Notes under the pieces: model-generated
What the model was told of the DNA's origin: nothing
Database searches by the model: none
Seen by the model: the letters and a program-made list of their open reading frames with translations, nothing else
In this document: one piece after another, positions 1 to 49,569 of the stretch
Position numbering within the stretch: the stretch's first letter is position 1
Layout: each line of letters starts with the position of its first letter
From: Clostridiales bacterium
Lineage (GTDB): Bacteria; Bacillota; Clostridia; Caldicoprobacterales; DTU083
Assembly (NCBI GenBank): GCA_012838915.1
Contig: DUOI01000054.1
Coordinates: forward strand, 1 to 49,569
Reading direction: 5' to 3'
DNA: 49,569 nt
Position numbers and translations under genes: made by a program

Positions 1-962
1 TTAAACAGATAATTCAGCACAACATTGGGATTGACGTCCCTTTTGATGTCAATCACAATGGACATCCCGTTCCGGTCGGATTCATCCCGTATGTCGGATA
101 TGCCTTCCAGCCTTTTATCCTTAACCAGGTCTGCAATTTTCTCAATCAGCCTTGCCTTGTTTACCTGATAGGGAATTTCACTGACCACAATGCGGGACCG
201 GTTATTGGGCAGTTCCTGAATTTCAGTTTTTGCCCTCATCACTACACGGCCTCTTCCGGTACGGTAAGCGTCCCGAATGCCGGATTTACCCAGAATCAAT
301 GCACCGGTGGGGAAATCCGGGCCTTTGATAATCTGAATGATATCTTCCAATCCGATATCGGGGTTGTCAATCAAAGCAATGGTTCCGTCAATTACCTCTC
401 CCATATTATGAGGAGGGATGTTGGTTGCCATACCCACTGCAATACCTGAGGAACCGTTTACCAAAAGGTTGGGAAACCTGGACGGCAATACTACCGGCTC
501 TTTCAGGGATTCATCAAAGTTGGGCATGAAGTCTACCGTTTCTTTTCCGATATCCGCCAGCATTTCCGTTGTAATTCTGGCCATGCGGGCTTCTGTATAA
601 CGCATGGCTGCAGGAGAATCGCCGTCTATGGAACCAAAGTTTCCATGGCCGTCCACCAATGGATATCGTGTAGAAAAATCCTGTGCCAGCCTGACCATGG
701 CGTCATATACAGCCGTATCTCCGTGGGGATGATATTTACCCAAAACATCGCCCACAATTCTGGCTGATTTCCGATAGGGCTTATCCGATGTCATCCCCAG
801 CTCATGCATGGAATATAAAATCCGCCGATGAACCGGTTTTAAGCCGTCCCGTACATCAGGAAGTGCGCGTCCTACAATTACGCTCATGGCGTAGTCGATG
901 TACGATTTTTTCATCTCCTGTTCCAGATCAACATCTATTATTCTTTGATTCAATGAATCCAT
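1..962 (-). CDS. gyrA: DNA gyrase subunit A, N-terminal part (cut by window edge)
   Basis: GyrA is the DNA-cutting subunit of gyrase and introduces negative supercoils together with GyrB. About 320 N-terminal residues are visible and the rest lies beyond base 1. The start ATG is at 962 and is followed by [20 protein letters not shown]. The active-site tyrosine is Tyr122 in the context [10 protein letters not shown]. The quinolone-determining loop reads [17 protein letters not shown], with Thr at position 83 where E. coli has Ser and with the acidic residue at 87 kept. Thr at this position is normal in clostridia, so I do not read it as resistance. The gene follows gyrB after 23 bases and is probably co-transcribed with it. 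Confidence 0.98.
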
Positions 963-985
963 TTAAGTCGTTTCTCCTTCTTAAT

Positions 986-3192
<2,207 letters not shown>

Positions 3193-3250
3193 AGCATACA
3201 TCCTTCCGTTTTTCACATATCTATTCTATTATATCCTATTTTCTTCCTGC

Positions 3251-4384
3251 TTAAAAGGATATACTTGCCATTGGTTGGGCTGTACCGGATTGAATCTTGA
3301 AAATCTGAGCATTTTTACGCTTTTGTTCAGGTATCTGGTTTACATCCGTCAAGGTGATAAAGGTTTGAACCTTTCCGATGTACTCCATCAGCATCTGCTG
3401 CCTGTCCTGATCCAGTTCAGACAGAGCATCATCCAGCAAAAGCAGGGGATATTCCCCTGTTTCCTTAAACATATATTCAAGACCTGAGAGCTTAAGCGAC
3501 AACACTGTCGTTCGTTTCTGCCCCTGGGAGCCAAACACTTTTACATCAGCCCCATTAATTTGAAACAACAAATCATCCCTGTGACAGCCTCTGCCGGTAA
3601 TGCCCCTTTCTATGTCTTCCTTCCGCCTTTCTTCCAGCACCTTAAGAAATTGTTCCCTGATTTCATCCATACTGCCTGTTTGAAAGGGAATGGAAGACTT
3701 GTATTCCAATGTCAGCTTTTCTGAACCATGGGTCATTTGGTTGTGTATTTCCTGTGCAATAGTCTGCAGGGAATCATGAAAAAGCTTTCTTTGCCGGATA
3801 ATATAACTGCCCGCCTCCGCCAGCTGATTATCCCATACGGGAAGTGTCCCTGCCAGGGAAGGTTTGGTTTGGATGCTTTTAAGCAAATTGTTACGATGGC
3901 TCAGAATCCGGTTGTATTGCTGCAGATAATAAAAATACCTGGGCCGGATCTGAGATAACTCAATATCTATAAAGCGCCTGCGCTCAGCAGGGCCTTCCCT
4001 GATAAGCTTTAAATCATCCGGAGAAAACATTACAGAATTCAGGTGACCCATTAACTCTCCCAGCCTGTTAACCGGGTTTTGATTGATTAATACCTTTTTT
4101 TTATCCCGGGCATGGAGGGATATGGCAATCTCGCTTGCACCAAGCTGCTTATCCACCATGGTTCTGATAGAAGCTTCTTCCTCTCCCCATTTAATCATTT
4201 CCCGATCTTTGGATGTGCGATGTGAGCGTCCGGTACAGGACATGAAAATGGATTCCAGGATATTGGTCTTGCCATGGGCATTGGGGCTTACAAAAAGAAT
4301 CAGATCGGAATAAAAGGACAGCTCCAGATTTTCATAATTTCTAAATTTTCTTAGAATCAATTGCCTGAGCCGCAAAACCTGCAC
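3251..4384 (-). CDS. recF: DNA replication/repair protein RecF
   Basis: RecF is an SMC-like ATPase that helps load RecA at gapped DNA. The 377-aa protein has the N-terminal KFRNYENLEL motif, a P-loop region SPNAHGKTNILES at residues 33-45, and C-terminal signature and Walker B segments (GSQGQKRTTVLSLKL, LLLLDDALSELD). The first P-loop residue is Ser where the family has Gly; Gly38, Lys39 and Thr40 are intact. The start is uncertain. GTG at 4384 abuts the purine-rich AGGAGAGG, whereas TTG at 4375 would be better spaced and would fit the family's N-terminal length. Confidence 0.96.
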   Translation of the reverse strand: MQVLRLRQLILRKFRNYENLELSFYSDLILFVSPNAHGKTNILESIFMSCTGRSHRTSKDREMIKWGEEEASIRTMVDKQLGASEIAISLHARDKKKVLINQNPVNRLGELMGHLNSVMFSPDDLKLIREGPAERRRFIDIELSQIRPRYFYYLQQYNRILSHRNNLLKSIQTKPSLAGTLPVWDNQLAEAGSYIIRQRKLFHDSLQTIAQEIHNQMTHGSEKLTLEYKSSIPFQTGSMDEIREQFLKVLEERRKEDIERGITGRGCHRDDLLFQINGADVKVFGSQGQKRTTVLSLKLSGLEYMFKETGEYPLLLLDDALSELDQDRQQMLMEYIGKVQTFITLTDVNQIPEQKRKNAQIFKIQSGTAQPMASISF

Positions 4385-4390
4385 CCTCTC

Positions 4391-4600
4391 CTATTCCACA
4401 AGAAAGCTGCCCACCTGCTCTACCTCTACCAAATCCCCGGCATGAATCTTTTTTCCCTTTCTCAGCTCCGGCTCTCCATTGACCTTTACCATACCTTCTG
4501 CAATCATATGATTGGCTTCGGCACCGGACTCAGCTGCATTTACCCACTTCAGCAACTGGTTCAATTTTATGAACCGGGTATGAATCCTGACTTTTTCCAT
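4391..4600 (-). CDS. yaaA: S4-domain RNA-binding protein (YaaA/RlbA type)
   Basis: This 69-aa protein consists of one S4 RNA-binding fold: IKLNQLLKWVNAAESGAEANH, then the core VKVNGEPELRKGKKIHAGDLV. It lies between dnaN and recF, the standard place of the B. subtilis yaaA (rlbA) gene, which is linked to ribosome assembly. It is 12 bases after dnaN and 6 bases before recF, so these genes probably form one transcript. Confidence 0.93.
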   Translation of the reverse strand: MEKVRIHTRFIKLNQLLKWVNAAESGAEANHMIAEGMVKVNGEPELRKGKKIHAGDLVEVEQVGSFLVE

Positions 4601-4612
4601 TATACTTCCGCC

Positions 4613-5716
4613 TTACGCATAAATTCTTACCGGAAGAAGCAAATAGGTAAAATTGCTGCCCTTAAGGGGACGAACAACGCAAGGGCTGACACTGGTTGTA
4701 AAATCCAGGCAGATTTCCTGATCTTCGATAACCTTAAGAATATCCATGAAATACCTGGCATTGAAAGCAATTTCCAAATCCTTGCCTTCCAGCAGGATGG
4801 GAATTTCCTCGTATACCTGCCCGGATTCCGAATTGGAGGTAATAATCATTTTTTGGTCCTGCAGGGACAATTTTATCAGATTGTTCTTGCCTTCCCTGGC
4901 AATGAGAGAAGCACGGTCAATGCTGGATTCCAATATTTTTGTGTCTGCCTTGACTCTTGTCTTGTAACCCTCCGGTATAATCTGTTTGTAATTGATATAC
5001 TCCCCTTCCAATACCCGGGATATGATTCTGGTATATCCCAAGTCGAATAAAACATGCCTGTCCGAAACAATAATGCTGATTTGCTTATCATCATCGTCAA
5101 TAATCTTGCTGACCTCCGATAATGTCTTACCGGGTATAATAACCTTAAGATTTTCATGGGCAGTTTCAATCATGCCTTTTCTATGTGCCAGGCGATAACC
5201 GTCCAGACAAACCATTGAAATATTTTTGCCTTCCACTTCAAGGAGAGCACCGGTAAGGATAGGACGGGCCTCGTCTACAGCCACTGCAAAAATCGTTTCT
5301 CGAATCATGTTGGACAGCAGCATCTTATTAATTTCAATGAATTCCTTTTCACTAATTTCCGGCAGGGAAGGAAATTCGTCAGGCGCAAACCCCTGAAGGG
5401 TAACGGTTGAATTCAGGCAGGTAAACTTTACAGTGTTATTTTCGGAAACCTTAACCTCTATTTCCGCTTCAGGAAACTTTCGAACCACTTCAGACATCAG
5501 CCTGGATGGAATCACTACACTGCCTTCCTGCAGGATATTCGCTTCCATATAGCTTTCAATTCCGAATTCCAGGTTGGTACCTACCAGCTTTAAAACGTCT
5601 TTTTCGGTTTCCAGCAGGATGCCCTCCAGAATGGGAGTATTGGTTCTGGTGGAAACGGCTTTTTGTACCGTTAAAATGACATTTAAAAAATTATTTTGCA
5701 TACATGTGAATTTCAT
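4613..5716 (-). CDS. dnaN: DNA polymerase III beta subunit (sliding clamp)
   Basis: DnaN forms the ring-shaped clamp that holds the replicative polymerase on DNA. The protein has 367 aa, full length for the family. It begins MKFTCMQNNFLNVILTVQKA and carries the expected three repeated clamp domains; the C-terminus LLPVRIYA corresponds to the usual LMPVRI(Y)-type end near the protein-binding cleft. The start ATG at 5716 follows AGGAGG by six bases. It lies downstream of dnaA, and the origin unwinding region lies in the gap between them. Confidence 0.98.
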   Translation of the reverse strand: MKFTCMQNNFLNVILTVQKAVSTRTNTPILEGILLETEKDVLKLVGTNLEFGIESYMEANILQEGSVVIPSRLMSEVVRKFPEAEIEVKVSENNTVKFTCLNSTVTLQGFAPDEFPSLPEISEKEFIEINKMLLSNMIRETIFAVAVDEARPILTGALLEVEGKNISMVCLDGYRLAHRKGMIETAHENLKVIIPGKTLSEVSKIIDDDDKQISIIVSDRHVLFDLGYTRIISRVLEGEYINYKQIIPEGYKTRVKADTKILESSIDRASLIAREGKNNLIKLSLQDQKMIITSNSESGQVYEEIPILLEGKDLEIAFNARYFMDILKVIEDQEICLDFTTSVSPCVVRPLKGSNFTYLLLPVRIYA

Positions 5717-5753
5717 GGAATACCTCCTGGAGTTATTGCATATATTTATAATT

Positions 5754-5875
5754 TAGTAGTAATAGTAGTAGGGCTTGTGGAAATGTGAATTATACTGTCG
5801 AATCAAGTCAATCTCACATTATCCATGTGGATACTCTGGGGATAAATTGAATTACGGATGCTGTTATTGTCCACA
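5754..5875. other. Origin of replication, dnaA-dnaN part: DnaA-trios and DnaA boxes
   Basis: The gap between dnaA and dnaN contains six consecutive trinucleotides TAG TAG TAA TAG TAG TAG at 5754-5771, then a short G/C stretch, then a DnaA-box-like TGTGGAAAT at 5776-5784. Further boxes are TTATCCATG (5819-5827), overlapping TGTGGATAC (5826-5834), TGGGGATAA (5837-5845) and TTGTCCACA (5867-5875), most one mismatch from TTATCCACA or its complement. In B. subtilis the same order of boxes, GC cluster and DnaA-trios marks the strand-opening site downstream of dnaA, so I infer that this is the unwinding site here. Confidence 0.8.
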
Positions 5876-5882
5876 ACCCCTG

Positions 5883-7214
5883 TTAGTTCTCATTGATTCT
5901 CTTGATTAACTCGTTTACAGTGCGCTTGACCTGTAAATCGTTTTCCATTTCATCGGCGATCTTGTCGCAGGCATGAATTACGGTGGTATGGTCCCGTCCG
6001 CCGAATAAATCACCTATCTTGGGAAGGGATAAATCCGTAAGTTCCCTGCACAGGTACATGGCGATCTGCCTGGGATAAGAAATGGGACGATTTCGTTTCT
6101 TGGATATTAAATCCTCTACCTTTAACTGATAGTAATCAGCAGTTACACTTTGGATGAGTTCAGGTGTAATTTTTCTCGGCCGGTGATTGGAGATAATATC
6201 CTTTAATGCTTCATCCGCCACGGCTACATCCAGGGTGCTGTTAGTGAGGGAAGAATATGCCACTATACGGGTGAGAGCTCCTTCCAGCTCACGAATATTG
6301 GATTCAATGCGCCTGGCAATAAAGGCCAGAACTTCATTGTCTATTTCCAGGTTCTCCATGGTGGCCTTTTTCTTTAAAATGGCAATTCTGGTCTCCAAAT
6401 CAGGAGGCTGAATATCGGTAATAAGGCCCCACTCAAAACGGGAGCGCAGCCGATCCTCCAATGTAGGGATTTCCTTGGGAGGACGGTCGCTGGACATAAT
6501 AATCTGTTTATTGGCTTCATGCAGGGCATTGAAGGTATGGAAAAATTCCTCCTGGGTACTTTCCTTGCCGGCAATAAATTGAATATCATCTATCAGGAGT
6601 ACATCCACATTTCTGTAACGATTACGAAATTCCACGTTTTTGTTGGTCTGGATGGAATTAATCAATTCATTGGTAAACTTTTCGGATGTAACGTATAAAA
6701 CCTTCGCCTTCTGATTCTGGGACAAAATATAGTGGCCGATAGCATGCATCAGGTGAGTTTTTCCCAGCCCCACCCCTCCATAGATAAAAAGCGGATTATA
6801 TGCTTTTGCAGGAGCTTCAGCAACAGCCAGAGAGGCGGCATGGGCAAAGCGGTTGCTGTTACCTATAACGAAGGTGTTGAAGGTATATTTGGGATTTAGG
6901 AGGCTGTCAAACTCATTTGCTTCAGAATCAGTCTTTTCCGGCTTTTCCATGTACTTGTCGGCTTCACTGGTCAGCACAAAGGTTATGTAGTACGATCGGG
7001 ATGATACCTGTTTTACCGCATTGGAAATCAAACTGGTATAACGTCCCTCCAGTATGCTCTTGGTAAAGTCATTGGGGACGCAAAGATAGAGCTGATCTCC
7101 TTTTATGGAAACCGGCTCGATTACCTTTATCCAGGTATCGAAGCTGACATCGGTAATTTCATTTCGGATCAGCCGAAGGGTTTTTTGCCAGAGTTCCTCT
7201 AAATAGTTATCCAT
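5883..7214 (-). CDS. dnaA: Chromosomal replication initiator protein DnaA
   Basis: DnaA is the AAA+ initiator that binds DnaA boxes and opens the origin. It has 443 aa from the ATG at 7214, which follows AGGAGG by seven bases; a longer reading to 7307 would add a non-homologous hydrophobic leader and is rejected. Domain I ([18 protein letters not shown]) is followed by a short linker. The AAA+ core has Walker [16 protein letters not shown] and Walker [15 protein letters not shown]. The C-terminal DNA-binding domain carries the signature [16 protein letters not shown]. DnaA-box clusters lie on both sides of the gene, suggesting autoregulation and a bipartite origin. Confidence 0.98.
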
Positions 7215-7343
7215 AACAAACCTCCTACGTAAAAAAGAAAAAATGAAGAATAAAATTGCTGTACAATGGTTTGCTCTGCACAGCATAAATAAAATATGCG
7301 TAAGCATAATTGGATGGATAGAATGTAACTCATTATGGAAAAC

Positions 7344-7542
7344 TTATACACAAAGATAAGTTATCCCATTCACAATTTCAACAGCCCTGAAGGATGGGTA
7401 ATACGAAAAAAGTCGAACAGAATGACAAGTTATGCACAGGATTATCCACAGAATGTGCAAAACTATAGTAATAATTCCTTCTATTATTATAATGTAGAAG
7501 TTATCAACAGTAAAGCATAATAATTTAAATATCTGTGGATTA
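7344..7542. other. Origin of replication, dnaA-rpmH part: DnaA-box cluster
   Basis: The 502-base gap between the divergent dnaA and rpmH genes is AT-rich and holds TTATACACA (7344-7352), TTATGCACA (7430-7438), the perfect consensus TTATCCACA (7442-7450), TTATCAACA (7501-7509) and TGTGGATTA (7534-7542). This corresponds in position to the incA/B cluster upstream of dnaA in B. subtilis. Boxes at 7430 and 7442 are 12 bases apart in the same orientation. The stretch should also contain the dnaA promoter, which I could not place with confidence. Confidence 0.85.
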
Positions 7543-7585
7543 TTGATATGTAAACAGTCATGAACCATTATAATACTTGATTTTC

Positions 7586-7615
7586 TTGACACATGGAAGC
7601 ATGATGACTTATAAT
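7586..7615 (+). promoter_or_regulatory. Sigma-A-type promoter for rpmH
   Basis: TTGACA at 7586-7591 and TATAAT at 7610-7615, both perfect consensus hexamers, are separated by 18 bases. They lie about 100 bases upstream of rpmH and read rightward, so this is the likely promoter of the rpmH-rnpA-yidD-yidC-jag group. Confidence 0.88.
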
Positions 7616-7716
7616 ACTATACGTAGTAAAATGCCGTTTCCCTTTCTAATGCCAACAAGGGAAGAATGGTGAGATATAGCTTATTTAAAATAGAATTGGA
7701 AAGGGGGCTGTGCATA

Positions 7717-7851
7717 ATGAAGAGAACATACCAGCCAAAGAAAAGACAAAGAAGCAAGGAACACGGGTTCCGTAAAAGAATGAAAACCAAGAATGGCAGA
7801 TTGGTGTTAAAGAGAAGAAGAGCAAGAGGCAGAAGAAGATTGACAGCATAA
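7717..7851 (+). CDS. rpmH: 50S ribosomal protein L34
   Basis: This 44-aa, highly basic protein reads [20 protein letters not shown] at its start and ends [11 protein letters not shown], the standard L34 sequence. It is a structural protein of the large ribosomal subunit. The ATG at 7717 follows GGAAAGGGGG; an upstream in-frame start at 7666 would add residues not found in the family. Confidence 0.98.
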
Positions 7852-7873
7852 GGCCGCCTATGAGTGGCCTTTT
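7850..7873 (+). terminator. Short attenuator-like hairpin between rpmH and rnpA
   Basis: AAGGCC (7850-7855) can pair with GGCCTT (7866-7871) over a ten-base loop and is followed by two more T residues. It begins at the rpmH stop codon. The stem is short, so it would be a partial terminator at most, lowering rnpA expression relative to rpmH. This role is inferred. Confidence 0.45.
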
Positions 7874-7905
7874 GTATCAATTGAGAATCTTTCTGGAGGT
7901 ATGGG

Positions 7906-8259
7906 GTGAATAAAAAATACCGACTCAGAAGGAATAGGGATTTCCAATACACTTACAGGAAGGGGCGGTCACTGGGGCACCCTTTACTTGTATTGATTTA
8001 CAGGGAAACCAATCGCAATGAAAACAGAATTGGTTTTTCCATTACTAAGAAATTTGGAAATGCAGTTCAGAGAAACCGAATCAAGCGGCAATTACGAGAA
8101 ATTTTGCGTTTGCAACTTCAGCATTTGAGACAGGGATATGATATGATATTTGTTGTGCGCAAGGAAGCCGGAGAGGCTTCCTATCATACTTTGGAAAGCG
8201 CAGTAATCAATCTGTTAAAAAGAGGAAAATTATACAAACAAGGTGATTTGGCACCATGA
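7906..8259 (+). CDS. rnpA: Ribonuclease P protein component
   Basis: RnpA is the protein partner of the RNase P ribozyme, which matures tRNA 5' ends. The 117-aa protein starts with GTG at 7906 after GGAGG and begins [20 protein letters not shown]. The conserved RNR box is [18 protein letters not shown]. Its end overlaps the yidD start by four bases (ATGA). Confidence 0.97.
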
Positions 8260-8465
8260 AGAAAATACTGCTGGGTCTGATACGATTTTACCGAAGGAGA
8301 ATATCTTCCTGGTTTCCCCCAAGTTGCCGCTTTTATCCTACATGTTCGCAATATTCCATGCAAGCTATTGAAAAGTATGGGTCGCTGAAAGGGATAGTTC
8401 TTTCATTGAAAAGGATATTAAAATGCAATCCCCTGCATCCCGGCGGATATGACCCATTAAAATAA
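8256..8465 (+). CDS. yidD: Membrane protein insertion efficiency factor YidD
   Basis: This 69-aa protein carries the YidD signatures [20 protein letters not shown] and [12 protein letters not shown], with the three conserved cysteines and an amphipathic N-terminus. It lies at the inner face of the membrane and assists YidC-dependent insertion. It sits between rnpA (four-base overlap) and yidC (19 bases), the classical arrangement. Confidence 0.97.
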
Positions 8466-8484
8466 ACCACGGGGGTAAAAAAAA

Positions 8485-9282
8485 ATGAATTTACCGATTA
8501 TATTGATGAATGCCGCCCAGGAAGCACAAAAGACCGGTTTGTGGGCAGCTTTTGTGAATTTTTTGAGCAGCATCCTTGAAAGCCTGAACAAGATAACCGG
8601 CTCCATCCCCGAGCCCTTTGGAGGTTATGGCCTGGCAATTGTCCTGTTTACTTTATTGATGCGCCTTGTTCTTCTTCCTCTTGATTTGAGATCCAGGAAA
8701 GCAAATTATAAGATACAGGAAATCCAGCCTCAGCTCAGTGAGCTGCAAAAGAAGTATAAGAATGACCCGGAAAAGCTGAACAAAAAGACAATGGAATTGT
8801 ATCAAAAGCATCAGATCAATCCGCTGGGCGGATGTCTGCCCATGCTGCTGCAAATGCCCTTGTTCTTTGCGTTGTTTGCCGCACTGCGGGCAATAGCTGA
8901 GGGGGCGGTAAAAAACGGTACAGTCAGCGCTTTTCTCTGGATAAGGAATATATGGCATCCGGATTCCCCGCTTATCAACAGTGCAAACCAAAAAATTGCA
9001 CCTTTCGGTCCGGGTTTCAATGGTTTGTTTATCCTGGCCGTTTTAGCCGGTGTAACATCCTATTTCCAGATAAAATTGTCTCAGCCCAAGGACAGCTCTA
9101 ACCAACAGATGAAGGGCTTTGCTGCAATTATGCCATTGATGTCAGTATGGTTTTGCGTGCAATATGCGGCAGCCTCTGCGATCTACTGGGTTACTTCGAA
9201 TGTATTTCAGATTGTACAACAGTTAATATTGAGAAAGCATCTCACACCGCAACCGGAGGCAAAGGAAGGTGAAAAGAAGTGA
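8485..9282 (+). CDS. yidC: Membrane protein insertase YidC/Oxa1/SpoIIIJ
   Basis: YidC inserts proteins into the cytoplasmic membrane alone or with SecYEG. The 265-aa protein has the five-helix core. The first conserved segment, GLAIVLFTLLMRLVLLPLDL, carries the groove arginine; a charged cytoplasmic hairpin QPQLSELQKKYKNDPEKLNK and the family segment NPLGGCLPMLLQMPLFFALF follow. Unlike Bacillus SpoIIIJ there is no N-terminal lipobox cysteine, and the N-terminus (MNLPIILMNAAQEAQ) looks like the short clostridial form. The basic tail is brief. GTGA overlap couples it to jag. Confidence 0.97.
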   Translation: MNLPIILMNAAQEAQKTGLWAAFVNFLSSILESLNKITGSIPEPFGGYGLAIVLFTLLMRLVLLPLDLRSRKANYKIQEIQPQLSELQKKYKNDPEKLNKKTMELYQKHQINPLGGCLPMLLQMPLFFALFAALRAIAEGAVKNGTVSAFLWIRNIWHPDSPLINSANQKIAPFGPGFNGLFILAVLAGVTSYFQIKLSQPKDSSNQQMKGFAAIMPLMSVWFCVQYAAASAIYWVTSNVFQIVQQLILRKHLTPQPEAKEGEKK

Positions 9283-9896
9283 GATCTGTAATTACAACGG
9301 GTAAAACTTTGGAAGATGCAATTTTGGCAGCTGCAATACAATTGGCAGTACAAAGGGATAAGTTGGAGATTGAAGTGTTGGAGGAGCCGGTAAAAGGTCT
9401 GTTTGGTGTGTTTGGCGGAAAGGATGCAAAAATCAAGGCATCCGTTATGCAATCTATGGGAGAGGTTACCCGTAATTTCTTGAATGAATTGTTTGAAAAG
9501 ATGAACCTGGAAGCCATAGTGGATGTTACTGAAACCGATGATTTGATATCTGTAAATGTCAGCGGTCCTAAGATGGGCATTCTGATAGGGCACAGGGGTG
9601 AAACCCTGGATGCGGTTCAATATCTGACCGGTCTGTCTGTCAATCGGGAATCAAAAACATACAAGCGGGTTATCATAGATACGGAAAACTATCGAAAAAA
9701 ACGGGAAGAAACCTTAATCAGGCTGGCTAAACGTCTGGCTCATAAAGTGCATAAAACCAGAAAAAAAATTGTACTGGAACCCATGAATCCCTTTGAACGC
9801 AGGGTTATTCACTCCACCCTTCAAAAAGACCCTTATGTGATTACCCACAGTGAAGGAGAGGAACCCTATCGTAAGATAGTGATTGCTCTAAAGTAG
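9279..9896 (+). CDS. jag: RNA-binding protein Jag/KhpB (Jag-N, KH, R3H)
   Basis: The 205-aa protein starts with GTG at 9279, overlapping the yidC stop. The N-terminal Jag domain (TTGKTLEDAILAAAIQLAV, then EEPVKGLFGVFGGKDAKIK) is followed by a KH domain with GPKMGILIGHRGETLDAVQY and a C-terminal R3H domain ending EEPYRKIVIALK. Members of this family, also called EloR or KhpB, bind RNA, and in streptococci they influence cell elongation. The yidC-jag pairing is conserved across Firmicutes. Confidence 0.96.
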   Translation: MRSVITTGKTLEDAILAAAIQLAVQRDKLEIEVLEEPVKGLFGVFGGKDAKIKASVMQSMGEVTRNFLNELFEKMNLEAIVDVTETDDLISVNVSGPKMGILIGHRGETLDAVQYLTGLSVNRESKTYKRVIIDTENYRKKREETLIRLAKRLAHKVHKTRKKIVLEPMNPFERRVIHSTLQKDPYVITHSEGEEPYRKIVIALK

Positions 9897-9935
9897 GCTT
9901 CAAGCAAAACAACATGATCATCAACAGAAACGTTT

Positions 9936-9959
9936 AAACCCAGTAGCAATACTGGGTTT
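9936..9959 (+). repeat. Perfect 10-bp stem-loop with GCAA tetraloop before mnmE
   Basis: AAACCCAGTA (9936-9945), GCAA (9946-9949) and TACTGGGTTT (9950-9959) form a perfect hairpin closed by a GNRA loop, 49 bases upstream of mnmE. No real U-run follows, so it is a poor intrinsic terminator; mRNA processing or protection is an alternative. Confidence 0.7.
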
Positions 9960-10007
9960 CGGATTTTCAGGGAAAGCAGCAATGCGGAAGGTGGATCATA
10001 TTAAAGG

Positions 10008-11396
10008 ATGAGGAATATGGCAATGGAAGACACAATTACGGCCTTGGCTACCCCGCCAGGAGAAGGGGGGATAGCGGTAATTCGTCTGAGCGGGCCTGAA
10101 TCTCTGCAAATTGCAGGAAGAATATTTGTAAACGGAAAAAAAGAAAGGATGGTCCAATTCAGGGACAGGTATTTTAATTACGGTTATATTCTGGATCATA
10201 ATAAAAACTTGGTCGACGAAGTGCTGTTGGTTTACATGAAGGCTCCAAGAACCTATACAAAAGAAGAGGTGGTGGAGATTCACTGTCATGGTGGTATGAT
10301 CCCGGTACGAAAGATACTGGACCTTTTATTGAAGGAAGGAGCACGACTGGCGCAGCCCGGCGAGTTTACCAAAAGGGCCTTCTTAAACGGCCGCATAGAC
10401 CTGGCCCAGGCGGAAGGCGTCATGGACCTGATTTCATCCAAAACCGAGCATGCTGCAAGAGCGTCCCTGCAGCAAATGGAAGGTTTTCTGTCAAAGGAAA
10501 TCAAGGCAATAAGGGATGATATGCTGGATGTTCTGGCTCGAATAGAGGTTACGATAGATTATCCGGAAGAAGACATCGAGAGCCTGGTAGAGCATGAGAT
10601 ACGAAAAAGGCTGTGTGCAGCCCGGGATAAATGCAAAAATCTGCTGGAGTCCGCTCACCAGGGACGCTTGATCCGGGAAGGAATTAAAACCGTTATCATA
10701 GGAAAGCCCAATGTAGGTAAATCTTCTTTGCTGAACGCCCTGGTGCGGGAGAACCGTGCCATAGTTACGGATATTCCGGGAACAACCCGGGATGTTATTG
10801 AGGAGTATGTGAATATAAAAGGTATCCTGGTTCGTATACTTGATACGGCAGGTATACGTGAAACCAGAGATTTGGTGGAGAAAATCGGTGTGGAAAAATC
10901 CAGGGAAATGACCCAGGATGCAGATTTGATACTGTTTATACTGGATGCTTCCCAACCCCTGGGCAAGGAAGATATGGAGATACTGCAATTGCTGAAGGAC
11001 AAACAGGTGCTTATTTTACTGAACAAGTCAGATCAGCCTCATGTCATAGATGAAGAAGATATCAGAAGCCTGACAGACAGCACTATATTGAAAACATCCA
11101 TGGTGGACGGCACAGGGCTGGATCAGGTGGAGAATTTCATTTACAATATGGTTTATTCCGGCAGGGTTGAACAGAAAAACCCTGTTATGATAACCAACAA
11201 TCGCCACAAGGAGGCACTTATCCGCGCTGAAAGACATCTGGGAGAGGCATTGGAGGCAATGGATGCATCCATGCCGCTGGATATGGTCACCATAGATATC
11301 AGGAATGTATGGGAAGCTTTGGGCGAGATAACCGGAGAAAGTCTTACTGAAAACCTGATAGACAGGATCTTTATGGAATTCTGCTTAGGAAAGTAG
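10008..11396 (+). CDS. mnmE: tRNA U34 modification GTPase MnmE
   Basis: MnmE, with MnmG, installs carboxymethylaminomethyl groups on the wobble uridine of some tRNAs. The protein has 462 aa at most. The tetrahydrofolate-binding N-domain begins [20 protein letters not shown]. The G domain has [14 protein letters not shown], the switch [18 protein letters not shown] and NKSD. It ends FCLGK with the catalytic C-terminal Cys. Possible starts are ATG 10008, 10017 and 10023; the last best matches relatives. mnmG follows after 7 bases. Confidence 0.97.
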
Positions 11397-11403
11397 GAGA
11401 TTT

Positions 11404-13296
11404 ATGGAATTTCAAGCAGGAAAGTACGATATTATTGTAACAGGTGCAGGCCACGCAGGCTGTGAGGCTGCTCTGGCGGCTGCCAGAATGGGAATGAACA
11501 CCCTGGTGGTTGCACTTAATCTGGATGCAGTAGCCCTTATGGCCTGTAATCCTGCCATAGGAGGCACTTCCAAGGGACACCTGGTGCGGGAAGTAGATGC
11601 CCTGGGCGGGGAAATGGGGATTAATATCGACAAATCCTTTATCCAAATAAGAATGCTGAATACCGGAAAGGGCCCGGCAGTTCATTCACTCAGGGCACAG
11701 GCCGATAAGAAAAAGTATCAGGCGGAAATGAAGTTCACCCTGGAGAATCAGAAGAATCTTACATTGTGCCAGGGAGAGGTGGAGGAAATCCGGACCTCAG
11801 GCGGCCGGGTTTGCGGAGTGAAGCTGGCCACAGGTGAGGTGTATTCATGCCGCTCTGTTATCGTTGCCTCCGGTGTTTACCTGAAAAGCCGGATTATAAT
11901 AGGTGAATACTCTGTTGACAGCGGACCCAACGGCCTGTTTCCGGCAAATCGTCTGTCTGAAAATTTGAAGGACCTGGGATTCAGGCTGCAAAGGTTCAAA
12001 ACCGGTACTCCTGCCAGAGTAAATAAAAAATCGCTGGACTTTTCCAAAATGATCATTCAACCGGGGGATCCCAGGGTATATCCCTTTTCGTTCCTGAATA
12101 AACCCATTGAAAGAGAACAGGTTCCCTGCTGGCTTACCTATACCAATGAACGTACTCATCAGATTATCAGGGAAAATCTGCACCGATCCCCCATGTATTC
12201 AGGAGTAATTGAAGGTATTGGAGCACGTTATTGTCCTTCCATAGAAGACAAGGTGGTCCGATTTCATGAAAAGATGAGCCATCAGATATTTATTGAACCG
12301 GAAGGACTTCATACAAATGAAATGTATGTACAGGGCATGTCCTCCAGCCTGCCTGTGGATGTTCAGATTGCTGCCTACCGGACCATCCCGGGAATGGAAC
12401 AGGTAGAGATTATGAGGCCTGCCTATGCTATAGAATATGACTGTATAGATTCAACTCAGCTTAAACTATCCCTGGAATCCAGAAATATTGAAGGCTTATT
12501 TTTAGCGGGACAGATTAACGGCAGCTCGGGTTATGAAGAGGCTGCTGCCCAGGGAATAATTGCCGGTATTAATGCAGTACAGTATATAAGACAGGAAGAA
12601 CCACTTATTTTGGACAGGTCCGACGCCTATATCGGCGTTTTAATAGATGATCTGGTAACCAAGGGAACGCCGGAGCCCTACCGGATGATGACTTCCCGTG
12701 CTGAATACCGGCTTCTGCTGAGGCAGGACAATGCAGACATGCGTTTGACAGAAAAAGGGTATCGAATCGGCCTGGTTGAGGAAGAGCGATATCAAAAGCT
12801 GTGCACCAAGCAGGAAACAATTCAAAGGGAATTGGAAAAATTAAGGAATGCTGTGATTCCACCTTCGGAATGGGTTAATGAATACTTGGAGGATAAAGGC
12901 TCCTCCCCATTGAAGAGTGGAATACAATTGTATGATTTGCTGAAACGTCCGGAAATCAGCTTTTCAGATATTATTAAACTGGGGGAAACAACGGAGCAAA
13001 TACAGCCTGAAATCCAGGTGCAGTTGGAAATTCATGCAAAGTATGATGGATATATTCAGAAGCAGTTAAAGCAGGTTGAGCAGTTTAAGAAAATGGAGAA
13101 GCTGAAAATTCCGCGAGATTTGGACTACAGCAATATCACCGGGCTGAAGACAGAATCCATGCAAAAACTGCAGAAAATGCAGCCGGAAAATATAGGACAG
13201 GCCTCAAGGATTTCCGGAGTGTCTCCTGCGGATATTTCGGTGTTGATGGTATACCTGGAAAAGCGCAGAAGGGAGAAGAGAAGCAATGAAGCATGA
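11404..13296 (+). CDS. mnmG: tRNA U34 modification enzyme MnmG (GidA)
   Basis: MnmG is the FAD- and NADH-dependent partner of MnmE. The 630-aa protein is full length. The N-terminal FAD-binding motif is [19 protein letters not shown], and the GidA signatures [28 protein letters not shown] and [16 protein letters not shown] are present. The C-terminal helical tRNA-binding region ends in [14 protein letters not shown]. It is preceded by mnmE and overlaps rsmG by 11 bases, so the three are expected to be on one mRNA. Confidence 0.98.
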
Positions 13297-14005
13297 TATG
13301 CAGCCTTTTGTTGAAGGCTGTGCTGCAATGAAGATAGATTTGAGTAAAAGTCAATTGGCTGATTTTGAAGCCTATCTCTCCCTGCTTTTGGAATGGAATC
13401 AAAAAATGAATTTAACTGCAATCAGGGATCCAAAGGAAATCATGGTACAGCATTTCTTGGACTCCATATCAGTTTTGAAGCTGGATATCGTCAGGGATGG
13501 TTTTAATATATTGGATGTTGGCTCCGGAGCCGGCTTTCCGGGTATACCCATAAAGATTATGTGTCCTGAAATATCCCTGACCCTGGTTGATTCAGTACAG
13601 AAAAAGACGGGTTTTTTAAGTAAAGTAATTGAGCGGCTGAAGTTGGAAAACAGTAAGGCCGTCCACGCCAGGGCGGAAGAGCTGGCAAGGCAGTCCGGCA
13701 TGCGGGAAACCTTTGATATGGTTGTATCCAGGGCTGTGGCCGAACTTCGCGTGTTAGCAGAGTATTGCCTGCCCTTTGTAAAGCTAAACGGCTGTTTTGT
13801 TGCTCATAAAGGGCCGGGGGCCGGTGAAGAATTGGAACAGGCAGAAAATGCCCTTAAAATTCTGGGAGGGAAATGGATGGAAACAAGGCTTATGAATATC
13901 CCCTTTTCGGAAAGAATCCATAACCTGGTTTTTATAAAAAAGGTTAACAAAACGCCAAAACAATACCCAAGAAATGTAGGCAAACCAAAAAAATCACCCC
14001 TGTGA
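13286..14005 (+). CDS. rsmG: 16S rRNA (guanine527-N7)-methyltransferase RsmG
   Basis: RsmG (GidB) uses S-adenosylmethionine to methylate G527 of 16S rRNA; its loss gives low-level streptomycin resistance in other bacteria. The 239-aa protein has the SAM-binding motif [16 protein letters not shown], the acidic strand [10 protein letters not shown] and VVSRAVAEL. The start at 13286 overlaps mnmG; an internal ATG at 13328 is possible. A terminator follows, closing the rightward operon. Confidence 0.97.
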
Positions 14006-14012
14006 GATGCAG

Positions 14013-14046
14013 AAAACCGCTTTTATAAGAGCGGTTTTTAGTTTTT
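14013..14046 (+). terminator. Rho-independent terminator after rsmG
   Basis: AAAACCGCT (14013-14021) pairs with AGCGGTTTT (14030-14038) across an eight-base loop and is followed by a T-rich tract. It lies eight bases after the rsmG stop. Confidence 0.9.
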
Positions 14047-14206
14047 TATATGGAATTATACTAAATAATGATGAAAAATAAAGAATAATGGAATAAGTAA
14101 GAGTAAATGAGATGTAGAAAGAGGTAGATAAAAAAATATGCCTAATTAGAAGGAATATGATAAAATATGAAGAATAGTACTGGTAATGAAGCATGGAGGG
14201 ATAGCA

Positions 14207-15076
14207 ATGAAAAAACTATCACGCATCCATAGCAGCAATACAGCATCCGAAAACCGGAGCATGAAAAGAATAGAAAATATACCGGTACATCTTATTAAAC
14301 CCAATCCCTATCAGCCGAGAAAAAACTTTTCCCTGCAGGGCCTGGAAGGGCTTGCCCAATCCATTAAGCAATACGGTGTTATTCAACCCATTACGGTCAG
14401 AAGTTCTCCTCACGGAGGTTATGAGCTGATTGCAGGTGAAAGAAGACTTCGTGCCGTAAAGCTGGCAGGGCTGGATTACATACCGGCTATCATAGTCTAC
14501 GCCTATGAGCAGGACTCAGCCATTATGACTATGATAGAAAATCTGCAAAGAGAAAACCTTCACTATTTGGAGGAAGCAAAGGGGTATGTAAGCCTGATTC
14601 AGGATCATGGGCTGACACAGGAAGAGCTGGCAGTCAAGCTGGGCAAGAATCAATCAACAATAGCCAACAAGCTGCGAATTTTGAAACTCTCCAATGAAAT
14701 AAAGGAAGTGCTGATACGGGAAAACCTGACTGAACGGCATGCCCGGGCATTATTAAAGCTGCCGGACGATGAATTGCGAATGAAGGTTGTCAGGCAGGTT
14801 GTAGAAAGCAAGATGAATGTCAGGGATACGGAAGAAGTTATTGAACAAATAATTAAAAGCCTGCACAGAGAGCGGGAAAATGAAAGCCATGCAGGAGATG
14901 AACAGATTAGGAAAGCACAGAAGAAAATATTCAGGCGAACAAAGGATATCAGGCTGTTTATTAACACCCTTCGCAATGCTGTGAATTTGCTGAAAAGCTA
15001 CGGATTGGCAGTACAGTATACTCAGCTGGATAAGGGGGATGCGATCGAAGTAGTTGTAACTATCCCCAAAATGTAA
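14207..15076 (+). CDS. noc: ParB-family nucleoid occlusion protein (Noc-like)
   Basis: Noc is a ParB paralogue that in Bacillus binds its own DNA sites and blocks septum formation over the chromosome. The protein has 289 aa from the ATG at 14207, which follows GGAGGG by nine bases. The N-terminal ParB/CTPase domain has the P-motif GGYELIAGERRLRAVKLAG, and the helix-turn-helix is LTQEELAVKLGKNQSTIANK. The C-terminal third is rich in charged residues and ends EVVVTIPKM. The first ten residues (MKKLSRIHSS) lack an obvious amphipathic helix like that of B. subtilis Noc. Position between rsmG and parA supports the name; a second ParB role cannot be excluded. Confidence 0.88.
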   Translation: MKKLSRIHSSNTASENRSMKRIENIPVHLIKPNPYQPRKNFSLQGLEGLAQSIKQYGVIQPITVRSSPHGGYELIAGERRLRAVKLAGLDYIPAIIVYAYEQDSAIMTMIENLQRENLHYLEEAKGYVSLIQDHGLTQEELAVKLGKNQSTIANKLRILKLSNEIKEVLIRENLTERHARALLKLPDDELRMKVVRQVVESKMNVRDTEEVIEQIIKSLHRERENESHAGDEQIRKAQKKIFRRTKDIRLFINTLRNAVNLLKSYGLAVQYTQLDKGDAIEVVVTIPKM

Positions 15077-15096
15077 TAATTAAAAGCACATCTACA

Positions 15097-15363
15097 TCAG
15101 ATATTTCCGCTGATCAATAATATACCTATGATAATAAAGGCAACTCCTGAGGCATAATGTATATAGCTTTGAGGGATATACTTGGTTAATATGCTGCCGG
15201 CCAGTACACCAATCAGCGAGGAGGCGGCAAGGGCAAGGGTGGAGCCGAAAAAAACCAACCAGATACAATTTGATTTGGCAGCCATTAACATGGTTGCCAA
15301 TTGTGTTTTGTCGCCTAATTCGGCTAAGAATACCAAACAAAAAGTCAGGATAAATGTTTTCAT
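15097..15363 (-). CDS. Single-domain GDT1/UPF0016 (TMEM165-type) cation transporter
   Basis: This 88-aa membrane protein begins MKTFILTFCLVFLAELGDKT, containing the family signature E-x-G-D-K-T once. It has about three hydrophobic helices: residues 1-17, 31-53 and 65-84. GDT1/TMEM165 proteins move Ca2+ or Mn2+. Many have two copies of this domain in one chain, whereas single-domain bacterial forms must pair. The start at 15363 follows GAGGG by five bases; the upstream extension is not homologous. It faces noc convergently and parA divergently. Confidence 0.88.
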   Translation of the reverse strand: MKTFILTFCLVFLAELGDKTQLATMLMAAKSNCIWLVFFGSTLALAASSLIGVLAGSILTKYIPQSYIHYASGVAFIIIGILLISGNI

Positions 15364-15500
15364 GACAGCCCTCATATATCTCTTTTTTTCTGTTATATAT
15401 ACATCTATACGATAATAAATAGAAAAATATGACTTAACCCTTTCAACTATATAAAATATCATCTATAATAGGTATAACAAGAATTAAGGGAGTGCATTTC

Positions 15501-16283
15501 ATGTCCAGGATTATTGCAATTGCCAACCAGAAGGGCGGTGTCGGCAAGACTACTACCAATGTAAATTTAAGCGCCTGTTTGGCTGCGCTTGGGAAAAAGG
15601 TGCTGACAATAGATATAGATCCCCAGGGAAACACAACCAGCGGCCTGGGAATAGATAAAAATCAGATTCAGACATCCATCTACGATGTCATGATAAACGG
15701 AGCACCTATTAAGGACACCATCCATCATACCGATTATGACAACCTGGATATTATAGTTTCCAAAATAGAATTAGCCGGAGCGGAAATAGAAATGGTACCC
15801 ATGATGGCCAGGGAGACCATCCTGAAAAAAGCTCTTGAAGAAATCAGGGATGAATATGACTATATCCTCATTGACTGCCCCCCTTCTCTGGGGTTAATCA
15901 CCATCAATGCGCTTACTGCAGCTGATACGCTGCTGGTACCCATTCAATGCGAATACTATGCATTGGAAGGCCTGACTCAATTGCTCAGTACTTTCGAGTT
16001 GGTCAGGATGAATTTGAATCCCGGCCTTGAGATCGAAGGCGTAGTTTTAACCATGTTTGATTCCAGAACCAACCTTGCCATTCAAGTGGTGGATGAAGTA
16101 AAAAAGCATTTTCGCAACAAGGTGTATACCACAATAATTCCCAGGAATGTGCGGCTGGGCGAAGCCCCCAGCCACGGTGTTCCGGTTATAGTATACGACC
16201 CTAAGTGTTCAGGTGCAGAGGCCTACATGGATTTGGCACAGGAAATGATAGATAATGAAACGGAGGATGACGGATGGCTGTAA
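15501..16283 (+). CDS. parA: Chromosome-partitioning ATPase ParA/Soj
   Basis: ParA (Soj) is the deviant Walker ATPase that works with ParB on origin segregation and in Bacillus also modulates DnaA. It has 260 aa from the ATG at 15501. The deviant Walker A motif is NQKGGVGKTTTNVNLSACLA with the signature lysine, followed by DIDPQGNTTSGLG and DYILIDCPPSLGLITINAL. The end overlaps the parB start by ten bases, which implies coupled translation. Confidence 0.98.
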   Translation: MSRIIAIANQKGGVGKTTTNVNLSACLAALGKKVLTIDIDPQGNTTSGLGIDKNQIQTSIYDVMINGAPIKDTIHHTDYDNLDIIVSKIELAGAEIEMVPMMARETILKKALEEIRDEYDYILIDCPPSLGLITINALTAADTLLVPIQCEYYALEGLTQLLSTFELVRMNLNPGLEIEGVVLTMFDSRTNLAIQVVDEVKKHFRNKVYTTIIPRNVRLGEAPSHGVPVIVYDPKCSGAEAYMDLAQEMIDNETEDDGWL

Positions 16284-17134
16284 AAAAGGGTTTGGGAAGA
16301 GGACTGGATGCCTTGTTTGAAAGCTATAAGGGAGAAATAAGGCCGGATGTTAAAAAAGATTCCAGGGTACAGGAGATTAAATTAACAGATATCGATCCCA
16401 ACCCCAAACAACCCAGAAAGCAATTTGATGAGGAAAAGATTGAAGAATTGACGAATTCCATTCGAGCCCATGGTGTGGTCCAACCCATCATTGTACGTCC
16501 CTCCGGAAACAGATACATACTGGTAGCCGGTGAACGAAGGTGGAGAGCATCCCGGGCAGCCAATAAGACTACCATCCCGGCCCTGGTTCTGGATTTGAAT
16601 GATAAAGAGGCCTTGGAGATCAGCCTGATAGAAAATCTTCAACGGGAAGATTTAAACCCGATTGAGGAAGCCAGGGGAATACAGGAGATGATTGATAAAT
16701 TGGAGCTGACCCAGGAGGAAGCTGCAGAACGGTTGGGGAAAAGCAGGCCGGCAATAGCAAATGCTTTAAGGCTGCTCCAGCTTTCAAAAGCAATACAGGA
16801 TATGCTTGCGGAGAATAAGCTGTCGGCAGGCCATGCGCGGGCTTTGCTGTCCATATCCGACGAGAGGAAAAGAGAAGAAGTTGCAGCAATGATTATAAGC
16901 AAGGGTCTCAGCGTCAGGGAAACAGAGAAGCTGATTCAGAATCTGAACAGGAGAAAGAAGAAATACAAGGCAGTGCAAAAGCCCAGCTACATATTGGAAA
17001 TTGAATCTGAACTGGAAGATTCCCTGGGCACGAGAGTGAAAATAAATCCGGGCGCTAAAAAAGGAATTATTGAAATCGAATACTACAGCAACGAGGATTT
17101 AGAAAGAATTTTAGAAAGAATAACATCCCATTAA
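16274..17134 (+). CDS. parB: Chromosome-partitioning protein ParB/Spo0J
   Basis: ParB is a CTP-dependent DNA clamp that loads at parS and spreads. The 286-aa protein starts MAVKKGLGRGLDALF, the typical ParA-contact tail. The CTP-binding region includes YILVAGERRWRASRAANK; the helix-turn-helix is LTQEEAAERLGKSRPAIANA. The C-terminal dimer domain ends DLERILERITSH. Two parS sites lie directly after its stop codon. Confidence 0.98.
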   Translation: MAVKKGLGRGLDALFESYKGEIRPDVKKDSRVQEIKLTDIDPNPKQPRKQFDEEKIEELTNSIRAHGVVQPIIVRPSGNRYILVAGERRWRASRAANKTTIPALVLDLNDKEALEISLIENLQREDLNPIEEARGIQEMIDKLELTQEEAAERLGKSRPAIANALRLLQLSKAIQDMLAENKLSAGHARALLSISDERKREEVAAMIISKGLSVRETEKLIQNLNRRKKKYKAVQKPSYILEIESELEDSLGTRVKINPGAKKGIIEIEYYSNEDLERILERITSH

Positions 17135-17141
17135 ATAAAAA

Positions 17142-17157
17142 TGTTTCACGTGAAACG
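17142..17157. promoter_or_regulatory. parS site 1
   Basis: TGTTTCACGTGAAACG contains the perfect 14-base palindrome GTTTCACGTGAAAC and differs from the parS consensus TGTTTCACGTGAAACA only in the last base. It lies eight bases after parB. Confidence 0.96.
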
Positions 17158-17169
17158 CTGTCGAAAATT

Positions 17170-17185
17170 TGTTTCACGTGAAACA
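17170..17185. promoter_or_regulatory. parS site 2
   Basis: TGTTTCACGTGAAACA is a perfect 16-base parS consensus, 28 bases from the equivalent point of site 1. The pair lies about 10 kb from the origin. Confidence 0.97.
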
Positions 17186-17222
17186 TTTTGTTTGTTCCGG
17201 TATTATTAACAGGATATAACCG

Positions 17223-17287
17223 GACCGGTCAACGGGAGATAATCCTTTATCGGATATTTCATTGGCCGGTCTTATTTTATTTTTTAT
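17223..17287 (+). terminator. Terminator after parB
   Basis: GACCGGTCAA (17223-17232) pairs with TTGGCCGGTC (17262-17271, one G-T pair) and is followed by TTATTTTATTTTTT. The loop can form its own small stem. The T-tract runs into the 3' end of the convergent cvpA-like gene. Confidence 0.75.
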
Positions 17288-17982
17288 CGGCCTCTTACGA
17301 AATTTGTGAAGATGTTGGAGAGGTGGAAAAAATCGGCCAGCTTGGAGCCGTCCAGGTATTCGTTGACTATATCGGTGGGGACTAACACCAGTAATATAGG
17401 GATTAATGCAAATATCAGATAAACAATAAAAAAACCTCTGAATATTCCCAGTGCTGCACCGGCAGCGCCGTCAAACTTTTTAAGCACCGGCAGGTTGCTG
17501 ACGGTTTTGGAAATTGAAACGATGATGGTAAATATAACCTTGGCCAATAAAAATAATATAATAAAACTGGCAATATTAATAATAACAATCGCTATGGTGG
17601 AATCAAAATACTCTCCCAGGGTGCTGATGCCCTCCAATGGCTTATTGAAATCCGACACCAGTATATTGCTGAATGGGTTGGGCAGCTGTGATTTTTCCAC
17701 TATTGCTTTGAGCTGCTCAACAGAAAAGGTCTGGATGCTTGCCCTTCTGTCTTCAATACTATGGATATGAACGCTGCCTTCCGCATATAAGATCATTATT
17801 TGAATCAGGGACGGAAACATGCCCAATATCAGCTTTGTTATAAAGGGATAGAATATAACAGCAATCAGCCAGGATAAGAAAAATGAAGCCGTATGCAAGG
17901 CGGACAGAATAAACCCATTATACGAGCCAACCACCATGCTGATGCTCATAATTAAGAATATAACCATATCAATAATATTCAT
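17284..17982 (-). CDS. CvpA-family membrane protein
   Basis: This 232-aa protein has four predicted membrane helices (about residues 3-25, 28-58, 130-158 and 180-202). The N-terminal NIIDMVIFLIMSISMVVGSY and the segment KKFDGAAGAALGIFRGFFIV match the CvpA/colicin V production family. The family has been linked to envelope stress; its biochemical role is not settled. A large soluble loop at about residues 60-125 is specific to this protein. The start overlaps the stop of the upstream leftward gene by four bases, so the two are translationally coupled. Confidence 0.85.
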   Translation of the reverse strand: MNIIDMVIFLIMSISMVVGSYNGFILSALHTASFFLSWLIAVIFYPFITKLILGMFPSLIQIMILYAEGSVHIHSIEDRRASIQTFSVEQLKAIVEKSQLPNPFSNILVSDFNKPLEGISTLGEYFDSTIAIVIINIASFIILFLLAKVIFTIIVSISKTVSNLPVLKKFDGAAGAALGIFRGFFIVYLIFALIPILLVLVPTDIVNEYLDGSKLADFFHLSNIFTNFVRGR

Positions 17983-19103
17983 TCGCTGTCTTCCTCCTGT
18001 TTATCGGATGTATACAATTGCAAAACATTGCTTTCTGTGCGTACATATAGATATTCCGGATTCACGGGGCTGAACTTCATCCAACTGACCGGATGCTGTA
18101 ACCTTTGTTTCTTTATCATCTCCCCCTTTTTATCCAGAAAGACTAAATTTTGTCTGAACTCTGCAGCTGCATATCCCGACCTGTAAATATTCAGTTCGGA
18201 AAGGTATTTGGGGAAAGTTTTCATGTAATAACCCTCTTTATCAATTACAAGTACATTTCCTTCGTTTTCCCCAATCCTGGATTTTTCGGGGAAATAAAAA
18301 AGCAGTTCATTCCCGGCGGGCAAGACTTCAAAGACGCCTTCTGATTCATGGGGAACAGACCATTGTAATTCACCTTCCACATTGTAACACAGAATGTCCT
18401 TAATTCCTATCAAAATAACGGTATTTTCCATCCTGTAAATTTCATATATAAATTCATTTTCCAGGCTTAGCACTCCGTACAATTCATTTCGATTTTTGTA
18501 ATGGAAAACCCGGGTAATAGGCACCGGGGAATCCAGGCTGAGGGTAAGCAGCGACAAGTCCGTCCCATAAGCATCAACCGAAACATAATTTGCATTGCCT
18601 GTTCCGTCCAGGGAAATTAAAAAATCGCTGCCCTTTACCAGGATAAAGGGGCAGGCCGGTGTTGTATCCTCTTCCTGTAACAACAGGACTAAATAATCTT
18701 CATATTCTTTAAGGTCAAATATCATTGCGCCCTGGTTTTCATATACAAGAGTGAAGGGCACGGTCTGGGTATTGTATATCCGGTTGTTTGCCGTAGCTAT
18801 ATAATTATCGGTATGGGCAATGATATTGATTTCATTGTTTTCGGCAGTTAAATCATCCTGGGTGAAGGGCGGTTTCCTCTCGGTCTGATCCCAATTGTAA
18901 AATCTGGAGGGAGAGCCGCACACAATCCATCCCTCGGCAAAAAAGCGAATATCCTCCTGTTGGGTAAAGGGAATGGACATATCAGATAATACCGGGCAAA
19001 AGTCCGGTGTAAGCCGGCCTTTTATTTTTGGAAATAAAAAATAAATTGCAGCAATTGCAATTATCAAAATCGCTGTCAATAGCATTTTGGCCTTGCGTCG
19101 CAT
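17979..19103 (-). CDS. Membrane-anchored, beta-propeller-like protein of unknown function (DUF5711-like)
   Basis: The 374-aa product starts MRRKAKMLLTAILIIAIAAI, a signal anchor with a cytoplasmic basic tail, followed by an extracellular region. This region is made of repeated beta-strand-like units such as FDLKEYEDYLVLLLQEE and ENEFIYEIYRMENTVILIG, which suggests a propeller fold. I believe it matches the DUF5711 family of Firmicutes but cannot verify this. The start at 19103 follows AAGGAG by five bases; a reading from 19223 lacks support. It overlaps the cvpA-like gene and may act with it at the envelope. No catalytic motif is visible. Confidence 0.72.
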   Translation of the reverse strand: MRRKAKMLLTAILIIAIAAIYFLFPKIKGRLTPDFCPVLSDMSIPFTQQEDIRFFAEGWIVCGSPSRFYNWDQTERKPPFTQDDLTAENNEINIIAHTDNYIATANNRIYNTQTVPFTLVYENQGAMIFDLKEYEDYLVLLLQEEDTTPACPFILVKGSDFLISLDGTGNANYVSVDAYGTDLSLLTLSLDSPVPITRVFHYKNRNELYGVLSLENEFIYEIYRMENTVILIGIKDILCYNVEGELQWSVPHESEGVFEVLPAGNELLFYFPEKSRIGENEGNVLVIDKEGYYMKTFPKYLSELNIYRSGYAAAEFRQNLVFLDKKGEMIKKQRLQHPVSWMKFSPVNPEYLYVRTESNVLQLYTSDKQEEDSE

Positions 19104-19293
19104 GGCTTTCTCCTTAAACACGTTGCACGTTCTCATATATAATTCGTTGTAAATCGATAAATTCCTTCCTGATGCAAAATATCTTCTGTCTATAAACAGG
19201 CATATTCCCATGCCGGCGTACATGCATAAATGGACGATTCCTCAACATAAAATACTATTGAACCAGGCATTTCATTTCATCTGCGCTACATTC

Positions 19294-19314
19294 TTTTCCC
19301 CTGATCGGGGAAAA
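19294..19314. repeat. Inverted repeat upstream of yyaC
   Basis: TTTTCCCC, TGATC, GGGGAAAA form a perfect 8-bp inverted repeat 34 bases upstream of the yyaC start. It lies between two divergent genes and could be an operator. Function is unknown. Confidence 0.6.
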
Positions 19315-19348
19315 TATAGTACAGGTGCAATTACATCAGGAGGCAGGC

Positions 19349-19990
19349 ATGGAGAAAATCAGGGATGAGTTCTCAATAGACATTAACCATTCACATGCAT
19401 TAACTCTTTTTGGCAGAAGTTTTAATAAATTGTTCAAGCAGTATTATACTGAACAATACAGCGATGTTGTTATACTATGCATTGGTACAGACCGATCTAC
19501 CGGAGACTGTCTGGGCCCCCTGGTGGGACATAAGTTAAAATTAGTACCATACAGAAAAATTGAGATATATGGCACATTGGATAATCCCGTTCATGCGAAA
19601 AACCTGTGCGAGGTAATCCAGGAAATTAAGCGTAAACATGTCCGGCCCTTTATAATAGCCATAGATGCCTGTCTCGGCAAGCCGGAGCGGGTGGGTATGA
19701 TAAGCATCGGCAAAGGGCCTCTGCGTCCCGGGGCGGGAGTGAACAAGTCATTGCCGGAAATTGGGCATATTCATATTGTAGGCGTTGTTAACATGAGCGG
19801 TTTCATGGAGTATTTGATTCTGCAAAACACCAGGCTGAATCTGGTTATGCGGATGGCGGATATTATCAGCAGTGGTATTCATTTTAATATTTGGAAATAT
19901 GTTAAGGACAATAATGTAGAAGATCAGTTGGATCAAAAACACGGCGAACAATCGAATTCATCAAAGTGCGTGGAGTTGGGAAATCAATAA
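19349..19990 (+). CDS. yyaC: YyaC-type spore protease-like protein (DUF1256)
   Basis: The 213-aa protein belongs to the YyaC/DUF1256 family, distantly related to the germination protease GPR and found in spore formers. Signatures are CIGTDRSTGDCLGPLVGHKL, with the Asp/Thr motif, and FIIAIDACLGKPERVG. Bacillus yyaC is expressed in the forespore, so a sporulation role is likely here. The ATG at 19349 follows AGGAGG with seven bases between; an upstream GTG at 19325 is less likely. The tail (EDQLDQKHGEQSNSSK) is polar and variable. Its 3' end overlaps the convergent ykuS-like gene by 7 bases. Confidence 0.9.
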   Translation: MEKIRDEFSIDINHSHALTLFGRSFNKLFKQYYTEQYSDVVILCIGTDRSTGDCLGPLVGHKLKLVPYRKIEIYGTLDNPVHAKNLCEVIQEIKRKHVRPFIIAIDACLGKPERVGMISIGKGPLRPGAGVNKSLPEIGHIHIVGVVNMSGFMEYLILQNTRLNLVMRMADIISSGIHFNIWKYVKDNNVEDQLDQKHGEQSNSSKCVELGNQ

Positions 19991-20271
19991 TAAAACAACG
20001 GGCTGTATACCTTGTTTTCTATCATAGCCATGATTTGCTCAGGCGTTTTGTCTTTTGCCTGAATGAGCAGTATTCCGGCGGATTCCGATTCAGACTGCAT
20101 GTAATTATCCAGGGAAGAATATAAGCCTGCCTGTCCCGGGGAATTCTGCCCCTGGTAAATATAAACCGAGACAGGAGTATCAATTTCATCGGCAAAAACA
20201 GTATTGTATCCATGCTCTTCCAGGGCTTGCTTTAATTCTTCCAGGCCTCTTTCCAAAGCAATTGTTTTCAT
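19984..20271 (-). CDS. YkuS-family protein (UPF0180)
   Basis: This 95-aa protein, beginning MKTIALERGLEELKQALEEH, resembles the UPF0180/YkuS family, which has no known function. Members usually have about 80 aa with a Rossmann-like alpha/beta fold. Its Shine-Dalgarno sequence GGGAGGTG lies inside one arm of an inverted repeat (20278-20284 with 20305-20311), which could hide the site in the mRNA. It overlaps yyaC tail to tail by seven bases. Confidence 0.8.
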   Translation of the reverse strand: MKTIALERGLEELKQALEEHGYNTVFADEIDTPVSVYIYQGQNSPGQAGLYSSLDNYMQSESESAGILLIQAKDKTPEQIMAMIENKVYSPLFYY

Positions 20272-20332
20272 TAAAAAAACACCTCCCGTTTTATTATGGC
20301 GGAAAGGTGTTCTGTTTATGCGTTTGAAACAG

Positions 20333-20827
20333 CTAATTGAATGCCCTTCTGATTGCTTCCTGTTCCTCGTTGGACAGGGGATAGTCAGACTGTCTGTTCT
20401 TTATGGGCTTGGCAAATACAGTGGAAGTATTTCTGCCATACAGGCTTGTTATTACAAAACCATCACCATATTCATTCAGCATTGCAATGGAAAAGCTTTG
20501 ATCGCTGCCCATGTAGTCAAAGGCATTGTAACGAATCACGCCAACATGCTGGGTGCTGAGATTCAACCGGCTTATCAGTCCGGATTGGGCATGCTCCAAA
20601 TCATCAATTTTTTTCAGAACGGATTCAATGGAATCCAATTGATTATTGAGCATGGATTCCAAATTTTTGTTGTCTGCGCCCCTCATCAAGCGCTTATATT
20701 TCCTTATGATTTTACTGGTACGAGAAAAGTTCAGAATAACCAGCACAAGGGAAAACAAACTGAATAAGGCAGCAATACAAATAATTTCCAAATAATATAT
20801 CTGTATGAATTCAAAAACCAGGTCCAT
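20333..20827 (-). CDS. DUF4446 family membrane-anchored protein
   Basis: The 164-aa protein has one N-terminal membrane helix (about residues 13-33, LEIICIAALFSLFSLVLVIL), then a coiled-coil-like stretch (NQLDSIESVLKKIDDLEH). The C-terminal domain has the family motif HVGVIRYNAFDYMGSDQSF and ends LSNEEQEAIRRAFN. DUF4446 proteins are common near the origin in Firmicutes, and their role is unknown. It lies eight bases downstream of the lipid kinase gene and is probably co-transcribed. Confidence 0.9.
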   Translation of the reverse strand: MDLVFEFIQIYYLEIICIAALFSLFSLVLVILNFSRTSKIIRKYKRLMRGADNKNLESMLNNQLDSIESVLKKIDDLEHAQSGLISRLNLSTQHVGVIRYNAFDYMGSDQSFSIAMLNEYGDGFVITSLYGRNTSTVFAKPIKNRQSDYPLSNEEQEAIRRAFN

Positions 20828-20835
20828 ACTTCCTC

Positions 20836-21720
20836 CTATTCAATATTACCAATTACTCGCATGGAAAGCGGTGTCAGTCCCAGGATAACCGGTGTGGTCA
20901 GAGGCAGCTCTCCATCTACATTGACAACCAAAGGTTCCGGAGAGGAAATCCTGACCTCCCTGCATTGATAGGAAGACACGAAGGGAAGGCTGAGATGCTT
21001 GCCTTTGATGAATTTTTGCAGCAGTATTGGTATTTTGTACCGGGCAACCGGTTTGATTAGTATTACATCCAGCAATCCGTCGGTTATGGAGCCGTTAGGA
21101 TTGACCATCATGCCGCCTCCGTAGAAATTTCCGTTGCATATGGCAACTAAAAAGGCTTTAGTGGTGATCTTTTTGTCATCCAGCAGCAATTCCACATCCT
21201 TGGGTCTATAAGTAAGAAATTTTGCAAACACTGACAAAAGGTATGCGCCTTTTCCCTTTATAAACCTTTTGATCCGGTGGAGATCACGGATAATTTCGGC
21301 ATCAAAGCCAATACTGGCTATATTCAAAAAAACCCGGCCGTTAAAACGGGCAAGGTCTACCGGTTGGGCAGGTTTTTCTGCGATGATTTGCAGGCATTCT
21401 TCGATATTTTCAAACCCCATGGGTATATTTACAGACCTTGCAAAATCATTGCCTGAACCCAACGGAATTACACCAAGAGGGATATCCGTCCCTGCCAGGC
21501 CGTTAGTTACCTCCAAAACCGTTCCGTCACCGCCCACGGCTACAACGACAGAATAGCCGGCGCAATTGTCCCTGACAATCTGCGGAGCTTCTCCTTGTTT
21601 TGTGGTTTGTATTATGCTGTACTCCAAATCATTGTTTTCACAGAATTTTCGGATATAAGGAACGGCTTTCCTTGTGTTACCCTTTCCAGCTATTGGATTT
21701 ACGATAAATAATAATTTCAT
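20836..21720 (-). CDS. Diacylglycerol kinase-family lipid kinase (YegS/DgkB type)
   Basis: This 294-aa enzyme phosphorylates a lipid such as diacylglycerol. The catalytic signature is VVAVGGDGTVLEVTNGLAG, followed by PLGVIPLGSGNDFARS; the N-terminus is MKLLFIVNPIAGKGNTRK. The C-terminal beta-rich domain ends with VNVDGELPLTTPV. It is likely cytoplasmic and works at the membrane surface, recycling diacylglycerol from lipoteichoic acid or similar polymers. The exact substrate cannot be told. An 18-base gap separates it from the upstream secreted-protein gene. Confidence 0.93.
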   Translation of the reverse strand: MKLLFIVNPIAGKGNTRKAVPYIRKFCENNDLEYSIIQTTKQGEAPQIVRDNCAGYSVVVAVGGDGTVLEVTNGLAGTDIPLGVIPLGSGNDFARSVNIPMGFENIEECLQIIAEKPAQPVDLARFNGRVFLNIASIGFDAEIIRDLHRIKRFIKGKGAYLLSVFAKFLTYRPKDVELLLDDKKITTKAFLVAICNGNFYGGGMMVNPNGSITDGLLDVILIKPVARYKIPILLQKFIKGKHLSLPFVSSYQCREVRISSPEPLVVNVDGELPLTTPVILGLTPLSMRVIGNIE

Positions 21721-21738
21721 GCTGTTCCCCCGGGCCGG

Positions 21739-23088
21739 TTAACGGAATAAATAGCCCCTGCTTTTATATTTTCTTTTTCTTCTTCTGCTGATAATTGTGG
21801 TTAAGATAATAACGATGGCTAAGATACCAAGGAAAAGAATTTCTACTGATATCTCATATTGACCGATGGTTACAGTTTTAACAAGCTTATCATCTGCATC
21901 TTCTTCCTGTGTTTCTCCCGGTGAGGGTATTTCCTCTGCCGAAGGGTCGGGAACAGCCTCCGGCGCAGCTGAGGAAGCGGGTCGAAGCAGATTCAGCTGC
22001 TCTTCAATCCACATCAGGAACATGGCATTGTCCATGACATAGCTCCTGGAGGAATTCAGGTAATCAAAAAGAGTATCTTCATCTGTCAGCAGGGATTGCA
22101 GATAGTTGAACTTGTCGTATATAATTTTATTTTTAAAGGTACCTTCCAGTTCTCCAAACATGGGCTGGGCTTCCAATTGATTGAAAATCTCAACAGCTTC
22201 AGCAGTTTGAAGCAATCCCTGATGGGACATAGCTGCAATATATAAAAGCTCATTTCTCAAGGCGCTTTCACTTTGGGATTCCAGGTATTGTTCAATCTGG
22301 CTGATTGTAAGGCTGTAGGATTTTCCGGTGAAGGAATTTACAATTGAAGAGATAGCCCGGTCTTTTGGTGCCTGAGCCGATATATACTCCACCGCCATCA
22401 GGTTGACGGGCTGATAGAACACCTGTATATATTCATTAGGATAGGTATTGTCATATATCCAGGTCAGCCTTCCGGCATTGTCATATTCATGGGGCAAGGC
22501 CGAAGGGTTGGGTTCAAACATATAAGGCGGGGCATCCCCCAGATCCGCTGTTATTTCCACCCTTTGCGGCAGGCCGTACCAAAGTGATAAATACTCCAGG
22601 GGAATATATATCATATCAGTGCCGTTGTCAGCTTTTTGGTTTTTTGTGGTATAGGTAATATCAATTACTTTGTACTCACCGGGTTCAAGTTTGACAGTCA
22701 GAGTGGACCATCTGGAAGGCAGGTTCACTGCTTCGCTTTTTTCCCTTTGAGTGCGATCCTTGCGGCTGGTCAGGCGTTGTCTTCTGCCATCCATAATTAC
22801 TTCAAGGTTATCCAATTTGACAGTATTCTGGTTGATATGGGAAGGCATACCCACCATTATACTGGACTGTTCTTCATCGCTTATGTTCTTTATGATTGCG
22901 GTGGCATAGGTTCGGGTAATGTCTGATTCTACTTCTATATAAGCTTTGTAGGATACCAGCTGTATGTTTCCTTCATCAAATACTCTGGCAGCGGAAGAAA
23001 CCTTGGTTAGGGGAGAAGGCGCAGCCAAAGCTGATACGGGCATGATCAGTATCAGAAATGAAAACAACAGCACCAGCATTTTTTTCAT
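21739..23088 (-). CDS. Secreted, C-terminally anchored protein of unknown family
   Basis: The 449-aa product has a signal peptide (MKKMLVLLFSFLILIMPVSA, likely cleaved after ALAA). A beta-rich domain follows at about residues 35-240, including VKLEPGEYKVIDITYTTKN, in style like the von Willebrand-associated or DUF4424 folds. A helical region (about 245-350) precedes a Pro/Glu/Ser-rich linker. One membrane helix (SVEILFLGILAIVIILTTI) and a basic tail RRRKRKYKSRGYLFR end the protein. This layout predicts an extracytoplasmic domain tethered to the membrane. I do not recognise the family. The 288-base AT-rich gap upstream should hold promoters for this gene and the divergent GAF gene. Confidence 0.75.
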   Translation of the reverse strand: MKKMLVLLFSFLILIMPVSALAAPSPLTKVSSAARVFDEGNIQLVSYKAYIEVESDITRTYATAIIKNISDEEQSSIMVGMPSHINQNTVKLDNLEVIMDGRRQRLTSRKDRTQREKSEAVNLPSRWSTLTVKLEPGEYKVIDITYTTKNQKADNGTDMIYIPLEYLSLWYGLPQRVEITADLGDAPPYMFEPNPSALPHEYDNAGRLTWIYDNTYPNEYIQVFYQPVNLMAVEYISAQAPKDRAISSIVNSFTGKSYSLTISQIEQYLESQSESALRNELLYIAAMSHQGLLQTAEAVEIFNQLEAQPMFGELEGTFKNKIIYDKFNYLQSLLTDEDTLFDYLNSSRSYVMDNAMFLMWIEEQLNLLRPASSAAPEAVPDPSAEEIPSPGETQEEDADDKLVKTVTIGQYEISVEILFLGILAIVIILTTIISRRRKRKYKSRGYLFR

Positions 23089-23376
23089 TCCAACAACCCT
23101 ACCTTTCTATAAAATCATTTCCGCTTATATAAAAGTATATCCAAATATTATACATTTTTACATAAAACAAGTTTATCACATTATATAGCAAAGAACAAGA
23201 CAACAGCACCACAGAAAATCAATGGGAAATTATATAATTTTGGCATTTTGAGTAATAAATTGGAAATCGAAACAATGGGCAATAATATGGGAAATAAAGG
23301 AATATTCAGGAAAAGAATGAAATAAATATATACTTTAATCCTTGTAATTTGTTTTCAATAATTTGGAGGAATAAAA

Positions 23377-24477
23377 ATGGAGACAGAAAGCAGACAGGCC
23401 GAATTAAACAATACCTCACTTTTTATTTTGCTGATGTTTCGTGTCGGTGTTCTTTTGTTTTCTGTATTGCTTACTCTGAAAACAGATATACGGGCTTATC
23501 GTTATATAGACATAATTCTGCTTGGCCTTGCCATATACCAGTTTCTTACATTTTGTATATACTGGCCGGCTATGAAATTAAATATCACCCGCCTGCTTCT
23601 ATGCGCTTCCGATCTGCTCATTGGCTATACTTTGGTTTTGCTGACGGGAGGTATAAGCAGCCCTTTTATTCCCTGTGTTTTCATACCCATTTTTACTCTG
23701 CACTTTGTATATGGCTGGAAGGGTCTGGCAGGAGGTTTGGCAGGCCTGGCCCTGAGTACAGCTGTCAGTGCGTTAACTGCCAAAGCAGCTTTTTATGCAA
23801 GCGGTGGTGAAAGCAGGGCAGGTATGATTGTATCGGGCATCAGCCTGATTCTGTTCTACCTCGTTCCCTTCCTGTGTTTCTCTCAGTATTGCCGATTGGA
23901 TAGTCAGCTGCTTAGTCAAAAAAAAAGATACAACGAGCTGGACAGCATGAACAGCAAATTATTGGTGCTGTATGAGATGACCGGGCGGTTTAATTATGAG
24001 AATGGAATTGCCCAGGTCATGGACAAGCTGTTGGCATTGTGCGGAGAAGTGTTTCCCGCCCAAAGAATATGTATTTTCCTGATTAGAAGCGGCGAGGTGG
24101 AGATATATGGGAGACCGTCTCCACAGGAAAAGGAGGAGATTTATAGATTAATACTGGAACAGAAAAAAACAGCTGCAATAAACGAAGAAAACGAATACAT
24201 AATTCGTGATGATGCGCTGGTTATTCCCCTGATCAGAGGGGCCCGGACTGATGGTGTGCTCTCCTTTAGTGGCTGGAATCAGAAGGAAATTACCGATCGG
24301 GAGGCAATTATGCTTTCCATGATTGCCAATATGGTCTGCACCTACCTGGAAAATCTGGAGTATGTGGAATACCTGAAAAACAAGGCACTTCCGGATACCA
24401 GTGTAATACTAAATCAGCTGGATTCAGGCAAACCGGTAAAGGGTATATTGGACAAACGCATTGTCAGCCCTAATTAA
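23377..24477 (+). CDS. Six-helix membrane protein with cytoplasmic GAF domain
   Basis: The 366-aa product has about six N-terminal membrane helices (residues 10-180; for example LFILLMFRVGVLLFSVLLTL and LISLILFYLVPFLCF-like segments). A short coiled-coil linker (LLSQKKRYNELDSMNSKL) joins a GAF-type sensor domain at about residues 205-345 with DALVIPLIRGARTDGVLSF. It resembles the sensor half of a histidine kinase, but no histidine-phosphotransfer, ATPase, GGDEF or phosphatase domain follows. It could be a receptor that signals by contact, or a kinase that has lost its output. The start follows GGAGG. It lies tail to tail with the CDF gene. Confidence 0.8.
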   Translation: METESRQAELNNTSLFILLMFRVGVLLFSVLLTLKTDIRAYRYIDIILLGLAIYQFLTFCIYWPAMKLNITRLLLCASDLLIGYTLVLLTGGISSPFIPCVFIPIFTLHFVYGWKGLAGGLAGLALSTAVSALTAKAAFYASGGESRAGMIVSGISLILFYLVPFLCFSQYCRLDSQLLSQKKRYNELDSMNSKLLVLYEMTGRFNYENGIAQVMDKLLALCGEVFPAQRICIFLIRSGEVEIYGRPSPQEKEEIYRLILEQKKTAAINEENEYIIRDDALVIPLIRGARTDGVLSFSGWNQKEITDREAIMLSMIANMVCTYLENLEYVEYLKNKALPDTSVILNQLDSGKPVKGILDKRIVSPN

Positions 24478-24484
24478 TTCCCAT

Positions 24485-25396
24485 TTACTCATCATGGAGA
24501 CTGCCTTCCTTATATGGCTCCAGGTGGGCAGTCAGCTGTACGTTTTCGTTTATTTCTTTACGAATTTGGTTTTCTATGTCATGAATCAACTGATGGGAAT
24601 GCTCGATGCTCAATTCGGGCTTGGTCATTATATGCATGTCGATGAACAGGGTATGCTCGTCTCCCCGGCTTCTGATTAAGTGTGTATCCATAACCTCCCG
24701 GAAGCCCATGGTAATGGATCTGATTTTCTCTGCATCCACAACGGCTTTGTCTACCAACACATCCCGATTGAGCCTGAATATTTCATATGCTGCATGGACG
24801 ATAAAGCCGGCAACTATAAGGGAGACTATCGGATCGATTATGGGAGGCAGTCCCAGCCTGATGCCTGTAAGAGCAGCCAGAACGCCCAGGGAAATGATAA
24901 TATCGCTGCGGGTATGGAGTGAATCTGAAATTAGAATCTGACTGCCCAGCACTTTCCCTTTTCTGTATTCAATTGTGCTGACCAGGATATTTATAACCAG
25001 AGTTGCAAGCAGCAGGATCAGGCTTTCCATAGTGATTTGCGGGATAACGGGCTGAATGATTTTCTGCACTGCTTCTACTGCAATCCGGCCGCTCAGGGCA
25101 AACAAAATACCGGAAATGAGCAGCCCTGCCAGGGTTTCAAACTTTTTGTGGCCGTAAGGATGATCTTCATCAATCGGCCGGGAAGCCAGGCGTATGCCTA
25201 TCAGCCCTATGATATTGGATGACCCGTCGGTCAGGGAATGAAATCCATCGGCAGTCATGCTGCTGCTTTGGATCAGGATTCCCATAACTATTTTTACTGC
25301 AGCCACTGTCAAATTGACGAACAGGATTACCCAGAGTATTTGTCTGACCTTGTTGAATCTGCTGATTAACCCTTCTTTAACCTTATTTCTATTCAT
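24485..25396 (-). CDS. Cation diffusion facilitator (CDF) family efflux protein
   Basis: The 303-aa protein has six membrane helices and a cytoplasmic C-terminal domain, standard for CDF metal/proton antiporters. The metal-binding sequences are SSSMTADGFHSLTDGSSN in helix 2 and SDSLHTRSDIIISLG in helix 5, with the HPYGHKKFE loop between. The C-terminal domain has DMHIMTKPELSIEHSHQLIH. It exports divalent metal such as Zn2+, Fe2+ or Mn2+, and the specificity cannot be decided here. The ATG at 25396 has no strong ribosome binding site. Confidence 0.93.
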   Translation of the reverse strand: MNRNKVKEGLISRFNKVRQILWVILFVNLTVAAVKIVMGILIQSSSMTADGFHSLTDGSSNIIGLIGIRLASRPIDEDHPYGHKKFETLAGLLISGILFALSGRIAVEAVQKIIQPVIPQITMESLILLLATLVINILVSTIEYRKGKVLGSQILISDSLHTRSDIIISLGVLAALTGIRLGLPPIIDPIVSLIVAGFIVHAAYEIFRLNRDVLVDKAVVDAEKIRSITMGFREVMDTHLIRSRGDEHTLFIDMHIMTKPELSIEHSHQLIHDIENQIRKEINENVQLTAHLEPYKEGSLHDE

Positions 25397-25746
25397 ATTT
25401 GTTCTGAGTGGGGCTTTTCCCGTAATAAAAGAAAGGTTTCACTCAGCACACTCCTTTTCAATTAATAATCATCAGACTATCATTATAAATCATTTCCAAT
25501 ATATAAATCAATGTATTTATCTATATTGTACTCATATAAACTCAGTTTGTGATATTACAAAACCATTCTCAATTGATAATACATATTGATTATGATAATT
25601 GCGTCCATTGAATTTTTTATCTGCTTCGGAAAGAGGCACTCATACAGCCTTGCAGGAGCGTTGCTTTTTGTTGCAATTCAGACAATAGATGATATAATAA
25701 AGTGCAATACAGCGTCCTTTTAAAACCAATACCGGGAGCGTGTAAT
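25397..25746 (+). promoter_or_regulatory. 350-base intergenic region with probable glnA promoter
   Basis: This AT-rich gap separates the leftward CDF gene from glnA. A perfect TATAAT lies at 25693-25698, preceded by TTGCAA at 25671-25676 with a 16-base spacer, 48 bases before the glnA start. I see no clear GlnR- or T-box-type element and no gene in the rest. Confidence 0.55.
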
Positions 25747-27078
25747 ATGACGAAGCATACAAAAGAAAGCATTATTGAAATGTGCAGGGAACAACAGGTT
25801 CAATTTATCCGCCTGCAATTTACCGATATTTTCGGCACCCTGAAAAATGTGGCGATTACCGTAAAACAGCTGGAAAAGGCATTGAACAACGAAATCATGT
25901 TTGACGGCTCTTCCATTGAGGGTTTTGTACGCATTGAAGAATCCGATATGATTCTGCACCCTGATCCCAATACCTTTGTTATTTATCCATGGAGTGTATC
26001 TGAGGGCAAGGTGGGCAGGCTTATCTGTGATGTATACAATGCAGACGGCACGCCCTTTGAAGGTTGTCCCAGAAACACGTTGAAGAGGGTTCTGAAGGAA
26101 GCGAAGGATATGGGCTATACTATGCAGGTAGGCCCGGAAGCCGAGTTCTTCCTGTTTCATACCGATTCGGAGGGTAAGTCCACCATGTCCACCCATGACA
26201 ATGCCGGATATTTTGACCTGGGCCCGGTGGACAGGGGAGAGGATGCCCGCAGGGACATTTGCCTGATTCTGGAGCAAATGGGCTTTGAAATCGAGGCATC
26301 CCACCATGAGCTGGCTCCCGGGCAGCATGAAATTGATTTCAAGTACGACGATGCCCTGACCACAGCTGATAATGTAATGACATTCAAAATGGTGGTTCGT
26401 TTTATTGCCAGGCAGCATGGCCTCCATGCCACATTTATGCCCAAGCCTATCTATGGGGTGGCAGGTTCAGGCATGCATATCAATCAATCCCTGTTCAGGA
26501 ACGGGGATAATGCCTTCTTTGATCCCAATGATGAAAGGCAGCTCAGCAGGGAGGCCTACTATTACATAGGCGGATTGCTTAAGCATGCACCGGCTATTAC
26601 CGCCATTACCAACCCCCTGGTGAATTCATACAAGCGCCTGGTTGCAGGCTATGAAGCACCGGTATATATAGCCTGGTCTTTTCAGAACCGCAGCCCCCTT
26701 ATCCGGATTCCGTCCAAAAGGGGCAGGGCAACCCGGTTGGAGCTGAGAAGCCCGGATCCGTCCTGTAATCCCTATCTTGCCCTGGCGGTAACGCTGAAGG
26801 CAGGGTTGGACGGTATTCGCAATAAAATGGCACCTCCCCCGCCGGTTGACCGAAACATTTACGATATGACCGATAAGGAACGGGAAGCTCATTGCATTCG
26901 CTGCCTTCCCTGCAATCTATACGAAGCCCTCAATGCCCTAAGCAAGGACGCTGTTATCCGAAATACCCTGTGTGATCATTCCTACAGCAGGTACCGGGAA
27001 GCCAAGCTTATTGAATGGAATGAATATAAAATGCAAATCAGCCAATGGGAATTGGATAAATACCTGAATAAATTCTAG
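25747..27078 (+). CDS. glnA: Type I glutamine synthetase
   Basis: This enzyme makes glutamine from glutamate, ammonia and ATP. It has 443 aa, the compact GSI-alpha length of Gram-positive bacteria. Signatures are [18 protein letters not shown], the ATP-site segment [18 protein letters not shown], and [19 protein letters not shown]. The adenylylation-site extension of GSI-beta enzymes is absent, so control is by feedback and not by adenylylation. I chose the ATG at 25747, after GGGAG; the reading from 25702 adds 15 non-homologous residues. The next gene is a glutamine-amidotransferase-like hydrolase. Confidence 0.97.
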
Positions 27079-27177
27079 CCATAATAATACAGCCTGTGAA
27101 GGCAATCATAATGATGATATAAACACGGATAGTGTATGAAGGCATCCATATTCAATGAGAACAGAGGTGGGCACCGT

Positions 27178-27927
27178 ATGAAGCCGGTTATTGGAATTAC
27201 CTGTGACTATGACTGGGAAAAGCATACCTTTCAGTTAAAATCCGGCTATGTGGAAGGTATATACCGCTGCGGCGGGATGCCCTTTCTGATACCGCCTTTG
27301 TTCTCCGATGAGGCATCAAATGGCAGTAATATTGTAACCGGCATAATTCACCGGATTCATGGCCTGTTGTTGTCCGGCGGGCAGGATGTTCATCCCCGAT
27401 ACTTTCAGGAACAGCCCCATATCTCCATTGGCAGAGTCAACCCCTTCCGGGACCAAACAGAGTTGTCATTATGCCGGCAGGCAGTAAAGATCGGTATACC
27501 GGTATTTGGCATCTGCAGAGGTATACAGCTTATGAACATTGCCCTGGGTGGTGATATTTATCAGGATTTGATGGCCCAGGCCGGGGATAAGGGCTTGATT
27601 TGCCATGATCAGCCTGCCCCCAAATGGTTTGGCTTTCATAATGTGCATATCAAAGAAGGATCCAGGCTGCATCATATATTGGGCACAACAAAGCTTTCAA
27701 CCAATACCTTCCATCATCAGGCTGTTCGAAGGCCTGCCCCGCAGCTGGAGATTGCAGCAACAGCTCCGGACGGCGTCATTGAGGCAGTGGAGTGCAGCAG
27801 TCATCCCTTTTTGATAGGTGTACAATGGCATCCGGAATGCATGCTGGAAGATCCCTATATGATTAAACTGTTTCAGGCCTTCGTAGAGGCAGCCGGTAAA
27901 ATATGCGATGCAGGCAATCAGCCTTGA
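27178..27927 (+). CDS. Class I glutamine amidotransferase-like hydrolase (PuuD/peptidase C26 type)
   Basis: This 249-aa protein matches the gamma-glutamyl-gamma-aminobutyrate hydrolase family. The nucleophile Cys lies in VFGICRGIQLMNIALGGD, and the His-Glu pair of the triad is in GVQWHPECM. The oxyanion-loop segment LLLSGGQDVHPRYF is present. It would cleave gamma-glutamyl amides in the cytoplasm; the true substrate is not shown by context, although glnA lies upstream. The ATG at 27178 is preceded by AGAGGTGG; the reading from 27136 adds an unsupported leader. Confidence 0.92.
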   Translation: MKPVIGITCDYDWEKHTFQLKSGYVEGIYRCGGMPFLIPPLFSDEASNGSNIVTGIIHRIHGLLLSGGQDVHPRYFQEQPHISIGRVNPFRDQTELSLCRQAVKIGIPVFGICRGIQLMNIALGGDIYQDLMAQAGDKGLICHDQPAPKWFGFHNVHIKEGSRLHHILGTTKLSTNTFHHQAVRRPAPQLEIAATAPDGVIEAVECSSHPFLIGVQWHPECMLEDPYMIKLFQAFVEAAGKICDAGNQP

Positions 27928-28013
27928 ATCTTTGCACAGAAAAAGCACACAATGTATATGAATACTGTATTCCTTATCCCCGATGGGTGAAATGGGTGTA
28001 AAAGGAGGCTATT

Positions 28014-28595
28014 ATGAGTAACAGGATTGATATCCGGGGTATGACTGCCAGTCAATCATTGCCGCTTGTTTTGAAAAATATTACGGAGACAGAATTCCAT
28101 CCTGTAACAACTGTGACAGACAGCCTGGAGCAAGCTCAGCAGATACAGGAGATGGCACGTCAAAGGGGCATTGACGCCTTCCTGGAGGAAACCGACGGGG
28201 AATATCTGATTCACTTGAATCAAACTGCACTCCAGGAAAGGGATAAACCTGCCGCTCCCCAGGTTTGTGTTGTGGTAATCACCGGCTGTACCCTGGGACG
28301 GGGGGAACAGGCATTGGGGAAAACCCTGATGAAGAGCTATTTTTATCATTTAAAACAATGCAAGCCATGCCCCAGAACCGTAATTTTCGTTAATGGCGGG
28401 GTGGCATTGACGGTGGAAGGTTCAGAGCTTTTAGCAGACCTTCGTTTTCTTGCGGAAAAGGGTGTGGAGATTCTTACCTCCGAGACCTGCCTGGAGTTCT
28501 ATGGATTGAAAGACAGCCTGGTTGTGGGAAGAACCGCCGGAATGAAGGAAATTGTTGAGAAAATGCACAAAGGTGAGAATACTCTCATATTGTAA
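28014..28595 (+). CDS. yedF: YedF-like selenium-metabolism protein (degenerate TusA plus DsrE-like)
   Basis: The 193-aa protein has the two-domain YedF layout: an N-terminal TusA-like domain (residues 1-75) and a C-terminal DsrE/F-like domain (about 83-190). The TusA signature normally carries Cys-Pro in DxRGLxCP; here it reads DIRGMTASQSLPLVL, with no cysteine. The C-terminal domain retains GRGEQALGKTLMKSYFYHL and ETCLEFYGLKDSLVVGRT. The family is often next to selenium genes (selD, selA), but none is in this window. It starts at 28014 after AAAGGAGG. A regulatory or scaffold role without sulfur transfer is possible. Confidence 0.88.
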   Translation: MSNRIDIRGMTASQSLPLVLKNITETEFHPVTTVTDSLEQAQQIQEMARQRGIDAFLEETDGEYLIHLNQTALQERDKPAAPQVCVVVITGCTLGRGEQALGKTLMKSYFYHLKQCKPCPRTVIFVNGGVALTVEGSELLADLRFLAEKGVEILTSETCLEFYGLKDSLVVGRTAGMKEIVEKMHKGENTLIL

Positions 28596-28650
28596 TTGTC
28601 AATACAAAATGGATGAGCATACAAACCAGGACTTGGAGAGGATGTATTAT

Positions 28651-28851
28651 ATGACTGTTGAGTACAGCGTGGGCGATATCATACAAACTCGAAAAAAACA
28701 TCCCTGCGGCAGCGATCAATGGACAGTCATCCGGACTGGGGCAGATTTTAAGATCAAGTGCCTGAAATGCAGTCGTATCGTAATGCTGGATCGTGAGACC
28801 TTTATGAAGAGAGTAAAAAAGGTAATTAAAAAAGCTGATGGGACACCCTGA
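28651..28851 (+). CDS. DUF951 family small protein
   Basis: This 66-aa protein has the DUF951 features: VGDIIQTRKKHPCGSDQW near the N-terminus and KIKCLKCSRIVMLDRETFMK in the middle. The four-residue C-x-x-C and HPCG elements could bind a metal. DUF951 is widespread in Firmicutes near origin genes, and its function is unknown. The ATG at 28651 is nine bases past GGAGAGG; the upstream ATG at 28642 touches that site. Confidence 0.92.
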   Translation: MTVEYSVGDIIQTRKKHPCGSDQWTVIRTGADFKIKCLKCSRIVMLDRETFMKRVKKVIKKADGTP

Positions 28852-28891
28852 AATTGGCGAAGCCGCCTAATAAACGAGAGGAGGAGCCACT

Positions 28892-30208
28892 ATCAAAGAA
28901 TACTTTGAAAACATTAAAACAATCCCTTATGCGGGGCCGCAAAGCAAAGAACCTATGGCTTTCAAGTATTATGACGCGGAGCGCCTTGTCATGGGAAAAC
29001 CCATGAAGGAACATCTTCCCTTTGCCATGGCCTGGTGGCATAACCTTTGCGCCGCCGGTACGGATATGTTCGGGCGCGAAACGGCGGACAAGTCCTTTGG
29101 CACTGTCAAGGGTACTATGGAGCATGCCCGGGCGAAGGTGGACGCGGGCTTTGAGTTCATGAAGAAGCTGGGCATCAGGTATTTTTGTTTCCACGACGTG
29201 GATTTAGTCCCTGAGATGGATAATATTAAGGAGACGAACCGCTGTCTTGATGTCATTTCCGACTATATCCTCGAAAAAATGCAACAAACGGGCATTCGGT
29301 GTTTGTGGGGTACAGCGAACTTATTTTCTAATCCATGCTTTATGAACGGTGCAGGCAGCTCAAATTCGGCGGATGTGTTCTGCTTTGCCGCAGCGCAGAT
29401 TAAAAAAGCGTTGGATATCACCGTGAAGCTTGGCGGTAAAGGTTATGTGTTTTGGGGCGGACGAGAGGGCTATGAAACTCTATTGAATACCGACGTTAAA
29501 TTTGAATTGGAGAATATTGCGCGGTTGATGCATTTGGCTGTCGCCTACGGCAGGAGTATCGGATTTACGGGGGATTTCTACATAGAGCCAAAGCCTAAAG
29601 AGCCAATGAAACACCAATATGATTTTGATGCGGCGACTGCCATCGGTTTTTTGAGGCAGTACGGCCTGGACAAGGATTTTAAACTAAACATTGAAGCAAA
29701 CCATGCTACCTTGGCTGGACACACGTTTCAGCATGAATTGCGTATAGCCGCCATCAACGGTATGCTCGGATCCATTGATGCAAATCAGGGAGATTACTTG
29801 CTTGGCTGGGATACGGACGAGTTCCCCTTTAACGTCTATGAAACGACCATGTGTATGTATGAGGTTCTCAAGAACGGCGGCCTTACCGGCGGATTCAATT
29901 TCGATGCAAAAAACCGTCGCCCAAGCTACACAGCAGAGGACATGTTTCATGCGTACATTTTAGGTATGGACAGCTTTGCACTGGGGCTCTTAAAAGCTGC
30001 CAAGCTGATTGAGGATGGACGCATTGATGCTTTTATTGAGGAGCGGTACCAAAGCTATCGCAGCGGCATCGGTGCAAGAATTCGAAGCGGTGATGTAACC
30101 TTGGAGGAACTTGCCGACTATGCAGAGATGCTGGGCGCACCTGAACTTCCGGGCAGCGGTTCTCAGGAGTATTTGGAGGGCATTATTAATACCTTGATCT
30201 TCGGCTGA
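28892..30208 (+). CDS. xylA: Xylose isomerase (non-canonical ATC start)
   Basis: XylA converts D-xylose to D-xylulose using Mg2+ or Mn2+. The product is about 438 aa, the family length. Catalytic and metal sites include [11 protein letters not shown], the [13 protein letters not shown] signature, [30 protein letters not shown] and [16 protein letters not shown]. Residues homologous to the family start ([17 protein letters not shown]) precede the first ATG at 28955, and they are preceded by ATC at 28892, five bases after AGGAGGAG. An in-frame stop at 28871 excludes any upstream ATG, GTG or TTG. Translation from ATC, a substitution, or a sequence error are the choices. No xylB or xylR is nearby, and base usage differs from the neighbours. 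Confidence 0.93.
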
Positions 30209-30260
30209 CATTCCTGGTATATATTGTTAAAAGGTTGTCAATTTAAATTTAAAAATACTA

Positions 30261-30290
30261 TTGACACCGGGGTTGACCCTTTGGTACAAT
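30261..30290 (+). promoter_or_regulatory. Promoter of the ilv-leu leader
   Basis: TTGACA (30261-30266) and TACAAT (30285-30290) are separated by 18 bases and lie about 30 bases before the ykkC aptamer. This is a good vegetative-type promoter for the whole leader and the downstream operon. Confidence 0.85.
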
Positions 30291-30320
30291 ACAAGGCAAT
30301 TCAACATTTTTCAGGAAGAA

Positions 30321-30415
30321 AGTGTACCTAGGGTTCCGCCGCATATGCGGGTCAGCGACCGAGCGGTACAAAATACACCGTTGGTGTATTACACCGTGGG
30401 AATAAAAGACCCGGC
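30321..30415 (+). promoter_or_regulatory. ykkC-class riboswitch aptamer (probable ppGpp subtype 2a)
   Basis: The conserved ACCTAGGGTTCCGC start at 30326-30339 is followed by a CCGC-ATAT-GCGG hairpin, GACCGAGCGGTAC, a perfect AATACACC-GTT-GGTGTATT hairpin (30372-30390), and the conserved ACACCGTGGGAATAAAAG with GGG/CCC pairing (30398-30412). These are ykkC-family features. Guanidine, PRPP and ppGpp subtypes share this scaffold; the ppGpp form is the one known to control BCAA genes, so I favour it by context. A hairpin pairing region 30410-30420 with TTGCCGGG (30440-30447) would disrupt the 3' end of the aptamer and is a candidate expression platform. Confidence 0.88.
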
Positions 30416-30479
30416 GGCAAGTTTCTTCAACAGAAGCTGTTGCCGGGCATTGTTATATCCTGAATTCCAATCAGTCACA

Positions 30480-30770
30480 CCCTATGACGGAGAAAGAAGA
30501 CCCGAAGCAATCAACTTCAGTGAGCCGGTGGTTGGTGAGAACCGGTGGGTTGTCGGGTTGTATGCTCACTCCTGAGGGGTAGCCTGAAAAAGCCGTCTGA
30601 CAGGCTTTAGTAGGGCTTACCGGGGGGTCCCGTTACAGGCCGGAAGTTTGATGGAACTTCGCAAGGTCCGTCCCGTGAGGGCCGGATAAAATCAGGGTGG
30701 TACCGCGGAAGCAGCCTTTCGCCCCTTGTACAAAAGCTTAACTTGTATAGGGCGGAAGGTTTTTTGTTTT
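30480..30770 (+). promoter_or_regulatory. T-box leader (probable leucine specifier) with terminator
   Basis: The 14-base T-box AGGGTGGTACCGCG is at 30694-30707, the region that pairs with uncharged tRNA's acceptor end through its UGG. A terminator at 30715-30770 pairs CCTTTCGCCC with GGGCGGAAGG and ends in a T-run. Upstream, GGTTGGTGAGAACC fits the stem I apical loop, and CTC at 30565-30567, followed by A, is the likely specifier (leucine). Uncharged tRNA would stabilise the antiterminator and allow read-through. It sits directly after the ykkC element and before ilvN. Confidence 0.95.
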
Positions 30771-30799
30771 TATCAATAAATTATGAGGAGAGAAGACAG

Positions 30800-32312
<1,513 letters not shown>

Positions 32313-32330
32313 CCTTTAAGGAGAATTTTC

Positions 32331-33884
32331 ATGGCTAATCAAATCGCTATTTTCGATACGACTTTAAGGGACGGGGAGCAGACCCCCGGTGTCAACCTGA
32401 ATATGCAGGAGAAGCTGGAAATCGCCAGGCAATTGGAAAACCTGGGCGTGGATGTTATAGAAGCGGGTTTTCCCATCTCCTCCAAGGGAGACTTTGAAGG
32501 GGTAAGGGCTGTTGCAAGGCAGATCCGCAGGCCGGTTATAGCTGCCCTTGCCAGGGCTGTAAAGAAGGATATAGACAGGGCCTGGGAAGCGGTGCAGGAG
32601 GCAGCCAGGCCCAGGATTCACACCTTTATAGCAACCTCGGATATTCACATGAAATATAAGCTGCGGATGGAGCCGGATGCTGTATTGAGGCGGGCTGTGG
32701 AAATGGTAACCTATGCCAAATCACTCTGCCCCCAGGTGGAATTCTCCCCCGAAGACGGCTCCCGGACCAGGCCTGAGTTTTTATATCAGGTTTTGGAGGA
32801 AGTCATCCGGGCAGGGGCGGATGTGCTGAACATCCCCGATACGGTGGGCTATTCCACACCTGATGAATTCGGAGCCCTTATCAGAGGGATACAGAAAAAT
32901 GTCAAGGGAATCGACAATGTGGTTCTCAGCGTCCACTGTCATAATGATTTGGGCATGGCGGTGGCCAATTCCCTTGCAGCAATAGAAAACGGTGCCCGGC
33001 AGATAGAATGTACCATTAACGGATTGGGCGAAAGGGCAGGCAATGCGGCCCTGGAGGAGCTGGTAATGGCTCTTCGCACCCGGAGGGACTATTACCGCTT
33101 CCAAACCAATATCGTGACTGAGCAGATATATCGTACCAGCTCCCTCGTCAGTTCCCTGACCGGTGTGCATGTGCAGCCCAATAAGGCTATAGTGGGTGCC
33201 AATGCCTTTGCCCATGAATCAGGAATTCACCAGCACGGCATTCTGACTAACCGGGAAACCTATGAGATCATGACCCCGGAATCCATTGGGCTGAAGAAAA
33301 GCCAGATGGTGCTGGGCAAGCATTCCGGCCGGCATGCCTTTGAGGAGCGTTTGCAGGAATTGGGCTACAACCACCTGACTGCGGATGATATCAATGAAGC
33401 CTTCAGGAAATTCAAGGATTTGGCGGATAAAAAGAAATATGTCATGGATGATGATATTGAGGCGCTGATTTCCACGGAATTAATACAAATACCGGAAGCG
33501 GTGCAATTGGAGTACTACCATATATCCAGCGGCAATTCTTTGATTGCCACATCCACTGTCCGCCTTTCCAGGGAAGGCAGCACGGTTGAGGAGGCGGCCT
33601 GCGGGGACGGCCCCATTGATGCCATTTTCCATGCGGTAGAGCGGGCGACGGGGCTGGAAGTTACCCTGAAGGATTATCGCATTCGAGCCATTACCAGCGG
33701 CAAGGATGCCCTGGGTGAGAGTACCGTAAAGGTGGAAAAGGACGGCAAAATATATGTAGGACGGGGTATCAGCACGGATATAATAGAAGCCAGCGCAAAG
33801 GCTTATATCAATGCCATCAACAGGATGCTTTATGATGTCAGGGAGAATCAAAACGGGCAGATTGAGACCATTGAGACAATATAG
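32331..33884 (+). CDS. leuA: 2-Isopropylmalate synthase
   Basis: LeuA condenses 2-ketoisovalerate with acetyl-CoA, the first leucine-specific step. It has 517 aa. The catalytic TIM barrel carries IFDTTLRDGEQTPGVNLN, metal-binding HCHNDLGMAVANSLAAIENG and NGLGERAGNAALEE, followed by HESGIHQHG. The C-terminal allosteric (leucine feedback) domain starts near residue 390. The ATG follows AAGGAG. It differs from the downstream cimA by its HQHG-type residues and LeuA-like length. Confidence 0.95.
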   Translation: MANQIAIFDTTLRDGEQTPGVNLNMQEKLEIARQLENLGVDVIEAGFPISSKGDFEGVRAVARQIRRPVIAALARAVKKDIDRAWEAVQEAARPRIHTFIATSDIHMKYKLRMEPDAVLRRAVEMVTYAKSLCPQVEFSPEDGSRTRPEFLYQVLEEVIRAGADVLNIPDTVGYSTPDEFGALIRGIQKNVKGIDNVVLSVHCHNDLGMAVANSLAAIENGARQIECTINGLGERAGNAALEELVMALRTRRDYYRFQTNIVTEQIYRTSSLVSSLTGVHVQPNKAIVGANAFAHESGIHQHGILTNRETYEIMTPESIGLKKSQMVLGKHSGRHAFEERLQELGYNHLTADDINEAFRKFKDLADKKKYVMDDDIEALISTELIQIPEAVQLEYYHISSGNSLIATSTVRLSREGSTVEEAACGDGPIDAIFHAVERATGLEVTLKDYRIRAITSGKDALGESTVKVEKDGKIYVGRGISTDIIEASAKAYINAINRMLYDVRENQNGQIETIETI

Positions 33885-33947
33885 TATTCCTTGCCGCAAA
33901 TAATCAACTGCTGAAGCCGGTGCACATTAATTAAGGTTTAGAAGGAG

Positions 33948-35582
33948 ATGGTTGGAAATGGGGATTCAAAACTGAGAAAAAAGGTTGTAATATATGATTC
34001 CACTCTGCGGGACGGGGCCCAGGCAGAGGGTATTTCCTTTACGGTGAATGACAAGCTTAAAATTGTCCAAAGGCTGGATGAGTTCGGAATAGACTATATC
34101 GAGGCGGGCAACCCGGGATCCAACCCCAAGGATCTGGAGTTCTTTGAAAAGGTCGGCGGGCTGCGATTGAAAACAGCCCGGCTGGCAGCTTTCGGCAGCA
34201 CCTGCAGGGCGGGCATGGCTGCAGAGCAGGACGGCAATCTGCAGGCCTTGCTGAAGGCGAATACTTCCGTTGTAACCGTATTCGGGAAAAGCTGGGATTT
34301 CCATGTGACGGACATCATCAGGACCACATTGGAAGAAAACCTGCGCATGATTCGGGATACCCTTTGCTTCCTTAAAGGGCAGGGGAAAGAAGTTATATTT
34401 GATGCCGAACACTTTTTTGACGGTTATCGTGCCAATCCGGACTATGCAATGCAATGCCTGAAAGCTGCCGCAGGGGCAGGTGCCGATTGCCTGGTACTCT
34501 GCGACACCAATGGCGGTACATTTCCGTCAGATGTTTACAGAATTGTCTCAGAGGTGGTAAGGCAGTTCTCCATTCCCATAGGCATTCATTGTCACAATGA
34601 CAGCGGCATGGCAGTGGCTAATTCCCTGATAGCGGTGGAAAGCGGTGCGGTACAGGTACAGGGCACTGTCAATGGCTATGGCGAGAGGTGCGGAAATGCC
34701 AACCTTTGCACCATTATACCCAACCTGCAATTGAAGTGGAATGCAAGCTGTGTACCGGAAAATCAGATTAAAAACCTTTCCGCCTTATCCCGATATGTCA
34801 GCGAGCTGGCCAACCTGGCCCATAATGAAAGGGACCCATATGTGGGACATTGTGCATTTGCACATAAGGGCGGTATGCATATTGATGCCATCCATAAGAA
34901 CCCGCTGTCTTTCGAGCATATCCGGCCTGAGCTGGTAGGAAACGAGAGACGCATACTGATGTCGGAGGTATCAGGGCGCAGCACCATATTGAAGCGGATC
35001 CAGGAAGTTGCTCCCTGGGTTGATAAAAATTCATATGAGACCCAATATCTGATGAATGAGCTGAAGCGGCTGGAACACGAAGGATATCAGTTCGAAGGAG
35101 CCGAGACCTCCTTTGAGTTGATGGTAAGAAGGGCGCTGGGCAAGAATGACCGTTTCTTCCATGTCAAGGACTTCCGGGTGCTCTGCGAGGAGCACTGGCA
35201 GGACGATTACAGCGCGTCTGCCATCATAAAGCTGCAGGTGGATGGTGTGGAGGAAGTGTCGGCGGCAGAAGGCGATGGCCCTGTAAATGCATTGGACAAG
35301 GCGCTGCGTAAAGCGCTCACCGTATTTTATCCGGAATTGGATAGAATGCGCCTGACAGACTATAAAGTACGGGTGCTGGATACAGGAAAGGCTACCGCCG
35401 CCAAGGTACGGGTTCACATTGAGTCCACCGACGGAGAGAGGGTTTGGGGAACGGTAGGAGTATCCACCAATATAATAGAGGCCAGCTGGGCGGCCTTGGT
35501 GGATTCCATAGAATATTTTCTGTATCTGCACCATCGGGGGCCTGCACTAAAAACAAAGTGCAAGTCGGATTCCATGGGATGA
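33948..35582 (+). CDS. cimA: (R)-Citramalate synthase
   Basis: CimA joins pyruvate and acetyl-CoA to form citramalate, an entry to 2-ketobutyrate and isoleucine that avoids threonine deaminase. The protein has up to 544 aa. Key motifs are IYDSTLRDGAQAEGISFTVN (the AQAEGISF variant separates it from LeuA), HCHNDSGMAVANSLIAVESG, VNGYGERCGNANL and AHKGGMHIDAIHKNP. The start is imperfect: GAAGGAG touches the ATG at 33948, and no better in-frame start is visible. LeuC, LeuD and LeuB can serve both the leucine and citramalate routes. Confidence 0.93.
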   Translation: MVGNGDSKLRKKVVIYDSTLRDGAQAEGISFTVNDKLKIVQRLDEFGIDYIEAGNPGSNPKDLEFFEKVGGLRLKTARLAAFGSTCRAGMAAEQDGNLQALLKANTSVVTVFGKSWDFHVTDIIRTTLEENLRMIRDTLCFLKGQGKEVIFDAEHFFDGYRANPDYAMQCLKAAAGAGADCLVLCDTNGGTFPSDVYRIVSEVVRQFSIPIGIHCHNDSGMAVANSLIAVESGAVQVQGTVNGYGERCGNANLCTIIPNLQLKWNASCVPENQIKNLSALSRYVSELANLAHNERDPYVGHCAFAHKGGMHIDAIHKNPLSFEHIRPELVGNERRILMSEVSGRSTILKRIQEVAPWVDKNSYETQYLMNELKRLEHEGYQFEGAETSFELMVRRALGKNDRFFHVKDFRVLCEEHWQDDYSASAIIKLQVDGVEEVSAAEGDGPVNALDKALRKALTVFYPELDRMRLTDYKVRVLDTGKATAAKVRVHIESTDGERVWGTVGVSTNIIEASWAALVDSIEYFLYLHHRGPALKTKCKSDSMG

Positions 35583-35619
35583 TAACGGGATAAACAGAAT
35601 AAGATAAGGGGGAATCTCA

Positions 35620-36885
35620 ATGGGCATGACCATGACGCAAAAAATACTGGCGGCGCATTCCGGACAGGATCGGGTGGAACCGGGACAGCTCATCATGGCG
35701 GATTTGGACCTGGTCCTGGGAAACGATATCACAACGCCGGTAGCCATAAGGGAATTTGAAAAAATCAATACAAAGACTGTATTTGATAAAAGAAGGGTTG
35801 CCATTGTTCCGGATCATTTTACCCCCAATAAGGATATAAAATCTGCTGAACAATGCCGGCTGATTCGAAACTTTGCACATCACCATGAGATAGAAAACTA
35901 CTTTGAAATCGGGCGGATGGGCATTGAACACGCCCTGATTCCGGAAAAAGGCCTGGCGGTTCCCGGCGATGTCATCATAGGTGCGGATTCCCATACCTGT
36001 ACCTATGGAGCCTTAGGCGCATTCTCCACAGGGGTGGGAAGTACGGACATGGCAGCAGGAATGGCTTCGGGCCAATGCTGGTTCAAGGTGCCGGAAGCCA
36101 TCCGATTCAACCTTAACGGGAAGCTGCAGCCCTGGGTGAGCGGTAAGGACGTTATTCTTCATATTATAGGTCAGATAGGCGTGGACGGTGCCCTGTATAA
36201 ATCCATGGAATTCGGGGGAGCGGGCCTGGCTGCCTTAACCATGGACGACCGCTTTACCATGGCCAATATGGCAATCGAAGCAGGTGCAAAGAACGGAATA
36301 TTCGAGGTGGATGATAAAACCCTTGCCTATGTAAAAGAGCATTCCACAAGGGAATACAAGGTTTATAAGGCGGATGAGGATGCCGGGTATGTCAGGGTTG
36401 TTAATATAAACCTTTCAGATATCAGACCTACGGTGGCTTTTCCCCATTTGCCGGATAATACCCGCACTATAGATGAAGTAGGAGAAATAACCATTGATCA
36501 GGTGGTTATCGGTTCCTGCACCAACGGAAGAATCCAAGACCTGAGAGCTGCGGCCAGGGTACTGAAGGGTAAAAAGGTGCACTCCAAGGTGCGCACCATC
36601 ATCTTCCCTGCAACCCAAAAGATTTATCTGCAGGCTATGAGGGAAGGCCTGCTGGAAATTTTTGTGGAAGCCGGCGCGGCAGTGAGTACACCGACCTGCG
36701 GCCCCTGCCTGGGCGGCCATATGGGGGTACTGGGCAAAGGGGAGCGGGCGGTAGCCACTACCAACCGGAACTTTGTGGGGCGGATGGGGCATCCGGAAAG
36801 TGAAGTGTACCTGGCAAGCCCGGCTGTTGCAGCAGCATCTGCGGTTACCGGCCGGATTTCTTCTCCCGAGGAGGTTGTGAAATGA
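35620..36885 (+). CDS. leuC: 3-Isopropylmalate dehydratase large subunit
   Basis: LeuC binds the [4Fe-4S] cluster of isopropylmalate isomerase, which also handles citramalate. The 421-aa protein is the short, archaeal/clostridial type. Cluster ligands lie in [39 protein letters not shown] and [19 protein letters not shown]. It ends [20 protein letters not shown]. The ATG at 35620 follows AAGGGGG; it overlaps leuD by ATGA. Confidence 0.96.
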
Positions 36886-37376
36886 TTCAGGGAAAGGTGA
36901 TCAAATACGGAGACAATATAGATACGGACGTTATTATACCGGCCCGATACCTGAACACCAGTGACCCTGCAGAGCTGGCAAAACATTGCATGGAGGACCT
37001 GGATAAAAGCTTTGCGGCTCGGGTGCAGCCGGGTGACATTATTGCAGCGGGGCGAAACTTCGGCTGCGGCTCATCCCGTGAGCATGCTCCCATTGCCCTG
37101 AAGGCGTCCGGTATAAGCCTGGTGATAGCGGAAACCTTTGCCCGTATCTTTTACCGCAATGCCATCAATATCGGGCTGCCCATTCTGGAATGCCCCGAAG
37201 CATCCAGGGCTGTAGCAGACGGAGATCAGGTGAGGGTGGATTTAAATACCGGCAGGATTGAAAATCTGACATCGGGCAGCATCTATCAGGCAGAAGCTTT
37301 TCCGGATTTTATGCAGGATATTATTGGATCCGGCGGATTGATTGATTATGTCAGGGGAAGGATGGGGCAGCGATGA
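36882..37376 (+). CDS. leuD: 3-Isopropylmalate dehydratase small subunit
   Basis: LeuD is the swivel-domain subunit that completes the isomerase active site. The 164-aa protein contains [17 protein letters not shown] and the substrate-binding loop [20 protein letters not shown], and it ends with [20 protein letters not shown]. The start is ATG in ATGA overlap with leuC, and the end overlaps leuB the same way, indicating translational coupling of leuC-D-B. Confidence 0.96.
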
Positions 37377-38440
37377 AAATAGCGGTGATCCCCGGTGACG
37401 GTATCGGCCCTGATATTATCAGACAAGCCCGTAAGGTGCTGAATCGGGTATCAAAAGTATATAAAACAGCCTTTGAATTTCAGGAGCTTCCAATGGGAGG
37501 CGCTGCCATTGATAAGTTCGGCGTGCCTCTGCCGGAGGAAACATTGAAGGTGTGTAAAAACAGCGATGCAGTATTGCTGGGGGCGGTCGGCGGAGAAAAA
37601 TGGGATAACCTGCCTGGGCACCTGCGCCCGGAGGCCGGCCTTTTGGGTATACGCAAAGGTTTGGGTGTGTTTGCCAATTTAAGGCCTGCTATATTGTTTC
37701 CCCAGTTGAAATCCGCTTCCGCCCTGAAGGAGGAGGTCCTGGGAGACGGGCTGGATATAATGGTGGTACGGGAACTGACAGGAGGCATCTATTTCGGGCA
37801 GCGGGGCAGACGGACCGGCTCCTTCGGACAGGAAGCCTGGGATACGGAAGCATATTCAGCTTCAGAAGTGGAGCGGGTGGCCAGGGTGGCCTTTGAAATT
37901 GCAAGGAAGCGCAAAAAAAAGCTGATGTCAATAGATAAGGCCAATGTCCTGGAGAGCTCCAGGCTTTGGCGGGAAGTAGTATGCAAAGTAGCAGAGGAGT
38001 ACCCGGATGTTGCTCTTGAACACATGTACGTGGACAACGCAGCCATGCAATTAATACGCAACCCCAGGCAGTTTGATGTGATAGTAACCACCAATATGTT
38101 TGGCGATATTCTCAGCGATGAAGCCTCAATGCTGACGGGCTCCCTGGGAATGCTGCCCTCGGCAAGCCTGGGAGAAGGAAAATTGGGGTTGTATGAGCCA
38201 ATTCACGGCTCTGCACCGGATTTGGCCGGACTCAACAAGGCCAACCCTATTGCCACCATATTAAGTGCTGCCATGATGCTTCGCTACAGCTTCGATCGGG
38301 AGGATGCAGCCGCTGCTGTTGAAACTGCTGTTGGCAATGTATTGGAACAGGGCTTCAGGACGCCTGATATCATGCAGCCCGGTATGATGCTTGTGGGTAC
38401 GGAAGAGATGGGAGACAAAATAACCGCCGAGATAAACTGA
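37373..38440 (+). CDS. leuB: 3-Isopropylmalate dehydrogenase
   Basis: LeuB oxidises 3-isopropylmalate to 2-ketoisocaproate using NAD+ and may also act on methylmalate in the citramalate route. It has 355 aa. Motifs are [84 protein letters not shown] and [20 protein letters not shown]. It closes the contiguous ilvN-leuB operon; no strong terminator follows before the M23 peptidase gene. Confidence 0.97.
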
Positions 38441-38560
38441 CCCCCTTAAAAAGAGGCAAAATATGGTTGCCAATCAGCAGGTGCATGATATACTTTAGAT
38501 GGGCAAAAAATGATTTCAATTGTAAATGTTAACGAAAGTATATTCTTGCTGGGGGTTATT

Positions 38561-39436
38561 ATGTCTGCTAATTACTACATACGCCGCCGATATCGAAGAC
38601 GCCGTTATTATGTTGTCAACTGGACAAGGCTGCTCTTATTTATTTTCACTACCCTCCTTGCTGTAATCGCCTTGATTCTCCTATTTATCAATTTGTCCCG
38701 GTCAGCTCTTCAATACAAAGCGGATCAATTTGAGTCGGAGCATTTATCCATGTACTTTGAGCTGGAAGAGGAAATGAATGTGCCCTGGCATTACCTGGCA
38801 GCAATTGATCTGGCCGAAAGAATACCGCCCACAGGAATTTCCAGGGAGCGGTCGGCAGCAATCGCTTTGCACCTGACGGGGCTGGAGGATGAAGAGCAGC
38901 TGCCTGCCGCTCTTGCTACCTACAATGATGATAAATCCTTTATTCGCCGGGTCCGGAATGAACTGAAAGCCTTGTCTGATTTACGAGCCATCTATGACAA
39001 CAAGGTATTTCCGTTATTTTCCGGTGCGGAATATTCCTATGAGGACGGCTACGGCGATGCCCGCTCCTACGGCGGCAAGCGCCAGCACGAAGGCATTGAC
39101 CTGATGACAGATAAAGGTGTGCCTATCTTGTCTGTATGTGACGGCGAGGTTGAGAAAGAGGGCTGGAATGAATTAGGCGGCTATCGGCTGGGTATTCGCG
39201 GAAAAGACGGGATCTATTATTATTATGCTCATTTATCCCGCTATGAAGGAAGGCCGGAAGAAGGCGACAGGGTGAAAAAGGGGCAGGTAATCGGCTATGT
39301 AGGGGATACAGGTTACGGCCCCGAAGGAACTACAGGGCAGTTTCTGCCTCACCTGCACTTTGGAATGTACTATGGTAAAGAAGATGAGCTAAGCGCATTC
39401 AACCCCTATCCTTTTCTGAAGGCATGGGAGAAATGA
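38561..39436 (+). CDS. Membrane-anchored M23 metallopeptidase
   Basis: The product of about 291 aa begins with an Arg/Tyr-rich cytoplasmic tail (YIRRRYRRRRYYVVNW). A membrane helix LLLFIFTTLLAVIALILLF follows, then an extracellular region and a C-terminal LytM/M23 domain. Zinc-site motifs include RQHEGIDLMTDKG, YYAHLSRYEGRPEEGDRVKK and FLPHLHFGMYYG. Such proteins cut peptidoglycan cross-links or, in sporulation, act as channel parts (SpoIIQ-like). The middle (residues 50-130) resembles soluble lytic-protein linkers but has no clear domain. The ATG at 38561 follows GGGGG by five bases. Confidence 0.87.
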   Translation: MSANYYIRRRYRRRRYYVVNWTRLLLFIFTTLLAVIALILLFINLSRSALQYKADQFESEHLSMYFELEEEMNVPWHYLAAIDLAERIPPTGISRERSAAIALHLTGLEDEEQLPAALATYNDDKSFIRRVRNELKALSDLRAIYDNKVFPLFSGAEYSYEDGYGDARSYGGKRQHEGIDLMTDKGVPILSVCDGEVEKEGWNELGGYRLGIRGKDGIYYYYAHLSRYEGRPEEGDRVKKGQVIGYVGDTGYGPEGTTGQFLPHLHFGMYYGKEDELSAFNPYPFLKAWEK

Positions 39437-39473
39437 CAGATGGTATGGGCTGAAAGGAGGCAGCTGATTAAAA

Positions 39474-40043
39474 ATGCAGATGATAGAATTAATAAAAACA
39501 AGGAGAACGGTGCGTCGTTTTCTTCCCAAGAAAATCAGTTTGGATATTCTGAAGGAGCTGGCGGATTGCGGAAGATTGGCTCCCTCCGGCACCAACCGGC
39601 AGCCCCTGGCATTTCACGTTGTTCAGAAGCAGGAGCTGTTGGATCCGGTATTCAGCACCTTAAGCTGGGCAGGTTATATCGCACCGGAGGGAATTCCCAA
39701 GGAAGGTGAGAAGCCGGTTGCTTATATAGTAGTGCTGGTTCGCAGGGAATTCATGGATGCCATGGCCCGGCATGATGCAGGAGCAGCCATTGAAAATATA
39801 ATATTGGCAGCCTGGAGCTGTGGAATCGGGAGCTGCTGGAATGGTTCGGTAAAAAGTAAGGAGCTGACTGAGATCCTTAATATTCCGGAGGAATACTGTA
39901 TCGATTCAGTGGTTTCCCTGGGTTACCCGGCGGAAACCCCCGTAGTTGAGGATTCGGAGGAAACAATTCGTTATTACAGGGATGAAAGCGGAATACATCA
40001 TGTACCGAAAAGACCCTTGCAAAGCATCCTGTTTATAGACTGA
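39474..40043 (+). CDS. Nitroreductase family protein
   Basis: This 189-aa flavoprotein has the FMN-binding start MIELIKTRRTVRRFLPKKIS and the RLAPSGTNRQPLAFHVV motif. The C-terminal half includes GAAIENIILAAWSCGIGSCW, VVSLGYPAETP and a tail with an acidic cluster. Members reduce quinones, nitro groups or other electrophiles using NAD(P)H. No neighbouring gene reveals the natural substrate. It lies between the M23 gene and ilvD, which are unrelated in function. Confidence 0.9.
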   Translation: MQMIELIKTRRTVRRFLPKKISLDILKELADCGRLAPSGTNRQPLAFHVVQKQELLDPVFSTLSWAGYIAPEGIPKEGEKPVAYIVVLVRREFMDAMARHDAGAAIENIILAAWSCGIGSCWNGSVKSKELTEILNIPEEYCIDSVVSLGYPAETPVVEDSEETIRYYRDESGIHHVPKRPLQSILFID

Positions 40044-40137
40044 ATATCGGGTATACAGTGTTGCTGCTTAAATTCAGGAAGCGGATTAAATGGATAGGGA
40101 AAGAAAATTGTCAATATACCCTTAGGAGGAAATAAGT

Positions 40138-41796
40138 TTGAAAAGCGATAAAATGAAAACAGGCATTGAGCGGGCCCCCCATCGTTCCTTGTTGAAAGGA
40201 ATGGGCTATACCGATGAGGAACTCAGGCGGCCTTTAATAGGGGTTGTCAACTCAAAAAATGAATCCATTCCCGGCCACATCCATCTGGATAAGATTGCAG
40301 AAGCGGTAAAAAGCGGGATTCGCATGGCCGGAGGAACTCCCATGGAAGTTCCGTGCATCGGGGTCTGCGACGGCACAGCCATGAATCATCGGGGTATGAA
40401 CTATTCCCTGCCCTCCCGGGAACTGGTGGCTGACGGTATTGAGTCCATGGCGGAAGCCAACGCCTTTGATGCCATGGTGCTGATTCCCAACTGCGATAAA
40501 ATTGTGCCCGGCATGCTGATGGCGGCAGCCAGGGTAAACATCCCCGCCGTAGTAATCAGCGGCGGCCCTATGCTGGCAGGAAGGCATGGGGGGAAAAAAC
40601 TTGATTTAAACCTGATGTTTGAGGCAGTAGGCTCTGTGCGAGCCGGGAGCATGACTGAACAGGAATTATATCTGATGGAAGAACATGCCTGTCCCGGGTG
40701 CGGCTCCTGTTCCGGCATGTTTACCGCCAATTCCATGAACTGCCTGATCGAATCCCTGGGAATAGGGCTGCCGGGGAACGGAACCATCCCTGCGGTTTAT
40801 GGGGAGAGAATCCGCCTGGCTAAGGAAGCAGGCCGGAAGGTAATGGAGGTATTGGAAAAAGGGCTACTTCCGCGGGATATTATGACCCAGCAAGCCTTTG
40901 AAAATGCCCTGACCACAGATATGGCATTGGGCTGTTCCACCAACTCGGTATTGCACCTGACCGCCATTGCTCACGAAGCCGGGATTGTGATTGATTTAGA
41001 TATCATTAACAGCATCAGTTCCAAAACCCCCAACCTGTGCAGACTGAGCCCGGCAGGGCCTCATCATATTGAGGATTTATATGAAGCGGGCGGTGTGCAG
41101 GCTGTAATGAAGGAGCTGGCAAGGAAAGGTCTGCTCCATTTAAATCAACCGACGGTAAACGGGAAAACCATAGGTGAGATTGTGGGAAAGGCCCGGGTGT
41201 TGGATCATAATATCATTCGCCCGGTTGAAAAGCCATATAGCAGTACGGGAGGAATTGCGGTTTTAAGGGGCAGCCTTGCTCCGGACGGTGCCGTAGTAAA
41301 ACGTTCGGCCGTTGCCCCCGAAATGATGGTGCATCAGGGTCCGGCCCGGGTGTTTGAATCGGAGGAAGAGGCATATGGGGCAATATTGAACGGGCAGATC
41401 AGGAAAAAAGATGTGATTGTTATTCGTTACGAAGGCCCCAGGGGAGGCCCGGGCATGAAGGAGATGCTTTCACCCACATCCGCCATAGCCGGAATGGGCC
41501 TTGACAAGGATGTGGCGCTTATAACCGACGGCAGGTTTTCCGGTGCCACAAGAGGTGCATCCATCGGGCATGTTTCTCCGGAAGCCATGGCGGGAGGTCC
41601 CATAGCCGTGGTGGAGGATGGGGATATTATATCAATAAATATTCCTGAAGGAAGGCTGGATATACTGGTGGATGATGATGTATTACAGGCAAGGCTCAAA
41701 AAATGGAAGGCTCCTGCGCCGAAGATCAATCATGGCTGGCTGGGACGATATGCCAGGATGGTAACTTCGGCCAATACAGGAGCGGTGCTGAAATAA
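40138..41796 (+). CDS. ilvD: Dihydroxy-acid dehydratase
   Basis: IlvD removes water from dihydroxy acids, giving the 2-keto acids for valine and isoleucine. The 552-aa enzyme has its Fe-S ligands in [16 protein letters not shown] and [20 protein letters not shown], the carboxylated-lysine region [17 protein letters not shown], and [20 protein letters not shown]. The start is TTG at 40138, seven bases after AGGAGGA. It lies 1.7 kb beyond the main ilv-leu operon, after the peptidase and nitroreductase genes, with no T-box of its own. Confidence 0.97.
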
Positions 41797-41821
41797 TCTG
41801 TTTTTAGTGATGTGATTTATA

Positions 41822-42577
<756 letters not shown>

Positions 42578-42706
42578 TTACATTAATGTTATATCACATT
42601 TGAAAATGTCTGAAAAGGGGGAAAGCTAATTTGGGTATCAATCAACCGGAGGTTTTTATTATACTTATTTCCATATGTTAAGGCCGGCTGCTGAGAGGAG
42701 CGTTCC

Positions 42707-43546
42707 ATGAAATTACAGACGAGAAATACCATATTTCGAATTTTATACATAATACTTGGGAGTTTTGTATATTCTGTGGCTATCAATGCGCTTTTTATAC
42801 CCCATCAGCTGCTGAGCGGCGGCGTGACGGGTATAGCCATGATGCTGGAATATCTTTTTCGTATTCCAACCAGCATCTCGATTGTTGTTTTGAATATTCC
42901 ATTGTTTTTTGGCAGCTATCGTCTGGTCGGAAAACGGTTTACTTACCTAAGCATTGTAGGCATCATATGCTCTTCCTTGTTTCTATTTCTGACACGAGGC
43001 TGGATTATAGCTGTGAATGATACCATTGTGGCAGCGATTTTCGGAGGCTTAATAATGGGAATCGGTTCAGGTGCAGTGATTAAAAACCGCGCCTCTCTTG
43101 GCGGTACGGATATCATCTCCATTATTGTAAATAAGTACTTGTCCTTCAATATAGGGGGAATTGGCATGGCAATAAATGCCGTGATTCTAACGATATCCGC
43201 CTTTTTGTTCAATGTGGAAATGGCAATGCTGACCATAGTCGCCATCTTTGTGGCCAATAAGGCAGTGGATGCCATACAGGAGGGCTTCAACCACCGGAAG
43301 ACAATTATTATCGTTTCCAATAAATATCAGGAAATTGCAGAGGAATTGCTAAAAAAGGTAAAGAGGGGAATAACTTTTATTGAAGGGGAAGGAGCATATA
43401 CAGGGGAGGACAAAAAGCTGATTTACATGGCCATTACGGTTATGGAGCTTGCCCGTACCAGGGATATTGTTCGAAGGATAGACCCGGCTGCTTTCCTGTC
43501 CATCATCGATACACGTGAAGTAGAGGGTAAAGGGTTTAATGCCTGA
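42707..43546 (+). CDS. YitT family membrane protein
   Basis: This 279-aa protein has about five membrane helices (residues 12-190), including FIPHQLLSGGVTGIAMMLEY and GIGSGAVIKNRASLGGTDII, followed by a cytoplasmic DUF2179 domain that reads GITFIEGEGAYTGEDKKLIY. This is the standard YitT layout. Its transport or signalling role is not established. The end overlaps the reading frame before the pepV start, so the two genes may be co-transcribed. Confidence 0.92.
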   Translation: MKLQTRNTIFRILYIILGSFVYSVAINALFIPHQLLSGGVTGIAMMLEYLFRIPTSISIVVLNIPLFFGSYRLVGKRFTYLSIVGIICSSLFLFLTRGWIIAVNDTIVAAIFGGLIMGIGSGAVIKNRASLGGTDIISIIVNKYLSFNIGGIGMAINAVILTISAFLFNVEMAMLTIVAIFVANKAVDAIQEGFNHRKTIIIVSNKYQEIAEELLKKVKRGITFIEGEGAYTGEDKKLIYMAITVMELARTRDIVRRIDPAAFLSIIDTREVEGKGFNA

Positions 43547-43574
43547 GATGCACAATAGAGAGGAGTTTTGTGGA

Positions 43575-44975
43575 ATGGACTTGGAACGCTATATTGATGA
43601 GCATAAAGAGGAAATTATCCGCTCAGTGCAGGAAATAGTGCGTATACCCAGCGTGGAGGGACCACCTTCACCCGGCGCGCCCTTTGGAGAAAAGGTAGAC
43701 GAGGCCTTGCGTTATGCACTGGCTCTGGCTGAAAAACTCGGCTTCCGGGTTAAGAATGTCGACGGATATGCCGGCCATGCCGAATTTGGCGAAGGCGAGG
43801 AAACCATGGCTATTCTGGGACATTTGGACGTAGTGCCGGAGGGCAGCGGCTGGACCTATCCTCCTTATGAAGCAAGAATAGTGGACGGAAAATTGTATGG
43901 AAGAGGAGCATCCGATGACAAGGGACCGACAATCGGCGCACTTTATGCCATGAAAGCTGTGATGGAGTCCGGCAGGAAAATGAAAAGAAAGGTACGCATC
44001 ATCTTCGGTACCGATGAGGAAAGCGGATGGGAGGATATGAAGGTTTACTTCCAAAGGGAATCCATGCCGGATTTTGGTGTTACACCCGATGCGGATTATC
44101 CGGTAATCAATGTGGAGAAGGGTATTCTGACCTTTAAGCTGAAGAAAAAATTTGCGGCTGATGATTGCTCTGCGGTAAAAATTAAAACTCTGACCGGCGG
44201 ACATCGCCCGAATATGGTACCGGATGAATGCAGGTGCTGCTTCCTGCCCACCGGGGATCAGGATAAAATATTGAACCATCTTCACAGTATGAAGCAGTTC
44301 TCTGATTATGATTTGAGCGCCGGCTTTTGTGATGATTCCGGGATTGAAGTCGTATCCAGGGGGATTTCGGCACACGGCAGCATGCCGGACAAGGGGCGGA
44401 ACGCCATTGCCCATATGCTGGCATTTTTATGCACCATGGGGCTTGGCAACAGCGACATGGAACAATTTTTGCTGTTCCTGAACAATCGAATTGGAACGGA
44501 TACCACAGGTGCCGGGCTGAACCTGGATCTGGAGGATGAAGTGTCCGGTAAGCTTACCCTGAATCTGGGTACGATTGCAGTAGATGAAAGCCAGGGAGAA
44601 GCCGTTATAAATATCCGTTACCCAGTTACCTTCAGCCGGCAGCAAATTGAAGACAATATTACCAGGGCATTGGAAGACAGCGGAGTAGAAGTGGAGTTCG
44701 GCGATTTTCAGCCCCCCCTTCATGTGCCGGAGGAAGGCTTTTTGATAGAAACCCTGAAAGAGGTGTATACCCGGCAGACTGGGCAGCCTGCCAGGGCTTT
44801 GGCCATTGGAGGCGGAACCTATGCAAGGGCTATTAAGAATGCGGTGGCCTTTGGTGCCCAGTTCCCGGGCAGGCCGGAGGTGGCTCATGAGAAGGATGAA
44901 TACATCTCCATTGATGACCTGATCCTTCACACCAAGATTTATGCCCATGCAATTGCTGCACTTTGCTGCGAGTAA
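43575..44975 (+). CDS. pepV: M20 family dipeptidase (PepV type)
   Basis: The enzyme of about 466 aa cleaves dipeptides with two zinc ions. Motifs include AILGHLDVVPEGSGWTYPPY (first metal His and Asp), GRGASDDKGPTIGALYAMK (bridging Asp), TDEESGWEDMKVYF (catalytic Glu and metal Glu) and GGGTYARAIKNAVAFGAQFP near the C-terminus. The length fits PepV. The start ATG at 43575 follows GAGAGGAG with nine bases between; an upstream ATG at 43539 is less likely. It lies between yitT and ilvB. Confidence 0.93.
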   Translation: MDLERYIDEHKEEIIRSVQEIVRIPSVEGPPSPGAPFGEKVDEALRYALALAEKLGFRVKNVDGYAGHAEFGEGEETMAILGHLDVVPEGSGWTYPPYEARIVDGKLYGRGASDDKGPTIGALYAMKAVMESGRKMKRKVRIIFGTDEESGWEDMKVYFQRESMPDFGVTPDADYPVINVEKGILTFKLKKKFAADDCSAVKIKTLTGGHRPNMVPDECRCCFLPTGDQDKILNHLHSMKQFSDYDLSAGFCDDSGIEVVSRGISAHGSMPDKGRNAIAHMLAFLCTMGLGNSDMEQFLLFLNNRIGTDTTGAGLNLDLEDEVSGKLTLNLGTIAVDESQGEAVINIRYPVTFSRQQIEDNITRALEDSGVEVEFGDFQPPLHVPEEGFLIETLKEVYTRQTGQPARALAIGGGTYARAIKNAVAFGAQFPGRPEVAHEKDEYISIDDLILHTKIYAHAIAALCCE

Positions 44976-45019
44976 TATATATACAGAAATAATAAGACTT
45001 ATTAAAGGGGGCGGCCAGA

Positions 45020-46699
45020 TTGAAGCTGACAGGAGCTCAGGTTTTAATTGAATGCTTAAAGGAGCAGAAGGTGGATCTGATTTTCGGGTATCCGGGAGGG
45101 GCTGTTCTGCCGATTTATGATGCCCTTTATAATACCAGGGGAATCACACATATTCTGACAGCCCATGAGCAGGGTGCTGCCCATGCTGCTGACGGATATG
45201 CCCGCGCCACCGGAAAACCGGGTGTGGTGCTGGTCACCTCCGGCCCGGGGGCAACCAATACTGTTACCGGAATTGCAACGGCTTATATGGATTCAGTCCC
45301 ACTGGTGATATTTACCGGACAGGTGGCTGCCAGCCTGCTGGGGCGGGACTCCTTCCAGGAAGTGGATATTGCCGGCATTACAATGCCGATTACCAAGCAT
45401 AACTATATAGTTAAGGATGCAGCCAGGCTGCCCCATATAATACGGGAGGCCTTTGACATTGCAACCAGCGGTCGGCCCGGTCCGGTAGTGGTGGATATGC
45501 CCAAGGATGTTCAAACTGCATTGATTGAATACAAGCCTGACGACGGGCGGCCCATGGAATGGAAAACCAGAAGGAAATGGTATGAAGAGGCGGACAATAA
45601 TCCTGAAAATATAGAGAAGGCTGTGGAGCTGATAAATAAATGTACCAGCCCGGTAATTCTTGCAGGAGGCGGTATAAATATATCCGGTGCCAACAGGGAG
45701 CTTCGGGAATTTGCGGAAAAAATCAAGGCCCCGGTATGTGTCTCCCTCATGGGAATGGGCGCCTTTCCCGGTGACCATCCATACTTCCTGGGAATGGTGG
45801 GTATGCACGGTACCCGGTACGCCAATTATGCAGTGTCAAATTCCGATTGTCTGATAGCTGTCGGTGCCCGTTTCAGCGACCGGGTTATCAGCAAAGTGGA
45901 AGCCTTTGCACCCAAAGCCCGCATAATTCATATAGATATTGACCCTGCCGAAATCAACAAAAATGTTACAGCCCATATTCCGATTTGCGGTGATGTAAAG
46001 GAATTGCTGTCCGGGCTTGCAGACAGGGTTGCTGAGAGGGATGAAAGCGGCTGGAACAGTCAGATTCAGGAATGGAAGCAGGATCATCCGCTTAAATACA
46101 GGGGTAAAAGTGCGCTCAGCCCTCAATATGTGATAGAAAAGCTGTATGAACTGACGGAAGGGAAAGCCATCATCACTACTGAAGTCGGCCAGAATCAGAT
46201 GTGGGCAGCCCAGTATTATAAATATTCCGAGCCGCGCACCTTCCTCACATCCGGTGGATTGGGAGCCATGGGCTACGGCCTGGGGGCTTCCATAGGAGCT
46301 GCCATGGGCAGGCCGGATCGCAGGGTAGTAAACATAGCCGGTGACGGCAGCTTTAAAATGAACTCCACTGAGCTGGCCACTGTGTCCAAATATCAGGTCC
46401 CCATAGTTCAGCTGGTACTGAATAATCATACCCTTGGCATGGTGAGGCAATGGCAGGATTTGTTCTTCCAGGGCAGGTATTCCCAAAGCACCCTGGGGCC
46501 GGATGTGGATTTCTTAAAGCTGGCTGATGCATACGGTATTAAGGGTTTTAGCATCTCTTCCAACCAGGAGGTGGAAAGGGTTCTGAAGGAGGCACTTTCT
46601 CTGAACGAACCGGTATTAGTGGAATGCGATATCAGCCCCGATGAAAAAGTTTATCCCATGGTTGCCCCCGGGGCGGCAATAGATAATCTGATTGATTGA
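45020..46699 (+). CDS. ilvB: Acetolactate synthase large (catalytic) subunit
   Basis: IlvB makes acetolactate or acetohydroxybutyrate using thiamine diphosphate, Mg2+ and FAD. It has 559 aa. The N-terminal active-site glutamate lies in LTAHEQGAAHAADGYARAT, and QEVDIAGITMPITKHNY follows. The FAD domain contains MGMHGTRYANYAVSNSDC, and the C-terminal ThDP motif starts IAGDGSFKMNSTELATVS. The start is TTG at 45020 after AAAGGGGGC. No T-box precedes it. Its small subunit ilvN lies at 30800, in a separate transcript, which is unusual. A terminator follows. Confidence 0.97.
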   Translation: MKLTGAQVLIECLKEQKVDLIFGYPGGAVLPIYDALYNTRGITHILTAHEQGAAHAADGYARATGKPGVVLVTSGPGATNTVTGIATAYMDSVPLVIFTGQVAASLLGRDSFQEVDIAGITMPITKHNYIVKDAARLPHIIREAFDIATSGRPGPVVVDMPKDVQTALIEYKPDDGRPMEWKTRRKWYEEADNNPENIEKAVELINKCTSPVILAGGGINISGANRELREFAEKIKAPVCVSLMGMGAFPGDHPYFLGMVGMHGTRYANYAVSNSDCLIAVGARFSDRVISKVEAFAPKARIIHIDIDPAEINKNVTAHIPICGDVKELLSGLADRVAERDESGWNSQIQEWKQDHPLKYRGKSALSPQYVIEKLYELTEGKAIITTEVGQNQMWAAQYYKYSEPRTFLTSGGLGAMGYGLGASIGAAMGRPDRRVVNIAGDGSFKMNSTELATVSKYQVPIVQLVLNNHTLGMVRQWQDLFFQGRYSQSTLGPDVDFLKLADAYGIKGFSISSNQEVERVLKEALSLNEPVLVECDISPDEKVYPMVAPGAAIDNLID

Positions 46700-46738
46700 T
46701 GAAGCGAAAGAAGTGAAAGTATATACCGTTTTTGTTGT

Positions 46739-46790
46739 AAAAAGGCTTACCCATATGGTAGCATATAGGCAAGCCTTTTTATTGTTTATA
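46739..46790 (+). terminator. Terminator after ilvB
   Basis: AAAAAGGCTT (46739-46748) pairs with AAGCCTTTTT (46771-46780) and is followed by a T-rich tract. The symmetric A/T tails mean it could work in both directions. It lies 39 bases past the ilvB stop. Confidence 0.88.
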
Positions 46791-46890
46791 TTTATCAAAT
46801 ATGATAGAAAAACCGTAAAAAATACGAAACAAACTAATCCCATAAAAGAATATTTGAATAAATAGAAACGGAATTTAAAGTTACAATAGA

Positions 46891-47589
46891 ATGGAGCAAG
46901 CGGCAGGAATGGAGAAAGCAGGACGAAGTAAAATGAAAACCGTATTATTAGTATTCGCTATAGCAGCTATATTAATAATTATAATATGTGCAATTGTTCA
47001 TACCTATGTAAGGCATGCATATACAAACAGGATTATTACTCCGCAGCAGGCATCGGAGCTAAATGCAGACTGTATTTTAGTGTTGGGTGCACGGGTGTGG
47101 GACAACGGCAGCCCTGGCGCCATGCTGGAGGATCGTTTGCTTCAAGGAATAGAGTTGTATAAGGCCGGTGCCTCGGATAGATTGCTGATGAGCGGAGACC
47201 ATGGCAGCGACGAATATGATGAAGTTAACCCCATGAAGAACTTTGCCGTAGAAAGGAATGTGCCGTCTGAACACATTTTTATGGATCATGCCGGTTTTTC
47301 CACATATGATAGCATGTATAGAGCCAGGGATGTTTTTCAGGTTAAGAAAGTAGTTATTGTAACACAGGAATTTCACCTTTATCGTTCCTTATATATAGCA
47401 AATAAATTAGGGCTGGATGCCTACGGCGTTGCTTCAGACCCAAGATCATACGCAGGCCAGGAATTCAGGGAAATCCGCGAGGTGCTGGCACGTATCAAGG
47501 ATTTCTTTAAGGTTCTTATTCAGCCGGAACCAACTTATTTGGGAGATGCCATACCCATAGACGGGGATGGGGATGTGACTAATGATTAA
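46891..47589 (+). CDS. DUF218 (SanA/YdcF-like) membrane protein
   Basis: The 232-aa product has one N-terminal membrane helix (VLLVFAIAAILIIIICAIV), then a DUF218 domain with ADCILVLGARVWDNGSPGAM, LLMSGDHGSDEYDEV and VIVTQEFHLYRSLYIANKLG. SanA relatives affect vancomycin tolerance in enterics, and the activity of the family is unknown. The start is uncertain: ATGs at 46891, 46909 and 46933 are in frame and none has an ideal binding site. It lies alone between a terminator and the AT-rich tail. Confidence 0.9.
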   Translation: MEQAAGMEKAGRSKMKTVLLVFAIAAILIIIICAIVHTYVRHAYTNRIITPQQASELNADCILVLGARVWDNGSPGAMLEDRLLQGIELYKAGASDRLLMSGDHGSDEYDEVNPMKNFAVERNVPSEHIFMDHAGFSTYDSMYRARDVFQVKKVVIVTQEFHLYRSLYIANKLGLDAYGVASDPRSYAGQEFREIREVLARIKDFFKVLIQPEPTYLGDAIPIDGDGDVTND

Positions 47590-47779
47590 ATCCTTTTGGT
47601 GTTCAAATGTGCTATTGGAGGATATATGTTTAGGGGGTGCGGTACGGGATATATGTATGTATTATGGGTAAGATGAAATAAAAGGCAGAAATTGAATAAT
47701 TTTGGTACATATATATATGAGAATATGATATGATAGATGTAAACATTTGTAATTTTAAAAGTATCAGGCAGGTAATGAG

Positions 47780-48892
47780 ATGGCAATACGAATTGATCAG
47801 GGATTGTCTGGAGAATTGTTACTGAGCTTTGATTATAATAAAGAATATGTTGCAAGGGTTAGGAAGATACCAGGTCGAATCTGGGATCCTGAAAACAAGT
47901 ATTGGATTATACCCAATAATAAGAAGTCCATAGAGATTATTCTCAAATCATTTGACAAATCGCTTATTTCAGATCATACAGGCTTAATAGTAGATGCAGC
48001 AAATAATAGTAAAAGCAGTCTATGGAAACAAGCAATATTAGAAAAAACTAGAAACAAGCTAATAATGAAAGGCTACAGTTCAAAAACAAGAAAGTCTTAT
48101 TCAGGTCATATAAGGCGGTTAATGGATTTCTATGATAATGATCCAACAGAATTAACAAAGGAAGAAATTGAAAAATACTTATTGCATCTATTAGAAAACC
48201 GAGACAGTTCCCATTCTTATGTGAATCAGGCAGTTAGCGCAGTGAAATTTCTTTATAGTGAAGTCTTAGGCAAAAAAGGAATTATAATAAATTTCACTAG
48301 ACCAAAGAAAGAAAAAAGATTACCAGAAATTCTAAGTCAAAGAGAAATAGCCAGCCTGCTCAATGTAGTAGAAAACATAAAACATAGGGCAATTCTATTC
48401 TTGACATACTCTGCCGGTTTAAGAGTTGGAGAAGTGGTTAGATTGAAAGTATCGGATATCGATAGCGATAGAATGCTTGTACGGGTCGAGCAGGGTAAAG
48501 GCAGAAAAGATAGATATACATTGCTTTCTGAAACGGCATTGGAGGCTTTAAGGACTTATGTAAAATTGTATAAGCCAAGTAAGTGGCTGTTTCCCGGGGC
48601 GGAGGCTGATAGGTTTTTAACTGAAAGAACGGTACAAAGAATTTTTGAAGTAGCCAAGAAAAAAGCAGGAATTAAGAAGAAAGCAACAGTGCATACCTTA
48701 AGACATTCATTCGCGACACATCTATTAGAGGGAGGAGTCGACTTGCGGTATATACAAGAATTGCTGGGGCACTCAAATTCGAAGACTACGGAAGTTTATA
48801 CGCACGTCACTAAACAAAGCATTAGGAGTATTGTGAGTCCACTAGATAATATAGGAGTAGGGGTTAAGGCGAAGGATGATACAATGAAATAA
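47780..48892 (+). CDS. Tyrosine recombinase/integrase with HARP-like N-terminus
   Basis: The 370-aa product has the tyrosine recombinase catalytic set: Arg215 (SAGLRVGEVV), Lys240 (QGKGRKDR), His305 and Arg308 (HTLRHSFATHLLEGG), His331 (LLGHSNSKTTEVYTHV) and Tyr340. A SAM-like core-binding domain occupies about residues 80-165. An extra N-terminal segment (residues 10-58; RKIPGRIWDPENKYWIIPNN) resembles the HARP motif of SMARCAL1-type proteins. The C-terminus ends near SPLDNIGVG, as in integron integrases, but the extra helix between the two catalytic blocks typical of IntI is not evident. It is AT-rich relative to its neighbours and likely acquired. Confidence 0.94.
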   Translation: MAIRIDQGLSGELLLSFDYNKEYVARVRKIPGRIWDPENKYWIIPNNKKSIEIILKSFDKSLISDHTGLIVDAANNSKSSLWKQAILEKTRNKLIMKGYSSKTRKSYSGHIRRLMDFYDNDPTELTKEEIEKYLLHLLENRDSSHSYVNQAVSAVKFLYSEVLGKKGIIINFTRPKKEKRLPEILSQREIASLLNVVENIKHRAILFLTYSAGLRVGEVVRLKVSDIDSDRMLVRVEQGKGRKDRYTLLSETALEALRTYVKLYKPSKWLFPGAEADRFLTERTVQRIFEVAKKKAGIKKKATVHTLRHSFATHLLEGGVDLRYIQELLGHSNSKTTEVYTHVTKQSIRSIVSPLDNIGVGVKAKDDTMK

Positions 48893-48904
48893 TTTATAGT
48901 ATAG

Positions 48905-48953
48905 ATTCACGAAACATGTCACAAACACCACCGCATTAATAGGTATTCACGAA
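48905..48953. repeat. Direct repeat ATTCACGAA pair after the integrase gene
   Basis: ATTCACGAA occurs at 48905-48913 and again at 48945-48953, exactly 40 bases apart, within the 176-base gap between the recombinase and the orphan ORF. Such spaced repeats may be binding sites for the recombinase or accessory factors. No known site name applies. Confidence 0.6.
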
Positions 48954-48976
48954 CCAATGCATTCGGGAATCTAAAA

Positions 48977-49017
48977 GTTAAGTGAAATTGGCCTAAGAGA
49001 CGCCGCGTCCTGCGGCG
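48977..49017 (+). other. GTTRRRY core candidate and GC-only hairpin
   Basis: GTTAAGT (48977-48983) fits the GTTRRRY core sequence of recombination sites used by integron-type integrases. Just downstream CGCCGC (49001-49006), GTCCT, GCGGCG (49012-49017) form a strong hairpin that stands out from the AT-rich surroundings. There is no T-run after it, so it is not an ordinary terminator. The GTTRRRY match alone is weak because the pattern is short. Confidence 0.45.
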
Positions 49018-49068
49018 GGAAGTATTATGATTGTTATTATCTAATAGGAAGATGAAAGGAGAATATAT

Positions 49069-49533
49069 ATGGGCCTTTTTAAGAAAAATAGGAGAAGTGC
49101 ATTCTGTAAATCTATTTTAAAAACAATTAATGAGGAAAAGCCAGTAAATATGGTACATGTATTATCTTCACTCAATATCTTTTATGAAGATAATGCAACA
49201 TTGTTATCATTATATTCTCACGGTTACTGTATGGGTGCTTTAGAAATAGAATTATCTAGAAATAATGATTATAATACCGTCGGAGAAATACTTAGAGAAA
49301 TTAATGAGAGATTTGGGAAGTATATTTCGAAAAACCTAATTCAGCCAAGTATTTCAGGTAAAGATGCTAACGATTTAGTTAATGATGTTTTAGCTAAGAA
49401 TAATATGAAGAGCAGCTTTGTTAAGCATATTTTATCTTCTGATAGTTCTGATAATTTGGAAGTAATTACGTCATCATATTTACAGGATATAGGAATTTCA
49501 CATTTTGATATTGAGTACATTAACGAAAAGTAG
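49069..49533 (+). CDS. Hypothetical protein next to the integrase
   Basis: This 154-aa protein begins MGLFKKNRRSAFCKSILKTI, lacks a signal peptide or membrane helix and has no motif I recognise. Its middle region (EIELSRNNDYNTVGEILREI) is helical, and its last part (LEVITSSYLQDIGISHFDIE) is mixed. The start follows GAAAGGAG. It is AT-rich like the recombinase. It could be a cargo gene inserted beside the recombinase or a remnant of a mobile element. The window ends 36 bases after its stop. Confidence 0.7.
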   Translation: MGLFKKNRRSAFCKSILKTINEEKPVNMVHVLSSLNIFYEDNATLLSLYSHGYCMGALEIELSRNNDYNTVGEILREINERFGKYISKNLIQPSISGKDANDLVNDVLAKNNMKSSFVKHILSSDSSDNLEVITSSYLQDIGISHFDIEYINEK

Positions 49534-49569
49534 CTGGAAATAGTCAAGCCGAAGCATTTAGAATTACAA

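Follow-up and report, generated by a model that had tools for sequence, protein, structure and literature searches.

Two predicted attenuators in series upstream of a BCAA operon

The BCAA synthesis operon of a Clostridiales draft genome is preceded by a leader that, judging from its sequence, very probably consists of two serial transcription attenuators, both of them ON switches, the first responding to ppGpp and the second to uncharged tRNA-Leu, such that full expression would need both signals (AND logic). The leader lies on the + strand of the window, that is, the entire stretch of 49,569 nucleotides of contig DUOI01000054.1 that was analyzed, between the preceding gene, which ends at 30208, and the ATG codon of ilvN (30800), and comprises, in this order, a promoter-like pair, a ykkC-scaffold aptamer, a hairpin, a T-box and a terminator. 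The putative sigma-70-like promoter (TTGACA-18 nt-TACAAT, 30261-30290, + strand) matches at 11 of 12 positions in a consensus scan. The original prediction, namely, a promoter followed by a ykkC aptamer and then a T-box with a terminator in front of ilvN, was borne out by matches to the Rfam families RF00442 and RF00230, the promoter being a consensus match only.

The same prediction placed BCAA synthesis genes downstream, and Pfam identifies them as ilvN-ilvC-leuA-(cimA-like)-leuCD-leuB. The first gene after the leader is ilvN, encoding the acetolactate synthase small subunit (30800-31336, + strand; Pfam ALS_ss_C and ACT_AHAS_ss); ilvC, leuA, the cimA-like gene, leuC, leuD and leuB follow on the same strand (31317-38440; Pfam and ORF coordinates), the cimA-like gene encoding the second HMGL-like/LeuA-dimer protein of the operon. 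This operon, as in several relatives, is headed by ilvN without ilvB. The gene for the acetolactate synthase large subunit, ilvB, which is the sole TPP_enzyme_N gene found in the genome, is located at 45020-46699, about 14 kb downstream of ilvN, and no Rfam leader was found upstream of it. Altogether, the draft genome (2.18 Mb in 149 contigs) contains one ykkC RNA, 14 T-box matches and a single RelA/SpoT gene, a 727-aa open frame.

The aptamer and its conservation

The aptamer (30315-30428, + strand) was assigned to ykkC subtype 2a (ppGpp) from the RF00442 match, the competing covariance models R3 and R2 described below and helix counts in 12 species. The match to RF00442 (Guanidine-I) spans 30317-30419 and scores 52.8 bits, below the gathering cut-off of 63 in Rfam 15, with E = 1.4e-8 in a local scan and 1.1e-6 in a scan of the whole window; it is the only match to this family in the window, and the genome has no other significant one. 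The Rfam 15 scan yielded no competing family at the aptamer, Guanidine-I being the only Rfam model for the ykkC scaffold. P2, P3, P4 and the conserved core of the scaffold are all present, consistent with both the RF00442 and the R3 scores. The end helix P1 consists of 7 bp, with the 5' strand GAAGAAA (30315-30321) paired with UUUCUUC (30422-30428), and is found, 100% paired, in all 12 aligned species. In P4 (30394-30417), the consensus fold and comparison with alignments A1 and A2 indicate pairing of CCG 30394-30396 with CGG 30415-30417, a U-G pair 30397/30414 and pairing of GG 30399-30400 with CC 30411-30412, with position 96 absent.

Across the window and 11 relatives, 99.3% of the cells in the aptamer helices are paired, and 8 pairs show changes on both sides (22 such cells), a result equaled in none of 500 shuffles; the compensatory changes amount to covariation in P2 and P3. 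In this count, the upper part of P4 was taken in a register one step off the homologous register of the consensus fold; the other helices are unaffected. The core of the aptamer is nearly invariant across the 12 species (alignment A3).

A search of 148 genomes of relatives detected a ykkC RNA in 28, counting that of the window itself. At 11 of these ykkC loci, a T-box is located just downstream on the same strand, followed by ilvN-ilvC or ilvB. Nearly all of the 12 genomes with the aptamer-then-T-box leader belong to one taxonomic order. The reverse arrangement, in which a T-box motif precedes a ppGpp-type aptamer by about 90-150 nt, was observed at L050, L051, L052, L053, L059, L061, L070, L073, L080, L081, L084, L089 and L090, which belong to Desulfotomaculum-like and other Firmicutes genomes; in the DNA read downstream of these loci, ilvD is present nearly always and ilvB often.

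Marker residues and covariance models point to ppGpp

Residues that distinguish the ligand types of this scaffold have been described (PMC6031431). Position 49 is A in guanidine aptamers and a pyrimidine in the ppGpp and PRPP types; position 96 is G in PRPP aptamers, whereas ppGpp aptamers either lack the base or have one other than G; C75 forms a pair with the guanine of ppGpp; and the ppGpp and PRPP types both have the end helix P1. In the numbering of the T. mathranii PRPP aptamer, G48 and C49 correspond to 30363-30364 (+ strand), as mapped with alignments A1-A3 and these markers, so that position 49 is C30364, a pyrimidine as in the ppGpp type and not the A of Guanidine-I. The C75 equivalent in J3-4, a C able to pair with the ligand guanine, is C30392 (+ strand; alignment position and PMC6031431), and P1 competes with a terminator, as expected of the ppGpp type. 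Position 96 is missing in the window, which reads CCC-G-GCGG with UG opposite, forming a symmetric UG/GG internal loop of P4 in the consensus fold; the gap is placed by alignment, the register being fixed by the four Gs retained on the 5' side in L031 and L038.

Neither the window nor its relatives carry G at position 96. This G is present in all 18 purine-context aptamers aligned (CCC-(A/G)-G). The 16 aligned aptamers that precede ilv genes in other lineages mostly read CCC-N-A-G-CGG or lack the position-96 base (CCC-A-GCGG), with the exception of L063, and the base is also missing in the BCAA-context aptamers L052, L053 and L089. The aligned aptamers come from a scan of named genomes and, for two loci, from the search of relatives; purine context was read from an upstream guanine-aptamer sequence or a downstream reading frame, rather than gene by gene. 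The equivalent of G104, a ligand-contacting base, is A30420 in the genus of the window, and A is found at this position also in L030, L054, L057, L058 and L067, of which L054 and L057 are ilv-context aptamers; this substitution could change ligand affinity. The subtype markers make ppGpp the probable ligand, and the original assignment to the ppGpp type agrees with C30364, C30392, P1 and the missing position 96.

Two variants elsewhere depart from these patterns. At L063:5222-5372 (Firmicutes bacterium UBA3567), a ykkC RNA precedes ilvB, followed by a T-box, and reads CCC-A-G-G-CGG, where the PRPP-type G occupies position 96 although the remaining marks are those of the ppGpp type; the ligand of this RNA is doubtful. 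The ykkC RNAs of L041 and L043 have an altered core, GGGTAGCTAGGG ... GAGGGCTACA, and the context of that of L041, a NUDIX-like reading frame downstream, is consistent with subtype 2c (nucleoside diphosphates).

The covariance-model search for the subtype suggested at the outset gave the same answer as the markers. Model R3 was trained on ilv-context ykkC aptamers of other lineages, a set from which the window's family was absent, and model R2 on purine-context (PRPP) aptamers; R3 is built on the known helices and takes the place of a first ppGpp model, R1, which was dropped on account of a wrong RNAalifold fold. The window scores 92.3 bits with R3 (BCAA context) against 77.4 bits with R2 (PRPP context), a large bit difference of 14.9, the E-values of both models being rough, and all 11 relatives favor R3, by at least 5.7 bits. 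For the held-out PRPP-context loci L036 and L046, the preference is reversed (70.7 bits with R3 vs 97.7 bits with R2), and the loci L018-L022, which are Guanidine-I loci from the same class, reach only 25-38 bits with R3.

That guanidine is the ligand, as might be gathered from the Rfam label and from PMC12452182, a 2025 survey of contiguous riboswitches, appears exceedingly improbable: although Guanidine-I is the sole Rfam family that matches, the match falls short of the gathering cut-off, position 49 lacks the guanidine-specific A, the P1 helix, which is missing from guanidine aptamers, is found here and conserved, the genes downstream are those of BCAA synthesis, and Guanidine-I loci fare poorly with R3. 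A PRPP sensor (subtype 2b) would make the operon link leucine shortage with PRPP supply. In its favor, very few bases separate PRPP from ppGpp aptamers (PMC6031431), R2 also scores the window well and the 3' strand of P1 contains a UUUC identical to that of PRPP aptamers. Nevertheless, we consider it very improbable because the window and its relatives lack an equivalent of the invariant G at position 96, the P4 internal loop being symmetric (UG/GG) in all of them, R3 is well ahead of R2, and the aptamer precedes BCAA genes with no purine aptamer upstream. On the strength of the marker residues and the competing models, both guanidine and PRPP were rejected as likely ligands, which leaves ppGpp as the preferred assignment.

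A hairpin that competes with the aptamer

The first expression platform appears to be a hairpin, CCCGGCGGCA ... UGUUGCCGGG, followed by CAUUGUUAU (30410-30447, + strand), with a predicted folding energy of -24.5 kcal/mol (z -4.1); among 12 species, 95% of its cells are paired. The hairpin shares with the aptamer nucleotides 30410-30417 in P4, J4-1, which contacts the ligand, and 30422-30428, the 3' strand of P1, and because it uses the 3' strands of both helices together with J4-1, the two structures are mutually exclusive. A competing hairpin overlapping the aptamer had been predicted and is indeed there; the overlap had been confined to 30410-30412, however, and extends further. Without ligand energy, the terminator state is favored by about 7.5 kcal/mol (-52.6 vs -45.1). 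Such competition between P1 and a terminator is shared with the known ppGpp riboswitches, which are ON switches where ppGpp stabilizes P1 against the terminator (PMC10687018). No two-sided changes were found in the helix of this hairpin among the 12 species, the sequence of its 5' arm being constrained by the aptamer.

The U-tract that follows the hairpin is interrupted (CAUUGUUAU in the window), with 5-6 U of 9 in 12 of 12 species, a count that rests on the aligned L026-L040 family only (alignment A3). In this family, the hairpin is followed not by a plain run of U but by a conserved, interrupted YAUUAUUAUA-like stretch. Termination at the first gate may therefore be weak and the gate leaky. 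Carried to the extreme, this would mean that the first hairpin hardly terminates, that the T-box alone counts in practice and that the ppGpp aptamer serves only for fine-tuning, a reading that gains some credit from the contrast between the interrupted tract and the TTTTTT after the T-box terminator, as well as from the failure of a simple terminator scan with a strict criterion (5 T in 8 bases) to flag the first hairpin. We regard it as unlikely, given that the hairpin is strong and kept in 12 species, and that the near invariance of the aptamer core suggests regulation; a ppGpp-controlled terminator remains the preferred reading of the first hairpin.

A leucine T-box with its own terminator

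The T-box leader matches RF00230 at 30475-30729 (+ strand; 98 bits, E 2e-20, gathering score 93, model positions 1-219), and the full leucine T-box including the terminator spans 30475-30767. In the T-box alignment, the specifier codon is CUC (Leu; 30565-30567, + strand), which is invariant in the window and 11 relatives. The T-box sequence, AGGGUGGUACCGCG, is located at 30694-30707 (+ strand), with the bulge UGGU, which fits a tRNA ending in ACCA. The terminator, CCUUUCGCCC ... GGGCGGAAGG UUUUUU (30715-30765, + strand; sequence and fold), has the stem 30715-30724/30750-30759 and then TTTTTT. By these features, the T-box is apparently of the standard transcription antitermination type, with AGGGUGGUACCGCG as the antiterminator. 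The matching tRNA gene, tRNA-Leu(GAG), is present in the genome (L099). The CUC specifier and this gene accord with the original prediction of a T-box that has a terminator and takes tRNA-Leu as its input.

A predicted AND gate

Combining these elements, we propose the following scheme, in which the AND logic, the binding of the ligands and the termination at either hairpin are predicted. RNA polymerase would start near 30297 and make the ykkC-type aptamer first. Pairing of ppGpp with C30392 would stabilize P1 and P4, and the ligand-bound aptamer would hold 30410-30428 and thus block hairpin 30410-30447; with no ppGpp, this hairpin would form and many transcripts would stop. Those that pass would reach the T-box, which would read the leucine codon CUC. 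Uncharged tRNA-Leu(GAG) would stabilize the antiterminator and let the polymerase enter ilvN-ilvC-leuA-cimA-leuCDB, whereas with charged tRNA, the terminator 30715-30759 would form instead. A general starvation alarm and a specific leucine shortage would thus both be required for full expression. The genome encodes the components that such a scheme calls for, namely, one RelA/SpoT protein and tRNA-Leu(GAG).

The separate expression platforms before the BCAA genes, hairpins 30410-30447 and 30715-30759, fit the expectation of separate terminators in series, and with a hairpin for each element, the leader can be predicted to contain two stops that act independently, one after the other, which amounts to AND logic. 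Independent action of the two elements had been counted against the idea at the outset, but it does not speak against it, since two independent terminators in series give precisely AND logic. In the cell, the two inputs would not be independent, since the ppGpp and uncharged-tRNA signals are themselves linked. It is also conceivable, if very improbable, that the elements are coupled, the first hairpin with its interrupted U-tract acting mainly as a ppGpp-controlled pause that sets the tRNA sampling time of the T-box; ppGpp would then tune the threshold of the T-box rather than gate alone. Two serial attenuators, each with its own terminator, remain the favored architecture.

Relationship to known tandem leaders

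Tandem ppGpp/T-box(Leu) leaders trace to Sherlock et al. 2018, as cited in PMC5912903, PMC6031431 and PMC9481103. The ppGpp/T-box AND gate appears in a figure of PMC5912903; PMC6031431 states that the ppGpp riboswitch and the T-box often occur in tandem and gives the AND logic for the class; and PMC9481103 counts 15 cases of ppGpp followed by T-box(Leu) and 16 of the reverse, the AND gate being a prediction there as well. The leader described here shares with the published ppGpp - T-box(Leu) leaders the elements, their order (15 examples), the separate expression platforms and the BCAA genes, and differs in its lineage, a Clostridia-type draft genome and its relatives, in the interrupted first U-tract and in A replacing G at the G104 equivalent. 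The T-box(Leu) - ppGpp tandems, seen before ilvD/ilvB in Desulfotomaculum-like genomes, have the same elements and genes in the opposite order. PRPP riboswitches, including guanine-PRPP tandems, share the ykkC scaffold and the end helix but, unlike the window, keep G at 96 and precede purine genes, in many cases with a guanine aptamer upstream. Guanidine-I riboswitches (RF00442) have the core fold in common with the window and differ from it in A at 49, the lack of an end helix and exporter-type genes downstream. Thus, this leader is a well-supported new example of a published arrangement, not a new kind.

The assignment bears on a problem of labeling. Rfam 15 offers only Guanidine-I for the scaffold, and PMC12452182 (2025) reports T-box and 'guanidine' tandems before ilv/leu genes in Bacillota, interprets them as guanidine control and discusses guanidine as the signal. 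The ligand-deciding residues argue that such tandems are of the ppGpp type, at least in the clade of the window. This conserved clade, with 12 genomes, extends the small published list of ppGpp/T-box(Leu) leaders and would lend itself to in vivo tests of RNA AND logic, still called for in the literature.
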